From the NCBI RefSeq assembly GCF_000730165.1, contig NZ_CP022111.1:744001-808000 (forward strand): DNA of 64,000 nucleotides, read 5' to 3'. Every line of letters begins with the position of its first letter. The first letter of the stretch is position 1. Under the pieces are notes generated by a model. The model made no database searches. It saw nothing but the letters and a program-made list of their open reading frames with translations, and was not told the origin of the DNA. The DNA comes from Nitrospirillum viridazoti CBAmc (GTDB lineage: Bacteria; Pseudomonadota; Alphaproteobacteria; Azospirillales; Azospirillaceae). This document shows positions 1 through 64,000 of the stretch, in pieces. Both the position numbers and the translations under genes were made by a program.

Positions 1-1400
1 CTGGGCATGACCAGCCCCAGGATGGAGATCATGCTGAGGGCCCCGCCCGCGGCGACGCCCAGGGTCAGCCGCTTCAGGCAGCCGATGCGCTCCAGCACCA
101 CGAAGGCGATGCCGGTGGCCAGCGCCAGGCCGCCGGCGACGAAGCCCGCCGGCAGGTTGGTGCCCTCCAGCCGCAGCGGCGCGCCGGCACCCAGCACAGC
201 CAGCGCGCCGGTGATGACGAGGTAGAGGACAATGACAGCCCAGCGGCCGATGCGGCCGGCCAGCGGGGGCCGGACACGCTCTTCCCGCGGAACGTTGCGG
301 TTGGCCGCCTTTTCCGCCGCCGCCTTGGCGTCGATGCGCGACAGCAGCGCCGCCATGCCCAGAAGGGCCAGGGCGGGGAAGGTGGGCAGGACGTAGTGGG
401 GCAGCTTGGTCGCCACCGCCTCGAAGATCAGCCATGTGGGCACGATCCAGGCCAGGCAAAAGCGCACGGCGTCGTCATGGCGGCGGCGCCAGGCCCAGGC
501 GGCACCCAGGCCCACCAGCAAGCTGCCCGGCCAGAAGCTGAGCCAGAAGGTGATAAGGTAATAACCCGGCGGACCGGCGTGCTTCTCCTGGCCCGAATTC
601 ACCTTTCCCAGGAACTCGTGCCCGATGGCGTCGGCGAAGAACTGCCCCTTGGTGGCGATAGCGATCAGGATGGCCCAGGGCAGCACCATGGCCAGCACGA
701 TGGCCAGGCCGGGCAGGGGGCGCAGGCTCTTCAGCCAGGACCAGTCGCGGTCGGCGAAGCCCAGGGTGACGATGCTGCCCAGCACGGGCAGTAGGATGAC
801 CGGCCCCTTGATCAGGATGCCCACGCCCAGGGCGATCCAGAAGGTCAGCGTCAGGCCCCAGGTGGGGGGCATGGGCTTGCGCCGGTCCAGGTAGATGCGG
901 CCCAGCGCGCCCATGGCGGCCACCACGGAGGCCAGCAGCACGGCGTCGGTCTTGGCCATGCGCGCCTCGACGCTCAGCAGGACGCAGACGGACATCAGCA
1001 GGGCGGCGCCGAAGCCGGCGGTGGCGCCGAACAGCAGCTGTCCCGCCCAGGCGGTCAGCAGCACGGCGGCGACGGCGCCGATCAGCGAGGGCAGGCGATA
1101 GGCCCAGATGGGCGTGGTCTCGGGGTCATGCTCGCCGGTGATGGCCTGCACGGCCGTGACCGTGGCGCTCTGCAGCCAGTGGATGCCCACCGGCTTCTTG
1201 TTGCGCGCCTCATCCTGGAAGCGGATGGACACGAAGTCGCGGGTTTCCAGCATCTGCCGCGTCGCCTGGGCGAAACGGCTCTCATCCCGGTCGAAGGGTG
1301 GGATGGTGGTGAAGCCCGGCAGGAAGGTCGCCAGCGCCAGCAGCGCCAGGATGACATAGTGCACGGGCCGCAGGACGGCGGGGCGGAAGGTGTCGTTCAT
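1..1400 (-). CDS. ArnT-like phospholipid-dependent glycosyltransferase (GT39/PMT_2), C-terminus outside window
   Basis: The frame is open from an ATG at 1400 to the left edge, so at least 466 codons are present and the C-terminus is missing. The N-terminus has one membrane segment followed by PPFDRDESRFAQA, the acidic first-loop DE motif of the ArnT/PMT_2 family, then KKPVGIHWLQ and repeated hydrophobic segments, as in inner-membrane transferases that take a sugar from a polyprenyl-phosphate carrier. The gene is the third of a minus-strand operon, 15 nt behind the LAB_N gene and downstream of an ArnC-like transferase. That context suggests sugar modification of lipid A or another envelope glycan. 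The family is secure from the motif and topology; the sugar and acceptor are not known. Confidence 0.85.
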   Translation of the reverse strand, partial: MNDTFRPAVLRPVHYVILALLALATFLPGFTTIPPFDRDESRFAQATRQMLETRDFVSIRFQDEARNKKPVGIHWLQSATVTAVQAITGEHDPETTPIWAYRLPSLIGAVAAVLLTAWAGQLLFGATAGFGAALLMSVCVLLSVEARMAKTDAVLLASVVAAMGALGRIYLDRRKPMPPTWGLTLTFWIALGVGILIKGPVILLPVLGSIVTLGFADRDWSWLKSLRPLPGLAIVLAMVLPWAILIAIATKGQFFADAIGHEFLGKVNSGQEKHAGPPGYYLITFWLSFWPGSLLVGLGAAWAWRRRHDDAVRFCLAWIVPTWLIFEAVATKLPHYVLPTFPALALLGMAALLSRIDAKAAAEKAANRNVPREERVRPPLAGRIGRWAVIVLYLVITGALAVLGAGAPLRLEGTNLPAGFVAGGLALATGIAFVVLERIGCLKRLTLGVAAGGALSMISILGLVMP

Positions 1401-1415
1401 CGATCGGGCGTCCCG

Positions 1416-1751
1416 TCAGGTCGCGGCGGCGGCTTCGGCGCGCTTGTGCTTATGGATCAGGTGCAGGTTGCGGGCATAGACCACCAGGCCGGGCAGTTGG
1501 CCGGCGATGATGACCAGGTCGGGCTTCAGCAGGCCGTACAGCAGCACCAGGGCGCCGCCCGCCAGGCTGAAATACCAGAAGGTCACGGGCACGACGCTGC
1601 GGCCGGCGCGCTCGCTGGAAATCCACTGCACGATGAAGCGCGACATGAACATGGCCTGGCCGAACAGGCCGAAGGCGGCGATCCAGCCGTTCTTGCCCAG
1701 CGCTGCCTGCCACCAGTGCATCAGGAACTGCGCGATATGGTCCCACACCAT
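1416..1751 (-). CDS. Lipid A biosynthesis N-terminal domain (LAB_N) membrane protein
   Basis: A 111-residue protein with about three hydrophobic segments, the pattern GKNGWIAAFGLFGQAMFMSRFIVQW and then PVTFWYFSLAGG, which I recognise as the LAB_N domain. In some bacteria this domain is fused to the N-terminus of a glycosyltransferase; here it is a stand-alone gene. It starts 3 nt after the stop of the ArnC-like transferase and ends 15 nt before the ArnT-like gene, so the three genes form one operon. LAB_N proteins are thought to help flip or modify undecaprenyl-linked sugars at the inner membrane; the exact role is not established. Full length for the family. Confidence 0.85.
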   Translation of the reverse strand: MVWDHIAQFLMHWWQAALGKNGWIAAFGLFGQAMFMSRFIVQWISSERAGRSVVPVTFWYFSLAGGALVLLYGLLKPDLVIIAGQLPGLVVYARNLHLIHKHKRAEAAAAT

Positions 1752-1754
1752 GGC

Positions 1755-2474
1755 TCAGACCTCCCGCACCGTGCCGGGCATGGTGTTCCGCCGCAGCATC
1801 CACAGCATGCCCAAGAGGTCGAAGAAGCCGACGAAGGCGCGGCCGATGTTGGTGTACTTGGACCGGCCGGCGTGACGCTTGCGGTCGTTGATGGGCACGT
1901 TGGCCATCTTCCAACCGCTGTAGGTGGCGACCGTGGGGATGAAGCGGTGCACCGCGTCGAACTGCGGCAGTTCCAGCATGGCCGCGCGATGGACCAGCTT
2001 GAAGCCGCAGCCCGTATCGGGGCATCCGTCGCGCAGCAGGGCGCGGCGGATGCCGTTGCCCAGGCGCGAGGTGATCTTCTTGGCCAGGGTGTCGTCGCGG
2101 CGGCGGCGGATGCCGCATACCACCTTCACCTCCGCGTCCCGTTCCACCGCCGCCAGCATGGGCGCGATGTCGCGGGGATCGTTCTGCATGTCGCCGTCGA
2201 CCATCATGATCCAGTCGGTCTTGGCGGCATGGCAGCCTGTGCGGATGGCGCGGCTCTTGCCCGCCCGCTTGCCGTGGCGCATGACGCGCACGAAGGGATA
2301 CTTGGCCTTGGCCTGCTGCAGCTCATCCGGCGTGCCGTCCGTGCTGCCGTCGTCAACGAACAGGACCTCATAGTCCCCGGGGTAGGGAGCGACGGCTTGC
2401 AGTTCTTCCAGCAGCGGCAGGATGTTCCCCTGCTCGTTCAGGACGGAAATCAGGATGGTGTAGCGCAAACCCAT
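1755..2474 (-). CDS. Glycosyltransferase family 2, ArnC/DPM1-like
   Basis: 239 residues beginning MGLRYTILISVLNEQGN, the start of a GT-A fold. The nucleotide-sugar loop VDDGSTDGT (about residues 42-50) and the DGDMQND metal-binding motif (about 97-103) are present. It should transfer a sugar from a nucleotide donor to a polyprenyl phosphate at the cytoplasmic face, supplying the downstream ArnT-like enzyme. An upstream in-frame start would add 35 residues without family similarity; I chose ATG 2474 because GAGGTG lies directly before it. Unlike E. coli ArnC there is no clear pair of C-terminal membrane helices, which suits a short DPM1-type enzyme. First gene of the three-gene operon. Confidence 0.87.
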   Translation of the reverse strand: MGLRYTILISVLNEQGNILPLLEELQAVAPYPGDYEVLFVDDGSTDGTPDELQQAKAKYPFVRVMRHGKRAGKSRAIRTGCHAAKTDWIMMVDGDMQNDPRDIAPMLAAVERDAEVKVVCGIRRRRDDTLAKKITSRLGNGIRRALLRDGCPDTGCGFKLVHRAAMLELPQFDAVHRFIPTVATYSGWKMANVPINDRKRHAGRSKYTNIGRAFVGFFDLLGMLWMLRRNTMPGTVREV

Positions 2475-2681
2475 CACCTCGGGGCACGAAGGGCATAAAA
2501 ATAGACCGGGCCGCCGCCCGGCGAAGGCGGTCCGGATCATTTGGGCCAGAAAGCTACAGATTGCCGCCAGCGTCAACAAGGGCGGCCTTGTCCCGCCGGC
2601 CGCATAGGGCAGGGGTGCCCTGCGGCGGGACGCCTTGAACGGTGCCGCCCCGGAAACTCGTGGGGGTGAGGGCTGGGGCGG

Positions 2682-3341
2682 TCAGGCCACCGAGGCCAGA
2701 GGGGCGGCCAGGGCCAGGACGTCGGCGACGCTGACGCTGCGCACGCCGGCCGCCATCCAATCACGGCGGGCGGCGGTGAGCGAGCCATGCAGGTCGATGG
2801 CGCGGCAGGCGTCTTCCACGATCAACGCCTCGAAGCCCAGGCGGGCGGCGTCGGTGGCGGAGTAGGCCACGCAATAATCCGTGGCCAGCCCGGCCAGGTA
2901 GATGCGGTGGATGCCGCGCTCCCGCAGGGCGCCGGCCAGGCCCGTCGGCGTCACCTTGTCGTTCTCGAAAAAAGCGGAGTAGCTGTCGATGTGGGGGCGG
3001 AAGCCCTTGCGCACCACCAGCTGCGCCTTCTCCACCGCCGGCGCCAGCCCGGGGTGGAACGCCGCGCCGGCGGAGCCCTGGACGCAATGGTCGGGCCACA
3101 GCATCTGCGGGCCGTAGGGCATTTGCACCATGTCATAGGGCCGGTGCCCGGGGTGGGCGCTGGCGAAGGAGAGATGGCCGGCCGGATGCCAGTCCTGGGT
3201 CAGGATGACGGTGTTGAAATGGGCCGCCAAGTCGTTGGCCGGCTCCACCACCGCGTCGCCGTCCTTAACCGCCAGGGCGCCCCCGGGACAGAAGTCATTC
3301 TGAATATCGATCAGGATCAAGGCATCGGTGTCAGTGTGCAT
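2682..3341 (-). CDS. pncA: Nicotinamidase (pyrazinamidase) PncA
   Basis: 219 residues of the isochorismatase-like hydrolase fold. It converts nicotinamide to nicotinate and ammonia for the NAD salvage pathway in the cytoplasm. The catalytic triad is visible: Asp12 in LIDIQNDF, Lys112 in VVRKGF, Cys157 in ATDYCVA. Metal ligands are Asp50, His52 and His56 in TQDWHPAGH, with His85 in WPDHC. Length is normal for bacterial PncA. It is a single gene on the minus strand, with rne upstream in the same orientation but separated by a terminator at about 3477-3508, so it probably has its own promoter in 3342-3470. Confidence 0.95.
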   Translation of the reverse strand: MHTDTDALILIDIQNDFCPGGALAVKDGDAVVEPANDLAAHFNTVILTQDWHPAGHLSFASAHPGHRPYDMVQMPYGPQMLWPDHCVQGSAGAAFHPGLAPAVEKAQLVVRKGFRPHIDSYSAFFENDKVTPTGLAGALRERGIHRIYLAGLATDYCVAYSATDAARLGFEALIVEDACRAIDLHGSLTAARRDWMAAGVRSVSVADVLALAAPLASVA

Positions 3342-3402
3342 GAGGACGACCTAGCGTTAAAAAAGGGCAATTTCCGCGAGAAGGGCGAGTCGCGGGATGG
3401 CG

Positions 3403-3462
3403 TTCAGTGAACATCGTGCCCAAAGGCACCGTCGCCTTCACACGGGGAACCCATTCACTGAA
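3403..3462. repeat. 9-bp inverted repeat pair between pncA and rne
   Basis: TTCAGTGAA at 3403-3411 and its exact reverse complement TTCACTGAA at 3454-3462, 42 nt apart, both also near-palindromic. They lie 60-120 nt upstream of pncA, where an operator could sit. No function can be assigned from sequence alone. Confidence 0.3.
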
Positions 3463-3476
3463 ACACATCGTACATG

Positions 3477-3508
3477 AAAAAACCCTCCCGAACCGCAGTT
3501 CGGGAGGG
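3477..3508 (-). terminator. Intrinsic terminator of rne
   Basis: A perfect 11-bp stem (3483-3493 with 3498-3508) closing a 4-nt loop (cgca). Read on the minus strand it is followed by six T (AAAAAA at 3477-3482 on the plus strand). It lies about 50 nt beyond the rne stop codon and separates rne from pncA. Confidence 0.9.
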
Positions 3509-3555
3509 CTGATTCTTTTAGGATTATGGCACTAGGCCCTCTGTCCAGCAGGGGC

Positions 3556-6500
3556 TTACTTCAGGATACGGTTCCACCAGCCCTTCCTGGGCTGCTCCAC
3601 CACCGGGTTCAGCTCCACCGAAGGGTGGACCTCCGGGGTGGCCGTCTCGGAAGACGTGGCCTCGGGCGCAGGCTCCACCGCCACCGCCACCGGCTCGGGC
3701 GCCGCGATGGGGGCGACGGGCTCGGCCACCGCCGGCGCTTGCTCGGCGACCGGAGCATCAGCCGGGGCGTCCACGGGGGCTGCCTTCTTGCGGCTGCGGG
3801 TGGCGCGCTTGGGCTTGGCCGGAGCCTCCTCCGCGACCGGCTCGGCGGCAGGGGCCGCTTCGACCGGTGCGGCCTCGGCCACCGGGGCTTCGGCGGCAGG
3901 GGCCTCCTCCGCCACCGGTGCGGCCTTCTTGCGGCTGCGCGTGGCGCGCTTGGGCTTGGCGGGGGCTTCTTCCGCGACCGGCTCGGCGGCGGGGGCCGCT
4001 TCGACCGGTGCGGCCTCGGCCACCAGAACCTCGGCGACCGGCGTGTCCACCGGGGCGGCCTCGGTGGTGGTGGTCTCCACCGGCTCGGTGGCCGGCACAG
4101 GCACGGCCTCGCCTTCGGCCGGGATGGTCACGCCCTCGGCGTCGACAGCGTCCTCGCCCTCGGCACCACCCTCATGATCCTCACCCTCGGCCGCGCCCTC
4201 GACGCCATGGCGGCCGCGACGGCGACCGCCGCGCTTGCCGCGCCGGCGCTTCTTGCGCTCGCCATTGGCGTCATCACCATCGGCCGCTTCCGCGGATTCG
4301 GCGCCTTCGCCATCAGCATCCTCGGCAACGGCCAGGTCGGCCTCTTCGACGGGCTGCTCACCCTCGGCCGCTTCCACGGCCTGCGGCGCGCCCTCATACC
4401 GGTCCTGAGCACCGCCACGACGGCGGCGGCGGCGACGGCGGCGATCCTGGCCATTGCCTTCGCCGTTGGCAGCCTCGGCCGTGGTCTCCTCGATCTCCTC
4501 TTCGGCGACCTCGTCCTCCACCTCGTCCACGTGCTCCAGCGCACGATCGGTCTCGGCATAGATGCGCTCGGCGCTCACGGCGGCGGCGGGCTGGTCGTCG
4601 GCCGCAGTGCGGGCGCGGATGCGTTCCAGACGGTGGTCCGGCGGCACCAGGCTGTCGTCGGCCGACAGGAAGACGCGGAAGCCGTAGCGGCGTTCGATGG
4701 CCGTCAGGGCGTCGCGCTTCTGGTTCAGGATGTACAGGGTGACCGAGCTGGCGGCTGTCACCGTGATCTCGGTGGAGCGCCGGCGGATGCCTTCATCCTC
4801 GATGGCGCGCAGAACGGCCAGCGCGGCGCTTTCCAGCGAGCGCACCATGCCGGTGCCCTCACAATGCGGGCAGCGCTCGAAGTTGATTTCCTGCAGCGAC
4901 GGGCGCAGGCGCTGACGCGACAGCTCCATCAGGCCGAAGGGCGAGATACGGCCCAGCTGGATGCGCGCCCGGTCGGCCTTCATGGCCTCCTTCAGGCGCT
5001 TCTCGACGGCGGCGTTATTGCGGCCGTCCTCCATGTCGATGAAGTCGATGACGATCAGGCCGGCCAGATCGCGCAGGCGCAGCTGGCGGGCCACCTCCTC
5101 GGCGGCCTCCAGGTTGGTGCGCAGCGCCGTCTCTTCGATGTTCCGCTCCTTGGTGGCGCGGCCGGAGTTGACGTCGATGGCGACCAGGGCTTCCGTCTGG
5201 TTGATGACGATGTACCCGCCGGAGCGCAGCTGCACCACCGGGTTGAACATGGCGTCGATCTGGTTGTCCACCTGGAAACGGTGGAACAGCGGAATGTCGT
5301 CCGTATAGAGCTGGATCTTCTTGGCGTGGCTGGGCATCAGCATGCGCATGAAGTCCTTGGCGGTGCGGTAGCCCGCCGCGCCCTCCACATGCACCTCGTC
5401 GATGTCGCTGGCGTACAGGTCGCGGATGGACCGCTTGATGAGGTTCGCTTCCTCATAGATCAGTGCCGGCGCCACCGCTTGCATGGTCTGCTCGCGGATG
5501 TTGTCCCACAGGCGCATCAGGTACTCGAGGTCGCGCTTGATCTCCTGCTTGGACCGTTCCATGCCCGCGGTGCGCAGGATGACGGCCATGCCCTTCGGGA
5601 TGTCCAGCTCCTCCAACAACTCCTTCAGGCGCTTGCGATCCTGCGGGTTGGTGATCTTCCGGCTGATGCCGCCGCCCCGGGGGGTGTTGGGCATCAGGAC
5701 GCAGTAGCGGCCGGGCAGGGACAGGTAGGTGGTCAGGGCCGCACCCTTGGTGCCGCGCTCTTCCTTCGTCACCTGCACCAGCAGGATCTGCCGGCGGCGG
5801 ATGACTTCCTGGATTTTGTAAGAGCGCAGCGAGCGCGGACGGCGGCGTTCCTCGCCCTCCTCGTCGGCGTGCGCGGCCTCGCCATGGTGGCCGTTCTCCT
5901 GCGGGGCGCGATCCCCGCCGCGATCGTTACGGCCGCGACGGCCCCGGCGGCCGCGGTGACGGCGGCGGTCGCCACCCTGGCGGGCATTCTCGCCCTCGGT
6001 GGTCTCACCCTCGGCGGCCTCGCCGTCTTCACCCTCGTCACCGTCTTCGACGTCGTCGTCGCCTTCGGTGAAGTCCGCACCCTCGGCGAACTCGGCAGTT
6101 TCGCCATCGGCGTCGCCGGTGGTGGCGTGTTCCGCCGGCAGATCCTCGGTGATGTAGGGCTGCTCAATGGTCAGGGGCTGGGCCGGGGGCACGTAGGCCT
6201 CTTCCGGATGACCCTCCGGCACCACCAGGTCGGTGGCCACGGTTTCATGCGCGCCAACCTCGTCGGCCACCGCCTCATAAGCGGCGGCCGGGGCGGCTTC
6301 GCCTTCCTCATAGCTCACGGCGGAGGCGCCGGCTTCCAGCAGAGGCGGGTGCTCCGCCGCGTGCAGGGCCTCCTCCTCCTCGTGCTCCATCGCCTCGCGC
6401 TCGCGCTCCAGCTCCTCCTGCTCCCGCAGCAGGGCTTCGCGGTCGGCGACCGGGATGCGGTAGTAGTCGGGATGGATTTCGGAGAAGGCGAGGAAGCCGT

Positions 6501-6696
6501 GGCGGTTGCCGCCGTATTCCACGAAAGCCGCCTGCAGCGACGGCTCCACCCGGATCACCTTGGCAAGATAGATATTGCCCTTCAGCTGCTTCCGGCTGGC
6601 GATTTCGAAATCAAGCTCGTCCAGCTTGTTACCATTGACCACGACAACCCGGGTCTGCTCCGGATGCGTGGCGTCGACAAGCATACGCTTGGCCAT
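3556..6696 (-). CDS. rne: Ribonuclease E (Rne/Rng family)
   Basis: 1046 residues. RNase E is the main endonuclease of mRNA decay and rRNA/tRNA processing and the scaffold of the degradosome. The N-terminus MAKRMLVDATHPEQTRVVVV opens the S1/RNase H part; a long acidic insert of about 170 residues (about 110-280) interrupts the S1 region, as in other alphaproteobacteria. The catalytic half keeps VAIDVNSGR and VIDFIDMED (metal-binding Asp residues), and the Zn-link appears as ERCPHCEGTG. The C-terminal third is low-complexity, with Arg-rich RNA-binding tracts, Glu/Ala/Pro-rich segments and a duplicated 34-residue block; it ends RKGWWNRILK. A stop in the low-complexity tail would be tolerated, but none is seen. 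Confidence 0.97.
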   Translation of the reverse strand: MAKRMLVDATHPEQTRVVVVNGNKLDELDFEIASRKQLKGNIYLAKVIRVEPSLQAAFVEYGGNRHGFLAFSEIHPDYYRIPVADREALLREQEELEREREAMEHEEEEALHAAEHPPLLEAGASAVSYEEGEAAPAAAYEAVADEVGAHETVATDLVVPEGHPEEAYVPPAQPLTIEQPYITEDLPAEHATTGDADGETAEFAEGADFTEGDDDVEDGDEGEDGEAAEGETTEGENARQGGDRRRHRGRRGRRGRNDRGGDRAPQENGHHGEAAHADEEGEERRRPRSLRSYKIQEVIRRRQILLVQVTKEERGTKGAALTTYLSLPGRYCVLMPNTPRGGGISRKITNPQDRKRLKELLEELDIPKGMAVILRTAGMERSKQEIKRDLEYLMRLWDNIREQTMQAVAPALIYEEANLIKRSIRDLYASDIDEVHVEGAAGYRTAKDFMRMLMPSHAKKIQLYTDDIPLFHRFQVDNQIDAMFNPVVQLRSGGYIVINQTEALVAIDVNSGRATKERNIEETALRTNLEAAEEVARQLRLRDLAGLIVIDFIDMEDGRNNAAVEKRLKEAMKADRARIQLGRISPFGLMELSRQRLRPSLQEINFERCPHCEGTGMVRSLESAALAVLRAIEDEGIRRRSTEITVTAASSVTLYILNQKRDALTAIERRYGFRVFLSADDSLVPPDHRLERIRARTAADDQPAAAVSAERIYAETDRALEHVDEVEDEVAEEEIEETTAEAANGEGNGQDRRRRRRRRRGGAQDRYEGAPQAVEAAEGEQPVEEADLAVAEDADGEGAESAEAADGDDANGERKKRRRGKRGGRRRGRHGVEGAAEGEDHEGGAEGEDAVDAEGVTIPAEGEAVPVPATEPVETTTTEAAPVDTPVAEVLVAEAAPVEAAPAAEPVAEEAPAKPKRATRSRKKAAPVAEEAPAAEAPVAEAAPVEAAPAAEPVAEEAPAKPKRATRSRKKAAPVDAPADAPVAEQAPAVAEPVAPIAAPEPVAVAVEPAPEATSSETATPEVHPSVELNPVVEQPRKGWWNRILK
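3782..4024 (-). repeat. Direct duplication of a 102-bp block inside rne
   Basis: Two near-identical 102-bp copies (3782-3883 and 3923-4024, period 141 bp, multiple of 3) encode the same Ala/Glu/Pro-rich stretch ending in the basic KPKRATRSRKKAAPV motif. It duplicates one putative RNA- or membrane-binding basic patch in the disordered C-terminal scaffold. Confidence 0.85.
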
Positions 6697-7226
6697 TTTT
6701 TATCCTCATGGCACAGAGACGGCCGGCCCGCGCGACGAACGGGTTGACCGGTGTGCCACCGTTTAGTGCCGAAGCATCGGGTCCCCATCGCCGCCGAGGA
6801 AAGAACACCCCGAAACGGCGCTTCCAGGAAGCGGCCAGCGGGGGGGCGGGCGACCGGAACCTGGCGCCGGCCCAGACTTTCAAAGGGGCCAGCGCCGGCT
6901 TCGTGGTTTCACAGGACCGAGCATCCTTCCAGGCGTCACGCCCACGGATCGCATCACAGCGGACTTGGCTGGCTGCGGCACGAAACCCGGGGGCGACGCC
7001 CCGCCCCGGGGAGGGGCGGGCCAGGATACTGGTTGTCGCGAATTCAAGATAAACACGGGGTGGCCCATACTACAATGAAAGAATCACAGTCCCCGCAGTG
7101 CGCCCCTTGGGGGGGGAACGGGACAGGTCATGACGCGGGCGTCGATTGCAGCAGGCGCCGGGCCGGTATCGGTGCCGCTCCGGCGCCACCTATCCGTCGT
7201 TTCTTAGACAAGATCTCATGATCATG
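6697..7226. other. Long divergent intergenic region: rne leader and amiC upstream region
   Basis: About 530 nt without a convincing gene between divergent rne and the amidase gene. It includes a GC hairpin (CCCGCCCC 7000-7007 with GGGGCGGG 7013-7020). A long untranslated leader upstream of rne is known from E. coli, where it mediates RNase E autoregulation; a similar role here is only inference. I saw no clear rne promoter. Confidence 0.5.
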
Positions 7227-7227
7227 C

Positions 7228-7257
7228 TTGAAGCGGTTGATTCAAGGGCGGTATAAG
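7228..7257 (+). promoter_or_regulatory. Candidate sigma70-type promoter of the amidase gene
   Basis: TTGAAG (7228-7233), 18-nt spacer, TATAAG (7252-7257). A 6-bp inverted repeat CTTGAA/TTCAAG (7227-7232, 7241-7246) overlaps it and could be an operator. Transcription would start near 7264, which puts the GTG at 7263 in doubt and favours a start slightly downstream. Confidence 0.45.
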
Positions 7258-7262
7258 GCCGG

Positions 7263-8780
7263 GTGCTGAGCCCGTCTCGTTCTGTTTCGGGGGGATGTGT
7301 CTTGTCCGCCTTTGGGCGCCGACACTGTTTGTTCTGGGGGCACCGGGGGACGCGGCGCGCGGCCCTGGCCGGGACCCTGGCGGGCACCCTCAGCCTGATA
7401 TCCGCGATCATTCCCATGACGGTTTCCGCCGGCAGCCTGGGCACTCTAGACATGGCCCAGACCCAGGTGGCGCAGGCGCAAGTACTGCGCGTGCCATCCG
7501 CGCCCAAGCGCAGCGCGGTGCTGGCCGTGCGCTTGGGGTTGCAGGGCGACGAGACCCGCTTCGTCCTGGAGATGAGCGAGCGCACCGATTACCGCGTGGC
7601 CACCTCGGTCAGCCCGACGCGGGTGGTCATCGATCTGCCAGCGGTCAATTGGCAGGCGGCCCTGCCCGGGGCCGGCCGGGGCCTGGTTAAGGCCGTCCGC
7701 ATGACCAGCAGCCTGACCGGGTCGGCCCAGGTGGTGCTGGAAACCGATGGCCCGGTGCGCGTGGCCAACGCCGATTTCCTGCCGGCGCGTGACGGCCATC
7801 CGCCGCGCCTGGTGCTGGACCTGGCCCACGGCGATCTGGGCAGCCTGATGGCGGCCGTCGCCGGCCCATCCGCACCGCCGCCACCCCGCGCGGAAGAGAA
7901 GGCCGTCGCCGTCTTGCCGGAGGCGCCGCCGCCGGGCGTTCCGTCCGTGGGGGCCGCCGTGGTGCCCGCCGCCAACCGCGTGGGCGCCCTGCCCACACTG
8001 CCGTCCGATCCGCCGCCCCCGCCCAAGGCGGCGCCGGTGGTGATGGTGCCGCCAGCGCCGGGCGCCAAGCCCACCCTGCGCGACCGCACGCCCCTGATCG
8101 TGCTGGACCCCGGCCACGGCGGCGACGATCCGGGCGCGACATCCGTCACCGGCGCTTATGAGAAGGACATCACGCTGGCCATGGCCCGGGCGGTGGCCCG
8201 CGCGCTGGAGGCCACCGGCCGCTACCGCGTGGCGCTGACCCGGGACAGCGACGTCTTCATCCCCCTGCGCGAGCGGCCCGGCAAGGCGCGGGCGCTGGGG
8301 GCCGACCTGTTCATCTCGCTGCATGCCGACATCGTGGTGGGGCGGCCGGTGCGCGGCCTGTCGGTCTACACCCTGTCGGACAAGGCCACCGACCGTGAGG
8401 CCGACATGCTGGCCCAGCGCGAAAACCGGTCCGACGCCATCGTCGGCATGGATTTGGCGGACCAAAGCGCGCAGGTGGCCAGCATCCTGATCGACTTGGC
8501 GCAGCGCGATACCCGCAACCAGTCCCGTCGCCTGGCCAACCTGGTGGTGGAGTCGGTGGGGCGCGACATCACGCTGTTGAACTCGCCCCTGCGCTCCGCC
8601 GGTTTCGCCGTGCTGACCGCGCCCGACGTGCCCGCCATCCTGGTGGAGATGGGGTACCTCTCCCATCCCACCGACGCCCGCCTGCTGGCTTCGGACAGCC
8701 ATCGCCGCCGTTTCGCCGCCGACCTGGTGCGCGCAATCGACGGCTATTTTGGGCCGCGCCGCTCCCGCTCACGCAAATAA
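7263..8780 (+). CDS. N-acetylmuramoyl-L-alanine amidase with AMIN domain (AmiC-type)
   Basis: 505 residues from GTG 7263. An N-terminal hydrophobic export segment precedes an AMIN domain (about 70-185), which targets peptidoglycan at the septum, a Pro-rich linker (about 200-270) and an Amidase_3 catalytic domain (about 275-500). Zinc ligands are seen in LDPGHGG (His), GAYEKD (Glu) and SLHAD (His); the catalytic Glu is in VEMGYLS. It cleaves the amide between MurNAc and the stem peptide during daughter-cell separation in the periplasm. TTG 7302, preceded by GGGGGGA, is an alternative start that fits the promoter position better. It precedes the PBP1A gene in the same orientation, a common arrangement. 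Confidence 0.92.
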   Translation: MLSPSRSVSGGCVLSAFGRRHCLFWGHRGTRRAALAGTLAGTLSLISAIIPMTVSAGSLGTLDMAQTQVAQAQVLRVPSAPKRSAVLAVRLGLQGDETRFVLEMSERTDYRVATSVSPTRVVIDLPAVNWQAALPGAGRGLVKAVRMTSSLTGSAQVVLETDGPVRVANADFLPARDGHPPRLVLDLAHGDLGSLMAAVAGPSAPPPPRAEEKAVAVLPEAPPPGVPSVGAAVVPAANRVGALPTLPSDPPPPPKAAPVVMVPPAPGAKPTLRDRTPLIVLDPGHGGDDPGATSVTGAYEKDITLAMARAVARALEATGRYRVALTRDSDVFIPLRERPGKARALGADLFISLHADIVVGRPVRGLSVYTLSDKATDREADMLAQRENRSDAIVGMDLADQSAQVASILIDLAQRDTRNQSRRLANLVVESVGRDITLLNSPLRSAGFAVLTAPDVPAILVEMGYLSHPTDARLLASDSHRRRFAADLVRAIDGYFGPRRSRSRK

Positions 8781-8926
8781 GCCACACTCGACGCAATAAC
8801 CTGTCGCCGGCAGTCGTGCGCCTGGGGCATGCGCGCCGCCGCCGCCCGGACGGCGACAGGGCGGGCGCTTCCTGCTAGGGTGCGGCCGTCTTTCGGTCTT
8901 ATCGCCTGCGGGTGTCGGTCGGTTCC

Positions 8927-11380
8927 ATGCGCATTCTCGTCAAGTTGTTGGTCGTGTTGTTGATTCTGGCGGGCGCTGGCTGCGTCGGCCTCTACCTGGG
9001 CTATCGCCATTACGCGGCCGACCTACCGGATTATCACCAGCTGGTGGACTACCAGCCGCCCACCGCCACACGGGTTCAGGCCGGCGACGGCCGGCTGATC
9101 GCCGAGTTCGCGGCGGAGCGGCGGGTGTTCGTGCCCATCAGCCTGATCCCGAAGCGCGTGCGCCAGGCCTTCGTCTCGGCCGAGGACCAGAACTTCTACC
9201 AGCATGGCGGCGTGGATTGGCTGGCCATCGCCCGCGCCATGGCCACCAACGTGGAACGGGTGGGGCAGGACCGGCGGCCCATCGGCGCCAGCACCATCAC
9301 CCAGCAAGTGACGCGCCTGTTCCTGCTGAACAACGAGGTCAGTTACGTCCGCAAGATCAAGGAGGCTATCCTCTCCTACCGGATCGAGGACGCGCTCTCC
9401 AAGGACCGCATCCTTGAGCTGTACCTGAACGAAATTTTCCTGGGCAACCGCTCCTTCGGCGTGGCCGCCGCGGCGCTGAACTACTTCAATAAGTCGCTGG
9501 ATGAGCTGACGGTGGATGAGGCGGCGTTCCTGGCCAGCCTGCCCAAGGCGCCGGACCGCTATTACCGCGACCGCTTCCATGACGCCGCCATCGCCCGCCG
9601 CAACTACGTGCTGGGCCGCATGGCGGAGGATGGCTACATCACCGCCGCCGAGGCCAAGGAGGCCCAGGCCCGGCCGCTGACCTTCCGCGACCGCCATTCC
9701 GAGGGCCAGGTCGACGCCGATTACTTCGTGGAGGAGGTGCGGCGCGAGCTGCTGTCCGTTTACGGCGAGTCCAAGCTGTATGAGGGCGGCCTGTCCATCC
9801 GCACCACCCTGGATCCCAAGCTGCAGCAGGCGGCGGTGGAGGCCCTGCGCCATGGGCTGGAGGCGTTCGACCGCCGCAAGGGGTGGCGCGGCCCGGTGGC
9901 CCACCTGGATGGCCCGGCCAACTGGCAGGACCAGCTGGCCAAGGCGACCCTGCCGGCCGGCGGTGAACGCTGGCAGTTGGCCGTGGTGCTGAAGGCCGAT
10001 GGCGAAGAGGCCGCCATCGGCCTGAAGGACGGCAGCCAGGGCAAGCTGCTGCCGGCCGACGTGCGCTGGGCCAAGCGCGCCAACGCGCTGACGCCCGGCG
10101 ACCTGATCATGGTCGATGCCGCGATGTCGGAGGCCAAGCCGGCCTCGAAGGGCCAGAAGGCGGAAGACGCGAAGCCCATTCCTGGTGTCTACGCCCTGCG
10201 CCAGGTTCCCGAGCTGCAAGGGGCGGTCGTGGCCATGGACCCGCGCACCGGCCGCGTCCTGGCCATGAGCGGCGGCTTCAGCGCCCGCATCAGCGCCTTC
10301 AACCGCGCCACACAGGCCAACCGCCAGCCCGGTTCCGCCTTCAAGCCCTTCGTCTACCTGGCGGCGCTGGACCGGGGTTTCACCCCCTCCAGCCTGGTGC
10401 TGGATGCGCCCTTCTCGCTGGAGCAGGGGGCGGGGCAGGAGAAGTGGCGGCCCAGCAATTACACCGACCAGTTCTACGGCCCCACGCCGCTGCGCGTGGG
10501 CATCGAGAAGTCGCGCAACGTCATGACCGTGCGCCTGGCGCAGAACATCGGCATGCCGGCGGTGGTGAATGAGGCCAAGCTGTTCGGCATCAGCGACCAC
10601 CTGGCGCCGGAACTGTCCATGGCCCTGGGCGCCGGGGAAACCACGGTGCTGAAGCTGACCACCGCCTACGCCATGCTGGACAACGGCGGCAAGCGCATCA
10701 CCCCCACCTTCGTCGACCGGGTGCAGGACGCCAGCGGCAAGACCATCTACCGCCACGACCAGCGCGCCTGCGAAGGCTGCCAGCTGACGCCGGGCTCCGT
10801 GGCGCCTGTCGCTGACGTGGGCGCGGTGCCGGACGTGCCCGACACGCGCGAGCAGATCGAGGATCCCCGCACCGTCTACCAGATCGTCAACATCCTGCAG
10901 GGCGTGGTCGACCGCGGCACGGCGGCGGCGCTGCGGGTGCTGGGCAAGACTTTGGCGGGCAAGACCGGTACCACCAACGACAGCCAGGACGCCTGGTTCG
11001 TCGGCTTCTCCCCCGACCTGGTGTTCGGTGTCTTCACCGGCTACGACCAGCCGCGCTCCCTGGGCGATCACGAGACGGGCGCCTCGGTGGCCGTGCCCAT
11101 CTTCAAGGAGTTCATGGAGACGGCGCTGGCCGACAAGCCCTCGCTGCCCTTCCGCGTGCCGCCCGGCGTGCGCCTGGTGCGCGTGAACCCCGAAACCGGC
11201 CGCCTGGCCGAGCCCGGGGACCGCAAGGCCATCTGGGAAGCCTTCATTCCCGGCACCGAGCCCAAGGGCGGCGAAGGCGTGCTGGACGGTGGCGATGGTG
11301 GCAGCGTCTGGGTGCAGGCCACCCCGGCGGCGCAGCAGCAGAGCACGCAGATGGGGACGGGAACGGGGACTGTTTATTGA
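8927..11380 (+). CDS. mrcA: Penicillin-binding protein 1A (bifunctional transglycosylase/transpeptidase)
   Basis: 817 residues from ATG 8927; a GTG 15 nt upstream is also in frame, but the ATG directly precedes the membrane anchor MRILVKLLVVLLIL. The GT51 domain carries the catalytic Glu (about residue 86) in AEDQNFYQHGG and polymerises lipid II into glycan chains. The transpeptidase domain has the nucleophile Ser470 in GSAFKP with Lys473, the second motif SRN (about 529) and KTGTT (about 679), and cross-links stem peptides. It is anchored in the inner membrane with both domains in the periplasm. Length is normal for PBP1A. The gene lies 146 nt downstream of the amidase gene. Confidence 0.96.
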   Translation: MRILVKLLVVLLILAGAGCVGLYLGYRHYAADLPDYHQLVDYQPPTATRVQAGDGRLIAEFAAERRVFVPISLIPKRVRQAFVSAEDQNFYQHGGVDWLAIARAMATNVERVGQDRRPIGASTITQQVTRLFLLNNEVSYVRKIKEAILSYRIEDALSKDRILELYLNEIFLGNRSFGVAAAALNYFNKSLDELTVDEAAFLASLPKAPDRYYRDRFHDAAIARRNYVLGRMAEDGYITAAEAKEAQARPLTFRDRHSEGQVDADYFVEEVRRELLSVYGESKLYEGGLSIRTTLDPKLQQAAVEALRHGLEAFDRRKGWRGPVAHLDGPANWQDQLAKATLPAGGERWQLAVVLKADGEEAAIGLKDGSQGKLLPADVRWAKRANALTPGDLIMVDAAMSEAKPASKGQKAEDAKPIPGVYALRQVPELQGAVVAMDPRTGRVLAMSGGFSARISAFNRATQANRQPGSAFKPFVYLAALDRGFTPSSLVLDAPFSLEQGAGQEKWRPSNYTDQFYGPTPLRVGIEKSRNVMTVRLAQNIGMPAVVNEAKLFGISDHLAPELSMALGAGETTVLKLTTAYAMLDNGGKRITPTFVDRVQDASGKTIYRHDQRACEGCQLTPGSVAPVADVGAVPDVPDTREQIEDPRTVYQIVNILQGVVDRGTAAALRVLGKTLAGKTGTTNDSQDAWFVGFSPDLVFGVFTGYDQPRSLGDHETGASVAVPIFKEFMETALADKPSLPFRVPPGVRLVRVNPETGRLAEPGDRKAIWEAFIPGTEPKGGEGVLDGGDGGSVWVQATPAAQQQSTQMGTGTGTVY

Positions 11381-11401
11381 GTATACCTCAGGTGTAAGCA
11401 A

Positions 11402-11431
11402 ACGGGCCGCCTCAGCGATGGGGCGGCCCGT
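11402..11431. terminator. Terminator between convergent mrcA and SDR genes
   Basis: Perfect 10-bp stem ACGGGCCGCC (11402-11411) with GGCGGCCCGT (11422-11431). T-rich stretches follow on both strands (TTCCGTTT to the right, TTTGCTTA on the minus strand), so it may work in both directions between the two stop codons. Confidence 0.7.
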
Positions 11432-11449
11432 TCCGTTTCGTGCGCTGGC

Positions 11450-12256
11450 TTATGCGGCCGGCTTCAGGCGGGCGGCGGCGCTGGAGTGGGACAGGTTGGG
11501 CTTCAGCTTCTGCCGGGCGTCCTCATAGGCCTGCCAGTCGGCCTGGTTGGGCAGGGCGGGGATGGTGATCAACTCGCCCTGGTCCAGGCCGACCAGGGAG
11601 GCGTCGACCATCTCTTCCGCCGACATCACCCATTCCTGCGGGAGGTTGTCGGCCGGCACGCCGGCCACATCCCAGAACTCCGTCCGCGTGGCCCCGGGCA
11701 GCACGGCCTGGACACGGAGCCCCTTGCCTGCCAGCTCATGATGCAGAGATTGAGTGAATGCCACGACGAAGGCCTTGGTGCCGCCGTAGGTGCCGTTCAT
11801 CAGCTCCGGCACGATGCCAACGACGGAGGCGATGTTGATGACCAGGCCGCCGCCCCTCGCCACCAGGCCGGGCACCGCCGCGTAGGTCAGGCGGGTCAGG
11901 GCGGTGACGTTCAGCTGGATCATCGCCTCCATGGCGTCCACGTTGCCCTCCAGCAGCGGGGCGGTCGCCCCCACGCCGGCATTATTGACCAGGGCAGTGA
12001 TGCTGCGGTCTTCCCGCAGGCGGGCTTCGACGGCGCGCAGGTCGGCCGGTTTGGTTAGGTCGGCCGCCAGCACCTCCACTTTGCGCCCGGTCTCGGCCGC
12101 CAGGCGCTGGGCGTGGCTCTCCAGCCGGGCGGCGTTGCGCGCCACCAGGATGAGGTCATAGCCGCGGCGGGCCAAGCGGTCGGCGTAGATGGCGCCGATG
12201 CCGGAGGAGGCACCGGTGACGACAGCGGTGCCCTTGGAGGAAGAAGTGGTGCTCAT
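11450..12256 (-). CDS. Short-chain dehydrogenase/reductase (classical SDR)
   Basis: 268 residues with the NAD(P)-binding motif TGASSGIG near the N-terminus, the NNAG motif, the SVVG segment carrying the catalytic Ser region, and the active-site pair in YGGTK. Such enzymes reduce carbonyls or oxidise alcohols; substrate cannot be told from sequence. It is transcribed divergently from a GlxA-type regulator whose start is 132 nt away, a pairing seen in many proteobacteria, so that regulator probably controls it. Confidence 0.9.
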   Translation of the reverse strand: MSTTSSSKGTAVVTGASSGIGAIYADRLARRGYDLILVARNAARLESHAQRLAAETGRKVEVLAADLTKPADLRAVEARLREDRSITALVNNAGVGATAPLLEGNVDAMEAMIQLNVTALTRLTYAAVPGLVARGGGLVINIASVVGIVPELMNGTYGGTKAFVVAFTQSLHHELAGKGLRVQAVLPGATRTEFWDVAGVPADNLPQEWVMSAEEMVDASLVGLDQGELITIPALPNQADWQAYEDARQKLKPNLSHSSAAARLKPAA

Positions 12257-12354
12257 GATCCGGTTTCCCTTGAGGCCGGCGGGATGCCGGCGTTGACAAG
12301 GGAAGAATACGAGCGCACGGTCATGACCTGAATGTCATTGATGCCACCTTTTAG

Positions 12355-12365
12355 GACATCATGTC
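12355..12365. promoter_or_regulatory. Palindrome in the SDR/glxA divergent promoter region
   Basis: GACAT-C-ATGTC is a perfect 5-1-5 dyad. A looser dyad ATGAC/GTCAT lies at 12323-12338. Both fall between divergent SDR and regulator genes, the expected location of an operator for the AraC-type regulator. Confidence 0.35.
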
Positions 12366-12388
12366 TGTCAGGGGTGTTGGAGGTCGCC

Positions 12389-13327
12389 ATGCGGCGCGTT
12401 GGTCTCGTCGTCTTCCCCGGTTTCCAGATTCTGGACCTGGTAGTGGTCACGGTGTTCGAGGTGGCGAACGTCATCGCCGGGCGCGCCATCTATGACGTGC
12501 ACCTGGTGTCGGAGACGGGCGGCCTGGTTGTCAGCTCCGCTGGGGTGGCCGTGGACAGCCGTGCCCCGGACGAGCTGGCCTATGATACGCTGATGGTGGC
12601 CGGGCAGATGGAGATCACGCCGACGTCGCCTGGGCTGGTGGACCTGGTCCGGGACGCTGCTCGTGTTTCCCGCCGCACGGCCAGTGTTTGCACCGGCGCC
12701 TTTATCCTGGCCGAGGCCGGCTTGTTGGAGGGCCGGCGGGCCACCACCCACTGGGTCTATGCTCGCACGCTGCAGCGGGATTTTCCGGCTGTGCGTATGG
12801 ATGAGGACTGCATCTTCATCCAGGACGGACCCATCTGGACCTCCGCCGGCATGACCGCCGCCATCGATCTGTCGCTGGCCCTGGTAGAGGCTGACCTGGG
12901 TGTAGATATATCGCGGGCCGTGGCGCGCAAGATGGTGGTCTATCACCGCCGTCCGGGCGGACAGTCCCAGTTCTCCGCCCTGCTGGAACTGGAGCCCCGG
13001 TCGGACCGCATCCAGAAGGCGCTGCGCTACGCCCGCGAAAACCTGACGGCGGATCTGTCGGTGGAAAAACTGGCGGAGGTGGCGAACCTCAGCCCCCGGC
13101 AGTTCAGCCGCGCCTTCCATGCCGAAACCGGCCAGTCGCCGGCCAAGGCGGTGGAGAATTTGCGCTTGGAGGCCGCGCGCGTGCTGATGGAGGAGGGGCG
13201 CCATCCCATCGAGATCATCGTGCGCGAGACCGGCTTCGGCGATCGTGAGCGCATGCGCCGGGCCTTCCTGCGCGCCTTCGGCCAGCCGCCCCAGGCCTTC
13301 CAGCGGGCCGCGCGGCTCAGCGCCTGA
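12389..13327 (+). CDS. GlxA-family transcriptional regulator (DJ-1/PfpI domain + AraC HTH)
   Basis: 313 residues. The N-terminal half (about 1-170) is a class I glutamine amidotransferase-like DJ-1/PfpI domain, including TASVCTGAFILAEAG around the nucleophile-elbow Cys; the C-terminal half (about 215-310) is an AraC double helix-turn-helix with LSPRQFSRAFHAETGQSP and FGDRERMRRAF. The chosen ATG is preceded by GGAGGT (12379-12384); an upstream ATG at 12332 would add 19 residues with no similarity. It probably regulates the divergent SDR gene; the inducer is unknown. Confidence 0.92.
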   Translation: MRRVGLVVFPGFQILDLVVVTVFEVANVIAGRAIYDVHLVSETGGLVVSSAGVAVDSRAPDELAYDTLMVAGQMEITPTSPGLVDLVRDAARVSRRTASVCTGAFILAEAGLLEGRRATTHWVYARTLQRDFPAVRMDEDCIFIQDGPIWTSAGMTAAIDLSLALVEADLGVDISRAVARKMVVYHRRPGGQSQFSALLELEPRSDRIQKALRYARENLTADLSVEKLAEVANLSPRQFSRAFHAETGQSPAKAVENLRLEAARVLMEEGRHPIEIIVRETGFGDRERMRRAFLRAFGQPPQAFQRAARLSA

Positions 13328-13345
13328 TTAAAAAGTATTTTAATC
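13326..13345. repeat. AT-rich perfect inverted repeat after glxA
   Basis: GATTAAAA (13326-13333), 4-nt loop, TTTTAATC (13338-13345), overlapping the glxA stop codon. It could end glxA transcription or act as an operator for the outer-membrane protein gene that starts 65 nt downstream. Confidence 0.45.
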
Positions 13346-13409
13346 GGCCATCGGCTGGGGGCGATGTATACGGGAAAATATAACGAAAATCCCGAAGGAA
13401 GTTCTCGTC

Positions 13410-14291
13410 ATGATCCGTCCCACTGCCGTTGGTGCTGTGGTGTCAAGTTTGCTTGTCTTAAGCGCGCCGGCTGGCTCGGCGCATGCAGCAAGCACCGATG
13501 CCATCAGCGATTACTTCAACAATTGGTACGCCCGCGTGGATCAGGCCCAGTCGACTCAGCCCAGCTGGGTGACACCCCTGGTTACGGTGACCCCGCGGCT
13601 GGAGCAGGAATTCCGCTTCGACCAGACCAACCAGTACCAGGGCACCGGCGCCATGGTTCGCAACTATGGCGGCGGCAAAGGCCTGGAACTGATCCCTACC
13701 GCCACTACCGAGGTGGTGCTGAACATCCCCCCATATCAGGTGCGCAGCAACGTCAAGCCAGTACAGGGCTTCGGGGATGACCCCGTGCTGCTGGTGAAGC
13801 AGCGCCTGCTGTCCGCCAATGCGGAGCAAGGCGACTACATCGTCACGGCCTTTCTGGGCTTCCAGGCGCCCACCGGCATCAAGGCCTTCACCAACGACGC
13901 CTGGCTGGTGACGCCGACGCTGGCCGCCGGCAAGGGCTTCGGCCGCTTCGACGTGCAGGGCACCGTGGGCGTGGCCATCCCCATGGCGCATGAGAACACC
14001 ATCGGCACGGCGGTGGCCACCAACGTCACCTTTCAGTACCACCTGGACGACTATTTCTGGCCGGAGCTGGAGGTGAACGACACCTATTGGTCCGGCGGTT
14101 TGCGCGACGGCAAGAACCAGGTGCTGCTGACCCCCGGTATCATCTTCGGCCGCTTCCCGCTGGGCGGCCATTCCAAAGCCAACTTCGGCTTCGGTTACCA
14201 GTTCGCCGTTTCGCCCAGCCTGCAGCGGGAGCCGGCGCTGACCCCGACCCTGGACCACGCCTGGGTCTTCACCGGCCGCATCTCGTTCTAG
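13410..14291 (+). CDS. Exported outer-membrane beta-barrel protein, function unknown
   Basis: 293 residues with a signal peptide cleaved after SAHA (about residue 27). The mature part alternates polar and hydrophobic residues (for example GYQFAVSPSL, DVQGTVGVAI) and ends in ...GRISF, the terminal aromatic residue used by the BAM machinery, so I read it as an outer-membrane barrel resembling the MetA-pathway phenol-degradation/transporter-like family. RBS AAGGAAG precedes the ATG. It stands alone between a regulator and a MarR gene on the other strand; the substrate is unknown. Confidence 0.65.
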   Translation: MIRPTAVGAVVSSLLVLSAPAGSAHAASTDAISDYFNNWYARVDQAQSTQPSWVTPLVTVTPRLEQEFRFDQTNQYQGTGAMVRNYGGGKGLELIPTATTEVVLNIPPYQVRSNVKPVQGFGDDPVLLVKQRLLSANAEQGDYIVTAFLGFQAPTGIKAFTNDAWLVTPTLAAGKGFGRFDVQGTVGVAIPMAHENTIGTAVATNVTFQYHLDDYFWPELEVNDTYWSGGLRDGKNQVLLTPGIIFGRFPLGGHSKANFGFGYQFAVSPSLQREPALTPTLDHAWVFTGRISF

Positions 14292-14300
14292 GAAGGCCGG

Positions 14301-14738
14301 TCAGGTTGGGATGCTCAGGCTGCCCAGTGTTTGGCGCAGGGCGGCCGCCTCGTCCCCGCCATTGGCCGCCTCGAATTCCCGCTGGGCTTCCCGCCACAGG
14401 GGGGTGCCGGCGCGCAGGGCCTCGCGGCCTTTGTCGGTCAGGGTAATCTCATGGCTGCGCCGGTCGGTGGGGCAGGGGGTGGTCTGGATCAGACCCTCCC
14501 GCTCCAGCGGGCGCAAATTCTTGCCGGTGGTGGTGCGGTCCAGATCCAGGCGCGCCGCCATCTCGTTCACCGACAGCGTGCCGGCCTCGTACACCATGGC
14601 CAGCATCGAGAACTGCGTTATGCGCAGACCGGTGGGCGCCAGCTTGGCGTCATAGAAATTGGTCATCCGCCGGGCCGCCCGTCGTAGGGCACCGCAGTTG
14701 CAATGGGCGACGCCGTCGCGCTGCTGGTCGAAACTCAT
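14301..14738 (-). CDS. MarR-family transcriptional regulator
   Basis: 145 residues with the MarR winged helix: SVNEMAARLDLDRTTTGKNLRPLEREGLI (recognition helix) followed by the wing DRRSHEITLTDKG. A CxC pair (HCNCG, near residue 13) at the N-terminus could sense redox or metal, an inference only. The start at 14738 is set by AAGGAGAGCGG just before it. Divergent from a MATE exporter, with a long dyad between, so it is probably the local repressor of that exporter. Confidence 0.9.
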   Translation of the reverse strand: MSFDQQRDGVAHCNCGALRRAARRMTNFYDAKLAPTGLRITQFSMLAMVYEAGTLSVNEMAARLDLDRTTTGKNLRPLEREGLIQTTPCPTDRRSHEITLTDKGREALRAGTPLWREAQREFEAANGGDEAAALRQTLGSLSIPT

Positions 14739-14788
14739 TCCGCTCTCCTTACGCCGCTGTTCTATCAGGCGCTGGCGCATCGCGCCAG

Positions 14789-14828
14789 ATAGGAGTATAT
14801 GCCTGCATATAAGAGCATATCCTCCTAT
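14789..14828. promoter_or_regulatory. Candidate MarR operator between marR and MATE genes
   Basis: A 14-bp imperfect inverted repeat (14789-14802 with 14815-14828, 13 of 14 pairs match) nests a perfect ATATGC-CT-GCATAT dyad (14797-14810). GCATAT occurs again at 14815. Nested, AT-rich dyads between divergent marR and transporter genes are typical MarR binding sites. Confidence 0.65.
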
Positions 14829-14852
14829 TCCATCCAGATGGGGACGAGAATC

Positions 14853-16277
14853 ATGACCACCGACATCGGCACGACGCCGGCGGAAACCTTATCCGAGGCC
14901 GGGGAAGGCGCCCGGGTGGAGGCCAAGCCGGTGCCGCCCGCCCGCCACGCCCTGCTGCACGGGGCCATCGTGCCCACCATGCTGCGCCTGGCCCTGCCCA
15001 CTATCGTGGTGCTGGTTATCCAGACGGCCGTCGGCGTGGCGGAGACGTATTACGTCAGCGCGCTGGGCACGGACGCCCTGGTGGGGGCGGCCCTGGTGCT
15101 GCCGGTATCCATGCTGATGACCATGGTGGCGGCCGGCGGCATCGGCGGCGGCGTGGCGGCGGCCGTATCGCGCGCCATGGGGGCGGGGCGGGTGCGCGAC
15201 GCCAACGCCCTGGTATTCCACGCCTTGGTCCTGGCCGCCGCCTTCGGCCTAGTCTTTACCCTGGCGCTGCGGCTGGGCGGGCCGGCGCTGTACCGGTTGC
15301 TGGGCGGCACTGGCGGGGCGCTGGACGCGGCGTTGTCCTATTCCGGCTGGCTGTTCGCCGGCGCCGTGCCGGTGTGGATCATCAACCTCATGTCGGCCGT
15401 GCTGCGCGGCATCGGCAATGTGCGGGTGCCGGCGCTGGTCACCCTGGTGGGGGCGGCGGTCATGATCCCGCTGTCGCCCTTCCTGATCTTTGGCATCGGC
15501 CCCATCCACGGTTTCGGTGTCGCCGGCGCCGGTATGGCGGTCAGCGGCTATTACACCGTGGCGGCGGGCGTGCTGCTGGCCTATATGGTGCGCGGCCGGT
15601 CGGGCCTGGTCCTGCGCCGCGTCCCGCTGGAGGGGCGCTTGTTCCGCGACATCCTGGGCGTGGGCATCGTCTCGGCCCTCAGCGCCCTGCAGCTGAACCT
15701 GATCACTCTTCTGGTGACGGGTGCCGTCGGCCGTTTCGGGACGGAGGCGCTGGCCGGCTTCGGCATGGGCTCCCGCCTTGACTATCTGCTGATCCCCCTG
15801 CTGTTTGGCCTGGGCACGGCGGTTCTGACCTTGGTGGGCACAGCCATGGGGGCGGGCAACCAGGCCCGTGCGCGCCGCGCCGCCTGGATCGGCGCCCTGA
15901 TGGGGGCCGCGGTGACGGAGGCGATCGGCCTGGCTGTGGCGCTGTGGCCGTCCGCCTGGGTCGATCTGTTCAGCCATGACCCCGCTGTGTTGGCCCATGG
16001 CGCCCATTACCTGCGCACGGTAGGGCCGGTCTATGGCGCCGTGGGCCTGACCTTCATCCTGGGCTTTGCCTCCCAGGGCGGCGGTCGGCCTCTGTGGGCC
16101 TTCCTGGCCGGCACCTTGCGCCTGATTGTCGCGGCAGGGCTGGGCTGGCTGGCAGTGGGGCTGGGCGCCGGCCTCGACATTTTGTTCAGCCTGGTGGCTG
16201 CGGCCTCCCTGGCCTCCGCCGCGCTGTGTGTTGCCGCCACCCTCAGCGGCGCCATCTGGCGGCCGGGGCGGGAGTGA
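14853..16277 (+). CDS. MATE-family multidrug efflux transporter
   Basis: 474 residues with about 12 hydrophobic helices in two pseudo-repeats, e.g. ALPTIVVLVIQTAVGVAETYY in helix 1 and GMGSRLDYLLIPLLFGLGTA in the second half, matching the MATE fold (Na+ or H+ driven drug efflux in the inner membrane). The ATG at 14853 follows GGGGACGAG; earlier in-frame ATGs lie inside the operator dyad. Divergent MarR regulator next door. Confidence 0.92.
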   Translation: MTTDIGTTPAETLSEAGEGARVEAKPVPPARHALLHGAIVPTMLRLALPTIVVLVIQTAVGVAETYYVSALGTDALVGAALVLPVSMLMTMVAAGGIGGGVAAAVSRAMGAGRVRDANALVFHALVLAAAFGLVFTLALRLGGPALYRLLGGTGGALDAALSYSGWLFAGAVPVWIINLMSAVLRGIGNVRVPALVTLVGAAVMIPLSPFLIFGIGPIHGFGVAGAGMAVSGYYTVAAGVLLAYMVRGRSGLVLRRVPLEGRLFRDILGVGIVSALSALQLNLITLLVTGAVGRFGTEALAGFGMGSRLDYLLIPLLFGLGTAVLTLVGTAMGAGNQARARRAAWIGALMGAAVTEAIGLAVALWPSAWVDLFSHDPAVLAHGAHYLRTVGPVYGAVGLTFILGFASQGGGRPLWAFLAGTLRLIVAAGLGWLAVGLGAGLDILFSLVAAASLASAALCVAATLSGAIWRPGRE

Positions 16278-16425
16278 CTCCATAAGTTGTATTAACTGCA
16301 TATTGCAATCATTTAAGTTGACTCCGGGGCGGCCTCGGGCCAGAAAAGTTCGGCCAAGACAACGAAGCCGTGGCCTGACCACCCTGCCGCTCGGGAGGCG
16401 GCGCCCAGACGCTGGACCCGCTCCC

Positions 16426-16451
16426 CGGTCCGCAGGGACCGTGCTGTTTTT
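16426..16451 (+). terminator. Weak terminator after the MATE gene
   Basis: CGGTCC (16426-16431), loop GCAG, GGACCG (16436-16441), then GTGCTGTTTTT (T5 at 16447-16451). The short stem makes this a moderate candidate; it would separate the MATE gene from the peptide cluster. Confidence 0.45.
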
Positions 16452-16516
16452 GACCATTCCATGATGTCAGGTCCCCGCCCCCGGGCGGGGCGGCCGCACC
16501 CGCGCGCCATCCGCGA

Positions 16517-16550
16517 CCCTTCGAAAACAGTGGCCCTTTCAAAACAGTGG
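16517..16550 (+). repeat. 17-bp tandem duplication just before the first GDL peptide gene
   Basis: Two abutting 17-bp copies (16517-16533 and 16534-16550) match at 15 of 17 positions and share the core AAAACAGTGG. The second copy ends 8 nt before the ATG of the first peptide gene and its last bases run into the ribosome-binding GGGG. Confidence 0.7.
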
Positions 16551-16558
16551 GGAAAACG

Positions 16559-16741
16559 ATGACGATCATTCAGCCTTATGGCGTTGCCATCACCCAGGCC
16601 ATCGCGAGCGGCGACCTGGAGGAAATGAAGCGGGCCAAGGCCCTGGCCGAGGACCACGTCCAGCGTTACGGCGACATCCCGACGCTGCTGACGCACCTGA
16701 AGGCGGCCATCGCCAAGCTTGAGGCCGGCAAGACGCCCTGA
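16559..16741 (+). CDS. DUF1843-type small peptide 1 (Y-x(10)-GDL motif), putative radical SAM substrate
   Basis: 60 residues, mostly helical, without cysteine and without a signal peptide. It contains Tyr7 followed by exactly ten residues and GDL, then HVQRYGDIPTLLTHLK and a Lys/Ala-rich tail IAKLEAGKTP. It is one of three tandem paralogues directly upstream of a radical SAM/SPASM gene. I recognise the motif as that of the DUF1843 / Y_X(10)_GDL family, which occurs next to such enzymes; no product is known to me. ATG 16559 is preceded by GTGGGGAAAACG; a GTG at 16547 is possible but less likely. Confidence 0.8.
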   Translation: MTIIQPYGVAITQAIASGDLEEMKRAKALAEDHVQRYGDIPTLLTHLKAAIAKLEAGKTP

Positions 16742-16800
16742 TTCCGAAGCCCGGACAGGGCCTTTTCACGTCCACAACTACAACTTATAAGGGATATATC

Positions 16801-16980
16801 ATGAGTCACATCCCCCTTTATGCCGTCGCCGCCACCCAGGCCATCGCCAAGGGCGACCTGGCGCACCTGAAGAGCCTGCATGCCGAGGCTGAGAAGCACC
16901 TGCAGGAATACGGCGACGTCGCCACCGTGCTGCAGCTGCTGAAGGTTGAAATCGCCAAGGCCGAGGCCGCCAAGCCCTGA
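16801..16980 (+). CDS. DUF1843-type small peptide 2 (Y-x(10)-GDL motif)
   Basis: 59 residues, short enough to be missed by 60-residue cut-offs. Same ungapped layout as its neighbours: Tyr7-x(10)-GDL, then LQEYGDVATVLQLLK and VEIAKAEAAKP. It is the most diverged copy: it has YAVAA where the others have YGVAI, and lacks the PTLLTH stretch. RBS AAGGGA lies 7 nt before the ATG. The 59-nt spacer after peptide 1 is unusually AT-rich (ACAACTTATAAGGGATATATC region). Confidence 0.8.
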   Translation: MSHIPLYAVAATQAIAKGDLAHLKSLHAEAEKHLQEYGDVATVLQLLKVEIAKAEAAKP

Positions 16981-17009
16981 TCCCAAGCGCCAAACCCGGG
17001 AGGTAAACC

Positions 17010-17192
17010 ATGTCATCCGTTCACACTCTGTACGGCGTCGCTATCACCGATGCCATCGCCAAGGGCGACCTGGCGGAACTGAAGAAGCTGGCCGCCGAGG
17101 CCGAGGCGCATGTGCAGCAATACGGCGACGTCCCCACCCTGCTGACGCACCTGAAGCTGGAGATCGCCAAGGCCGAGGCGCGCAAGCCCTGA
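17010..17192 (+). CDS. DUF1843-type small peptide 3 (Y-x(10)-GDL motif)
   Basis: 60 residues with Tyr8-x(10)-GDL, then HVQQYGDVPTLLTHLK and EIAKAEARKP. Closest to peptide 1 in the middle (YGDxPTLLTHLK) and to peptide 2 at the C-terminus (EIAKAEAxKP), as if sampled from a common ancestor with exchange. It has the strongest ribosome site of the three (GGGAGGT, 6 nt before ATG). It is followed after 78 nt by the radical SAM gene. Confidence 0.8.
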   Translation: MSSVHTLYGVAITDAIAKGDLAELKKLAAEAEAHVQQYGDVPTLLTHLKLEIAKAEARKP

Positions 17193-17212
17193 GCCCGGTG
17201 CCGTCTTGAGGC

Positions 17213-17238
17213 CGGCCGGCGCTTACGGGTGCCGGCCG
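17213..17238 (+). terminator. Possible attenuator between peptide 3 and the radical SAM gene
   Basis: Perfect 8-bp GC stem CGGCCGGC (17213-17220) with GCCGGCCG (17231-17238), 10-nt loop, followed by CTTTCCC. The T-tract is poor, so read-through is expected. A partial terminator here would give more peptide than enzyme, the ratio usual in precursor/maturase operons. Confidence 0.4.
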
Positions 17239-17270
17239 CTTTCCCGCCCATCTCTCAAGGAACCCGCCCC

Positions 17271-18761
17271 ATGGACACCAGCGCGTCCGCCCTGTCGCCT
17301 GCCCCGCAAGAGGTGCCCGTCCGCTTCCGCCGGATGGAGGACCACCACAACCTGGTGCCGGTGCATGTGGTGTGGGAGATCACGCTGGCCTGCAATCTGA
17401 AGTGCCAGCATTGCGGTTCCCGCGCCGGCCGGCCCCGCGCCGATGAGCTGACCACGGCGGAGGCGCTGGACCTGGTTGACCAACTGGCGGCCCTCGGCAC
17501 GCGCGAGATGACCCTGATCGGGGGGGAGGCCTATCTGCGCCGCGACTGGATCGACATCGTGCGCCGCTGCCGCGACCATGGCATGCGCACCGCCATCCAG
17601 ACCGGCGCCCGCAACCTGACCGACGCCCGCCTGGACCAGGCGGTAGCGGCCGGCCTGCAGGGGCTGGGCGTCTCCATCGATGGCTTGCCCGATCTGCACG
17701 ACCGGGTGCGCGGCGTCCCCGGCTCCTACGACCAGGCCATCAGCGCGCTGCGCCGGGCCAAGGTGCTGGGCCTGGACGTGTCGGTCAACACCCAGATCGG
17801 GCCGGAGACGCCGGCCCATCTGCCGGACCTGATGGACCGCATCATCGAAGCGGGCGCCACCCACTGGCAGATCCAACTGACCGTGGCCATGGGCAACGCC
17901 GTCGACAACCCCGACCTGCTGCTGCAGCCCTATCAGCTGATCGACGTCATGCCCCTGCTGGCCCGCCTGTATCAGGAGGGGGTGGAGCGCGGGCTGCTGA
18001 TGATCGTGGGCAACAACATCGGCTATTTCGGGCCCTATGAGCGCATGTGGCGCGGCTATGGCGATGAGTCCATGCACTGGACCGGCTGCGCCGCCGGCCA
18101 GACCACCATCGGCATCGAGGCCGACGGCACCATCAAGGGCTGCCCCTCGCTGGCCACCTCGCTCTATTCCGCCGGTCATGTGCGCGACATGACGGTGGAG
18201 GATATCTGGCGCCATACGGAGCGCATCAGCTTCGGCCGTCTGCGCTCGGTGGAGGAGATGTGGGGCTATTGCCGCACCTGCTACTACGCCGACGCCTGCC
18301 GCGCCGGCTGCACCTGGACGTCCGAATCGCTGCTGGGCCGCCGGGGCAACAACCCCTACTGCCACCACCGGGTGCTGGATCTGGCCAAGCACGGCCTGCG
18401 CGAGCGGGTGGTGAAGGTCAAGGAGGCGCCACCAGAGAGCTTCGCCATTAGCGAATTCGCCCTGATCACCGAGGCCATCCCGGGCATGGAGGATGCGCCA
18501 CCCCTGCCGGCACGCGACCCGGAACATGTCCACATCCACCCCCGCGAGCGCGCGGCGGGCGGCGGCACCACGCCGCCCAGGCTGGAGGTCTGCCGGGGCT
18601 GCGACCAATACATCTGGCCGCACGAGGAGACCTGCCCCCATTGTGGCTCAGACGTGGCCGCCGAAGCCGCCCGCCACGCGGAGGACACCGCCCGCCGCCG
18701 TGCCCTGATAGAGCAGGCCAAGCGCTTCCTGGCAGGCCTGCAGACGGCGGGGATGGAGTGA
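17271..18761 (+). CDS. Radical SAM/SPASM enzyme associated with Y-x(10)-GDL peptides
   Basis: 496 residues. The radical SAM core carries Cys41, Cys45 and Cys48 in CNLKCQHC and the SAM-contacting GGEAY (about 84-88). A SPASM-type C-terminal region has Cys273, 291, 334, 337, 343, 347 and 364, enough for two auxiliary Fe-S clusters, as in peptide-modifying maturases. Residues 441-458 add a CxxC...CxxC zinc-ribbon (CRGC, CPHC), followed by a charged helix. It lies downstream of three tandem small peptides, its likely substrates or partners. ATG 17271 is preceded by AAGGAA; an ATG 42 nt upstream is possible. Reaction and modified residue are unknown; the peptides lack Cys, so a thioether is ruled out unless another protein supplies sulfur. 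Confidence 0.9.
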   Translation: MDTSASALSPAPQEVPVRFRRMEDHHNLVPVHVVWEITLACNLKCQHCGSRAGRPRADELTTAEALDLVDQLAALGTREMTLIGGEAYLRRDWIDIVRRCRDHGMRTAIQTGARNLTDARLDQAVAAGLQGLGVSIDGLPDLHDRVRGVPGSYDQAISALRRAKVLGLDVSVNTQIGPETPAHLPDLMDRIIEAGATHWQIQLTVAMGNAVDNPDLLLQPYQLIDVMPLLARLYQEGVERGLLMIVGNNIGYFGPYERMWRGYGDESMHWTGCAAGQTTIGIEADGTIKGCPSLATSLYSAGHVRDMTVEDIWRHTERISFGRLRSVEEMWGYCRTCYYADACRAGCTWTSESLLGRRGNNPYCHHRVLDLAKHGLRERVVKVKEAPPESFAISEFALITEAIPGMEDAPPLPARDPEHVHIHPRERAAGGGTTPPRLEVCRGCDQYIWPHEETCPHCGSDVAAEAARHAEDTARRRALIEQAKRFLAGLQTAGME

Positions 18762-18819
18762 GTTCTCGTCTTGGGATTGGGCGCGGCAGTTTATTTATTA
18801 ACAGATAAATCCTGAATAA

Positions 18820-19359
18820 TTATGGCCTTGTAAGTACTTGGCATTCAACATTATAGAATGTCTGGCTCTGAATTTTATTCCCGATCTTATTTCGGGTCGC
18901 GGAATCACTATTGGTCATCAGGAGATAATATCCTCTATATTTGAATAGAGTTTCCTTAGAGAAATCGCCATTAGCCTGTATTTCTTTAAATGTTATTTTG
19001 GACTCACTGAGATTTTGCTCCGCTCCAACTACCTGGCCAACTTTCTCAGATCCCTGGTATATGCCATCTGGGTCGGTATTTTCCTTGTCCGATGGAATTT
19101 GTTTTTCGATCGATGAATATATTTTTTGATTATTCTCATATTCATCATTCCACGCGCTATATCCAACGTAAAAAACCCCTAAGATAATAAGAATAACTTC
19201 AATAGTTGTGCGTGTTTTCTGGGGTATTACGCCAAATTTTTCGTGCATTGCTGGAAAAAATCTTTTCAATATTTTATCAATAGCCAGAAGATAGCCACCT
19301 CCACACCACTTTAACAGGGGGATGATGGTAATGAAGATGTATGTAAATACATTGTTCAT
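18820..19359 (-). CDS. AT-rich orphan gene: two-helix membrane protein of unknown function
   Basis: 179 residues encoded by DNA of only about 36% G+C, against about 69% around it, with codons (ATA, AAT, TTT, TTA) otherwise rare here. That strongly suggests horizontal transfer. Two hydrophobic stretches (about 5-28 and 52-70) are followed by a soluble C-terminal domain (about 75-179) with ITFKEIQ and a Tyr-rich segment (LFKYRGYYLL). I recognise no family. The ribosome-binding site is poor. No mobility gene flanks it and it lies alone between the radical SAM gene and gmk. It could be a defence or toxin-like cargo gene, but nothing in the sequence shows that. Confidence 0.6.
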   Translation of the reverse strand: MNNVFTYIFITIIPLLKWCGGGYLLAIDKILKRFFPAMHEKFGVIPQKTRTTIEVILIILGVFYVGYSAWNDEYENNQKIYSSIEKQIPSDKENTDPDGIYQGSEKVGQVVGAEQNLSESKITFKEIQANGDFSKETLFKYRGYYLLMTNSDSATRNKIGNKIQSQTFYNVECQVLTRP

Positions 19360-19812
19360 ATTTTGGTCCCAGATGAAATAAGTTTATCTGATGTAATGGA
19401 TGCAGGTCGAAATCCCCCTTCAAAAAGGGGTCAACTCTCCAACGTAAATGCGATATCGTGCCAGCCGTTAGTGGCATCGTCCATAACTCGAATCGGCTGT
19501 TAGCTGATGATGGTTTTGAACACGCCCCGATCACTGCCGCCTTCCGGTGTCAGGATCAAGAGGGTGCAGCCAGCACGGATGCACCAGCGCTGATCGTGCA
19601 AATAGACCACACCTGGCCGCCCCGCGCCGCGCTCAGATCCAACGGGGGCGGCGACACGGGGCGGCCATTGCGGGTCCCGCTCCGCCGTCGGCGGCAGTTT
19701 CCAGGAAAGCAGACAACGCGGCCGACTGCCTGTCGGCCGCATGGCCCTGCGCCGAAAAGGTGATGGTGGTAAGGAAGCTGCCACCGGGGCCGGGTCCCGG
19801 CGGCGCATGGCC
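19360..19812. other. Gene-poor stretch between the AT-rich gene and gmk
   Basis: About 450 nt where composition returns from about 40% to about 68% G+C. Short open frames exist on both strands but have no start signals or recognisable products. The right half probably marks the junction of the transferred segment. No terminal inverted repeats or tRNA remnant was visible. Confidence 0.5.
19718..19740 (-). terminator. Candidate gmk terminator
   Basis: Perfect 9-bp stem GCGGCCGAC (19718-19726) with GTCGGCCGC (19732-19740) and a 5-nt loop; minus-strand continuation GTTGTCTGCTTTCC is moderately T-rich. It lies 73 nt beyond the gmk stop codon. Confidence 0.5.
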
Positions 19813-20505
19813 TCACACCCCCGCCTGCAGGCCCTTCACGAACTCCGACAGGCCCACCTGGCGGCGGCGCACCAGGCGTTCGGCGGTCAGGATGGCGTGG
19901 GCCTTGGCGACGGAGCTGTCCACGTCATTGTTGATGATGACATAGTCGTATTCGGCCCAGTGGCTCATCTCGTTGGACGCCTTGCTCATGCGCTTGGCGA
20001 TTTCGGCCTGGCTGTCCTGGGCGCGGCTGGTCAGGCGGCGTTCCAGTTCGCGGGCCGACGGGGGCAGGATGAAGATGCTGACCAGGTCGTCGCGGGCCTT
20101 TTCCTTCAGCTGTTGCGTGCCCTGCCAGTCGATGTCGAACAGCACGTCGCGGCCGCCCGCCAGCGCCTGTTCCACCGGCTCGCGCGGGGTGCCGTAGTAG
20201 TTGTCGAAGACCTTGGCGTATTCCAGCAGCTTGCCCTGGTTCACCATCAGGTCGAATTCGGTGAGGCTGGTGAAGTGATAGTCCACGCCGGCAACCTCGC
20301 CCGGCCGCTTGGCGCGAGTGGTGGCGGAAACCGACATGGTCAGTTCATCATCCTGCTCCAGCAGGCGGCGGGCGATGGTGGTCTTGCCCGCGCCGGACGG
20401 CGAGGACAGCACCAGCATCAGGCCGCGGCGGTGCATGTAGGGGGGCAGGGCGGGGGACGGGGTGTCGGCGGTCATGGGCGTACTCACTAGGGGGGGCGTG
20501 CTCAT
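19813..20505 (-). CDS. gmk: Guanylate kinase
   Basis: 230 residues; phosphorylates GMP to GDP with ATP in the cytoplasm. P-loop SSPSGAGKTTI near residue 34 and the GMP-binding region with SVSATTRAKRPGEVAGVDYHF are typical. The ATG at 20505 overlaps the yicC stop (ATGA), giving translational coupling; an ATG at 20475 would give a product closer to the usual 205-215 residues. The yicC-gmk pair is conserved in many bacteria. Confidence 0.95.
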   Translation of the reverse strand: MSTPPLVSTPMTADTPSPALPPYMHRRGLMLVLSSPSGAGKTTIARRLLEQDDELTMSVSATTRAKRPGEVAGVDYHFTSLTEFDLMVNQGKLLEYAKVFDNYYGTPREPVEQALAGGRDVLFDIDWQGTQQLKEKARDDLVSIFILPPSARELERRLTSRAQDSQAEIAKRMSKASNEMSHWAEYDYVIINNDVDSSVAKAHAILTAERLVRRRQVGLSEFVKGLQAGV

Positions 20506-21398
20506 TCGATATTCTGAACCTGTTCGCGGAACTGCTCGATCGTGGCCTTCAGCGACAGGCCGATGCGGGTCAGTTCCACGTCGGCGGACTTGGAACAGAG
20601 GGTGTTGGCCTCGCGGTTGAATTCCTGGCACAGGAAGTCCAGGCGCCGGCCCACGGCGGCCCCCTCGGCCAGCATGTCGCGGGCCTGGGCGATGTGGGCG
20701 CGCAGGCGGTCCAGCTCTTCCCGCACATCGGCCTTGGCGATCAGCAGCGCCGCCTCCTGGGCCAGGCGCTCCTCCGGCAGGGCCGGCACGGCCTCCAGCA
20801 GGGCCTGCACCTGGGTCTTCAGCTTGTCCCGGAGTGTCGCGGGCTGCAGCGCGGCGGTGCTGGCGGCGGCCTCGGTCAGCGACGCGATCTCATCCAGGTG
20901 GCCGGTCAGCACCGCGTGCAGGCGCGCGCCCTCGGCGGCGCGGGCGCTGGCCAGGGCCAGGATGGCCTGGGTCACGGTCTTACCGATGGCAGCCTCCAGT
21001 TCCGCCCGCTCCTCCGGCTGTTCCGTCTCCTCGCCCGTGTCGATGACGCCGCGCACGGACAGCAGGGCGTCGATGCGGGGCGGCGCCGCGCCGGCGCCCT
21101 CGATCTCCCGCACCAATTCCAGCACCTGGGCCAGCAACTCACGGTTCAGGCGCAGCGGGGCCGTGGTGGCGGTACGGTTGACGGTCAGGTTCAGGGTGAC
21201 GTTGCCGCGGCGGATCAGGCGGTTCACCTCCGCGCGGGTCAGGGCCTCGATGGCGTCGAAGCCGGAGGGCTGGCGGGTGCGCAGATCCAGCGCGCGGCCA
21301 TTGACGCTCTTCACCTCGACGATCCACGAGGTGCCGCTGGCGGCACCTTCCGCGCGGGCGAAGCCGGTCATGCTGGCGAGGGGGGAAGTCTTGCTCAA
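20502..21398 (-). CDS. yicC: YicC-family endoribonuclease
   Basis: About 298 residues. Begins near SMTGFARAEG, the conserved YicC N-terminus, followed by EVKSVNGRALDLR; the C-terminal DUF1732 part has KADVREELDRLRAHI and GRRLDFLCQEFNREANTLCSK. E. coli YicC is an endoribonuclease acting on small RNAs such as RyhB. I chose TTG 21398, nine nt after GGGGAC; ATG 21371, directly before TGFAR, is the alternative. Overlaps gmk by four nt. Confidence 0.88.
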   Translation of the reverse strand: MSKTSPLASMTGFARAEGAASGTSWIVEVKSVNGRALDLRTRQPSGFDAIEALTRAEVNRLIRRGNVTLNLTVNRTATTAPLRLNRELLAQVLELVREIEGAGAAPPRIDALLSVRGVIDTGEETEQPEERAELEAAIGKTVTQAILALASARAAEGARLHAVLTGHLDEIASLTEAAASTAALQPATLRDKLKTQVQALLEAVPALPEERLAQEAALLIAKADVREELDRLRAHIAQARDMLAEGAAVGRRLDFLCQEFNREANTLCSKSADVELTRIGLSLKATIEQFREQVQNIE

Positions 21399-21620
21399 AG
21401 GGCGGGTCCCCAAGGGAAGGAGGAAGGCGACAGGGACGCAACCTCCGCCGCGCTGCCGGCTGGACCGGCGGCGAGACATGCTGCATCGTCTTGAGGCTAG
21501 GGTTATAGCCCGTGGCGGCGGCGACAAACAAGCAAGGCCCGGGGGTGGGCCGGTTGCGGTAAGTGCGTGGCCCCATTGATGATGCGGGCTTCACCACGGG
21601 GACAACAGGGGGGACGGGCG

Positions 21621-22397
21621 GTGCAGTCGCCGAACAGCATTCTGATCACCGGCGCGTCCAGCGGCATTGGCGAGGCCCTGGCCTTGGCCTATGCGGTGCG
21701 TGGGCGTCAGCTGTGGCTGACCGGCCGTGATTCGGCGCGGCTGGACGCGGTGGCCGACGCCGCGCGCGCCAAGGGCGCCCGGGTGACGGCGGCCACGCTG
21801 GACGTGCTCGACCGCCAAGCCCTGGCCGACTGGATCATCGCCGCCGACAACGGCGTGCCCATCGACCTCGCCATCGCCAACGCCGGCATCTCGGGCGGCA
21901 CAGGCGGCGGGGATGCCGCCACCTCGGGCGAGACGGAGGAGCAGGCGCGCCGCATCCTGGCCGTGAACATCGAGGGCGTGCTGAACACCCTCCACCCCCT
22001 GATCCCGCGCATGGTGGCGCGCAAACGGGGGCAATTGGCGCTGATGTCCTCGCTGGCCGCCTTTCGCGGCATGCCGGGGGCGCCCGCCTACTGCGCTTCC
22101 AAGGCGGCGGTGCGGTCGTATGGCGAGGGATTGCGGGGGGAGCTGATGGGCAAGGGGGTGCAGGTCAACGTCATCTGCCCCGGCTTCGTGCGCAGCCGCA
22201 TGACGGCGGTAAACAGCTTCCCCATGCCCTTCCTGATGGACGCGGACAAGGCCGCGCGCATCGTGGTGGCGGGGCTGGCCGCCAACCGGGCGCGCATCGC
22301 CTTCCCCTGGCCCACCTATGCCGTGTCCTGGCTGCTGGGCGTCCTGCCCCCCGGCCTGACCGACGCCCTGCTGGCCCAGGCGCCGCGCAAGGTTTAG
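21621..22397 (+). CDS. Short-chain dehydrogenase/reductase
   Basis: 258 residues from GTG 21621, eight nt after a G-rich ribosome site. Motifs: ITGASSGIG (cofactor), IANAG, and YCASKAA (active-site Tyr and Lys). The C-terminus is hydrophobic (YAVSWLLGVLPPGL), so membrane association is possible, as in DltE/YqjQ-type SDRs. ATGs at 21579 or 21582 are possible starts. It ends with a 4-nt overlap with the convergent aminotransferase gene. Substrate unknown. Confidence 0.88.
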   Translation: MQSPNSILITGASSGIGEALALAYAVRGRQLWLTGRDSARLDAVADAARAKGARVTAATLDVLDRQALADWIIAADNGVPIDLAIANAGISGGTGGGDAATSGETEEQARRILAVNIEGVLNTLHPLIPRMVARKRGQLALMSSLAAFRGMPGAPAYCASKAAVRSYGEGLRGELMGKGVQVNVICPGFVRSRMTAVNSFPMPFLMDADKAARIVVAGLAANRARIAFPWPTYAVSWLLGVLPPGLTDALLAQAPRKV

Positions 22398-23611
22398 GGC
22401 GCCAGCCTGGCGAGGGCGTCGGCCAACCGGTCCAACTCCGCCTCCGTCGTCAGATAGCTCAGGGACGCGCGGGCGATTTCCGTCAGGCCGCGCGTCGTCA
22501 TGTCCAGCGGTGTGTAGGGCATGCCGTTGGCGCCCAGGGTCAGGCCCTGGTCCATCAACCGGGCGCGCACCGCCGAGCCCGCCAGGCCCTCCACCGTGAA
22601 GGACACCAGGCCGCTGCGGGTTTCCGGATCGCCGATGTCGCGCACGGTGACGCCGGGGATGCCCTCCAGGCGTCCCCGCAGCCCCTGCGCCAAATGGTGG
22701 ATGCGGGCGCGGATGTGGTCGATGCCTAGTGCCAGGGCTTGTTCCAGGGCGTTGCCCAGGCCCAGCTGCAGGGCCACCGAGGCCTCCGACGCTTCCAGGC
22801 GGCGGGCATCGTCGCGGGGCGACACCGGGGCATGGTCAGCCCCCAAGTGCGTGGCCCAGGGCGAGGACTGCACGTCCAGCCAGGCGGGCGTGACCTTGTC
22901 CAGGAAGTCGCGGCGGACATACAGCAGGGCGGTGCCACGGGGCCCGCGCAGGTGCTTGCGTCCCGGCGCCTTCAGCATGTCGCAGCCCAGCGCCCGTACG
23001 TCGACGGGGATTTGCCCCACCACCTGGGCGGCGTCGATAACATAGGGAATGCCGGCGGCGCGGGCCACCCGGCCCACCGCCGCCGCGTCATTGACCAGGC
23101 CGCCGTTGGCAGCCCCCCAGGTCAGGCTGACCAGGCGCACGCGGTCGTCGATCAGGCCGGCCAGGGCGTCGGCGTCCACCCGGCCGTCCTCCAGGCTGGG
23201 AATCACCTCCACCCCGGCGCCGGCGCGGGCAGCCTTGTCGCGCAGAGTGGTCAGGTTGCCGCCCCATTCCTGGCGACCCACCAGAACGCGGTCACCGGGG
23301 CGCAAGGGCGGCAGGCTGGCGATGGCGGTGCCCCAGGCGGCGGAGCCACCGGTGGCGAAGGCGATCTCTTCCGGGGTGGCGTTCAGCAGGGTGGCCGCCG
23401 CCGCGCGCGTCCGCGCCACGCCGTCCGCCGCCATCACCGCCGCCTCCATGGGGCCGACCTCGGCCTCCAGGGCCAGATGATCGGTGATGGCCGCCAGGGT
23501 GCGGCGGGAGGACAGGCTGGCGCCGGCGTGGTTGAAGTGCACGCGGGGGCCAGCGCAGCCGGGCGTATCGGCGCGCAGCGCTTCGATCAGGGCATCGGTC
23601 AGGAGGGGCAT
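22394..23611 (-). CDS. Class V PLP-dependent aminotransferase-fold enzyme
   Basis: 405 residues of fold type I. The PLP Lys is in the segment LKAPGRKHLRGPRG; the conserved Asp and Gln that contact the cofactor are in YVIDAAQVVGQ, and FNHAGASLS marks the family N-terminus. It resembles cysteine desulfurase/isopenicillin-N epimerase-like proteins, but no active-site Cys loop of a desulfurase is visible, so the reaction is unclear. ATG 23611 follows GGAG inside the ridA end. Co-transcribed with a RidA gene five nt upstream, which suggests it releases reactive enamine/imine products. Confidence 0.88.
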   Translation of the reverse strand: MPLLTDALIEALRADTPGCAGPRVHFNHAGASLSSRRTLAAITDHLALEAEVGPMEAAVMAADGVARTRAAAATLLNATPEEIAFATGGSAAWGTAIASLPPLRPGDRVLVGRQEWGGNLTTLRDKAARAGAGVEVIPSLEDGRVDADALAGLIDDRVRLVSLTWGAANGGLVNDAAAVGRVARAAGIPYVIDAAQVVGQIPVDVRALGCDMLKAPGRKHLRGPRGTALLYVRRDFLDKVTPAWLDVQSSPWATHLGADHAPVSPRDDARRLEASEASVALQLGLGNALEQALALGIDHIRARIHHLAQGLRGRLEGIPGVTVRDIGDPETRSGLVSFTVEGLAGSAVRARLMDQGLTLGANGMPYTPLDMTTRGLTEIARASLSYLTTEAELDRLADALARLAP

Positions 23612-23616
23612 GGGGA

Positions 23617-24075
23617 TCACTCCGCCAATTCGATGATGGCCTCGACCTCCACCGCCGCGCCCCGCGGCAGGGCGGCGGCGCCGACGGCGGATCGGGCGTG
23701 GCGTCCTGCCTCGCCGAACACCGCCACCATCAGGTCCGATGCGCCGTTGGCCACCAGCGGCTGCTGGGTGAAGTCCGGCGCGCTGGCGACGAACACGGTC
23801 AGCTTGGCCACCTGCCGCACCTTGGCCAGATCGTCGCCCGCCGCCTTGGCGACGTGGGCGATGACGTTCAGGGCCGCAGCCTGGGCCGCCCGCACGCCAT
23901 CCTCCACCGCGACCTGGTCCCCCAGCCGTCCCTGGGCGCCCGCCGGGGCGATCTGCCCGGCCACGAACAGCAAGGGGCCCACCCGGGTGGTGGAGACATA
24001 GTTGGCGGCGGGACTGGAGGGCTGCGGCAGGGTCAGGCCCAGGGACTGGACCTTTCCGGCGATCGAGATGGGCAT
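23617..24075 (-). CDS. RidA-family (YjgF/UK114) enamine/imine deaminase
   Basis: 152 residues, long-type RidA (YjgH-like) with VGPLLFVAGQIA near residue 33 and AVGAAALPRGAAVEVEAI at the end, where the conserved Arg normally found in RidA sits in PRG. RidA proteins hydrolyse reactive enamines and imines released by PLP enzymes. Its partner here is the aminotransferase-fold gene that follows at once. Divergent from a LysR regulator 140 nt away that probably controls both. Confidence 0.9.
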   Translation of the reverse strand: MPISIAGKVQSLGLTLPQPSSPAANYVSTTRVGPLLFVAGQIAPAGAQGRLGDQVAVEDGVRAAQAAALNVIAHVAKAAGDDLAKVRQVAKLTVFVASAPDFTQQPLVANGASDLMVAVFGEAGRHARSAVGAAALPRGAAVEVEAIIELAE

Positions 24076-24214
24076 GGCGGCGGCATTTCCTTGACTGCGG
24101 AATTCAATAATGTGGCGCCAGGATGCCCGCCGCCAATGCTCCCCGCCAATTCAAAGGGGCACGGGGGAGCGATCGATCTGGCTCATGGGTCGGCCACAGG
24201 TTACAGTCCGGTCC

Positions 24215-25186
24215 ATGCGCCTGTCCCCCATCCTGCCGCCCCTGCCGGCCCTGCGCGCCTTCGAGGTGGCCGGCCGGCTGCTCAGCTTTCGCCAGGCAGG
24301 GCAGGAACTGCTGATCACCCAGAGCGCCGTCAGCCACCACATCCGCCAACTGGAGGAAAGCCTGGGCGTGCCCCTGTTCCTCCGCCACGCCCGGGGCGTG
24401 ACCTTGACGGAGGCGGGCGCCCGGTATCTGGCGTCGGTGCGCCAAGCCTTCGGCCTGATCGCGGAGGCCACGCGCGACGTGCGGGCCCACGCCACGCGCC
24501 AGACGCTGCGGGTCAGCATGGTGCCGTCCTTCGCCGCCAATTGGCTGGTGCCGCGCCTGGACCGCTTTGCCGCCGCCCACCTGGACATCGACCTGATCCT
24601 GGACCCCACGCTGCGCAAGGTGGACGTGCCGAATGGCGAGGCCGACATTGGCATCCGCTATGGCGCAGGGCCGGAGCCCGGTGACGGCTTGGCGGGCCGG
24701 TTGCTGCACATGGACCGCCTGGCACCCGTGGCCGCACCCGCCCTTCTGCGGCGCGGGCCGCCGCTCCAGGCGCCGGGTGACCTCCTTGCCCATCCGCTGC
24801 TGTTCACCATCCGCCCGCTGGAATGGCGGGTGTGGGCGGCGGCGGCGGGTGTGGGTTTGAAGGCGGCCCGCACGGTGCAGCTGACCGACTACAACATCGT
24901 GCTGCAGGCAGCGGTGGAGGGACAGGGTGTGGCCATGGGCCGGGCGCTGCTGGTGCAAGATCGCTTGCGGTCCGGCACGCTGGTGTCGCTGTTCCCGGAG
25001 GTGGTGGTGGAGACGCCCCAGGTGGCCCACTGGCTGGTCTGGGCGGCGGCGCGGGCGCCGACCCCGGCCATGACGGCGTTCATCGACTGGATCGTGGCGG
25101 CGGTGACCGATGCCGCCCCGGCCGCCTCTGGCGGCATGCTTGATGTCGCCCTGGCCGCCTCTGGCGGCATGCTTGATGTCGGGTGA
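24215..25186 (+). CDS. LysR-family (GcvA-like) transcriptional regulator
   Basis: 323 residues. The N-terminal winged helix reads ALRAFEVAGRLLSFRQAGQEL followed by TQSAVSHHIRQLEE, the GcvA/AmpR type of LysR proteins; the rest is a periplasmic-binding-like effector domain with DIGIRYG. ATG 24215 gives the usual LysR N-terminus; upstream in-frame ATGs add unrelated residues. The C-terminus carries a tandem 11-residue duplication (ASGGMLDV twice). Divergent from ridA and the aminotransferase, its likely targets. Confidence 0.9.
   Translation: MRLSPILPPLPALRAFEVAGRLLSFRQAGQELLITQSAVSHHIRQLEESLGVPLFLRHARGVTLTEAGARYLASVRQAFGLIAEATRDVRAHATRQTLRVSMVPSFAANWLVPRLDRFAAAHLDIDLILDPTLRKVDVPNGEADIGIRYGAGPEPGDGLAGRLLHMDRLAPVAAPALLRRGPPLQAPGDLLAHPLLFTIRPLEWRVWAAAAGVGLKAARTVQLTDYNIVLQAAVEGQGVAMGRALLVQDRLRSGTLVSLFPEVVVETPQVAHWLVWAAARAPTPAMTAFIDWIVAAVTDAAPAASGGMLDVALAASGGMLDVG
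25120..25185 (+). repeat. 33-bp tandem duplication at the 3' end of the LysR gene
   Basis: Two copies (25120-25152 and 25153-25185) identical over their first 29 bp. Each contains GCCGCC-TCT-GGCGGC, a 6-bp hairpin, and each encodes ASGGMLDV. In frame, so it lengthens the protein by 11 residues. Confidence 0.9.
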
Positions 25187-25264
25187 AACGGTCCCTAGAC
25201 TGCGAACATAAGTCGTGGTGGTCCAGCGACGATCTCGGGGTGCTCTGTTCACTGCCTAGGCGTC

Positions 25265-26479
25265 TTGGGGTTGGGTTGGGGAACAGGCTCCTTGGCATCA
25301 CATGCAGGTGTTCGACCGGATCGTGACGCGGGCGTGGGTGTCGGCGCGGCCAAGCTACGTACGCTGGAACTTGGCCGTTTCCTTGCCGCGACCATCATCG
25401 TCCTGACTCACCTCCTCCTGTGGGTGAACAAGTTGGCGGCCCCTGGCACGGGTCCGCTCCTGGGCGGATGGCGGCCCCCTGGGGCGTTCGGCGTGACTTA
25501 TTTCTTCGTTCTGTCCGGCTTTGTCATGATGACGGCCCATCACCGGGATTGGGGCGACGCCGCTGCCGTGCCGCGATTCTGGTGGCGGCGGCTGTGCCGC
25601 ATCTATCCCACTTATTGGCTGGCCTTGCTGATCCCGGTTTACTACCTGCACAGCACCGTGGCGCCGGCGTCGCTGGCGCAGATGTATCTGCTCTCGCCCT
25701 GGCACGATAAGGACTTCATTCCCGCCGCCTGGTCGTTGCGCCATGAGCTGGTGTTCTATTTCTTCTTTGGCTTGGCGCTGATGCCGCGCGTCGGCCGTCC
25801 CATCCTGGCCCTCTGGATCGGCGCCACCCTTTGGCGGTGGGTGCCGTGGCCGGTGCTGGACATGCTGCGCCTGCCACATCCCACCTGGCTCAATCACGTG
25901 GTGGAAACCTATTTGGGCGAGCGGCTTTTCAGTTACTTTAATTTTTATTTCATCGCAGGACTGGCCGCCGGCTGGATCTTCCTCAAACGCCGCCCGGGTC
26001 CCCGGGCCAGCCTGGCCCTGGTGGCGCTGGGCGTCGTGACCATCCTGGCGACATTGCCGGAGATCGATTGGGGCAGGGACTATGGGACGCCGGCCATGAT
26101 GATGCGGATGTCCGTCCTGTTCGCCGTCACGCTGCTGGGGCTGGCGGCGCTGGAAGATCATGGCATGCTGCGACTGGGCCGTTTCGCCGATCGGGCGGGT
26201 GCCTTGTCCTATCCCCTCTATATTCTTCACATGCCGCTGCTGCTGGCGCTGGAATTGAACCTGCCGGCGTTCAGTGCGGGTGGGTGGGCCCTGCACGGGC
26301 TGTTCCTTGCCGGCCTCTTGCTGCTCTCCGCCGCTTCCCTGCTGGTCAGCGTCACGTTCGACCAGCCGATGCAGCGCGCGTTGCGTGCCCTTGGGCGGCA
26401 TCTGGGGGGATTGAGGACGCGGCCAACGGCCGATTCCCTTTCCGGGGAGGCGGTGGCGCCGCAGCCCCCCAGCTTTTGA
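25265..26479 (+). CDS. Acyltransferase family 3 membrane protein (OafA/YrhL-like)
   Basis: Up to 404 residues with about ten hydrophobic helices. ELGRFLAATIIVLTHLL is the first helix with the conserved Arg and His of this family, and VTYFFVLSGFVM and FWWRRLCRIYPTYW follow. Such inner-membrane enzymes O-acylate cell-surface sugars. The start is uncertain: TTG 25265 and GTG 25334 are both in frame and neither has a good ribosome site; similarity begins near residue 30. Convergent with pmtA, 11 nt apart. Probable role in polysaccharide or lipid decoration; substrate unknown. Confidence 0.82.
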   Translation: MGLGWGTGSLASHAGVRPDRDAGVGVGAAKLRTLELGRFLAATIIVLTHLLLWVNKLAAPGTGPLLGGWRPPGAFGVTYFFVLSGFVMMTAHHRDWGDAAAVPRFWWRRLCRIYPTYWLALLIPVYYLHSTVAPASLAQMYLLSPWHDKDFIPAAWSLRHELVFYFFFGLALMPRVGRPILALWIGATLWRWVPWPVLDMLRLPHPTWLNHVVETYLGERLFSYFNFYFIAGLAAGWIFLKRRPGPRASLALVALGVVTILATLPEIDWGRDYGTPAMMMRMSVLFAVTLLGLAALEDHGMLRLGRFADRAGALSYPLYILHMPLLLALELNLPAFSAGGWALHGLFLAGLLLLSAASLLVSVTFDQPMQRALRALGRHLGGLRTRPTADSLSGEAVAPQPPSF

Positions 26480-26490
26480 CGCGTCGCGCC

Positions 26491-27162
26491 TCAGTCCCGC
26501 GTGTAGCCCCACACCGCCGCCGGCGGAATGTTGGAGACGGCCCAGCCCAGGCGCTTGCCCGACAGGTGCAGGGCCTGGCGGCGCAGGGGGGAGCGCAGGG
26601 AATAGGTGAAGGACAGGAATTGCCGGCCCTTGGGCATGACGGCATAGGCCTCGTCCATGATCAGGCGCTGCGCTTCCGCCGGGATCAGGATCATGGGGAT
26701 GCCGCAGACGATGGTGCCGACCTTGCCCACCCATTGCGGCGGCAGCAGGCTGCGCACGTCCTTCACATCGCCCAGCAGCACGGAGACGCCGGGGAACTTG
26801 GCCGTCATGTAGGCGTGCAGCTCCTTGTCCCGCTCGATGACGAACAGGCGCGAGGCGGGGATGCCGGAGTCCAGCAGGGCCTTGGTGATGGCGCCCGTGC
26901 CGCCACCATATTCCACCACGATCTCATCCGCCTCGCGCCGCACATGGCGGGCCATCAGGCGGCCCAGCGACGGTGCCGAGGGGGTGATGGAGGCGATGGA
27001 GACGGGGTTGGCGGCCCAGCGGCGGAAGAACAGCCAGGCGGGATTCTCATTGGCCGGGCTCTGCGTCCGGGGGGAATGGCCGCGCGGTTGGCAGCTCTTG
27101 GCGGAACCCCGGGCGGCGAACTTCTTGCCGTTCAAGGTCGTCTCGGCGCGGTCGGTCGGCAT
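26491..27162 (-). CDS. pmtA: PmtA-type phospholipid N-methyltransferase
   Basis: 223 residues. FFRRWAANPVSIASITPSAPSLGRLMA followed by the SAM motif VVEYGGGTGAITKALL, then GDVKDV and TIVCGIPM, match the Rhodobacter-type PmtA that methylates phosphatidylethanolamine towards phosphatidylcholine at the inner-membrane face. The first 40 residues are polar and poorly conserved. The 270 nt to the ABC-F gene contain no recognisable gene. PmtA and rRNA adenine methyltransferases share this fold; the PmtA reading is favoured by the VxSxG/GIPM loop and length. Confidence 0.8.
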   Translation of the reverse strand: MPTDRAETTLNGKKFAARGSAKSCQPRGHSPRTQSPANENPAWLFFRRWAANPVSIASITPSAPSLGRLMARHVRREADEIVVEYGGGTGAITKALLDSGIPASRLFVIERDKELHAYMTAKFPGVSVLLGDVKDVRSLLPPQWVGKVGTIVCGIPMILIPAEAQRLIMDEAYAVMPKGRQFLSFTYSLRSPLRRQALHLSGKRLGWAVSNIPPAAVWGYTRD

Positions 27163-27432
27163 GGTTCAGGCGTTCCTCAGCATCGGCATTCCAGCGGCGG
27201 TGCGCCCAAACCGGGGCGTCAAGGCTCTGTTCAGGTCGGTACTCAGGGGCCCCAGGCCCCCGAAACGGTCGCGTGCACGGAACATAGGGGCAGAGATGGC
27301 ACGCACCGCCCCGATTTGCAATGACGGGTGTGTTACACCCCCGTTTCCGTTACGCAATTTCGGATTAGACTTTAGGAGCGGGGTGCGGCAGTGGGGCGCA
27401 GGGCATGGGCGCCGGGCGGAATCGGCCGTAGC

Positions 27433-29319
27433 TCATGACCCCGCCGCCATCGCTTCCTCCAGCTGTTCCGACAGGGTCAGCCAAGCTTCTTCGGCGGCGT
27501 CCAGGTCTTTCTGCACCTGGCCCAGCTCGATCTGCAGCTTGGTCACGGCCTCCTTCGGGCCTTGGTACAGGGCGGGGTCGGCCAGCTTCTCGTCCAGCTT
27601 GGCCTTCTTGGTGCCCAGCTGGCCCATGCGCTTTTCCGCGTCCTCCACCTTGCGGCGCAGGGGGGCCAGCTGCTGGCGCAGCTCGGCGGCGGCCCGCCGC
27701 TCTTCCCTGCGGTCGCGGCCCGCGGCGGGGGTGACGTCGCGGGAGGCGCTGTCGCTGCGCCGCTGGTCCAGCAGCCAGGCGCGGTATTCGTCCAGGTCGC
27801 CGTCATAGGGCTTGCACGTGCCGTCGGCCACCAGCCACAGCCGGTCGGCCGTCAGCTCCACCAGGTGCGGGTCGTGGCTGATGAGGATGACGGCCCCCTG
27901 ATAGCCGTTGATGGCCTCCACCAGGGCCTCGCGGCTGTCGATGTCCAGGTGGTTGGTCGGCTCGTCCAGCAGCAGGATGCCCGGCGCCTCGCGGCTCATC
28001 AGCGCGAACAGCAGGCGCGCCTTCTCCCCGCCCGACAGGTCGCGGATCAGGGTGTCGGCCTTCACCTGGGGGAAGCCGAAGCGGCCCAGGTGGTTGCGCA
28101 CCTGCTGCTCGGTGGTGCCCTTCATGGCGGCCTGGGTCTGCTGCACCGGCGTCCAGGCCAGGTTCAGCTCCTCCGCCTGGTGCTGGGCGAAGTAGCCGAC
28201 CTTCAGCTTGGAGGATCGGCGGACCTCGCCCCCCATGGGGGCCAGCCGCCCGGCCAGCATCTTCACCAGCGTGGACTTGCCGTTGCCGTTGGCGCCCAGC
28301 AGGGCGATGCGATCCTCGGGGTCGATGCGCAGGTTCAGGTTGCGCAGGATGGCCTTGTCGCCATAGCCGACGACGGCGCCGTCCATGTTGATCAGCGGCG
28401 GCGACAACTCCTCGGGCGAGGGGAAGTCGAACCGCGTGCGGTGTTCCTCCAGCACGGTGATGGCCGGGCCCAGCTTCTCCAGCGCCTTAAGGCGGCTTTG
28501 CGCCTGCTTGGCCTTGCTGGCCTTGGCGCGGAAGCGGTCCACGAAGTCCTGCATGTGCTTGCGCTGGGCTTCCTGCTTGGCCGACTGGGCCTTCAGGTTC
28601 TCCAGCTTGGCGGCGCGCACGGTGACGAACTGGTCATAGCCGCCACTGTAGGAGGTCAGCTTCTGCTGATCCAGGTGGATGGTCGTGGTCGGGACCTTGT
28701 TCAGCAGTTCCCGATCATGGCTGATCAGCAGGATGGTGTGCGGATAGTTCTTGAGATAGCTCTCCAGCCACACCGTGGCTTCCAGGTCCAGATGGTTGGT
28801 CGGCTCGTCCAGCAGCAGCAAGTCAGGCTGGGTGAACAGCACGCCGGCCAGGGCGACGCGCATGCGCCAGCCGCCGGAGAAGTCGGCGCAAGCGCGCTCC
28901 TGTGCCGCCGCGTCGAAGCCCAGGCCGGACAGGATCTGCGCCGCCCGCGCCTCCGCCGAATGGGCACCGATGTCCGCCAGGCGGGTGTGCACCTCGGCGA
29001 TGCGGGCGGGGTCCGTCGCCGTCTCCGCCTCCGCCAGCAGGGCCGTGCGTTCAGTGTCCGCCGCCATGACCGTGTCCAGCAGGCTGGTGGCCCCCGCCGG
29101 CACCTCCTGCCGCACCATGCCCATGCGCATGCCGCTGGGCAGGCTGATCTCCCCGCCGTCGGGGTGCAACTCGCCAGCGATCAGCTTGAACAGGGTGGAC
29201 TTGCCCGTGCCGTTGCGGCCTACCAGCGCCACCTTGTGGCCCCTGGGCACGACGACGGAGGCCTGGTCCAGAAGGGTGCGGCCGGCGATGCGGTAGGTCA
29301 GGTCGGTGATGGTCAGCAT
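27433..29319 (-). CDS. ABC-F family ATPase (YheS/Uup-like)
   Basis: 628 residues with two ABC domains and no membrane helices. Walker A: GRNGTGKST (domain 1) and GANGNGKST (domain 2); signatures DFSGGWRMR and LSGGEKARL; Walker B LLLLDEPTNHLD and ILLLDEPTNHLD. A long charged linker joins the domains, and a C-terminal coiled coil (about 540-628) follows, as in Uup/YheS. These proteins act on ribosomes rather than as transporters. ATG 29319 is preceded by GAGGG; a longer frame begins 12 codons earlier. Confidence 0.94.
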   Translation of the reverse strand: MLTITDLTYRIAGRTLLDQASVVVPRGHKVALVGRNGTGKSTLFKLIAGELHPDGGEISLPSGMRMGMVRQEVPAGATSLLDTVMAADTERTALLAEAETATDPARIAEVHTRLADIGAHSAEARAAQILSGLGFDAAAQERACADFSGGWRMRVALAGVLFTQPDLLLLDEPTNHLDLEATVWLESYLKNYPHTILLISHDRELLNKVPTTTIHLDQQKLTSYSGGYDQFVTVRAAKLENLKAQSAKQEAQRKHMQDFVDRFRAKASKAKQAQSRLKALEKLGPAITVLEEHRTRFDFPSPEELSPPLINMDGAVVGYGDKAILRNLNLRIDPEDRIALLGANGNGKSTLVKMLAGRLAPMGGEVRRSSKLKVGYFAQHQAEELNLAWTPVQQTQAAMKGTTEQQVRNHLGRFGFPQVKADTLIRDLSGGEKARLLFALMSREAPGILLLDEPTNHLDIDSREALVEAINGYQGAVILISHDPHLVELTADRLWLVADGTCKPYDGDLDEYRAWLLDQRRSDSASRDVTPAAGRDRREERRAAAELRQQLAPLRRKVEDAEKRMGQLGTKKAKLDEKLADPALYQGPKEAVTKLQIELGQVQKDLDAAEEAWLTLSEQLEEAMAAGS

Positions 29320-29390
29320 GGCGGCCCTCTTAGCATGAGGCGCGCCAGAAGGCACTGCTCAGCTTAAGCGGTCAGGTCTCAGAAAGGCGA

Positions 29391-29426
29391 ACTGTACAGT
29401 ACGTATATAATGTACCTAATATACGT
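29391..29426. promoter_or_regulatory. Promoter/operator of the antitoxin-toxin pair
   Basis: A perfect palindrome ACTGTACAGT (29391-29400), then ACGTATA (29401-29407) and its complement TATACGT (29420-29426), 12 nt apart. A consensus -10 TATAAT (29406-29411) lies within this dyad; no good -35 is visible. An operator covering the -10 fits autorepression by a Phd-type antitoxin. Confidence 0.6.
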
Positions 29427-29451
29427 CATGAGGTATTGAGGAGCTGTGTTT

Positions 29452-29799
29452 ATGGTCGCTAGGCGATCGAGCATTGAAGCCTTGCCCCGGCGCAACGCCA
29501 CCCAAGTGCGCAGCCGCTGGGCCGAGGTGGCGCGGGAAGTGCAGGCCAGCGGCAGCGTGGCCATCACCAACCATGACCGGGTGGAAATGGTGTTGGTTTC
29601 GGCTGAGGAATACGAACGGCTGGCGACCAAGGCCGCTGGCGGGCTGGTGCAACAGCAGGCTACCTTGGATCGGTTGGTTGCACAGTTCGATGCGGAATTG
29701 GCCACGCTGCGGGAGCCCGGGGCCAAGGATCGGCTTGAGGACATGCTGGCATCCCAAGGCCAGGGCGGGCCTCGACCGAAGGCGGGCTATTCATATTGA
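29452..29799 (+). CDS. Phd/YefM-type antitoxin
   Basis: 115 residues. The N-terminal half (VRSRWAEVAREVQASGSVAITNHDRVEMVLVSAEEYERL) is the Phd/YefM fold, which binds DNA as a dimer; the C-terminal half (QATLDRLVAQFDAEL...) is a charged helix suited to toxin binding. ATG 29452 is preceded by GAGGAG. It overlaps the next gene by 4 nt and has a palindromic promoter, the standard layout of an autoregulated toxin-antitoxin operon. The pairing with a kinase toxin is unusual. Confidence 0.85.
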   Translation: MVARRSSIEALPRRNATQVRSRWAEVAREVQASGSVAITNHDRVEMVLVSAEEYERLATKAAGGLVQQQATLDRLVAQFDAELATLREPGAKDRLEDMLASQGQGGPRPKAGYSY

Positions 29800-30464
29800 G
29801 CGACCCCAGGCCCTTCATTGTGGTGCTGGCGGGGGTGAACGGTGCCGGCAAAAGCTCTGTCGGTGGTACGATCTTGGCGACCCACGGCCTATCGTTCTTT
29901 AACCCGGACACGATGGCCCGTCGAATAGTCGCGCAAACCGGGATGGGGGCCGAGGCTGCGGATGTGCGAGCCGGGCGCCAGGGCTTGAGCAATCTCCGTC
30001 AGGCTATCGCTGATGAAACCAGCTACGCGTTCGAGACCACGCTGAGCGGAAACGCCATTCCTTCCCTATTGCTGAAGGCGGCGGCCACGCATCGGATCAT
30101 CATGCTGTATTGTGGATTGGAAACGGTGGAGCTGCATCTGCGGCGGGTCGCTCAGCGCGTGGCCTTCGGTGGGCATGCCATCCCGGAAGCTAAGATACGG
30201 GAACGCTGGGTTACGTCTCGCGCCAATCTGGTCCGTATCCTGCCGGTGATCAGTCACCTTCAGCTTTTCGACAATAGTTTTACTGTCGGGGCGGGTGACG
30301 ACATCCCGCCGGCGCGATTGGTCCTGGAGATGCGGGACCGTGAAATTTTTGTGCCACCGGCCGGGGACTGGGCTGCGCTGGCGTCCATTCCAAACTGGGC
30401 AAAGCCCATTTTCCAGGCGGCGCGCGACCTGGCAAAGGGGCCGGGTGGTGCCGAAAAGGCCTGA
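29796..30464 (+). CDS. Zeta-toxin-like P-loop kinase
   Basis: 222 residues from TTG 29796 overlapping the antitoxin stop (TTGA). P-loop GVNGAGKSS (about 13-21), FFNPDTMARRIV and SYAFETTLSG follow the zeta-toxin/UDP-GlcNAc kinase pattern. Typical zeta toxins phosphorylate UDP-N-acetylglucosamine and stop wall synthesis; close relatives are also found as solitary kinases. Its context after a Phd-type antitoxin argues for a toxin, but activity and target are inferred. Confidence 0.8.
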   Translation: MSDPRPFIVVLAGVNGAGKSSVGGTILATHGLSFFNPDTMARRIVAQTGMGAEAADVRAGRQGLSNLRQAIADETSYAFETTLSGNAIPSLLLKAAATHRIIMLYCGLETVELHLRRVAQRVAFGGHAIPEAKIRERWVTSRANLVRILPVISHLQLFDNSFTVGAGDDIPPARLVLEMRDREIFVPPAGDWAALASIPNWAKPIFQAARDLAKGPGGAEKA

Positions 30465-30495
30465 CGGCTGCGCATCGCGGGCAGAGCGACGCCTG

Positions 30496-30524
30496 TTGCG
30501 GCCCCGCGTGCGCCCGTATATAAC
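30496..30524 (+). promoter_or_regulatory. Promoter of ndk
   Basis: TTGCGG (30496-30501), 17-nt spacer, TATAAC (30519-30524), in the 107-nt gap before ndk. The transcript would start near 30531, with an AGGAG ribosome site about 10 nt before the ATG. Confidence 0.6.
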
Positions 30525-30571
30525 GCCGCCACTTTCGAGATTCCTCGTATCAAATCCCAGGAGATCCGGCC

Positions 30572-30994
30572 ATGGCCGTCGAACAGACCTTCTCGATCAT
30601 TAAGCCCGACGCCACCCGTCGCAACCTGACCGGCAAGATCAACGCCAAGTTCGAGGAAGCCGGCCTGCGCATCGTCGCGCAGAAGCGCATCCAGATGACC
30701 AAGCAGCAGGCCGAGAAGTTCTACGAAGTGCACGCCGCCCGCCCGTTCTACGGCGACCTGGTGTCCTTCATGACCTCCGGCCCGGTGGTCGTGCAGGTCC
30801 TGGAAGGTGAGAACGCCGTGGCCCGCAACCGCGAGATCATGGGCGCCACCAACCCGGCCAACGCCGACGCCGGCACCATCCGCAAGGAATTCGCGGAATC
30901 GATCGAAGCCAACTCCGTCCACGGCTCCGACAGCCTGGAGAACGCGAAGATCGAGATCGCCTACTTCTTCGCCGGCACCGAGATCGTCGGCTGA
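30572..30994 (+). CDS. ndk: Nucleoside diphosphate kinase
   Basis: 140 residues, the standard length. Transfers phosphate between nucleoside tri- and diphosphates through a phospho-His; the active-site His is in SVHGSDS, and [17 protein letters not shown] and the ATP-binding region [18 protein letters not shown] are intact. RBS CAGGAG. Single gene flanked by its own promoter and a strong terminator. Confidence 0.98.
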
Positions 30995-31025
30995 ACGCCG
31001 GCGTCACGGATGACGATCTAAGGGA

Positions 31026-31063
31026 AGCGGCCCCGGGGGATGCCTCGGGGCCGCTTTTCTTTT
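31026..31063 (+). terminator. Intrinsic terminator of ndk
   Basis: AGCGGCCCCG (31026-31035) pairs with CGGGGCCGCT (31046-31055), followed by TTTTCTTTT. Confidence 0.9.
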
Positions 31064-31209
31064 GGCTGCGCCGGTTCCTCCTGGGTGTCAGGGCGGCGGC
31101 AACCATGGGTTTAGGGGATTGGAAACGGTGGGATTTTGCCATTAAATTAGGCGGCGGTGGGCGCTGGCGCGGTTTTGCGCATTTTTCTGGCCGTGCGGTC
31201 AAAAAAAAC

Positions 31210-31225
31210 CTGACCAAATGGTCAA
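31210..31225. promoter_or_regulatory. RutR-type operator upstream of the pyrimidine-degradation genes
   Basis: CTGACCAAATGGTCAA matches 15 of 16 positions of TTGACCANNTGGTCAA, the published E. coli RutR site (N positions free). It lies 86 nt before the transaminase gene, in a cluster that encodes a RutR-like repressor. An extra GGTCA half-site is at 31197-31201. I found no second copy near the later genes. Confidence 0.75.
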
Positions 31226-31310
31226 ATTCATGTCACTCTCCATTCCATAAATTACGGGCTATAGAATACGGGTCCGCCTGGCCGACAGGGGCCGGGCGCC
31301 TGCTGGGAGA

Positions 31311-32717
31311 GTGGCTTTGGCACAGCGTCACGACGGCTTCGGCATCCATCCCTCCATCCCCTACGCGGCCCCCGACGGCCGTGGGGCCGGCCCGGGCTTG
31401 AGCGGCAGCGTTCCGAACAACATGGACGCCTTCTGGATGCCGTTCACGGCCAACCGCCAGTTCAAGAAGGCGCCGCGGCTGTTCGTGGGTGCCAAGGACA
31501 TGCACTACACCACCGACGACGGGCGCCAGGTGCTGGACGGCACCGCCGGCCTGTGGTGCGTGAACGCCGGCCATTGCCGGCCTGAGATCGTTCAGGCGGT
31601 ACAGGCCCAGGTGGCGGCCATGGACTACGCCCCCGCCTTCCAGATGGGCCATCCGGGCGCCTTCGAGCTGGCGGCGCAGCTGGCGGCCCTGCTGCCCACC
31701 GGCATGGACAAGGTGTTCTTCACCAATTCCGGTTCCGAATCCGTGGACACGGCGCTGAAGGTGGCGCTCGCCTACCATCGCGCCCGGGGGGAGGGGACGC
31801 GCACCCGCTTCATCGGGCGCGAACGCGGCTACCACGGCGTGGGCTTCGGCGGCATCTCCGTCGGCGGCATCGTCACCAACCGCAAGTTCTTTGGGCCCAT
31901 GCTGGCCGGTGTCGACCATCTGCCGCACACCCATGACAAGGCGCACCAGGCTTTCACCAAGGGTCAGCCGGAATGGGGCGCGCACCTGGCGGATGAGCTG
32001 GAGCGCATCGTCACCCTGCACGACGCCTCCACCATCGCCGCCGTGATCGTGGAGCCGGTGGCGGGGTCCACCGGCGTGCTGCTGCCGCCCAAGGGCTATC
32101 TGGAAAAGCTGCGGGCCATCTGTGACCGCCACGGCATCCTGCTGATCTTCGATGAGGTCATCACCGGCTTCGGCCGTCTGGGCGCGCCCTTCGCCACCGA
32201 CTATTTCGGCGTGGTGCCGGACATCATCACGGCGGCCAAGGGCCTGACCAACGCCACCGTCCCCATGGGCGCGGTGTTCTTCAAGAACCACATCTATGAC
32301 GCCTTCATGACCGGGCCGGAGAACGCCATCGAGCTGTTCCACGGCTACACCTATTCCGGCCACCCGCTGGCCACCGCCGCCGGCCTGGCGACCCTGAAGA
32401 TCTACAAGGAAGAGGGGCTGCTGACCCGGGGGGCGGAGCTGGCGTCCTATTGGCAGGAGGCGGCGCACAGCCTGCGCGGCCTGCCCCACGTCATCGACGT
32501 GCGCAACCTGGGCCTGATCGCCGGCATCGAGCTGGAGCCCATCGCCGGCAAGCCCACGGCGCGCGCCTTCGACGCTTTCCTGCGGGCCTTCGAGAAGGGC
32601 CTGCTGATCCGCACCACCGGCGACATCATTGCCCTGTCGCCGCCGCTGATCATCGAGAAGAGCCATATCGACCAAATCTTCGGCACGCTGGCCGAGGTGC
32701 TGCGCGACCTGCCGTGA
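31311..32717 (+). CDS. Omega-amino acid-pyruvate aminotransferase (beta-alanine transaminase)
   Basis: 468 residues, class III PLP aminotransferase. MDAFWMPFTANRQFKKAPRLFVGAKD and LDGTAGLWCVNAGH are the hallmark of the beta-alanine/omega-amino acid group; the PLP Lys is in TAAKGLTNA and the Asp contacting the pyridine nitrogen is in LIFDEVITGFGRLG. It would convert the beta-alanine released from uracil to malonate semialdehyde. The start is uncertain: GTG 31311, TTG 31317, or the ATG at 31422 (too short compared with relatives). The upstream RutR site suggests pyrimidine control. Confidence 0.9.
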   Translation: MALAQRHDGFGIHPSIPYAAPDGRGAGPGLSGSVPNNMDAFWMPFTANRQFKKAPRLFVGAKDMHYTTDDGRQVLDGTAGLWCVNAGHCRPEIVQAVQAQVAAMDYAPAFQMGHPGAFELAAQLAALLPTGMDKVFFTNSGSESVDTALKVALAYHRARGEGTRTRFIGRERGYHGVGFGGISVGGIVTNRKFFGPMLAGVDHLPHTHDKAHQAFTKGQPEWGAHLADELERIVTLHDASTIAAVIVEPVAGSTGVLLPPKGYLEKLRAICDRHGILLIFDEVITGFGRLGAPFATDYFGVVPDIITAAKGLTNATVPMGAVFFKNHIYDAFMTGPENAIELFHGYTYSGHPLATAAGLATLKIYKEEGLLTRGAELASYWQEAAHSLRGLPHVIDVRNLGLIAGIELEPIAGKPTARAFDAFLRAFEKGLLIRTTGDIIALSPPLIIEKSHIDQIFGTLAEVLRDLP

Positions 32718-32887
32718 GGATTGGCGATCCAAAAGGGGCAGGGTGGCTCGGCAGAAAATAAAGATCGAAAAATAAAACGAACAAAGGCATACGCCTGCGA
32801 CACGCGTACCTCTGAACAGGACCGCCGCGAACGCACGACCGTTCCGGCGGGGGCCCAGCAAAGGGCGGGAAAGGACGGGAGCAGTAG

Positions 32888-34216
32888 ATGAGTGGCGTAA
32901 ACGGGGCCGCCCGCAGCAACCAGCTTAGCCTGGACCGGGACTTGGTCTCCCCCTTCACCGCCTTGCAGGCCATGGCGGAGAGCAGCCGGTGTCTCTATTG
33001 TTATGAGGCGGCCTGTGTCACGGCCTGCCCCACCGCCATCGACATTCCGGGCTTCATCCGCAAGATCGGCACCGGCAATGTGAAGGGGGCCGCCCGCACC
33101 ATCCTGGACGCCAACATCATGGGCGGCACCTGCGCCCGCGCCTGCCCGACGGAGGTGCTGTGCGAGCAGGCCTGCGTGCGCAACAAGGCAGAGGCGGAAC
33201 CGGTGCTGATCGGCAGGCTGCAACGCTACGCCACCGACGTGCTGTTCAAGGCGGGCGTGCAGCCCTTCACGCGACAGGCGCCGACCGGCAAGCATGTCGC
33301 GGTGGTGGGCGGCGGCCCGGCCGGCCTCGCCTGCGCCCACCGGCTGGCCCTGCTGGGGCACGAGGTCACGGTGTTCGAGGCCCGCACCAAGGCCGGCGGC
33401 CTGAACGAATATGGCCTGGCTGCCTACAAGATGGTCGACGACTTCGCCCAGCGCGAGGTGGACTTCATCCTGTCTCTGGGCGGCATCACGGTGAAGACGG
33501 GCGTGGCCCTGGGCCGCGACGTCACGCTGGCCCAACTGCGCCAGGACCATGACGCCGTGTTCCTGGGCCTTGGTTTGGCAGGCATCAACACCTTGGGCGT
33601 GGCCGGCGAGGATTTGGCCGGTGTGGCCGACGCGGTGGACGTCATCGCCGCGCTGCGTCAGCGGGCCGCCCCGCCGGTGGCCTTGGCCGGCCCCCTGGCT
33701 GGGCGCCGTGTGGTGGTCATCGGTGGCGGCAACACGGCGGTGGACGCCGCCATCCAGTCGCTGTGCGCCGGGGCGGCGGAGGTCACCATGGCTTACCGCC
33801 GGGGCACGGCCGAGATGGGCGCCACCGGGCATGAGCAGGATCTGGCCCGCACCCAGGGGGTGGTCCTGCGCACCTGGCTGGCGCCGCGCGAGATCCTGGG
33901 AACCGGCGGCGCCGTCAGCGGCATCGTGCTGGAACGCATGGCGATGGACGCCGGCCGCCTGGTTGGCACCGGCGAGACGGTGACCATCCCCTGCGACGTC
34001 GTGTTGAAGGCCGTGGGGCAGAAGCTGGCGCCCGGCGGGCTGGACGGCCTGGCCCTGGCGGGGGGCCGCATCCAGGTGGACGAGACCCTGGCCACCAGCT
34101 TGGCCGGCGTCTATGCCGGCGGCGATTGCATCAAAAGCGGCGAGGATCTGACCGTGCAGTCCGTGGCGGACGGCAAGGCGGCGGCCTTCGCCATCGACGT
34201 TTACCTCAAGGCTTGA
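32888..34216 (+). CDS. preT: NAD-dependent dihydropyrimidine dehydrogenase subunit PreT
   Basis: 442 residues: N-terminal cysteine-rich helical domain with four Fe-S-type motifs (LYCYEAACVTACP and CARACPTEVLCEQACV), then a FAD-binding GVGGGPAGLACAHRL-like motif (about 140) and an NAD-binding GGGNTAVDAA (about 278). It passes electrons from NADH through FAD and Fe-S clusters to PreA for uracil/thymine reduction. Starts with good RBS (GGGAG). Separated from the transaminase by 170 nt without a gene and immediately followed by preA. Confidence 0.93.
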   Translation: MSGVNGAARSNQLSLDRDLVSPFTALQAMAESSRCLYCYEAACVTACPTAIDIPGFIRKIGTGNVKGAARTILDANIMGGTCARACPTEVLCEQACVRNKAEAEPVLIGRLQRYATDVLFKAGVQPFTRQAPTGKHVAVVGGGPAGLACAHRLALLGHEVTVFEARTKAGGLNEYGLAAYKMVDDFAQREVDFILSLGGITVKTGVALGRDVTLAQLRQDHDAVFLGLGLAGINTLGVAGEDLAGVADAVDVIAALRQRAAPPVALAGPLAGRRVVVIGGGNTAVDAAIQSLCAGAAEVTMAYRRGTAEMGATGHEQDLARTQGVVLRTWLAPREILGTGGAVSGIVLERMAMDAGRLVGTGETVTIPCDVVLKAVGQKLAPGGLDGLALAGGRIQVDETLATSLAGVYAGGDCIKSGEDLTVQSVADGKAAAFAIDVYLKA

Positions 34217-34234
34217 ACAGGGGAGGGACGACCC

Positions 34235-35521
34235 ATGGCCGATCTTCGCGGCACCATCGCCGGCATCAAATCGCCCAACCCGTTCTGGCTGGCCTCCGCC
34301 CCGCCCACGGACAAGGAATACAACATCGTCCGGGCCTTCAAGGCCGGTTGGGGCGGTGTGGTGTGGAAGACCCTGGGCGAGGACCCGCCCGTGGTCAACG
34401 TCAGCAGCCGCTACGGCGCCCTGCTGGACAGCAACCGCACCATGATCGGCTTCAACAACATCGAGCTGATCACCGACCGCCCGCTGGAGGTCAACCTGCG
34501 GGAGATCGCGGCGGTCAAGAAGGCCTGGCCCGACCGCGCCGTCGTCGTCTCCCTCATGGCGGTGATGACGGAGGAGGCATGGGCCGGCTTGGCTCGGCGG
34601 GTCGAGCCCACCGGGGCGGACGGGCTGGAGCTGAACTTCGGCTGTCCCCACGGCATGTGTGAGCGCGGCATGGGCTCCGCCATCGGCCAGGTGCCGGAAA
34701 TGGTGGAGCAGGTGACCCGCTGGGTGAAGAACGCCACCCGCCTGCCGGTGATCGTGAAGCTGACGCCCAATATCACCAACGTGCTGTGGTCGGCGGAAGC
34801 GGCCAAGCGCGGCGGGGCCGACGCCGTGTCGCTGATCAACACCATCAACTCCATCGCCTCCGTCGACCTGGACGCCATGGCGCCCACCCCCACCGTGGGC
34901 GGCAAGGGCACGCACGGCGGCTATTGCGGCCCGGCGGTGAAGCCCATCGCGCTGAACATGGTGGCGGAGATCGCGCGCAATCCGGACACGCGGGGCCTGC
35001 CCATCTCCGGCATCGGCGGCATCGGCACCTGGCGCGACGCGGCGGAGTTCCTGGCCTTGGGCTGCGGTTCCGTCCAGGTCTGCACCGCCGCCATGACCTA
35101 TGGCTTCCGTATTGTCGAGGACATGATCGACGGCCTGTCGGCCTGGATGGATGAGAAGGGCTATCGCACCCTGGCCGATTTCCAGGGCCGCGCCGTGCCC
35201 AACGTCGTCAACTGGAACGACCTGAACATGAACTTCGTCACCAAGGCGAGGATCGACAAGGACCTGTGTATCGACTGCGGCCGCTGCCATATCGCCTGCG
35301 AGGATACCTCGCACCAGGCCATCCGCATCCTGCCCGGCGACGGGAAACGCCTGTTCGAGGTGGTGGATGAGGAATGCGTGGGCTGCAACCTGTGCGCCCA
35401 TGTCTGCCCGGTGCCGGATTGCATCACCATGCATGAGCAGGAGACGGGCCGTCCCTACCTGACCTGGCCGGAGCATCCGCAGAACCCTGCCCGCGTCCAG
35501 CCGCCGAAAGCCGCCGAATAA
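34235..35521 (+). CDS. preA: NAD-dependent dihydropyrimidine dehydrogenase subunit PreA
   Basis: 428 residues: an FMN-binding TIM barrel similar to dihydroorotate dehydrogenase, with FGCPHGMCERGMG (catalytic-loop region, Cys137 and Cys142) and INTINSIASVD, followed by a C-terminal two-[4Fe-4S] ferredoxin domain with CIDCGRCHIAC and CVGCNLCAHVCPVPDC. Reduces uracil or thymine to the dihydropyrimidine with electrons from PreT. Starts 18 nt after preT; the next gene starts 15 nt later. Soluble, cytoplasmic. Confidence 0.95.
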   Translation: MADLRGTIAGIKSPNPFWLASAPPTDKEYNIVRAFKAGWGGVVWKTLGEDPPVVNVSSRYGALLDSNRTMIGFNNIELITDRPLEVNLREIAAVKKAWPDRAVVVSLMAVMTEEAWAGLARRVEPTGADGLELNFGCPHGMCERGMGSAIGQVPEMVEQVTRWVKNATRLPVIVKLTPNITNVLWSAEAAKRGGADAVSLINTINSIASVDLDAMAPTPTVGGKGTHGGYCGPAVKPIALNMVAEIARNPDTRGLPISGIGGIGTWRDAAEFLALGCGSVQVCTAAMTYGFRIVEDMIDGLSAWMDEKGYRTLADFQGRAVPNVVNWNDLNMNFVTKARIDKDLCIDCGRCHIACEDTSHQAIRILPGDGKRLFEVVDEECVGCNLCAHVCPVPDCITMHEQETGRPYLTWPEHPQNPARVQPPKAAE

Positions 35522-35536
35522 GGGAGCGCATGAGTC

Positions 35537-36793
35537 ATGAGCACTGAGGCCAAGTTCGGCACGAACGTCGCCATCAACGGCAGCCGGCTGTGGGACAGCC
35601 TGATGGAAATGGCCAAGATCGGCGCCACGCCCAAGGGCGGCGTCTGCCGCCTTGCCCTGACGGACCTGGACAAGCAGAGCCGCGACCTGTTCGTGACGTG
35701 GTGCCGGGACGCCGGCTGCACCATCACGGTGGATGCCATCGGCAACATCTTTGCCCGCCGCCCCGGCCGCAACAACGCGCTGCCGCCCATCCTGATGGGC
35801 AGCCACCTGGACAGCCAGCCCACGGGCGGCAAGTTCGACGGCGTCTATGGCGTCCTGGCCGGGCTGGAGGTGGTGCGCACCTTGAACGACCTGAACTACC
35901 AGACCGAGGCGCCCATCGAGGTCGTGGCCTGGACCAATGAGGAAGGGTCCCGTTTCGCGCCGGCCATGGTGGCATCGGGCGTTTTCGCCGGCACCTTCGA
36001 CCTGGAGTACGGCCTGTCGCGCAAGGACCTGGACGGCAAGACCATGGGGGAGGAGCTGGCGCGCATCGGCTACGCCGGCGACGCTCCCATTCGCGGCCGC
36101 GACCTGGGCGCCTACTTCGAGGCGCATATCGAGCAGGGGCCCATCCTGGAGGCGGAGGACAAGATCATTGGCGTGGTCACCGACTGCCAGGGCCAGCGCT
36201 GGTATGAGGTCACCTTCACCGGGCAGGAGGCCCACGCCGGCCCTACGCCCATGAGCCGCCGGCGCGATGCCCTGCTGGGCGCCGCGCGCGTGGTGGACGC
36301 GGTCAACCGCATTGGCCTGGAACACGCCCCCTTGGCCTGCGCCACCGTGGGCCTGATGCAGATTCACCCCAATTCCCGCAACGTCATCCCCGGCCGGGTG
36401 TTCTTCACCGTCGACTTCCGCCACCCGGACGATGCCGTGCTGGCGGAGATGGACGCCAAGCTGCGTAACGCCGTTACACGAGTCGCCCAGGAAATCGGCC
36501 TGGAAACTGAATTCGAGCAGATTTGGTACTATGCCCCGGTGAAGTTCGATGCGGGTTGCGTCGATGCCGTGCGCGGCGCCGTGGCGGAATTGGGCTACAG
36601 CAACCGTGACATGGTGTCCGGGGCGGGGCACGACGCCTGCTACCTGGCCCGTGTGACCCCGACATCGATGATCTTCATTCCTTGTGTGGACGGCATCAGC
36701 CATAACGAGATTGAACACGCGCATCCGGAATGGTGTGAGGCTGGATGCAATGTTCTGTTGCGGGCCGTGGTGGCAAAGGCCGACGCCACCTGA
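35537..36793 (+). CDS. Zn-dependent amidohydrolase, N-carbamoyl-beta-alanine amidase (beta-ureidopropionase) type
   Basis: 418 residues of the M20 peptidase/hydantoinase-carbamoylase family. Metal ligands lie in MGSHLDSQPTGGKFDG, WTNEEGSRF and AHIEQGP; VRH-type His in GQEAHAG and SNRDMVSGAGHDA complete the site. In this cluster it should hydrolyse N-carbamoyl-beta-alanine to beta-alanine, CO2 and ammonia, the third step of the reductive pyrimidine route. It starts 15 nt after preA. The same family contains allantoate and L-carbamoylase enzymes, so the name rests on context. Confidence 0.9.
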   Translation: MSTEAKFGTNVAINGSRLWDSLMEMAKIGATPKGGVCRLALTDLDKQSRDLFVTWCRDAGCTITVDAIGNIFARRPGRNNALPPILMGSHLDSQPTGGKFDGVYGVLAGLEVVRTLNDLNYQTEAPIEVVAWTNEEGSRFAPAMVASGVFAGTFDLEYGLSRKDLDGKTMGEELARIGYAGDAPIRGRDLGAYFEAHIEQGPILEAEDKIIGVVTDCQGQRWYEVTFTGQEAHAGPTPMSRRRDALLGAARVVDAVNRIGLEHAPLACATVGLMQIHPNSRNVIPGRVFFTVDFRHPDDAVLAEMDAKLRNAVTRVAQEIGLETEFEQIWYYAPVKFDAGCVDAVRGAVAELGYSNRDMVSGAGHDACYLARVTPTSMIFIPCVDGISHNEIEHAHPEWCEAGCNVLLRAVVAKADAT

Positions 36794-36833
36794 CCCGCGT
36801 TCCAGGCAATGGGTCGAGGGGTTGGGAGTACAG

Positions 36834-39030
<2,197 letters not shown>

Positions 39031-39039
39031 GCGCCTTTA

Positions 39040-39062
39040 ATTTTCTCAAAAAATAAGAAAAT
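39040..39062 (+). repeat. AT-rich hairpin between hydA and the NCS1 gene
   Basis: ATTTTCT (39040-39046) pairs with AGAAAAT (39056-39062) around a 9-nt A-rich loop. May modulate read-through; no T-run follows. Confidence 0.35.
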
Positions 39063-39122
39063 GAGAACGGGATTGGGATTGCCGCAGGTATAAGCAACCA
39101 TAAGGTTGGACTGGGGGCACAT

Positions 39123-40586
39123 ATGGGCACGGGGCACGGGGTCGATACGACCTCCGAAATCTGGAACGCGGATCTGGCGCCGGTGGATGCGGGGCACCGC
39201 ACCTGGCGATGGATACACTTCGCGGCGCTGTGGGTGGGCATGGTCATGTGCATCCCCTCCTACATGCTGGCGTCGGGCCTGATCGAACAGGGCATGTCGG
39301 CGTGGCAGGCCGTCGGCACGGTGCTGCTGGGCAACCTGATCGTGCTGGTGCCCATGCTGCTGGTGGGCCATTCCGGCGCCAAGTACGGCGTGCCCTTCGC
39401 CGTCATCGCCCGCTCCGCCTTCGGGGTGCGGGGCAACAAGCTGCCGGCCCTGCTGCGCGCGCTGATCGCCTGCGGCTGGTTCGGCATCCAGTGCTGGGTG
39501 GGCGGCAGCGCCATCTATGCCATTGGCAACATCCTGACGGCGGGCGCGCTGGACGGGGCCAAGCTGGGCTGGGTCGGTATCAACGCCGGCCAGCTGGTGT
39601 GCTTCTTCCTGTTCTGGGCCCTGCACCTCTATTTCATCGCCAAGGGGCCCGAATCCATCCGCTGGGTGGAGACGGTGACGGCGCCCTTGAAGATCCTCAT
39701 CATCCTGGCGCTGCTGTGGTGGGCCTATGACAAGGCCGGCGGCTTCGGCAGCCTGCTGTCGGCCCCGTCGCAGTTCGGCCCCGGCGGCGCCAAGGAGGGC
39801 GGGTTCTGGGCGGCCTTCCTGCCCGGTTTGACGGCCATGGTGGGGTACTGGTCCACCCTGGCCATCAATATTCCCGACTTCACCCGCTTCGCCCGCAGCC
39901 AGAAGGACCAGTACCAGGGCCAGGCGCTGGGGCTGCCGCTGCCCATGGCGGGCCTGGCCTTCATCAGCGTGGCCGTGACGTCGGCGACCATCACCGTCTA
40001 TGGCAAGGCCATCTGGGATCCGGTGGACCTGGCCGGTCGGATGGAGGGTATCGCTGTCGCCATCGGCCTCGCCATCATCGTCATCGACACGCTGTGCGTG
40101 AACCTGGCGGCCAACACCGTGGGGCCGGCCTACGACTTCGCCGCCATCTTCCCCCGGGCGGTGAACTTCAGCCGCGGCGGCTACATCACCGCCGCCATCG
40201 GCGTCATCATGATGCCGTGGAAGCTGATCGAGAGCACCGAGGGTTACATCTTCACCTGGCTGCTGGGCTATGGCGCCCTGCTGGGGCCGCTGCTGGGCAT
40301 CATGCTGGCCGACTATTGGCTGGTGCGCCGGGCGCGCCTGAGCCTTGAGGGCCTGTTCGACCTTGACGGACCCTACGCCTACAGCGGCGGCTGGAACCTG
40401 ACGGCCCTGGCGGCCTTCGTCCTTGCCGTGCTGCCCAATATCCCGGGCTTCCTGCACGCCGCCTTCCCGGCGGCCTTCGCCGGCGTGCCGGCCTTCTTCC
40501 AGGCCATCTACAGCTACGCCTGGTTCACTGGCCTGTTCATTTCCACCATCCTGTACGCCGCGCTCATGCGCCGGCCGGCGGCATGA
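39123..40586 (+). CDS. NCS1-family cytosine/uracil/allantoin-type permease
   Basis: 487 residues with about 12 hydrophobic helices. ADLAPVDAGHRTWRWIHFAALWVGM in the N-terminal part, SWFGIQCW-type helix 3 (GWFGIQCWVGG), and NIPDFTRFAR are NCS1 marks. Inner-membrane uptake of a pyrimidine or its ring product; it ends the degradation cluster. RBS GGGGG ahead of the ATG. Uracil or dihydrouracil is the likeliest substrate given the neighbours, though hydantoin cannot be excluded. Confidence 0.93.
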   Translation: MGTGHGVDTTSEIWNADLAPVDAGHRTWRWIHFAALWVGMVMCIPSYMLASGLIEQGMSAWQAVGTVLLGNLIVLVPMLLVGHSGAKYGVPFAVIARSAFGVRGNKLPALLRALIACGWFGIQCWVGGSAIYAIGNILTAGALDGAKLGWVGINAGQLVCFFLFWALHLYFIAKGPESIRWVETVTAPLKILIILALLWWAYDKAGGFGSLLSAPSQFGPGGAKEGGFWAAFLPGLTAMVGYWSTLAINIPDFTRFARSQKDQYQGQALGLPLPMAGLAFISVAVTSATITVYGKAIWDPVDLAGRMEGIAVAIGLAIIVIDTLCVNLAANTVGPAYDFAAIFPRAVNFSRGGYITAAIGVIMMPWKLIESTEGYIFTWLLGYGALLGPLLGIMLADYWLVRRARLSLEGLFDLDGPYAYSGGWNLTALAAFVLAVLPNIPGFLHAAFPAAFAGVPAFFQAIYSYAWFTGLFISTILYAALMRRPAA

Positions 40587-40610
40587 TGACTTGTGACGAA
40601 GTGGAGGCCA

Positions 40611-40635
40611 GGCCCAGGAAACCGCAGCCTGGGCC
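40611..40635. terminator. Hairpin after the NCS1 gene
   Basis: GGCCCAGG (40611-40618) with CCTGGGCC (40628-40635), 9-nt loop, perfect 8-bp stem; no clear T-run, so termination may need a factor. Confidence 0.4.
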
Positions 40636-40693
40636 AAGACGGCGCCTCCGCCGCCTGCCATAGTCCCAGGCATCGAGGCATGGGAGGATGACG

Positions 40694-41044
40694 ATGGCGG
40701 TGGCACCCCTGAAGCCGCAGGCGGAGGTGGCGAATTTCCTGAACCTGGACATCCGGGTGGGTCGGGTGGCGGAGGTCCAGCCTTTCCCCAAGGCGCGCAA
40801 CCCGTCCTACAAGGTGGCGGTGGATCTGGGCGAACTGGGCGTCAAATGGTCCAGCGCCCAGATCACGCACTATGCGCCCGACGACCTGGTGGGCGCGCAG
40901 GTGGTCTGCGTCTGCAACTTCCCGCCGCGCAACATCGCCGGCTTCCTGTCTGAGGTTCTGATCCTGGGCGCCCGCAACGCCGAGGGCAACGTCATCGTGC
41001 TGACGCCCTGGTCGGCCGTGCCGCCGGGGGAAACGGTCTACTGA
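40694..41044 (+). CDS. csaA: CsaA-like tRNA-binding domain protein
   Basis: 116 residues, single EMAP/tRNA-binding OB fold: NFLNLDIRVGRVAEVQPFPKARNPSYKVAVDLGE and IGxxxS-type segment with WSSAQITHYAPDDLVGAQVVCVCNFPPRNIAGFLSEVLILGA. CsaA proteins bind tRNA-like elements and have chaperone-like activity in Bacillus. ATG 40694 lies 6 nt after GGGAGG; ATG 40688 abuts the same ribosome site. Convergent with the OGT gene, 4 nt apart. Confidence 0.9.
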   Translation: MAVAPLKPQAEVANFLNLDIRVGRVAEVQPFPKARNPSYKVAVDLGELGVKWSSAQITHYAPDDLVGAQVVCVCNFPPRNIAGFLSEVLILGARNAEGNVIVLTPWSAVPPGETVY

Positions 41045-41048
41045 AGAC

Positions 41049-43469
41049 TCAGGCTGACCGCAGCAGCCGGATGAAGTCGTCGGCGAAGGCCTCGGCGTCA
41101 CACAGGGGGGAGGCGGCCATGGCGGGGCGCAGCCGCTGGCGCAGGTCCGCGACCTCTTCCAGGTTGGTGGCCAGCCGGGCGGCGATGTTCACATACTGCT
41201 CAACGGTGGTCGCCATCAGCGAGGTCAGGCCCAACACGCTGAGAAAGCAGGTGGAGTGGCGGGCCGAGAATGTCTGCCCCGTCAATGTCACCACGGGCAG
41301 GCCCATCCATAGGGATTCCAAGGTGGTGGTGCTGCCGGCGAAGGGGAACGGGTCCAGCGCGATGTCGACCCGCTGCATGCAGGCGACGTGCTCCGCCTGT
41401 GGTGTGGCACCCAGAAAGTCGAGGCGCGCGGCATCTATGCCGCCGGCCCGGAATTGCTCCAGGATGCGGGCCTGAACCGGCGCCTCATCCAGGCCGCGCG
41501 ACTTCAGCAGCAGGTGGGAGCCCGGCACGCGGTTCAGGATTTGCGCCCAGCAGGCGATGACCTCGGCATTCAGCTTGGCCGCGATGTTGAAGCATCCGAA
41601 GGTGACGTGGCCGTTGTGCTCCGCCGGTGGCGGCGTCATGGCGGGGGCCGCGGCCGGCGGGTCGTAGCACAGGAAGCTGTGCGGCATGCGCGCGACCCGC
41701 TCGGTATAGAATTCTTCGGCTTCGGGCGGGATGTGATGGGGGTCGGCGATGATCAGGTCCATCTGCGCCAGCCCGGTGGTCGCCATATAGCCGGCCCAGG
41801 TGGCTTGGCGCGGGGCGGGCCGCAAGGCGAACACGTCCAGCCGGTTGCCGGCGATGTGGCCGGCGAGATCGATCAGGACATTGATGCTGTCCTCGCGCAC
41901 GTGCCGCGCCACCGTCGGGGCGTCCAGCCCCTGGATGGGCCGCCAGGCGCATACGGCTTGCACCCGGCGGGTGATGTCGTCCTCCACCCGCTGGTTGGCG
42001 TAGGCGATCAGCGTCACCCCTCGCCTGGCAAGCGCCTCCAGCGCCCGGACGATGAAATAGCCCACGGGGTGGTTGCGGAAGTCGCCTGAAACCAGGCCGA
42101 TGCGCAGGGCCCCGCGGTCCCCGGCCGGCGGGGCGGGTGGAACGGGTTGGGCATGCCGTTGCGCCCAGGCGATATGCTCCGCCCGCACCTGGGCCAGGGT
42201 CACTGCCGGGTGGAAAAGGCGGGTATAGACCAAGTTGGAATGGATGTCGGCCCGCCCCGGCGCCATGTCCACCGCATGCGCCAACGCCGCCAGCGCCGCA
42301 TCGATCTCCCCCACGTCGCGCAGGGCATTGCCCAGCGTCAATAGGATGTCGGGGTCATCGGGCGCCATCTCGTGCGCGCGCCGGACATGGGTCAGGGCGG
42401 CGGCGGGCCGGCCCATGGCCAGCAGCAGGTCGCCAAAGGCGGCCTGCGCCAGGGCGGAGTCCGGCAGATCGCGGGCGCACCATTCCAGCAGGGCGAGCGC
42501 CTCCTGGCCACGGTCAAGGCGGCGCATCAGCAGGCCCAGCCCCAGCATGGCCTGGCCGGCGCCCGGCTCCAGCGCCATGGCCCGCTGGAAAAGCTGTTCC
42601 GCCAGGGCATCGTCGCCCAGGCCCATGAAGGCATCGGCCAGGGTGGTCAAGGCTTGCGGTGGGGCGTCGCCCCGATCCAGCCAATCGCTCAGCACCCGAT
42701 GGGCCTCGGGCTTGCGACCCTGGGCGGCCAGGACATTGGCCAGCATGAGGGTCGCGTCCAGGGCCGCCGGGGCGGCGGCGGCCGTCTGCCGGGCCATGGC
42801 TTCGGCCGAGTCCATGTCGCCAGCCGCCAGCCGGTGTGCCGTCAGCTTCACCCTGAGACGGACATCGCCCGGGCAGCGGGCCACCGCCTCCTCCAACCCT
42901 TGCCCCAGGTGGGGGGATTGGGACTGCTCCAGGGCCGCGATCAGGCCGGACCAGCATCCGGCATGGGTGGGGGCCAGGGCGATGCCGGCGCGGAAGCTGT
43001 CCGCCGCCTCGACCGGCTGGCCGGTGCCGAGCAGGGCCAGGCCCAGATTCCGGTGCGCCTCGACATTGCCGGGGCTGGCCTTGGCGCCCCGTCGTAGGGG
43101 CGGCACCGCGTCCTGGTGTTGGCCCAGCCGCAGCAGGGCGGCCCCCAGGTTGATCTGGGCGTCGGCCAGGTTGGGATTCAATTGCAGGGCCTGTCGGCAG
43201 GCCGCCGCCGCGCCCTGTGCATCCCCGGCCTCCAGCAGCACCACGGCCAAATTGGAATGAAACTCCGGCACCCGCTTGTTAAGGGCGATGGCCTGGCGGA
43301 TCAGGGTGATGCCTTCCGTCACGCGGCCCGTCTGGGCGCACAGCACCCCCAGCAGGTTGCGGGCCAGCCCCTTGTCGCCGGTATCGATCGCGCGGCGGTA
43401 CTGCTGTTCGGCTTCGGCAAGGCGTCCGGCCTGATGGAACTGAATCGCCGCGTCCAGGTGCTTCGACAT
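41049..43469 (-). CDS. TPR protein with SPINDLY/OGT-type glycosyltransferase domain
   Basis: 806 residues. Residues 1 to about 390 are tandem 34-residue TPR units (HLDAAIQFHQAGRLAEAEQQYRRAI at the N-terminus). The rest is a GT41-like catalytic domain with RIGLVSGDFRNHPVGYF, LIDLAGHIAGNRLDVFALRPAPRQATWAGYMATTGL and SLWMGLPVVTLTGQTFSARHSTCFLSVLGL. Eukaryotic relatives add GlcNAc or fucose to Ser/Thr of cytoplasmic proteins; bacterial copies may modify surface or regulatory proteins. No membrane or signal segment. Convergent with csaA. Target and donor unknown. Confidence 0.92.
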   Translation of the reverse strand: MSKHLDAAIQFHQAGRLAEAEQQYRRAIDTGDKGLARNLLGVLCAQTGRVTEGITLIRQAIALNKRVPEFHSNLAVVLLEAGDAQGAAAACRQALQLNPNLADAQINLGAALLRLGQHQDAVPPLRRGAKASPGNVEAHRNLGLALLGTGQPVEAADSFRAGIALAPTHAGCWSGLIAALEQSQSPHLGQGLEEAVARCPGDVRLRVKLTAHRLAAGDMDSAEAMARQTAAAAPAALDATLMLANVLAAQGRKPEAHRVLSDWLDRGDAPPQALTTLADAFMGLGDDALAEQLFQRAMALEPGAGQAMLGLGLLMRRLDRGQEALALLEWCARDLPDSALAQAAFGDLLLAMGRPAAALTHVRRAHEMAPDDPDILLTLGNALRDVGEIDAALAALAHAVDMAPGRADIHSNLVYTRLFHPAVTLAQVRAEHIAWAQRHAQPVPPAPPAGDRGALRIGLVSGDFRNHPVGYFIVRALEALARRGVTLIAYANQRVEDDITRRVQAVCAWRPIQGLDAPTVARHVREDSINVLIDLAGHIAGNRLDVFALRPAPRQATWAGYMATTGLAQMDLIIADPHHIPPEAEEFYTERVARMPHSFLCYDPPAAAPAMTPPPAEHNGHVTFGCFNIAAKLNAEVIACWAQILNRVPGSHLLLKSRGLDEAPVQARILEQFRAGGIDAARLDFLGATPQAEHVACMQRVDIALDPFPFAGSTTTLESLWMGLPVVTLTGQTFSARHSTCFLSVLGLTSLMATTVEQYVNIAARLATNLEEVADLRQRLRPAMAASPLCDAEAFADDFIRLLRSA

Positions 43470-43542
43470 CTTGGGGCCTTAAGTCATTTGTTTACACATA
43501 TGTCGAAGGCGCGCGTGGACACAATGGGCCTGCGTGTCCCGG

Positions 43543-43575
43543 CCCGGGTGCTTACACCCGGGGGGATTGTCCCCC
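43543..43575. other. Two consecutive perfect hairpins upstream of the OGT gene
   Basis: CCCGGGTG (43543-43550), loop CTTA, CACCCGGG (43555-43562), then GGGGGA (43561-43566), loop TTG, TCCCCC (43570-43575). The hairpins share two bases, so they may be alternative structures in a leader or a terminator pair. Confidence 0.4.
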
Positions 43576-43641
43576 TATACCCAGATATGATGGTGGCACC
43601 ACGTCAGCCGGCCTTGGCATCGGCACGCTGCTTTTCTCGCA

Positions 43642-43773
43642 GAGGGCGCCCAGGCTCAGGAACAGGGCCTGATTCGGATTTCGCGGGCGCTGTGCGGCTC
43701 AAAACGCATCGGCGCCTCCCGCGACTTCGTGATGCACGAACTGCGGAAGACGCCGACGGGTAAGGCGGCCTGA
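43642..43773 (+). pseudogene. Remnant of an AMP-binding (acyl-CoA synthetase) C-terminus
   Basis: An open frame without a start ends at TGA 43771-43773. Its tail GLIRISRALCGSKRIG, RDFVMHELRKTPTGKAA looks like the last about 40 residues of acyl-CoA synthetases (consensus ...LAGYKxPRxFVFVDxLPRTPTGKxxRR), keeping the catalytic-Lys motif PTGK. Nothing upstream resembles the rest of the enzyme, so only the 3' end survives. Short, and the family call rests on about 30 residues. Confidence 0.4.
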
Positions 43774-43790
43774 TGGCCCAAGGAGAAAGG

Positions 43791-44018
43791 CTAGACCTTG
43801 CCCAGCAGCAGGGCCAGGACCAGGATGATGTCGCCGACGATCATCAGGAACATGGAGAAGCCCCAGCCCAGGGCGAAGTGCGCCAGGAACATCAGCAGCA
43901 GCAGGACGACGGAGATGATGCCCGCCTTCACGAAGCGGGTGAACGAATGCCAGCCGTCGGCATGTTCCTTGACCACCGCGTCGCTGACCGCGACCGCACC
44001 GCTGTGAGCACCGGCCAT
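43791..44018 (-). CDS. aa3-type cytochrome c oxidase subunit IV
   Basis: 75 residues. HADGWHSFTRFVKAGIISVVLLLLMFLAHFALGWG contains a single membrane helix and matches the alphaproteobacterial CoxIV subunit (COX4_pro_2). A second hydrophobic stretch forms the C-terminus. ATG 44018 has a strong site GGAGGG seven nt ahead; an upstream in-frame start would add 18 polar residues. Other oxidase subunits are not in the window. Confidence 0.82.
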   Translation of the reverse strand: MAGAHSGAVAVSDAVVKEHADGWHSFTRFVKAGIISVVLLLLMFLAHFALGWGFSMFLMIVGDIILVLALLLGKV

Positions 44019-44119
44019 ATCTTTCCCTCCCTTATCCCGAGACGAAACCCGTTTCCCAAGGTTTATGCGCAAACGCGGGCCCCTGGCAAGGGGCCGCGTT
44101 GTTCGCCGAACGGTTCAGG

Positions 44120-45613
44120 TCACGCCTTGGTTGTGGCCCACAGCCAGTCGCGGATGGCGCCAGCGTCCCGGGCGGTGGCGGCGATGTAGCCGTCGGGCCG
44201 CACCAGCACCCAGGTGCCGGGGGTGAGATCATAGGCCTGGGCGACGTGCCCGGCGTCGTCCGCCAGGTCGGCCGGTTGTCCGCTGCCTTGCGGCGCCACG
44301 GTAAGCGCCCTGACCTCCTCCGGCCAGCCGCCGCCCGCCCCATCCTCGTCCACGCCATAGCCCAGCAGTGTGAAGTGCGGCCCCTGGTAGACCTCGAACA
44401 GCCGGGTGGGGGTGCCCGCAGCCGTCCGGCAGGGGGCATCCGGGGCCCGGTCGCCGGCCACCACCCGCCCGTGGACAGCCCCGCTTTCGGTGGCCAGCGG
44501 GCCGTCGCGATAGCTCAGGTCCAGTTCGCGCGTCTCGCGGCCCCGGCGCATCCCCTCCGCCGTGCCCATCTGGCCCAGTAGCCGGCCGCTGAGGCCCAGC
44601 ACGTGGGCGGCGATGGGCCGGCGCTCCGCTTCATAGCTGTCCAACAGGCCGTCAGACGCCCCCCGTAGTACGGCGGCCAGCTTCCAACCCAGATTATAGG
44701 CGTCCTGCACGCTGGTGTTGAGGCCCTGGCCGCCCGTCGGCGGGTGCACATGGGCGGCGTCGCCGGCGATGAACACGCGGCCCATGCGGTAGCGGTCGGC
44801 CAGGCGCAGGTTGACGCGCAGGGTGGACAGCCAGGTGGGTTCCCCTACCGTCAGGTCGTCGCGGCCGGTGCGTTCCCGCACGATGGCGCTGATCAGGTCC
44901 CGGGTGGGTGTTACCTCATCCGGCACCTGGGCCACCACCTGGAACAGGTCGGTGCCGGCCAGCGGGCACAGCGCCAGCTGGGCGTCGGGGGCGTACCAGC
45001 GGTGCCAGGCGTCGAACGCCAACCCGGCGATGGGCATGTCGCCGATGATGGCGCGGAAGGGCAGCGTCTCACCCGGGAAGCCGATAGCCAGCGCATGGCG
45101 GACGAAGCTGCGGCCACCATCGGTGCCCACCAGGTAGCGGGCGCGCAAGCTGACCTCCCCCTCAGTGGTGCGCAGTCGGGCGGTGACGCCCTCGGCATCC
45201 TGGTCGAAGCTCGTCAGCTCCTTGGCGAAGGCGGGGGCGTGACCGAAGCCCGCCAGGCGTCGGCGCAAGACCGCCTCCGTCTGGAATTGCGGTACCATCA
45301 GCGGGTTGCCGTAGGGCTCCGCCGGGGTGGGCGGCTGCACGTCGTGCAACTGGGTCCGCACAACCTGACCGCCTTCATAGGTCAGGACGGTGGGGTAGGG
45401 GCCGCCCACGGCCTGCAGGTCGGCCAGCACGCCCAGATCCTCGAACACCTCCAAACTGCGGGGCTGCAGGCCCTTACCCCGCGAGCCGGGGAAGGGCCCG
45501 GCGTTCTTCTCCACCAGGCGGAAACCCACGCCCCGGCGGGCCAGATCCAGCGCCAGAGTCAGGCCGGCAGCGCCAGCGCCGACGATCAGGATATCGGTAT
45601 CGAAACGAGCCAC
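44120..45613 (-). CDS. FAD-dependent aromatic monooxygenase (PheA/TfdB family)
   Basis: 497 residues. N-terminal GAGAAGLTLALDLARRG FAD/NAD(P) motif, DG motif with GTDGGRSFVRHALAI, and FIAGDAAHVHPPTGGQGLNTSVQDAYNLGWKLA carrying GDAAH. The C-terminal part (about 380-495) is a thioredoxin-like domain as in TfdB/rifampicin monooxygenase enzymes. Hydroxylates an aromatic or polyketide substrate using NAD(P)H and O2; substrate unknown. GTG 45613 follows GGAGAG; TTG 45625 is an alternative. Divergent from a MarR gene with three shared operators in between. Confidence 0.92.
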   Translation of the reverse strand: MARFDTDILIVGAGAAGLTLALDLARRGVGFRLVEKNAGPFPGSRGKGLQPRSLEVFEDLGVLADLQAVGGPYPTVLTYEGGQVVRTQLHDVQPPTPAEPYGNPLMVPQFQTEAVLRRRLAGFGHAPAFAKELTSFDQDAEGVTARLRTTEGEVSLRARYLVGTDGGRSFVRHALAIGFPGETLPFRAIIGDMPIAGLAFDAWHRWYAPDAQLALCPLAGTDLFQVVAQVPDEVTPTRDLISAIVRERTGRDDLTVGEPTWLSTLRVNLRLADRYRMGRVFIAGDAAHVHPPTGGQGLNTSVQDAYNLGWKLAAVLRGASDGLLDSYEAERRPIAAHVLGLSGRLLGQMGTAEGMRRGRETRELDLSYRDGPLATESGAVHGRVVAGDRAPDAPCRTAAGTPTRLFEVYQGPHFTLLGYGVDEDGAGGGWPEEVRALTVAPQGSGQPADLADDAGHVAQAYDLTPGTWVLVRPDGYIAATARDAGAIRDWLWATTKA

Positions 45614-45627
45614 GGGACTCTCCAATT

Positions 45628-45734
45628 ATGTGCGTGATGCACGGATATGGGCGCGATCAGCCGCGATGTCCGTGTATAACGCACATATATCGGCACCCTG
45701 GACGCTTGCCAAGAAAAATGTGCATAATGCACAT
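45628..45734. promoter_or_regulatory. Three-copy operator between the monooxygenase and marR genes
   Basis: O3 at 45718-45734 is a perfect 8-1-8 dyad ATGTGCAT-A-ATGCACAT ending at the marR start codon. O2 (45672-45686, GTGTATAACGCACAT) matches it at 13 of 15 positions, O1 (45630-45644, GTGCGTGATGCACGG) at 11 of 15. Centres are at 45636, 45678 and 45726, spaced 42 and 48 bp. Multiple copies in one divergent region point to cooperative MarR binding. Confidence 0.8.
45684..45712 (-). promoter_or_regulatory. Promoter of the monooxygenase gene
   Basis: On the minus strand TTGGCA (45712-45707), 17-nt spacer, TATATG (45689-45684). Operator O2 covers the -10 and the predicted start, so bound MarR would block RNA polymerase. 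Confidence 0.6.
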
Positions 45735-46205
45735 ATGAGAAACGAGCTGCATGAAGCGCTGATGGATCTGGTGGGGGTGGTGAACCGCCCCCAGCCGGAC
45801 CAATACCTGTTGAACCTGGCCGGCGTGTCGCTGGACCGGGCGCTGTTCCCCTTGCTGGTGCGCATCGGCCTGCGCGGGCCCCTGGGCGTGGTGGAGTTGG
45901 CCGAACTGGCGGGCCGCGACCATTCCACGGTCAGCCGGCAGGTGGCGAAGCTGGAAAGTCTGGGCTTGGTCGAACGGCGGGCCGGGGCCACCGACGCGCG
46001 GGTGCGCGAGGCCGTGGTGACACCCGCCGGCCAGGCCATGGTCGACGCCATAGGCGGGGCGCGCAACCGCATGTATGCGGCGGTGCTGGCGGACTGGACG
46101 GAAGAGGATAAGGCCACCCTGATTCGATTGCTGCGTCGTCTGGCCGACCGGGCCAAGGAATGGACGGCCACGCCGCCAACCGGGACGGGGGAGGAGCGAT
46201 CATGA
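45735..46205 (+). CDS. MarR-family transcriptional regulator
   Basis: 156 residues. Winged helix GVVELAELAGRDHSTVSRQVAKLESLGLVERRAGATDARVREAVVTPAGQ. ATG 45735 directly follows the third operator, so autorepression is likely; an upstream in-frame start would run through the operators. Probably controls the divergent monooxygenase in response to an aromatic ligand. Overlaps the next gene by 4 nt (ATGA). Confidence 0.9.
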   Translation: MRNELHEALMDLVGVVNRPQPDQYLLNLAGVSLDRALFPLLVRIGLRGPLGVVELAELAGRDHSTVSRQVAKLESLGLVERRAGATDARVREAVVTPAGQAMVDAIGGARNRMYAAVLADWTEEDKATLIRLLRRLADRAKEWTATPPTGTGEERS

Positions 46206-46552
46206 GGCCCCGCCCGTTCACGCTCGCCGCCATCACGCGACGCGAGCGGCATCAGGCCGTGGGGGCGGTCATCGACGCCATCATGGACGCCGGGGGCTGG
46301 CTGGTGGACAGCACCCAGTTTTCCAATCTGGCGATGGCCTTGCGCTTCGTTCTGCCGGCGGACGGTTTGGCCGGATGGGCGGCAGCCCTTGCGGCGGCGG
46401 GGGTGCGGCTGGATGAAGACAGCCGGGCGCGGCTGGCGGCACACGCCGCCGGGGCCGGGGCGCCCGAGGCGGAGGTTCCGGCGGCTCTGAACCTGACCTT
46501 CCTGCACGACGAGCCCGACCTGCGGCAGGTGGTGCCGGCGGTGCCCGGCTGA
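46202..46552 (+). CDS. Small protein of unknown function coupled to marR
   Basis: 116 residues; ATG overlaps the marR stop (ATGA) and has a strong GGGGGAGGAG site. ERHQAVGAVIDAIMDAGGWLVDSTQFSNLAMALRF suggests a helical domain; the C-terminal half (LNLTFLHDEPDLRQVVPAVPG) looks beta-rich. No family recognised and no membrane or signal segment. Translation coupling and shared operator predict it acts with MarR or the monooxygenase. Convergent with purN, 3 nt apart. Confidence 0.75.
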   Translation: MRPRPFTLAAITRRERHQAVGAVIDAIMDAGGWLVDSTQFSNLAMALRFVLPADGLAGWAAALAAAGVRLDEDSRARLAAHAAGAGAPEAEVPAALNLTFLHDEPDLRQVVPAVPG

Positions 46553-46555
46553 ACG

Positions 46556-47220
46556 TCAGGCGGGGCGCGGGTTCAAGGCCGTCGCGGGGATGGGCAGGGG
46601 GCATGCCAGCACGGCGCGATCGCCCTCCACCGTCACCCGGCCCTCGGCGATGAGGCGCACGGCCAGGGGATAGAGTTCATGCTCCGCCGCCAGGACGCGG
46701 GCCGACAGGGTGTCGGCGGTGTCGTCTGACTGCACCGGCACGGCGGCCTGGGCCACGATGGGGCCGCTGTCCACCTCGCTGCGCACATAGTGCACTGTGC
46801 AGCCGTGGAAGCGCACGCCGGCGTCCAGCGCCCGCTGGTGGGTGTCGATGCCGGGGAAGGCCGGCAGCAGCGACGGGTGGATGTTGATCAGCCGGTCGCG
46901 CCAGTGGTCCACGAACCAGGGCGACAGCAGGCGCATGAAGCCGGCCAGGCAGACCAGCTGCACGCCGGCATCCTCCAGCGCGCGGGTCATGGCCTGCTCG
47001 AACGCCGGCTTGTCGGCATAGTCCTTGTGCGGCAGGGCCAGGGCCGGGATGCCCGCGCTCCGCGCCCGCTCGAGCCCCGCGGCGTCTGCCTTGTTGGACA
47101 GGACCAGCGCCACCGTGGCCGGGAAATCCGGCGCGGCGGCGGCGTTCATCAGGGACTGCAGGTTGCTGCCCCGCCCGGAGATGAGAACGCCCAGCTTGAG
47201 CTTGCCGGGCGTTCCGCTGT

Positions 47221-47233
<13 letters not shown>
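46556..47233 (-). CDS. purN: Phosphoribosylglycinamide formyltransferase PurN
   Basis: 225 residues. Uses 10-formyl-THF to formylate GAR in step 3 of purine synthesis. Motifs: [38 protein letters not shown] (catalytic His), [20 protein letters not shown] (catalytic Asp and partner His). Starts inside the end of purM (13-nt overlap), so translation is coupled. Normal length. Confidence 0.97.
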
Positions 47234-48288
<1,055 letters not shown>

Positions 48289-48435
48289 GGCGTCCTCGCA
48301 GGGCCTGGGCTAAGAAGGGGCGTCCGTCAGGGGTCGGCTGCGCTCAAGGCCGCCGCCCGCGACCGTCCGTTTAAGACGGTTCCATGACCCGCCCGGGTTT
48401 CGGGGCCGAACATAGCAATATCGGAAGGCTTTGCA

Positions 48436-49680
48436 ATGCCGCACCGCTGCATCCCCCTCTTGCGCCAGACCGGGTTTCGGGGCGCCCTTTTCCTGGCCCT
48501 GGCCGCCGGCGCCCTTGCCGGCACCGCCCGTGCCGAGGCGGGACGGAGCGTCGCCGCGGAACAGGCCTTTGTTGAGCAGGGCGTGGATGTGGACGTCACC
48601 GCCGGCAACGCCAACCAGGCCCGCGACCAGGCCATCCTGCAAGCCCAGCGCGAGGCCTTGGCCCGCCTGTTCCGCAAGCTGACCCCGGCCGCCGACGGTC
48701 GCCAGCCACCGGCCGTCAGCCAGGGCGAGCTGGAGGCCCTGGTGGCCGGCTTCGAGCTGGAGCAGGAGCGCGCGTCGTCCGTCCGGTACGTCGGCCGCTT
48801 CACCGTCCGGTTCCGCCCCGCCGCCGTACGCCAGCTGCTGCAGCAGAACGGCGTGCGCTATGCCGAGATGGTGGGCAAGCCCGCCCTGGTGCTGCCCGTG
48901 GACGCCACGGGCGCCGAGCCCGCGCTGTGGACCGATGGCCCCTGGCGCCAGGCTTGGTCGCAGATCGGCCCGGTGGACGGGCTGGTGCCCGTGGCCCTGG
49001 TGCCGCCGGACCCCGCCGACCAGAACGAGCTGCCGGCCAAGGCGGCGCTGACACCGGACGCGACCGCTTTGGCCCACATCGCCGCCCGCCACGGCGCCGG
49101 CCAGGTTGTCGTCGCCCGGTTGGAGGGCGACGCCGCCAAGGGCTATCAGCTGACCCTCAGCACCTTTGTGCCGGGCGAAGGCCTGTCGCCGGCCGAGACC
49201 GTGCCGCAATCGGCCTTCGTCCCCCGCCCGTTGCCCGTCGCCACCGACACCCAGCCGCCCGCTGCCGCCGCCCCGCCCCCGCTGCCCGCCGCCCTGGGCC
49301 TGGCCGTGGCCACGGTGGTGGACCGGGTGGAGGAGGGGTGGAAGCGTCGCGTGGTGGTGGACGCCCACCAGTCCGGCCAGGTGGCCGTGCGCGTGCCCCT
49401 GACCGACCTCACCACCCTCGTGGAGGTGCGGCGCCGCCTGGCCGGTGTGCCCATGGTCACCCAGGTGGACACCAGTGCGCTCAAGACCACCGAGGCCCTG
49501 CTCACCCTGACCGTGTTGGGCGACGTGGGCCACCTGAAGACGGCCCTGGCCCAACGCGACCTGGTGTTGTCCGACATGGATGCCGCCCCGGCACCCACCC
49601 CCGGGGCCGCCCCCGCCCCCGCGTCGGCGACGCCGGCTGAGGTGCATTACCAGATCAGCCTGGCCGTCGCCCCATCATAA
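48436..49680 (+). CDS. DUF2066 domain-containing exported protein
   Basis: 414 residues with a signal peptide (cleavage after ARA, about residue 33). AFVEQGVDVDVTAGNANQARDQAILQAQREALARLFRKLTP and RYVGRFTVRFRPAAVRQLL are DUF2066 features; a Pro-rich linker (about 270-290) separates a second domain. Function unknown; conserved next to purM/purN and the PerM-like gene in this group of bacteria. Divergent from purM. RBS GGAAGG. Confidence 0.85.
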   Translation: MPHRCIPLLRQTGFRGALFLALAAGALAGTARAEAGRSVAAEQAFVEQGVDVDVTAGNANQARDQAILQAQREALARLFRKLTPAADGRQPPAVSQGELEALVAGFELEQERASSVRYVGRFTVRFRPAAVRQLLQQNGVRYAEMVGKPALVLPVDATGAEPALWTDGPWRQAWSQIGPVDGLVPVALVPPDPADQNELPAKAALTPDATALAHIAARHGAGQVVVARLEGDAAKGYQLTLSTFVPGEGLSPAETVPQSAFVPRPLPVATDTQPPAAAAPPPLPAALGLAVATVVDRVEEGWKRRVVVDAHQSGQVAVRVPLTDLTTLVEVRRRLAGVPMVTQVDTSALKTTEALLTLTVLGDVGHLKTALAQRDLVLSDMDAAPAPTPGAAPAPASATPAEVHYQISLAVAPS

Positions 49681-49751
49681 GAGTGCCTGATTCCAGGGTC
49701 TTATCTGTTACTGTCTGGGCTTGTGCCTGATTCGGTGTTGGTGGGGGGACG

Positions 49752-50903
49752 ATGGCGGAAACGCATGCGGGGCGGCAGATACGGTTCTGGCTGGTCGGTC
49801 TTGTCGTGGGCGTCGTCCTGATCTGGCTGCTGCGCGGCATGCTGCTGCCTTTCGTCGCCGGCATGGCCATCGCCTATCTGCTGGACCCCGTGGCCGACCG
49901 GCTGGAGGGGTTCGGGCTGCCGCGCCTGGCCGCTACCTGCGTGGTGTTGCTGATCTTCGTCGTCGTCGTGGTGCTTTGCATCCTGCTGCTGGTGCCCTTG
50001 ATCCAGCAGCAGGTCACCCAACTGATCGAAAGCCTGCCGGCCATCATCACCTGGGCCAGGGATGAGACCATGCAGCGCGTCCGCAGCCTGATGGCCGCCT
50101 TGCCCCCGGATGACATCGAGCGGCTGCGCGGTGCTGCCAGCGAATATGTCGGCACCCTGGTGGGCTGGGGGGCGGACTTCATCAAGAACCTGTTCAGCGG
50201 CGGTGCTGCCCTGTTCGGCCTCGTGTCCCTGCTGTTCATCACGCCGGTGGTGGCCTTCTACCTGTTGCGCGACTGGGACCGCATGGTCGCGACGCTGGAC
50301 GGTTGGCTGCCGCGTGAGCACGCCGAGGTGGTGCGCGAGCAGTTGCGCGCCGTGGACCGCACGCTGGCCGGATTCGTGCGCGGCCAGGCCACTGTCTGCC
50401 TGGCGCTGGGCGCCTTCTACGCCCTGGCCATGACGGCGGTGGGGCTGAACTTCGGCCTGGTCATCGGCCTGATCGCGGGCATCCTGTCCTTCATCCCTTA
50501 TGTCGGCACGGTGGTGGGCTTCGGCGCCAGCGTGGGGGTGGCCCTGTTCCAGTTCCACGACCTGTGGCGCGAGGGGCTGGTGGTGGCGCTGTACATCCTG
50601 GGCCACCTGCTGGAAGGCTATGTCCTGACGCCCAAGCTGGTGGGCGACAAGGTGGGCCTGCATCCCGTTTGGGTCATGTTCGCCCTGCTGGCCGGCGGCA
50701 GCCTGTTCGGCTTCACCGGCGTGCTGCTGGCGGTGCCGGTGGCGGCCGTCATCGGTGTGCTGGTGCGCTTCGGATTGCGTCAGTACCTCGCCAGCAGCTA
50801 TTACACCGGCGTGCCTCCGGAAGAGGTGCTGCGCGAGGATCTGGTCCAGGAAGGCCTGGTCACGCCGGGGACGGACGCCGGGGCGCCGCCGCCGGTGCCC
50901 TGA
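49752..50903 (+). CDS. AI-2E family (PerM/YhhT-like) transporter
   Basis: 383 residues, about eight hydrophobic segments. RFWLVGLVVGVVLIWLLRGMLLPFVAGMAIAYLLDPVADRLE at the N-terminus and GLIAGILSFIPYVGTVVGFG, LVGDKVGLHPVWVMFALLAGGSLFGFTGVLLAVP near the end are typical. Members export autoinducer-2 or, more often, have other roles such as Na+/H+ antiport. RBS GGGGGGA. Followed by hdaA with a 66-nt gap. Confidence 0.9.
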   Translation: MAETHAGRQIRFWLVGLVVGVVLIWLLRGMLLPFVAGMAIAYLLDPVADRLEGFGLPRLAATCVVLLIFVVVVVLCILLLVPLIQQQVTQLIESLPAIITWARDETMQRVRSLMAALPPDDIERLRGAASEYVGTLVGWGADFIKNLFSGGAALFGLVSLLFITPVVAFYLLRDWDRMVATLDGWLPREHAEVVREQLRAVDRTLAGFVRGQATVCLALGAFYALAMTAVGLNFGLVIGLIAGILSFIPYVGTVVGFGASVGVALFQFHDLWREGLVVALYILGHLLEGYVLTPKLVGDKVGLHPVWVMFALLAGGSLFGFTGVLLAVPVAAVIGVLVRFGLRQYLASSYYTGVPPEEVLREDLVQEGLVTPGTDAGAPPPVP

Positions 50904-50969
50904 CCCGGCGTTCCGCCAGCGCCCCGTCCGTCCGCCTTTCGTGCCCGTTGCCGGTAAGACCCTGGAATC

Positions 50970-51668
50970 ATGGCCGACTTGAGACAATTGCCCCTGGATC
51001 TGGGGCACCGTTCCGCCATGGGGGAGGCCGACTTCCTGGTGGCGCCGGGCAACGCCGACGCGGTGGCCTGGTTGGACGCCTGGCCGGACTGGCCGGCCCC
51101 GGCCCTGGTGCTGTACGGCCCCCCCGGCTGCGGCAAGAGCCACCTGGCCCAGGTGTGGCGTGCCCGGTCGCGCGCCCCCCTGCTGGGGCCGGAGGATCTG
51201 GACCCGGCGGAGGTGCCGCACCTGCTGGGCCCCACCCGTACCGCCGTCATCGACCGTACGCATGAGATCTCGGGCGACACGGTGCGCGAGCGCGCCCTGC
51301 TGCATCTCTACAACGTGACCAAGGAGGCGGGTGGCCAGCTGCTGCTGCTGGCGCACTACGCCCCGGTCAACTGGACCCTGCGCCTGCCCGACCTGCGCTC
51401 CCGCCTGGTGGCCGCCCCCGCCGTGGGCATGGCCGCCCCGGACGACGCCCTGCTAATGGCCGTGCTGGTCAAGCTGTTCGACGATCGCCAGGTGCGGGTG
51501 GGGGAAGAGGTCATCGCCTGGCTGATGACCCACACCGAACGCTCCTTCGACAGCGCACGGCGCACCGTGGCCCTGCTGGACCGCGCCGCCCTGGCCGCCA
51601 AGAAGCCCATCACCGTGGCCTTCTGCCGCCAGGTGCTGGAGCCCAAGGACAAGCCGGCGGACGCCTGA
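50970..51668 (+). CDS. hdaA: HdaA-type regulatory inactivator of DnaA
   Basis: 232 residues. N-terminal RQLPLDLGH resembles the beta-clamp binding motif; P-loop YGPPGCGKSHLA and a degenerate AAA+ fold follow. With the clamp it promotes ATP hydrolysis on DnaA and prevents re-initiation. RBS is weak. Ends 16 nt from the convergent CYTH-CHAD gene. Confidence 0.88.
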   Translation: MADLRQLPLDLGHRSAMGEADFLVAPGNADAVAWLDAWPDWPAPALVLYGPPGCGKSHLAQVWRARSRAPLLGPEDLDPAEVPHLLGPTRTAVIDRTHEISGDTVRERALLHLYNVTKEAGGQLLLLAHYAPVNWTLRLPDLRSRLVAAPAVGMAAPDDALLMAVLVKLFDDRQVRVGEEVIAWLMTHTERSFDSARRTVALLDRAALAAKKPITVAFCRQVLEPKDKPADA

Positions 51669-51684
51669 CGCCGTCCTGGGGCGG

Positions 51685-53586
51685 CTACCGCCCCATCATC
51701 CAGAACATGCGCCGCCGGCTGTAGCCGCGCCACGTGGCGGGCAGCTTGGCCAGCGCCACGGCCTCTTCCTGCGCCAGGCGGGACAGCAGGCGGGTGCTGC
51801 GGGCCTTGGGGCCGGTACCCTTGGCCAGCTGCGCCACCAGTTGGGCGGCCTGGCGGGCGAGGACCGGGGCGGTGACGGCGCCGTGCAGGCGGGTGAGGGG
51901 GGCCAGGGGATCGGTAGCGGGGCGCTTGGGTGGGGTGATCTTGGCGCCCTTTACAGTCTTGGCCTTGGCCGTCGCCAGGGGATATAGGCCGCGGCAGACC
52001 TCCGCCGTCTCATACAGCCGCTGTGCCCGGCGGCGCAGGCGCTCCAGCGCGTCGGCGGCGGGGGGCGCCTTGGCCACCAGCACGGCGTTCCTGGCGCCAG
52101 GCGGGGGCGGGGACGGCAGCTCCAGCCGGTCGATGGCCCGGGCCACCTTGTCCTGCAGTTCGGCCAGCAGGCGGGGCGCCACGGTCTTCAACGGCTGATC
52201 CAGCGCGGGGGAGGCCCAGCCGCCGCCCTCGACCCAGGCGGCCAGGTCCAGCACCAGGGCGGTATGTCCGGCGCCGCGCAGATGCTTCATCACCCGCCGG
52301 CGCGCCTGCGTGGCGGCGTGGTCCAGGGCCAGGCGCTGGCGCTTGCTCAGGCCGGCGGCCCCCTTGCGGTCGGGCAGCAGGGCGGCGCGTTCGGCCAGGC
52401 GATCCCAGCCGCGCGCGGTTTCCAGCAGGGTGCGCAGGGGGGCCAGGCGCCGGCGCAGGGCGTCCGCCGCTTCCGCATGCGGGTTGGCTCCCACCTTGGC
52501 CCCCACCCTGGGCAGCGGCGCGGGACCGGCCGTGGACGGCAAGGTCATCGCCAGGCGCAGCAGGCGCATCGCCGTGTCCAGCCGGCGGCTGGCCGCCGCC
52601 ATCTCGCGCAGGGCCTGCGTGTCGCCGCTTTCCAGCAGCACCGTGGCGTTTTCCAGCAGGTGGCCCAGGGCATGGCGGGTGGCGTGGCGGAAGCCCTCCG
52701 CCACCGTGGTCACAGGCGTCAGGGCCGCCGGCTGGGCGGGAACGGCCGCCGCCGGCTTGCCGGTCAACAGGCGCAGGCCTGCATCGGCCTTGCTGCCCGT
52801 GGTGATGCGCAGGGGCGCGTGGTGGTGCAGGGCGGCCGCCACCTCGAACAGGGCGGCGACCCGGCCGCCCTTCAGCTCCAGCTCCACCTCCGCCACCGGC
52901 CAGGTGGTCTCCTCCGCGGCCCCCGTTTCATCGTTATTGGGCACGGACAGGCGCACCTCGCCCTGGTCCAGGGCTAGTTCCACGCTGGTGCGCGGGTCGG
53001 GATGCAGCAGCAGCGCGGTCCGTTCGATGTCGGTGGCGAAGCGGGGGGCGACCTGCGCCCACTGTGCCGATGTCAGCAGGTTGAAGATGCCGGCGGGCAG
53101 CAGGCCGATATCGGGCCCGTCGCCCTCAACCGGCAGCGGCCATTCCCATTCGCGCCGGCCGGCGGCGGCGGCGGTGCCGGCGTCCGACGCCCAGGTCTTC
53201 ACCGTCTGCACCCGCCGGTCGCCCTGACGCCGCACCCGCAGGGCCAGGCCGTGGGCGGCCAGGGCCAGGTCCGGGGTGTCGTAATACGTCGTTACCTGGT
53301 GGCGGTGGGCGGGGGGGGCGTCGGCCATGCGCGCCAGCAGGGGCAGCGCTTGCAGGCGGGCCAGTGCCGCCGGCGTGGCCGCCAGCTTCACCTCCACCTC
53401 CCGCACGGCCAGAGCGCGCTTGGGCGGCGGGGGTGTGGCGACGGCCGGGGAACCGTCTGGCGACGACGGTGTTGGAGGGGGTGTTTCGTAAGCGACGGGG
53501 GAGGAAACGGCGGCGCGCCCCGCCTCCTGGGCGGAGGTGTCGGGACCGGTGGTGGTCGGTGTGGGGCGGGCGGGGCCGTTTGTCAT
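51685..53586 (-). CDS. CYTH-CHAD domain protein
   Basis: 633 residues. A Pro/Thr-rich N-terminal 80 residues precede a CYTH triphosphate tunnel domain with REVEVKL (ExExK) and RVRRQGDRRVQTVKTW, then ELELKGGRVAALFEVA. The C-terminal half is a CHAD helical bundle with several His and basic residues (HATRHALGHLLENATVLLE, MRLLRLAMTLP), which in other proteins binds polyphosphate. CYTH domains cleave or bind inorganic tri/polyphosphate. ATG 53586; a TTG 23 codons upstream is possible. The 286 nt upstream (53587-53872) have no other gene. ppk1 lies about 8 kb away. Confidence 0.9.
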   Translation of the reverse strand: MTNGPARPTPTTTGPDTSAQEAGRAAVSSPVAYETPPPTPSSPDGSPAVATPPPPKRALAVREVEVKLAATPAALARLQALPLLARMADAPPAHRHQVTTYYDTPDLALAAHGLALRVRRQGDRRVQTVKTWASDAGTAAAAGRREWEWPLPVEGDGPDIGLLPAGIFNLLTSAQWAQVAPRFATDIERTALLLHPDPRTSVELALDQGEVRLSVPNNDETGAAEETTWPVAEVELELKGGRVAALFEVAAALHHHAPLRITTGSKADAGLRLLTGKPAAAVPAQPAALTPVTTVAEGFRHATRHALGHLLENATVLLESGDTQALREMAAASRRLDTAMRLLRLAMTLPSTAGPAPLPRVGAKVGANPHAEAADALRRRLAPLRTLLETARGWDRLAERAALLPDRKGAAGLSKRQRLALDHAATQARRRVMKHLRGAGHTALVLDLAAWVEGGGWASPALDQPLKTVAPRLLAELQDKVARAIDRLELPSPPPPGARNAVLVAKAPPAADALERLRRRAQRLYETAEVCRGLYPLATAKAKTVKGAKITPPKRPATDPLAPLTRLHGAVTAPVLARQAAQLVAQLAKGTGPKARSTRLLSRLAQEEAVALAKLPATWRGYSRRRMFWMMGR

Positions 53587-53872
53587 CCTGAATGGATAAC
53601 CGAAGACGGGGCTTACGTTAAGATCGTGTTGCGGAATTACATCGATTCCATGCAATCGGGAAATTTTTTTCCGTTATGTTGCCTTGCAGCGCACAGTTGC
53701 GATAGTCTCACAGTTCCGTTGCGTCACAATAAATCGCCACCCTCGTCCGTCCTTACCGGCCCCCGCCCCACCGGCCCATTTCGCCGTTGCGAGGTAGGAT
53801 AATGACTCAAAGTCATGCTTAACGCCGGTTGGACGCGGAACGTATGGGCACAGGCGGTCCGGCGCATCAGGG

Positions 53873-56800
53873 ATGAGCAACCAAACTGGGCATCGAACCA
53901 TCATGAAGTCATCGCTGGCAGCGTCGCGGGATGCTGAGAAGTCCGCGGAAAAGTCCACCGACTCCGGGCAGGCCCCGGCCAAGACCGTGACGCCGGCGAA
54001 GACCCCTGAAACCGCTTCCGCTGGCACCGCCACCGCCACGCCCGGCGTGGACGTGAAGGCGGCCGACGCCGCCACGCTGGCGGCCCTGGCCAAAGCCGGC
54101 CCGCTGCTGGACCGCCCCGTCGCCAAGTTCGCCAGCCTGGACCAGCCGGGCGCCCCCAAGGCCGACGCCGTGGGCCTGACGGCCGACCTGGTGGCGCGCC
54201 TCACCCGCTATACCAAGCTGGCGGACGCCGACCCCTTCGCCAACCCCGTTTCCCTGCTGGCGCTGGACGTCTCCCGCCGCCTGCATTCCGGTGAGCTGGA
54301 TTTGGCGGCGGTGGAGCAGGCCATCCAGTACCTGGGGGCCGAGGGCTTCCTGGCCCGCGCCCGCCGCCTGGGCGCCTATCTGGGCGAGGCCGATCCCGCC
54401 GCCAACGCCGCCCGCATCCGCGCCCTGATCGAGGGACTGGCGGTGGGCGCCGACGGCCAGCCCGTGGCGTTCGAGGCCTTTCGCGCCCAGGTGGAAAAGG
54501 AGATTTTCGGCATCGTCATCACCGCGCACCCGACCTTCAACCTGACGGGTGAGTTGATGGACGCCATGGCCAAGCTGGCCACCGGCCGGGACGAGGCCGG
54601 GGTGCCCTTGACGGCCGCCGCGCGCAAGGCACTGATCGCATCCGTCGCCGCGACGGAACTGCGCCCGGGTGAGCTGTCGCTGGTCGATGAACACCGCCTG
54701 TCGCTGGCCGCCATCACCAACATCCAGGCGGCGTTGCGCACCGTCTACGACATCGTGCTGGCGGTGGCACGGGAACGCTATCCCGAGCAATGGTCGGAGT
54801 TGACGCCGCGCCTGCTGACCGTGGCCAGTTGGGTGGGGTACGACCTGGACGGCCGCTCGGATATCCGCTGGTCCGACACCCTGCACAAGCGCCTGGTGGT
54901 GCAGCTGGGCCAGCTGCGCCATTACCTGGCCGAGGTGCAGGCCATCCGCAAGGTGGCGCCGGTGCAGGAAGACCTGCGCAACACGCTGGACCTGCTGGAA
55001 TCCCGCCTGGCGCTTGCCATCGCCCAGGTGTCGGACGAGGTCGCCGCCTTCGGCAGGGAGACGACCACCCAGAAGGACATCGAAGCCATCGCCCAGCGCA
55101 TGCACGACGGCCTGTCCCTGCGCCTGGTGGAGGCCGCACACGCCATCGAGCAGGTAGACCGCGCCATCCGCCTGGCCTCTGTCGCCGGGAAGGGCGCCGC
55201 CGGCAAGGAGATGAAGGGCGATGAGGTGGTGCGCCGGCTCGCCATCCTGAAGGCGGAGCTGTCGAACTACGGCCTGGGGCAGGCGCACACCCATGTGCGC
55301 ATCAACGCCACCCAGCTGCACAACGCCGTGCGTAAGACCGTGGGCATGGAAACGGCGCCGGACGACCCGCGCTACCGCCAATCCTACCTGAACGCCATCA
55401 CCGGCCTGCTGGATGAGGTGCGGCCGGTGCGCATCAATTTCGGCAGCATCATCGCCGAACGCACCTCGGCCAAGCGGCTGTTCATGGTCGTGGCCCAGAT
55501 GCTGAAGTACGCCGACGCCTCCGTGCCTGTCCGCTTCCTGATCGCGGAATCAGAATCGGCTTTCACCGTACTGACGGCGCTCTATTACGCCCGACTGTTC
55601 GGCGTGGCCGACAAGGTGGACATCAGCCCCCTATTCGAGACGGAACGGGCGCTGGAGGTGGGCAGCCGCGTCATCGAGCAGCTGCTGGACAACCCGCATT
55701 ACCGCGACTACGTGAAGCGGCGCGGTCGGCTGTGCATCCAGACCGGCTTCTCCGACGCCGGCCGCTACCTGGGCCAGACGCCCGCCTCCGCCAGCATCGA
55801 GCGCTTGCGCCTGCGCATCGCCCGGCTGTTCACCCGCCACCGCCTGGATGGTGTGCAGCTGGTGATCTTCGACACCCACGGTGAATCCATCGGCCGCGGC
55901 GCCCATCCGGCGGGCTTCCCGGAACGCCTGGGCTATGTCGCGGCCCCGGCCACGCTGTCGTTCATGACCCACCACAAGATCGCCTTCAAGCAGGAGGTCA
56001 GCTTCCAGGGTGGCGACGGCTATCTCTACTTCGTGACCCAGCCGGGCGCCCTGGCCGTGGTCACGCGCATCCTGGAACACATGCTGGGCGGCAAGCACGC
56101 CACCCTGGACGACGACCCGTTCTATGGCGACGCCGACTACATTCGCGAATTCTTCACCACGGTGAAGCAATTCCAGGTGTCGCTGGTGGAGGATCCGAAC
56201 TACGGCGCCCTGCTGTCGGCCCTGGGCACCAACCTGCTCTATCCTTCGGGCAGCCGGGCCATCAAGCGCCAGCACGACGGCAACGCCGACGACGTGGACC
56301 AGAGCCGCGCCTCGCAATTCCGCGCCATCCCCCACAACGCCATCCTGCAGCAGATGGGCCTGCCGGCGAACACCGTCAGCGGCGTGGGCGAGGCCATCGA
56401 CAAGGATCCGGAGCACTTCGCCGACCTCTACCGCACCTCGCCCCGCTTCCGGCAGTTGCTGGGCATGGTGGAGTACGGCGTGGCCATCGCCAGCCCCGAC
56501 GCGCTGAAGGCCTATATCGACACCCTGGACCCGGCCTTCTGGCTGCTGCGCGCCGCGCACACCGCCGACCCCGCCCGGGTGGAGGAGATGCGGCGCCTGG
56601 CGGCCATCCTGGAGGACAACCCCCTCCACAGCCGGCTGATCCGCATTTTCCGCAAGCTCTACCGCGATTTCGACGTGCTGGAGGAAGGGCTGGCCCGGGT
56701 GGAGCGTCATCCGGTGCCGGGCCAGGTTCCGCCGCCGGATGAGGCGCTGAGCAACGGGCTGTTGGTGCTGCACGCCCTGCGCATCGCCCTGATCCAGGAG

Positions 56801-57103
56801 GTGTTCCTGCGGGCGACGCACATCCCGCAGTTCTCCAGCCAGCACAACATCACCCATCGCCGCCTGCTGGCCCGGCTGATGCAGCTGGACGTGCCCTGGG
56901 CCCTGGACCTGCTGTCCCGCATCTTCCCCGTGGCAGAGACCGCGGGGGAGGGCGATTTCGGCGAAAGCGCCACCTACGTCAGCGATGACAGCCAGAACTA
57001 TGGGCAGGAGAACGAGCGCATCTTCAAACCCATTGCCAGCCTGTACGACCTGGTACGCCGGGTGGGCAACGGCATCACTCAGCGCATCGGCTTCTTCGGC
57101 TGA
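53873..57103 (+). CDS. Phosphoenolpyruvate carboxylase homologue with altered active-site motifs
   Basis: 1076 residues, longer than the usual about 900, with a low-complexity Ala/Thr/Glu N-terminal extension (about 1-90). ITAHPTFNLTGELMDAM corresponds to the TAHPTE motif, GFSDAGRYLG to GYSDSxKDxG (Lys replaced by Arg), and FDTHGESIGRGAHP to FHGRGGxxGRGG. The C-terminal half carries SQHNITHRRLLARLMQ-type segments seen in this family. The fold is kept but the glycine-rich loop and catalytic Lys are altered, so HCO3- fixation on PEP cannot be assumed. ATG 53873 versus 53903 unclear; neither has a clear ribosome site. Confidence 0.85.
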   Translation: MSNQTGHRTIMKSSLAASRDAEKSAEKSTDSGQAPAKTVTPAKTPETASAGTATATPGVDVKAADAATLAALAKAGPLLDRPVAKFASLDQPGAPKADAVGLTADLVARLTRYTKLADADPFANPVSLLALDVSRRLHSGELDLAAVEQAIQYLGAEGFLARARRLGAYLGEADPAANAARIRALIEGLAVGADGQPVAFEAFRAQVEKEIFGIVITAHPTFNLTGELMDAMAKLATGRDEAGVPLTAAARKALIASVAATELRPGELSLVDEHRLSLAAITNIQAALRTVYDIVLAVARERYPEQWSELTPRLLTVASWVGYDLDGRSDIRWSDTLHKRLVVQLGQLRHYLAEVQAIRKVAPVQEDLRNTLDLLESRLALAIAQVSDEVAAFGRETTTQKDIEAIAQRMHDGLSLRLVEAAHAIEQVDRAIRLASVAGKGAAGKEMKGDEVVRRLAILKAELSNYGLGQAHTHVRINATQLHNAVRKTVGMETAPDDPRYRQSYLNAITGLLDEVRPVRINFGSIIAERTSAKRLFMVVAQMLKYADASVPVRFLIAESESAFTVLTALYYARLFGVADKVDISPLFETERALEVGSRVIEQLLDNPHYRDYVKRRGRLCIQTGFSDAGRYLGQTPASASIERLRLRIARLFTRHRLDGVQLVIFDTHGESIGRGAHPAGFPERLGYVAAPATLSFMTHHKIAFKQEVSFQGGDGYLYFVTQPGALAVVTRILEHMLGGKHATLDDDPFYGDADYIREFFTTVKQFQVSLVEDPNYGALLSALGTNLLYPSGSRAIKRQHDGNADDVDQSRASQFRAIPHNAILQQMGLPANTVSGVGEAIDKDPEHFADLYRTSPRFRQLLGMVEYGVAIASPDALKAYIDTLDPAFWLLRAAHTADPARVEEMRRLAAILEDNPLHSRLIRIFRKLYRDFDVLEEGLARVERHPVPGQVPPPDEALSNGLLVLHALRIALIQEVFLRATHIPQFSSQHNITHRRLLARLMQLDVPWALDLLSRIFPVAETAGEGDFGESATYVSDDSQNYGQENERIFKPIASLYDLVRRVGNGITQRIGFFG

Positions 57104-57117
57104 CGGGCGCCATGGAA

Positions 57118-57160
57118 AAGGGCGCCTTCCCCGGGAATGAGGAGGGCGCCCTTCGTTTTT
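57118..57160 (+). terminator. Terminator of the PEPC-like gene
   Basis: AAGGGCGCC (57118-57126) pairs with GGCGCCCTT (57145-57153), followed by CGTTTTT. It is shared with the end of the convergent mdh gene. Confidence 0.85.
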
Positions 57161-57170
57161 GCGGGAGGGG

Positions 57171-58148
57171 TCAGAGGTCGGCGACGGCGGCCCGCTCCTC
57201 CATCAGTTCGGCCACCGTGCGGTCCAGCATGCGGCGGGCGAACGCGTCGAGTTCCAGCCCGCGCACCCGCTCGATGCGGCCGTCACGGCATAGGGCGGGC
57301 ACGCCGCAGACCAGGCCCTGGGGCAGGCCGTAATCCCCCTCCGACGCCAGGCCCATGGAAACCCAGCGGTCGCCGCTGCCCTGCACCCAGTCGCGCATGT
57401 GGTCGATGGCGGCATTGGCGGCCGAGGCGGCGGAGGACAGGCCGCGCGCCTCGATGATGGCGGTGCCGCGCTGGGCCACCGTGGGGATCAGGGTGTCGCG
57501 GTACCAGGCGTGGTCGCCGATCAGGTCGGGCAGGGGCCGGCCCTGCACCACCGCGTGCTGCCAGTCGGCGAACATGGTGGGGGAGTGATTGCCCCAGACC
57601 GCCAGCCGTTCGACGGCCGTCACGTCCACCCCAGCCTTGGCCGCCAGCTGCGCCTGGGCGCGGTTGTGGTCCAGCCGAATCATCGAAGTGATGGCGTCGT
57701 GCGGCAGGTCCGGGGCATGCCGGATGGCGATCCAGGCGTTGGTGTTGGCGGGGTTGCCCACCACCAGCACCTTGGCCGTGCGCTTGGCCTGCTCATTCAG
57801 CGCGCGGCCCTGCGCCTTGAAAATGGCGGCGTTGGCCGACAGCAGGTCGCGCCGTTCCATGCCCTTGCCGCGGGGGCGGGACCCCACCAGGAAGGCTGCG
57901 TCGATGTCGCGGAAGGCCACGGCCGGATCGTCGCTGACGCTGATGCCGTTCAGCAGCGGGAACGCGCAATCCTCCAGCTCCATCACCACCCCGCGCAAGG
58001 CGGGCAGGGCCGGCGTGATCTCCAACAGCGACAGGTGGATGGGCTGGCCGGAGCCGAACACGTCGCCCTTGGCCAGGCGGAACAGCAGGGAATAGGCGAT
58101 CTGCCCGGCGGCACCGGAGACGGCGACACGAAGGGGGGCGGTTGTCAT
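57171..58148 (-). CDS. mdh: Malate dehydrogenase
   Basis: 325 residues. [33 protein letters not shown], and active-site [11 protein letters not shown] place it in the cytosolic-type MDH family (not the LDH-like MDH). Substrate Arg residues are in [15 protein letters not shown]. Interconverts malate and oxaloacetate with NAD. ATG 58148 preceded by GAGGTG; the open frame goes on 57 codons upstream without similarity. Convergent with the PEPC-like gene. Confidence 0.95.
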
Positions 58149-58339
58149 GACAGGCACCTCAGGATTGGTTTGCGCTTGCCCCATGAAGCTGCGCGCCATC
58201 CTGAGATCGTTCCAACAGAACGTATTGAATGAACCGATCCGGTTTATTGATGATTGGTCGCAGCGGGCTCGAGGTAAGACCCTTGCCGGCTTTCCGGGAT
58301 CATGCTGCCTTAGGGGCACAACCCGGGGGGCGGCTTGTG

Positions 58340-59503
58340 ATGCGATTTCTTGGCTTTATGGTGGGCGTCCTGCTGTGCGTCTTGGCACCGGCGCGGGCGG
58401 CAGAGATCCATCAGGCCCAGGTCGAGGCCCGCGTCCCCTGGCTGCCCCGGGCGGTTGCCGCCAGCGATGGGCGGAACCACCTGGCCTATGAACTCCACAT
58501 CACCAGTTTTGATTCCGGCGACGGGCCGCTGACGCTGGAGCGGCTGTCGGTGTTCGCTGGTGATACGGTGGCCCCCCTGTTGACCGTGGCCGGCGCGGAC
58601 CTGGCCGGCCTGTTGGCCCAGCCGCCGGAGGATAAAGCGGACGATGGTGTCGCCATTGGGCCCGGCCGGCGCCAGGTGCTGTTCCTCTGGCTGACCCTGC
58701 CGCCCGGCGCGCCGCCGGCGAGCCTGCGCCATCAGCTGGACTTCCGGACGGCGGCGGGGCAGGTGCAGCGTGCGGGCGCCGTGGCCTGCGCGGTCGCCCG
58801 CACGACGGCGCTGGAGATCGGGCCGCCGTTGCGCGGCGGCGATTGGCTGGCGGTGGAGGGGCCGGGCAACCCGCATTCCCACCACTGGGGCAGCATGGTC
58901 GCCGTCGATGGGGAACTCACCATCCCCCAGCGCTTCGCCATCGACTGGTTCGGCCTGGCCGGCACCGGCCATTCCTTGCGCGACCGCCATGACAGCTTGT
59001 CGGCGACCCGGGATGAGGACTGGATCGGCTATGGTGCCGAGGTGCTGGCGGTTGCGAACGGCGTGGTGCGGAATGTGCGCAACGATGTGCCCGATGGCAC
59101 GCCGCTGGCGCCACAATCCGTTCCGGACGATCTGACCGCCCGGACCCTCTATGGCAACTTCGTCATCCTGGAAATCGCGCCTGGCGTCTTCGCGCACTAC
59201 GCGCATCTGCGTACAGGCAGTGTCACGGTAAAGGTCGGCGACCGCGTCCAGGCGGGGGCGGTGATCGGCCGGCTGGGGCAGACCGGTGCCGCCGGCGCGC
59301 CGCATCTGCATTTCCACCTGAGCGACCGGCCGACCTTTGAGCAATCGGAAGGGTTGCCCTTCGTGATCAAGGGCTACACCCGGCAGGGCAAGACCAATGT
59401 CGAGGCGACCTTCGATGTCGATACACCGGTCGCGCTGGAGGGAAGCCCCCGGGCCATCCGCCACGCCATGCCCCTGGATGGCGACGTGGTGCGCTTTCCT
59501 TGA
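58340..59503 (+). CDS. M23 family (LytM-fold) metallopeptidase-like exported protein
   Basis: 387 residues from ATG 58340 with a signal peptide ([20 protein letters not shown]). The central beta-rich part (about 25-190) precedes the M23 domain (about 215-375): [32 protein letters not shown] (HxH zinc ligands). The first metal site is QRFAIDW, where canonical M23 enzymes have HxxxD; the position four residues before the Asp is Arg, so zinc may be bound with upstream His (HSHHW). Probably a peptidoglycan hydrolase or its inactive regulator. Confidence 0.8.
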
Positions 59504-59558
59504 GCCGGCCGGCGCCTCGCCCGGCGGCGGATGCCGGGCGAGGTGCGGAGGAGAGGCC

Positions 59559-60590
59559 TCAGCTTTGGCCGGGTGGATTGTGGACCAGGACGCCGTACCA
59601 GCCCAGGCCGCGATAGGTTTCATAGCCCGGTGTGCGGGCGAAGCCGATCAGGCGGCCGTGGCGGTCCAGGTAATGGCCCATCGGCTGGCCCTGGGTCACC
59701 AGGTGGAAGCTTTCCGTCAGTTCACCCCGGCCGTCGCTGGCGGCGATGATGCGGCCGGCGGCATCCAGCAGCAGGCAGCGGGTGTTGGTCCGTTCCGACG
59801 TTTCCAGGCGGACACCGGTTACCACGGCGCGGGCCTGTGGCTCCCAATCGAAGAAGATGCCCAGCGCGCCCAGAACCTCGCCGTCCTGGGCGCCGTCGCG
59901 GCGCACGGCGGTGGAATAGGTCGCGACGGTACGATTCTCCAGCACCGGGTTCGGACGGACGTCCTCCACCGCGAAGTCGCCGCCGTCGCGGGTGCGCAGG
60001 GCGTCGATGAACCAGGCCTCGTTGGAAACGTTGGTGCCGATGGCGTGGGGGAAGCGGTCCGGGCGGCCGGTGGCGATGACGCGGCCGCTGCGGTCGGCCA
60101 CCCACAGGTCGAGATAGACGGTATAGCTTTGCAGGATGACGTTCAGCCGCTCGCTGGCGTGGCGGAACGCTTCGTGCGAGGGGCTCTGCAGGCCGGCGAC
60201 CACGGCGCTGTCCGTCGCCCACCACCGCACGTCGCACGACCGCTCATAGAGGTTGCGGTCAATGATGTCGATGCTGTTCAGCGCAAGGTCGGCCAGGCGC
60301 TGGCCCCGGAAGCGGGTCATCAGATCCTCGCCCACCGTGGTCATGCGATCGACCAGTTGGCCGATTTCGCTGCGCAGTTCACCCGCCACCACGCTGACGC
60401 GCTGGGAGATGGAGTTGACCTCGTTGGCCACCACGGCGAAGCCCCGTCCGGCGTCGCCGGCGCGGCCGGCCTCGATCAGGGCGTTGAAAGCCAGCATCTT
60501 GGTGGTCCGGTTGATATCCTCGATCACCGAAACCTTCTGGCTGGCGACATCCAGAACGTTCTTCGTCAGGTCGATCAGGCTGTTGTCCAT
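59559..60590 (-). CDS. Cytoplasmic chemoreceptor-like protein with reversed order: MCP tip then Cache domain
   Basis: 343 residues without a membrane helix. Residues about 15-60 carry the chemoreceptor hairpin core KMLAFNALIEAGRAGDAGRGFAVVANEV, followed by a short coiled coil (SISQRVSVVAGELRSEIGQL). Residues about 105-330 look like a double Cache/PDC sensor (LDLWVADRSGRVIATGRPDRFP, NEAWFIDALRTRDG, GVRLETSE...). In normal MCPs the sensor is N-terminal and the hairpin much longer. ATG 60590 follows GGGGGAG. Interaction with CheA/CheW is not certain. Confidence 0.75.
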   Translation of the reverse strand: MDNSLIDLTKNVLDVASQKVSVIEDINRTTKMLAFNALIEAGRAGDAGRGFAVVANEVNSISQRVSVVAGELRSEIGQLVDRMTTVGEDLMTRFRGQRLADLALNSIDIIDRNLYERSCDVRWWATDSAVVAGLQSPSHEAFRHASERLNVILQSYTVYLDLWVADRSGRVIATGRPDRFPHAIGTNVSNEAWFIDALRTRDGGDFAVEDVRPNPVLENRTVATYSTAVRRDGAQDGEVLGALGIFFDWEPQARAVVTGVRLETSERTNTRCLLLDAAGRIIAASDGRGELTESFHLVTQGQPMGHYLDRHGRLIGFARTPGYETYRGLGWYGVLVHNPPGQS

Positions 60591-61031
60591 CGGCTCCCCC
60601 ACTCTCTTGATTAGCTTTTGTGCGTCGCAGCAAAGAACGTCACGTTACTACGCTAACGCAAAAGACGTGCCGGGAGCCGAATGGTGTACCGCGCCATTAA
60701 TAAGTCGTTAAGAATCAAGGGGGATGGCCTGCTCATTCGTGGCAGGAACGCTGCCCTGTCCCTAACCGAAAGTGGAGGATTGGCCAAATTGCGGGCAAAG
60801 GGCTGCACAGTCGATGTGCAACCTATAGGCGGTGTCCGAAAGTGAAATCGGTTTCGTCTTCCGCCGCCGCATGATCGTGGAATGCCGCGCCTTATGCCAT
60901 TGATGCAGCCCACTGCCATCTACTTTTTTGATGGAGTTTGCAGATTTGGGATGGGATAGTTTTTGTCTGGGGCGCATCGCTTGATTGCATGGATTATACA
61001 ACCCTGACGGTTGATGCCCGGGTGCCGGCCG
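60591..61031. other. Intergenic region between the chemoreceptor-like gene and sixA
   Basis: About 440 nt of lower G+C (roughly half AT near 60840-61010). No gene that I could support; one 79-codon minus-strand frame (60762-61001) has no recognisable product. It might hold promoter signals or a decayed element end. Confidence 0.4.
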
Positions 61032-61562
61032 TTACGCCGACGCCACCTCCCTCGGCGTGACGAATTCGGCCAGACGACCAGTCCCCGGGGCAAGATCAGC
61101 CCATCGGTCCAGGGGCAATTCCAGCCGCGCCAGGGCGCCGGTCGGGTATTTTTCCATGATGCGGGTGCGAAGAGGGGTCTCTTCCGCCTGGGCCAGGTCC
61201 AGCGCCAGCTCCTCCAGCCCGGGGTTGTGCCCGATCAGCAGGACGGTGGCGGTGGGGTCGGCCAAGGCGCGCAGCCGATCGGCCAGGGCGCGGGCCGACG
61301 CCATATAAAAGACTCGGTCCACGCTCATGGGTGGCGTCTCGCGCCACAGGGGCAGCAGGCCCGCCAGCGTGGCCCTGGTACGGGCGGCCGTGGAACAGAG
61401 GATGAGATCGGGCTGGGGTGTTCCACCCTTGCGGCGCCTGAAATAGTCGGCCATGGTCGTTAACGCGCGCTCCCCCCGGGACGACAGGGGACGCTCATGA
61501 TCAGGGACGCTGTCATCGTCCCAGGAGGATTTCATATGCCGGAGCAGGAACAGGGTCTTCAC
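61032..61562 (-). CDS. sixA: Phosphohistidine phosphatase SixA
   Basis: 176 residues from GTG 61562 with the ribosome site [21 protein letters not shown] opens with the RH motif of the histidine phosphatase superfamily; [11 protein letters not shown] and [14 protein letters not shown] (second His) complete the active site. SixA removes phosphate from phospho-His of phosphotransfer proteins, e.g. of the nitrogen PTS. Its start is 172 nt from ppk, in divergent orientation; a longer open frame on the same strand extends upstream but is unrelated. Confidence 0.88.
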
Positions 61563-61685
61563 GCGACATCCCCCAGGATGGACCGGCTGCCCGAGCCCGC
61601 TGTGGAACCGGCGGCCCCGGAAAAGAAAAAAGGAATGGGTACGAAAACAACGGGATCGACAACGCGAGAACCAGAAACGGTAACG

Positions 61686-61714
61686 TTGGCGGCCTATGGT
61701 GATCGACCCGATAC
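61686..61714 (+). promoter_or_regulatory. Weak promoter candidate for ppk
   Basis: TTGGCG (61686-61691), 17-nt spacer, CGATAC (61709-61714). Correct spacing but a poor -10; transcription would begin about 13 nt before the chosen ATG. Confidence 0.3.
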
Positions 61715-61733
61715 CCGTGCTGTTAATGAGGCG

Positions 61734-63923
61734 ACCATGTCCACGGCGGTGGAAACCCCGATCCGCGAAGCTGAGTCCACCCCCATCGATATGACGTCGG
61801 CGGACCGGTTCATCAACCGCGAACTGTCGTGGCTGGCCTTCAATCAGCGCGTTCTGGAGGAAGCGTACAACGCCCAGCATCCGCTGCTGGAGCGGCTGCG
61901 TTTCCTGTCCATTTCGGCCAGCAACCTGGATGAGTTCTACACCGTCCGCGTCGCGGCGCTGAAGGCGCAGGTGACGGCTGGCGTCGCCACCCCCTCGGAC
62001 GACAACCTGACCCCGGCGCAGCAACTGGCCGCCATCAACGAGCGCGCCGCCGAGTTGATGCGCGAACAGCAGGCGTGTTGGCTAATGATGCGCGCCGACT
62101 TGGCCAAGGCCGGCATCGCCGCCATCGACCCCGGCGAGCTGACCCCGTCGGAGACCGACTGGCTGGAAGCGAAGTTCCTGGACGATATCTTCCCGGTGCT
62201 GACGCCCATCGCCGTCGACCCGGCCCATCCTTTCCCCTTCATCGCCAATTCCGGCTTCTCGCTGGCCGTCCAGCTGTACGACCCGGCGCGCAACACCCAT
62301 CTGGACGCCCTGGTCCTGCTGCCGGCGCAGCTGGACCGTTTCGTGCGCCTGCCGGGCAGCGATGTGCGCTTCATCCTGCTGGAAGAGCTGGTGCTGCTGT
62401 TCATCGACCGGCTGTTCCCGCCCTTCACCCTGAAGGGACATGGCTTCTTCCGCGTGCTGCGCGACAGCGACATCGAAATCGAGGAAGAGTCCGAAGACCT
62501 GGTCCGCACCTTCGAGACGGCGCTGAAGCGCCGCCGCCGCGGCAGCGTCATCCAGCTGTGCGTCAACGCCGGCATGTCGCGCGACCTGCGCGACTTCCTG
62601 GCGGGCCAACTGCATGTGCCGACCGACGACGTGTTCGTGCTGGACGGCCTGATCGGTCCGGCGGAGACCAAGCAACTGATCATCGATGAGCGGCCGGACC
62701 TGCTGTTCCAGCCGTACAACGCCCGCTTCCCGGAGCGTATCCGCGATTTCGGCGGCGACTGCTTCGCCGCCATCCGCCACAAGGACATCATCGTCCACCA
62801 CCCGTTCGAGAGCTTCGACGTGGTGGTGCAGTTCCTGCGCCAGGCGGCGCAGGATCCGTCGGTGCTGGCCATCAAGCAGACGCTGTACCGCACCTCCAAG
62901 AACTCCCCCATCGTCGCCGCCCTGATCGAGGCGGCGGAGGCGGGCAAGAGCGTCACGGCGATGGTGGAGCTGAAGGCCCGCTTCGATGAAGAGGCCAACA
63001 TCCGTTGGGCGCGCGACCTGGAACGGGCGGGCGTGCAGGTGGTCTACGGCTTCGTCGACCTGAAGACCCACGCCAAGGTGTCGCTGGTGGTGCGCCGGGA
63101 ACAGAAGGGCCTGCGCTCTTACGTTCATTTCGGCACCGGCAACTACCACCCCATCACCGCCAAGATTTACACCGATCTCAGCTTCTTCACCTGCGACCCG
63201 GCGCTGGTGCACGACGCGGCCCACATGTTCAACTACATGACCGGCTACGCCACGCCCAAGGCGCTGGAGAAGATCGCCATCGCCCCCATCGGCCTGCGCG
63301 ACCGGCTGGTCAGCCTGATCGACGCGGAAATCGCCCACGCCCGCGCCGGCCGCCCGGCGCAGATCTGGGTGAAGCTGAACTCCCTGGTGGACGCCCGCAT
63401 CATCGACAAGCTGTACGAGGCGTCGCAGCAGGGCGTCAGCATTGACATGGTCATCCGCGGCATCTGCTGCCTGCGGCCGGGGGTGAAGGGCCTGTCGGAA
63501 AATATCCGGGTGAAGAGCATCGTCGGCCGTTTCCTGGAGCATGGCCGCGTGGTCTGCTTCGGCAACGGCGTGGGCTTGCCGCACCCCGGCGCCAAGGTCT
63601 TCATCTCCTCCGCCGACTGGATGCCGCGCAACCTGGATCGCCGCATCGAGACGCTGGTGCCCATCGAGACGCCGTCCTGCCACCGTCAGGTGATGGACCA
63701 GATCATGGTCGCCAACCTGAAGGATGAGGCGCAAAGCTGGCAGCTTAGCCCTGATGGCGAGTATCATCGTATCGAAGCACCGCTGGGCGCCTTCAACGCC
63801 CACACGTTCTTCATGACCAACCCCAGCCTGTCGGGGCGGGGCAGCAGCGCGGTCACCGATCCCAAGGGGCCGGCCAAGCTGTTGCTGAAGGCGGCCGCCA
63901 AGGCCGCGAAGCGTGCCGACTGA
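61734..63923 (+). CDS. ppk: Polyphosphate kinase 1
   Basis: 729 residues. Polymerises the gamma-phosphate of ATP into polyphosphate on the inner membrane. His446 in [11 protein letters not shown] and His603 in [12 protein letters not shown] correspond to E. coli His435 and His592 by their spacing of 157; [19 protein letters not shown] opens the N-domain. ATG 61734 gives a product of the usual length; the frame remains open upstream to 61497, and AGGAGG before ATG 61536 is probably coincidental since that stretch overlaps sixA. Confidence 0.95.
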
Positions 63924-63952
63924 ATTGCCTGCCTTAGCCCGTACCGGATGCC

Positions 63953-64000
63953 ATGCCCGTAAAGCTTGACCGACCCGCCCCTGAACGCCACGTTGGCGCC
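63953..64000 (+). CDS. Probable start of ppx (exopolyphosphatase), cut by the window edge
   Basis: ATG 63953 opens a frame of 16 codons to the edge (MPVKLDRPAPERHVGA), 29 nt after the ppk stop and with GGATG before it. A ppx gene commonly follows ppk in alphaproteobacteria. Too short to identify by sequence. Confidence 0.35.
   Translation, partial: MPVKLDRPAPERHVGA

What the first reader, a model, noticed from the sequence alone, without database searches (positions are those of the whole stretch)
16517..18761. Three-peptide Y-x(10)-GDL cluster with a radical SAM/SPASM maturase
Three tandem 59-60 residue genes (16559, 16801, 17010) share an invariant Tyr, exactly ten residues, GDL, and then a YGD motif and an IAK.EA.K tail, and lie directly upstream of a radical SAM/SPASM enzyme. 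This is the layout of a RiPP precursor set with its maturase. I recall the Y_X(10)_GDL/DUF1843 pairing from family databases but no product or function. The peptides lack Cys, so chemistry should target Tyr, Asp, Lys or backbone rather than thioethers. No protease or exporter is obvious; the MATE gene upstream and the 116-aa protein are not linked. The peptides may not be exported at all, but be modified in place as small protein cofactors.
Basis: partly seen in the sequence, partly recalled or inferred. Interest (0 to 1): 0.8.

Follow-up and report, generated by a model that had tools for sequence, protein, structure and literature searches.

The report
Small proteins with tyrosine-splicing-type enzyme
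Three tiny helical proteins sit beside an iron-sulfur enzyme whose closest well-studied relative cuts a tyrosine piece out of protein backbones, so this operon probably makes small proteins carrying a reactive ketone at one invariant tyrosine site; the gene pairing is already catalogued, the product is not.

Summary
The three genes are DUF1843 proteins (PF08898) and the enzyme is TIGR03913, a family already named for this pairing. Wherever I checked, the two occur together and adjacent (12/12 genomes in the order, 73/73 fetched loci); nothing else is conserved. The invariant feature is one Tyr in the frame [L/P/M]-Tyr-[G/A/M] (199/199 distinct domains) at the start of helix 1. GDL is common, not invariant, and YGD is nearly confined to alphaproteobacteria; both sit at predicted helix turns, so they are probably structural. 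The enzyme's only close relative of known chemistry is the PlpX splicease family (TIGR04103: 440 bits against 157 for the next family; [quoted passage not shown] I therefore predict tyramine splicing at the first Tyr, done in place on an intracellular helical protein. Departures from PlpX: no leader, no PlpY/RRE gene, a zinc ribbon on the enzyme, Ala often for Gly, and fusion to DUF1842 beta-barrels elsewhere. No mass change has been shown. A 2022 splicease survey that I could not read may already cover this family.

The parts
16559..16741 (+). Peptide 1, DUF1843, 60 aa (possible GTG start at 16547)
   Evidence: PF08898 70.3 bits; purifying selection
16574..16582 (+). Predicted splice site Pro6-Tyr7-Gly8 of peptide 1
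   Evidence: Tyr invariant in 199/199 distinct domains, always [LPM]Y[GAM]
16801..16980 (+). Peptide 2, DUF1843, 59 aa
   Evidence: PF08898 73.2 bits
16816..16824 (+). Predicted splice site Leu6-Tyr7-Ala8 of peptide 2 (Ala in place of Gly)
17010..17192 (+). Peptide 3, DUF1843, 60 aa; predicted helices 8-18, 21-38, 41-57
   Evidence: PF08898 74.3 bits; AlphaFold2 mean pLDDT 79.5
17028..17036 (+). Predicted splice site Leu7-Tyr8-Gly9 of peptide 3
17271..18761 (+). Radical SAM/SPASM maturase, TIGR03913, 496 aa, predicted splicease
   Evidence: 749.7 bits TIGR03913, 440.2 bits TIGR04103; fold of SkfB, PqqE, SuiB
17391..17414 (+). Radical SAM motif CNLKCQHC (residues 41-48)
   Evidence: invariant in 25 aligned relatives
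18591..18644 (+). C-terminal zinc-ribbon-like module CRGC...CPHC (residues 441-458), followed by a long helix
   Evidence: four Cys invariant in 25 relatives; PF12172 24.4 bits; absent from the Nostoc PlpX-type enzyme
16426..16441 (+). Terminator-like hairpin with T tail between the MATE gene and peptide 1
   Evidence: consensus scan only; 2 found against 1.4 expected, so weak

Best explanation
The operon makes three small cytoplasmic three-helix proteins and the enzyme that modifies them. The enzyme (SHOWN by sequence: radical SAM motif, SPASM cysteines, sister of the PlpX family) would cleave SAM to a 5'-deoxyadenosyl radical and act on the single invariant Tyr near the N-terminus of each DUF1843 protein. 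INFERRED from PlpX: it removes the tyramine part of that Tyr (net loss of C8H9NO, about 135.07 Da) and joins the remaining carbonyl to the preceding Leu/Pro/Met, leaving an electrophilic alpha-keto-beta-amino residue at the start of helix 1. The helical DUF1843 body would serve as a C-terminal recognition element in place of a leader, and the enzyme's zinc ribbon may do the job that PlpY does for PlpX (speculative). The modified proteins stay in the cell; the most likely use of the ketoamide is reversible covalent capture of a nucleophile, for example inhibition of a protease (speculative).
For: Second-best family after TIGR03913 is TIGR04103 at 440 bits, next 157; reciprocally a Nostoc TIGR04103 enzyme scores 414 bits to TIGR03913, next 154. 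45% identity over 412 aligned residues against 23-29% for other radical SAM enzymes; shared radical SAM and SPASM cysteines and blocks such as GNNIGY.GP.E and GNNPYC. PlpX, in a SPASM subclass with Nif11-type precursors, excises tyramine from X-Tyr-Gly, native sites MYG and LYG (PMC10533398, PMC11002830). The Nostoc locus has a Nif11 precursor whose core is GSIALYGLPPELF. DUF1843 site is LYA 82, PYG 74, LYG 34, MYM 6, MYA 2, LYM 1 of 199; strict xYG occurs in 70/73 loci, and in the other 3 a PYG plus helix 1 fragment has been grafted onto a DUF1842 N-terminus. Only Tyr and one Gly are invariant. No conserved exporter or protease. Fusions and proteomic detection of an intact DUF1842 protein (CV_0868, PMC4216352) fit in-place modification.
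Against: No mass-spectrometric evidence. Family kinship does not prove the same chemistry. 42% of domains have Ala after Tyr, and one divergent homologue has Asp (AVYDP, L117), whereas PlpX is described with XYG. No PlpY-like gene is present although PlpX works with PlpY. That TIGR04103 is the PlpX family rests on my knowledge that IPR026482 equals TIGR04103 plus the matching gene layout; PlpX itself was not available to align. The protease-inhibitor role is not tested here.
Confidence: 0.62

Rival explanations
1. The enzyme acts on the invariant Tyr but does different chemistry, such as oxidative decarboxylation or a Tyr crosslink like MftC or PqqE, or a keto/epimer product without excision.
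For: MftC (mycofactocin) and PqqE families also act on Tyr-containing peptides and match weakly (116 and 100 bits). Ala or Met after Tyr in 46% of domains is not the canonical XYG.
Against: Those families score some 325 bits lower than the PlpX family; no second residue at a fixed crosslinkable position is invariant except Gly.
Confidence: 0.22
2. The proteins are precursors of a small exported peptide (ordinary RiPP) cut out by host proteases encoded elsewhere.
For: Precursor-maturase layout; multiple paralogous precursors are usual in RiPPs. A MATE exporter lies upstream in Nitrospirillum.
Against: No leader, no GG site, the Tyr lies only 6-8 residues from the N-terminus; MATE gene conserved only within Nitrospirillum (3 loci of 73); DUF1842 fusions put the site in the middle of a ~200-aa protein.
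Confidence: 0.1
3. DUF1843 is a scaffold or partner domain of the enzyme and is not modified; or it assembles into a larger complex, as proposed from tandem paralogues.
For: Beeby et al. proposal quoted in PMC10994174.
Against: PMC10994174 found the DUF1842-DUF1843 protein monomeric; an invariant Tyr in a flexible N-terminal tail is hard to explain by assembly.
Confidence: 0.06

Closest known systems
[quoted passage not shown]
   Same: Everything: enzyme over cut-off, three tandem DUF1843 genes directly upstream.
   Different: Nothing of note; alphaproteobacterial form without DUF1842.
PlpXY splicease and spliceotides (Pleurocapsa plp cluster; TIGR04103)
   Same: Sister enzyme family, same SPASM layout; substrate site X-Tyr-Gly in most operons.
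   Different: No Nif11/NHLP leader, site N-terminal to the folded domain, no PlpY/RRE gene, extra C-terminal zinc ribbon, Ala frequent at +1.
DUF1842-DUF1843 proteins of Burkholderia, Pseudomonas, Chromobacterium (PDB 8t0b, 8t1m, 8t1n)
   Same: Same DUF1843 domain and Tyr frame (AMYGVAI in 8t0b), same enzyme downstream.
   Different: DUF1843 is the C-terminal tail of a beta-barrel; in the window it stands alone.
Mycofactocin MftA/MftC and PQQ PqqA/PqqE
   Same: Small peptide plus SPASM radical SAM enzyme acting on a conserved Tyr.
   Different: Enzymes only distantly related (116 and 100 bits against 440); no release peptidase or downstream genes here.

Membership tests
TIGR03913 GDL-peptide maturase | Score over the curated cut-off 591.75 | tested here: met
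   749.7 bits
TIGR03913 GDL-peptide maturase | Adjacent Y-x(10)-GDL (DUF1843) peptides | tested here: met
   three PF08898 genes 79 bp or more upstream
PlpX splicease (TIGR04103) | Score over the curated cut-off 725 | tested here: not met
   440.2 bits: a sister family, not a member
PlpX splicease (TIGR04103) | Radical SAM and SPASM cysteines shared | tested here: met
   alignment with Nostoc TIGR04103 enzyme
PlpX splicease (TIGR04103) | Partner PlpY (truncated RRE) encoded next door | tested here: not met
   no hit to PlpY-like P0003 among ORFs of the loci, no conserved downstream ORF; hhalign of A2 with P0003 not significant
Spliceotide precursor | X-Tyr-Gly splice motif | tested here: met
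   peptides 1 and 3 (PYG, LYG); peptide 2 has LYA; strict xYG in at least one site of all 73 loci counting the grafts
Spliceotide precursor | Nif11- or nitrile-hydratase-like leader | tested here: not met
   no NCBIfam/Pfam leader hit; hhalign with Nif11 precursor not significant, aligning only the LYG segment
Spliceotide precursor | Loss of C8H9NO and alpha-keto-beta-amino residue | not testable with these tools
   needs mass spectrometry

The most novel reading that the evidence does not exclude
A leaderless branch of the spliceases that carries its recognition module as a zinc ribbon on the enzyme (instead of PlpY) and splices tyramine out of folded cellular proteins, including DUF1842 beta-barrel proteins, at X-Tyr-Gly and X-Tyr-Ala, so that alpha-ketoamide warheads are a normal, quorum- and stationary-phase-controlled feature of cytoplasmic proteins in Proteobacteria, Acidobacteria, Myxococcota and Bacteroidota.
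Probability: 0.35. Interest if true: 0.72.

Novelty: new member of a known kind. Interest (0 to 1): 0.48.

Why it matters
Two domains of unknown function (DUF1842, DUF1843), strongly induced by quorum sensing in Chromobacterium (PMC12114271) and in stationary phase in Burkholderia thailandensis (PMC12322963), would get a definite chemistry: an electrophilic ketoamide made at one Tyr. It would extend ribosomal backbone splicing from leader-guided peptides to folded proteins, and a leader-free splicease with a 60-aa substrate would be a handy tool for site-specific protein labelling, which PlpXY already serves with a ten-residue tag (PMC10533398).

Tried and rejected
Chemistry at Asp/Lys/GDL/YGD: rejected, these are not invariant and lie at predicted helix turns. 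MATE exporter and downstream gene as parts of the system: rejected, conserved only within Nitrospirillum or not at all. 116-aa ORF: antisense shadow. Search for a PlpY/RRE homologue: none (the ORF file lacked a positive control). Fold search of the DUF1843 model in the PDB: no significant match (best E 2.8), so no functional hint. Solved relatives of the enzyme: only distant RiPP maturases. DUF1843 as Nif11-derived: not significant. Phylogenetic tree with other radical SAM enzymes: the group of TIGR03913, PlpX-type, Aureibacter and Tropicibacter holds together against the host's other enzymes, but long branches leave its inner order unresolved. TIGR04103 in cyanobacterial genomes could not be searched (no handle). 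The key survey (Scott et al. 2022, Chem 8:2659) is not held. RNA families: none. Weak DUF1843 hits in 742-774-aa proteins of G201, G210, G233, G545, G572 cover only profile positions 13-50, lack the Tyr region and have no enzyme where tested; treated as chance or helical-repeat matches.

Full report
What is there. Three genes of 60, 59 and 60 codons at 16559-16741, 16801-16980 and 17010-17192 precede a 496-codon gene at 17271-18761, all on the + strand with short gaps. The small proteins are DUF1843 (PF08898, 70-74 bits, cut-off 23.3). [quoted passage not shown]). The host genome holds these three DUF1843 genes and this one TIGR03913 gene only. Codon changes among Nitrospirillum strains are mostly synonymous. 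The host is close to Nitrospirillum amazonense (95-96% enzyme identity).

Pairing. In 82 genomes of the order, 12 have DUF1843 and the same 12 have TIGR03913, always within a few hundred bases. In a second family, the three genomes with full-length DUF1843 matches are the three with the enzyme. Each of 73 loci fetched with the enzyme alone has one to four DUF1843 sequences directly upstream. Across these loci nothing else is shared beyond single lineages, and no small gene like PlpY follows the enzyme. The MATE, MarR, outer-membrane, AraC and gmk neighbours are kept only in Nitrospirillum. The patchy distribution (12/82; about 1% of a phylum sample; also on plasmids of Azospirillum and Aureibacter) suggests horizontal transfer.

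The site. In 199 distinct domains the Tyr is invariant and its neighbours are restricted: LYA 82, PYG 74, LYG 34, MYM 6, MYA 2, LYM 1. GDL exactly follows ten residues later in 141 of 205 domains; YGD is present in 40 of 55 alphaproteobacterial domains but 4 of 150 others. (The per-locus -1/+1 counts picked a wrong nearby Tyr in a few Chromobacterium domains; the alignment-based counts are the ones to use.) The AlphaFold2 model of peptide 3 has helices at 8-18, 21-38 and 41-57 with Tyr8 at the start of helix 1, the G19-D20 turn between helices 1 and 2, and Y38-G-D at the turn between helices 2 and 3 (mean pLDDT 79.5, first ten residues 59). GDL and YGD are thus best read as helix-capping turns and Tyr as the target.

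A natural experiment. In three Chromobacterium loci (L085, L096, L106) the free PYG peptide is missing, but the N-terminus of the first DUF1842 protein has gained a piece, (A/V)PPYGTALQQA, that looks like the PYG site plus helix 1 of the lost peptide. What is retained is the Tyr site, not the whole DUF1843 body. In beta- and gammaproteobacteria the commonest operon has one short PYG protein and two DUF1842-DUF1843 fusions with LYA (36 loci). The site then lies in the linker to the C-terminal helical domain, the part that was disordered in the crystals of Q63NT7 (PMC10994174).

The enzyme. After TIGR03913 the next best family is TIGR04103, nif11-class peptide radical SAM maturase 3, at 440 bits; the third is at 157. 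A Nostoc TIGR04103 enzyme gives the mirror image: 853, 414, then 154 bits. Identity is 45% over 412 residues (48% in the best local segment), with the radical SAM cysteines, the SPASM cysteines and long shared blocks. The predicted fold matches SkfB, PqqE and SuiB. The literature says that PlpX belongs to a SPASM subclass (IPR026482) with Nif11 or nitrile-hydratase-like precursors, works with the truncated RRE protein PlpY, and excises tyramine from Xaa-Tyr-Gly to leave an alpha-ketoamide (PMC11002830; PMC10533398). That IPR026482 is TIGR04103 is my own knowledge. The Nostoc locus has that layout: a Nif11 precursor ending GSIALYGLPPELF, the enzyme, and a 71-aa gene overlapping it by 4 bp.

Differences. 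TIGR03913 enzymes carry a C-terminal zinc ribbon with four invariant cysteines (residues 441, 444, 455, 458) that the Nostoc enzyme lacks. In a divergent alphaproteobacterial locus (L117) the ribbon is a separate 86-aa ORF that overlaps the enzyme gene by 4 bp, as the PlpY-like gene does in Nostoc; in Tropicibacter a ribbon sits at the N-terminus. I suggest, without proof, that the ribbon replaces PlpY; there is no sequence similarity between them.

Mechanism and its status. Shown: gene identity, pairing, invariant Tyr frame, enzyme kinship, absence of leader, RRE gene and exporter in the loci. Inferred: tyramine excision at the Tyr (0.62), modification in place. Speculative: ketoamide as reversible protease trap. 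A review reports that beta-residues give such peptides protease inhibition (PMC10373908). Expression data (quorum-sensing induction; stationary phase; proteomic detection of a DUF1842 protein) show that the relatives are made in quantity in cells.

Novelty. The cluster is a plain member of a catalogued pair. The chemistry proposed is known from PlpX. The variant (leaderless, no RRE gene, ribbon on the enzyme, Ala at +1, folded-protein substrates) would be new if the 2022 Chem survey, whose title speaks of 'peptides and proteins', has not already covered it; I could not read it.

Noticed in passing
window 18762-19500, ORF 18820-19359 (-): AT-rich island (GC about 0.37 in 0.68 surroundings) with a 179-aa ORF of no known family; absent from three close strains, where the gmk gene lies soon after the maturase gene (L039, L041) or a little further (L040).
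   Followed up: partly
L117:1425-3133: Divergent homologue with a single DUF1843 protein whose site is AVYDP (Asp after Tyr), and the zinc ribbon encoded as a separate ORF overlapping the radical SAM gene by 4 bp (GTGA).
   Followed up: partly
L085:4667-5320, L106:4648-5301: Apparent graft of the PYG site plus helix 1 onto the N-terminus of a DUF1842 protein in Chromobacterium loci that lack the free short peptide.
   Followed up: yes
L114:1112-9319: Tropicibacter oceani plasmid: splicease-like enzyme with an N-terminal zinc ribbon, no DUF1843, in a run with another radical SAM gene, a phosphotransferase-like, a trypsin-like and an M23 peptidase gene; substrate unknown.
   Followed up: no
L113:2643-6971: Aureibacter (Bacteroidota) plasmid: three 56-aa DUF1843 proteins (VLYA, PMYA, QPYG) between a RimK-type ligase gene and a SAM methyltransferase gene.
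   Followed up: partly

Follow-up and report, generated by a model that had tools for sequence, protein, structure and literature searches.

The window analysed here is a 64,000-nucleotide stretch of the Nitrospirillum viridazoti CBAmc genome, and it carries a forward-strand gene for a 1076-residue relative of PEP carboxylase (PEPC) in which several canonical PEPC residues are replaced; we refer to this gene and its homologues as the rebuilt type. Its features are given below with residue numbers of the window protein and of E. coli PEPC, and counts are of the 113 non-redundant members of its clade that carry the stated residue. The roles assigned to E. coli PEPC residues in general, including those of E506 and D543 as metal ligands, are taken as background, and we take D252-R253-D254-G255-N256, which our alignment supports, to be the canonical DRDGN in E. 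coli numbering.

51685..53655, minus strand: fused CYTH-CHAD protein; a neighbour, not part of the system, that adjoins the PEPC gene in the genus only
53873..57103, plus strand: rebuilt PEPC gene, an open reading frame of 1076 aa with an ATG start; residues 1–57 predicted disordered
54524..54541, plus strand: AHPTFN, residues 218–223; H219 is E. coli H138, kept, and F222 replaces E141 (clade H 113/113, F 112/113)
54842..54856, plus strand: DLDGR, residues 324–328, for canonical DRDGN; R328 puts a new Arg at E. coli position 256 (clade R 113/113), and L325 aligns with canonical R253
55298..55300, plus strand: R476, E. coli R396, kept (113/113)
55637..55639, plus strand: E589, E. coli E506 (metal ligand), kept (113/113)
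55745..55774, plus strand: GFSDAGRYLG, residues 625–634; D628 is the metal ligand D543, kept, R631 replaces K546 and Y632 replaces D547 (clade D 113/113, R 113/113, Y 93/113)
55871..55900, plus strand: DTHGESIGRG, residues 667–676; D667 for H579, T668 for G580, H669 for R581, E671 for G583, and R675, E. coli R587, kept (clade D 96 and N 16, T 113, H 109 and G 4, E 110 and D 3, R 113)
56255..56257, plus strand: R795, E. coli R699, kept (113/113)
56321..56323, plus strand: R817, E. coli R713, kept (113/113)
57098..57100, plus strand: C-terminal Gly1076, aligned with E. coli G883 (clade G 110/113, 3 gaps)
57171..58319, minus strand: malate dehydrogenase gene mdh (PRK05442 type); a neighbour, not part of the system, that adjoins the PEPC gene in the genus only

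An earlier, sequence-only reading of this DNA had described a 1076-residue PEPC-fold protein with AHPTFN, GFSDAGRYLG and DTHGESIGRG, flanked by a CYTH-CHAD gene and mdh, and all of these are present in the window as it described them. The two flanking genes (CYTH-CHAD domains are linked to polyphosphate) are found beside the PEPC gene only within the same genus; an operon with either was rejected, as neither was found near the gene outside the genus. Neighbours shared over 80 related loci (below) are mostly generic genes such as those for ABC ATPases and dehydrogenases.

The only Pfam match of the window protein is PEPcase (PF00311), at residues 197–680 with 82.7 bits (gathering cut-off 22.4), and its score against the NCBIfam PEPC equivalog NF000584, 81.7 bits, is below that model's cut-off of 815. 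The archaeal-type PEPC family, PF14010, gave no match to the protein at E values up to 10, and none in its genome (G000; 7.38 Mb, 4 contigs). An AlphaFold2 model made with 64 aligned members has a mean pLDDT of 88.3 and a pTM of 0.90, with low confidence at residues 1–57, and it covers E. coli PEPC (1jqn) from end to end (Z 29.8, 808 residues aligned, 4.4 Å, 17% identity). The next structural matches were archaeal-type PEPC 3odm (Z 16.5 over 474 residues) and pyruvate kinases (Z about 12). The window protein is thus predicted to have the PEPC fold over its whole length.

Residue conservation was tabulated for 113 non-redundant clade rows, which include the window protein, and a canonical set of 31 rows, which includes E. 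coli; 6 of the 167 clade open reading frames (all below 850 aa) and near-duplicates (>60% shared 5-mers) were left out of the clade rows. Invariant in both sets are H138, R396, E506, T507, S542, D543, G582, R587, G588, R699, R703 and R713, and the C-terminal Gly is present in 110/113 clade and 29/31 canonical rows. States found only in the clade are E141F (112/113), N256R (113), A261W (113), D394H (108), Gly at 545 (113), K546R (113) and D547Y (93), and in the second loop H579D (96) or H579N (16; 112/113 together), G580T (113), R581H (109, with Gly in the other 4), G583E (110) and His at 590 (113). The clade signatures AHPTF, SDxGRY, F[DN]THGES and DxDGR all occur in the window protein. The four members with Gly at position 581 form the Emcibacter branch (L087, L093, L095 and L098) and read FDTGGES, so the clade does not absolutely depend on His at that position. 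The residues of the aspartate-inhibition site, K773, R832 and N881, are not kept in the clade, in an alignment that is less sure near residues 832–882; regulation should consequently differ from that of canonical PEPC. Mutation of His138, His579 or Arg587 is harmful to E. coli PEPC activity according to the available part of PMC11832675, and of these three the clade keeps His138 and Arg587, with His579 replaced.

Might the canonical motifs be intact but displaced, the alignment that could have overturned the sequence-only reading? Such an alignment was looked for and did not appear: both swapped loops are in gap-free register with canonical PEPC in a profile–profile alignment, the residue alignment agrees, and a motif scan found AHPTE, G[YF]SD[SAT].K and HGRGG nowhere in the 167 clade open reading frames and each of them in 35/35 canonical ones. 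The absence of the canonical K546, H579 and R581 motifs is thereby borne out, the aligned sites holding R (113/113), D or N (112/113) and H (109/113), and the fixed replacements at the K546 and R581 sites are far from chance. Comparison of the window gene with four same-genus genes (L003, L005, L007 and L008) gave NG86 dN/dS values of 0.036, 0.094, 0.126 and 0.147, and a pseudogene or relaxed decay was rejected; the value against L009, from another genus, was 0.456, an estimate that is poor through distance and GC. Within the clade the swaps are fixed rather than degenerate, and the rebuilt residues are strongly constrained.

A protein search of 59 genomes gave matches in 31, of which 27 (the window's own genome included) have the clade; the remaining four (G022, G025, G033 and G043) had weak matches only (19–39 bits) and were excluded. 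In G028 and G032, both members of the family, a weak additional match is present, which we read as canonical PEPC. A wider collection scan gave at least 581 coding matches, 80 of which were kept; 65 of these loci are alphaproteobacterial, and single or few loci are labelled Thermodesulfobacteriota, Gamma- or Betaproteobacteria, Actinomycetota, Acidobacteriota or Myxococcota, although many of the non-alphaproteobacterial clade loci are from metagenome-assembled genomes and some taxon labels may be wrong. Among the matches listed, the closest named relative is Nitrospirillum amazonense (98%). In total, 202 loci, which contain repeats of the same gene, yielded 167 open reading frames of the clade (140 distinct sequences) and 35 of canonical type; no score fell between the two groups. 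A FastTree tree of 101 rows separates the clade from the canonical set by a single long branch with local support of 100. These sequences constitute a large PEPC clade, apparently unrecognised, found mainly in Alphaproteobacteria.

Several other PEPC-like genes were encountered. One 1.9-Mb alphaproteobacterial genome has two in tandem (L204, G414:C7:96500-105000, at 586-3912 and 4014-7487 on the minus strand; 1109 and 1158 aa) that read GFSNN for GYSDS and match none of the AHPT, GSR and RAIP patterns; they are degenerate PEPC-fold paralogues, to which we assign no role. The alphaproteobacterial PEPC-like open reading frames at L203, L205, L206, L207, L208, L209 and L210 are likewise off-type, with a poor fit to both the canonical (25–142 bits) and rebuilt profiles. 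A PF14010 search for true archaeal-type PEPC in 398 genomes of the phylum found none; the 64 weak matches it gave (33.7 bits at best) are to frames of about 860–1290 aa, a length that points to cross-matching with long PEPCs.

At five Dongia-like loci (L044, L045, L047, L048 and L112) the rebuilt PEPC gene has a second succinate/malate–CoA-ligase-like gene pair immediately upstream of it, an arrangement that resembles the serine-cycle gene order mtkA-mtkB-ppc. Three of the beta subunits were scanned and scored 555, 565 and 539 bits, against a malate–CoA-ligase cut-off of 604. Rhodospirillaceae bacterium SYSU D60014 (G430) has both PEPC types with separate partners: a canonical PEPC gene (on contig C30) beside a true malate–CoA ligase (725.5 bits) and a rebuilt one (C23) beside another ligase paralogue. 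Because the true malate–CoA ligase there adjoins the canonical and not the rebuilt gene, the Dongia-like pair was not counted as evidence.

What other enzymes could carry out the same step in genomes with the rebuilt type? The sequence-only reading had proposed a search for a second, canonical ppc in the window's genome, but the window gene is its sole PF00311 gene. That genome also has no pyruvate carboxylase above the TIGR01235 cut-off, and no ATP-PEPCK was found in it; isocitrate lyase is present, an enzyme that serves growth on C2 compounds and not growth on sugars. Among 385 alphaproteobacterial genomes, the rebuilt clade was counted in 57 (61 listed, minus G160, G201, G232 and G400, whose 32–41 bit matches were counted as canonical), canonical PEPC in 37, pyruvate carboxylase in 59 and none of the three in 237. 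The clade occurs together with canonical PEPC in one genome (G314; 5.5 expected) and with pyruvate carboxylase in one (G289; 8.7 expected), that is, with either in 2 genomes versus 13.8 expected (Fisher one-sided p 8.6e-6 for the 385 genomes, a value inflated by kinship among genomes and to be used as a guide only); canonical PEPC and pyruvate carboxylase occur together in 3 versus 5.7 expected. Canonical PEPC is absent from 56 of the 57 clade genomes in this sample of the class and from 15 of 17 named clade genomes, and in six GTDB families (f1, f13, f16, f95, f102 and f107, picked from our tables for holding both PEPC types) genomes with the rebuilt type alone and genomes with canonical PEPC take each other's place. 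The clade also accompanies another of these enzymes in Rhodospirillaceae SYSU D60014 and Paraburkholderia phosphatilytica. Since 237/385 genomes have none of the three enzymes, the absence of any C3 carboxylase is commonplace in this class, which weakens the argument from distribution, as do the genomes that carry the clade together with another of the enzymes and the second matches of G028 and G032.

In 100 genomes of Acetobacteraceae, the family of Gluconacetobacter sacchari, 72 have PF00311 and 71 of those 72 have no canonical PEPC; the rebuilt type is confirmed by open reading frame for 29 of these 71 genomes, and for the remaining 42 it is taken from the score and the range matched. The single genome with a canonical PEPC (G479) has a rebuilt-type match as well, and the only PF00311 gene of G. 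sacchari belongs to the clade. In the available parts of the respective papers, PEPC activity of Gluconacetobacter xylinus CGMCC 2955 was assayed by kit and its PEP-to-oxaloacetate flux modelled (PMC4047042), and a purified ‘Acetobacter’ PEPC, used as a control, was inhibited by aspartate and malate (PMC5259782). If that ‘Acetobacter’ enzyme, whose gene is left unnamed in the available text of PMC5259782, is of the rebuilt type, its aspartate inhibition fits badly with the lost K773/R832/N881 site. The papers, as far as available, call the enzymes of acetic acid bacteria (Gluconobacter oxydans ppc GOX0102 and the Acetobacter and G. xylinus activities) plainly ‘PEPC’, and the main text of the Gluconobacter oxydans transposon-collection paper (PMC12041372) makes no mention of PEPC. 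Their likeness to the clade comes from G. sacchari and the family genomes, and we infer the link between Acetobacteraceae PEPC activity and the clade at the family level, through this named relative.

The window gene probably encodes a working PEPC of a separate, unrecognised subfamily that makes oxaloacetate from PEP and bicarbonate and replaces canonical PEPC or pyruvate carboxylase, a reading built on sequence, predicted fold, invariance and distribution, from which the reaction and the role of each new residue are inferred. Mg-PEP would bind on E589/D628, R476, R795 and R817 as in canonical PEPC, and oxaloacetate and phosphate would form from carboxyphosphate and enolpyruvate with the help of H219 and R675. 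Where canonical enzymes line the pocket with K546, H579 and R581, it would be rebuilt with Arg 546, Asp/Asn 579, Thr-His 580-581, Glu 583 and the new Arg 256, and the enzyme would supply the C3-to-C4 (anaplerotic) step in place of canonical PEPC or pyruvate carboxylase. It is conceivable, if rather doubtful, that the PEPC fold here uses another route or gives another product, the new Arg 256, the fixed Glu 583 and His 581/590 activating bicarbonate otherwise in place of K546, H579 and R581, or taking CO2 or another acceptor.

The main rival, though an unlikely one, is an enzyme that still binds Mg-PEP and catalyses a changed reaction: it might hydrolyse PEP in a bicarbonate-dependent way, say, or carboxylate a different enol phosphate. 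Replacement and fixation of K546, H579, R581, E141 and D547 together, a swap of bicarbonate and loop residues, would suit such an enzyme, as would the genomes that keep a canonical PEPC beside the rebuilt one, but H138 and R587 are invariant, canonical PEPC or pyruvate carboxylase accompanies the clade in only 2 of its 57 genomes, and Acetobacteraceae have almost only the rebuilt type and yet are reported to have PEPC activity. An ordinary PEPC reaction is favoured because of the clade's complementarity to canonical PEPC and pyruvate carboxylase and the PEPC activity in the canonical-poor Acetobacteraceae. The sequence-only reading had left the choice between a different reaction and a regulatory paralogue; its PEPC fold lacking the K546, H579 and R581 motifs stands, and a different reaction is retained as the rival just described. 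The regulatory paralogue, a regulatory or structural pseudo-enzyme that modulates canonical PEPC, is very improbable: loss of motifs relative to E. coli would agree with it, and plants do form class-2 complexes from two PEPC types (section 9 of PMC8100219, as available), but the window's genome, like nearly all the clade genomes counted above, has no canonical PEPC to regulate, the ligands of metal and phosphate do not vary, and constraint on the rebuilt residues is strong.

How does the clade compare with known enzymes? With canonical bacterial PEPC (E. coli Ppc, PF00311, 1jqn) it shares the whole-length fold, H138, R396, E506, D543, R587, R699, R713 and the C-terminal Gly; it is unlike it in the low identity (17%), K546R, R581H, H579D/N, G580T, G583E, E141F, N256R, D394H, the lost aspartate site and its position as a separate clade. 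Archaeal-type PEPC (PF14010, 3odm) is similar in core fold and, according to the available section 9 of PMC8100219, in the absence of allosteric inhibitor residues; it is unlike the clade in that the window protein has no PF14010 match and is twice as long (the PF14010 type is about 500 aa). Plant bacterial-type PEPC (the class-2 complex), in the part of the literature available, is similar in being an additional PEPC type alongside the standard one, but it works with a canonical partner and the window's genome has none. The open-access literature searched contained no description of a PEPC lacking K546, H579 and R581, which is weak evidence of novelty (Dictyostelium PEPC has the canonical residues), no assay of an identified clade member, and no paper on Azospirillum amazonense PEPC or Komagataeibacter ppc.

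PEPC is a textbook carboxylase, and arguments about its mechanism rest on a few residues of the E. coli and maize enzymes. Here several of those residues are swapped together in a family that is found in 57 of 385 genomes, is strongly constrained, and occurs mostly in genomes with neither canonical PEPC nor pyruvate carboxylase, and a screen by residue motif would wrongly call its bearers PEPC-free. If active, the family would show by natural experiment which residues PEPC truly needs, and it might offer metabolic engineering a PEPC without the canonical aspartate site. If the other route or product considered above is true, a second catalytic solution would have arisen in the PEPC fold and spread through the Alphaproteobacteria, including acetic acid bacteria and uncultured members with small genomes.
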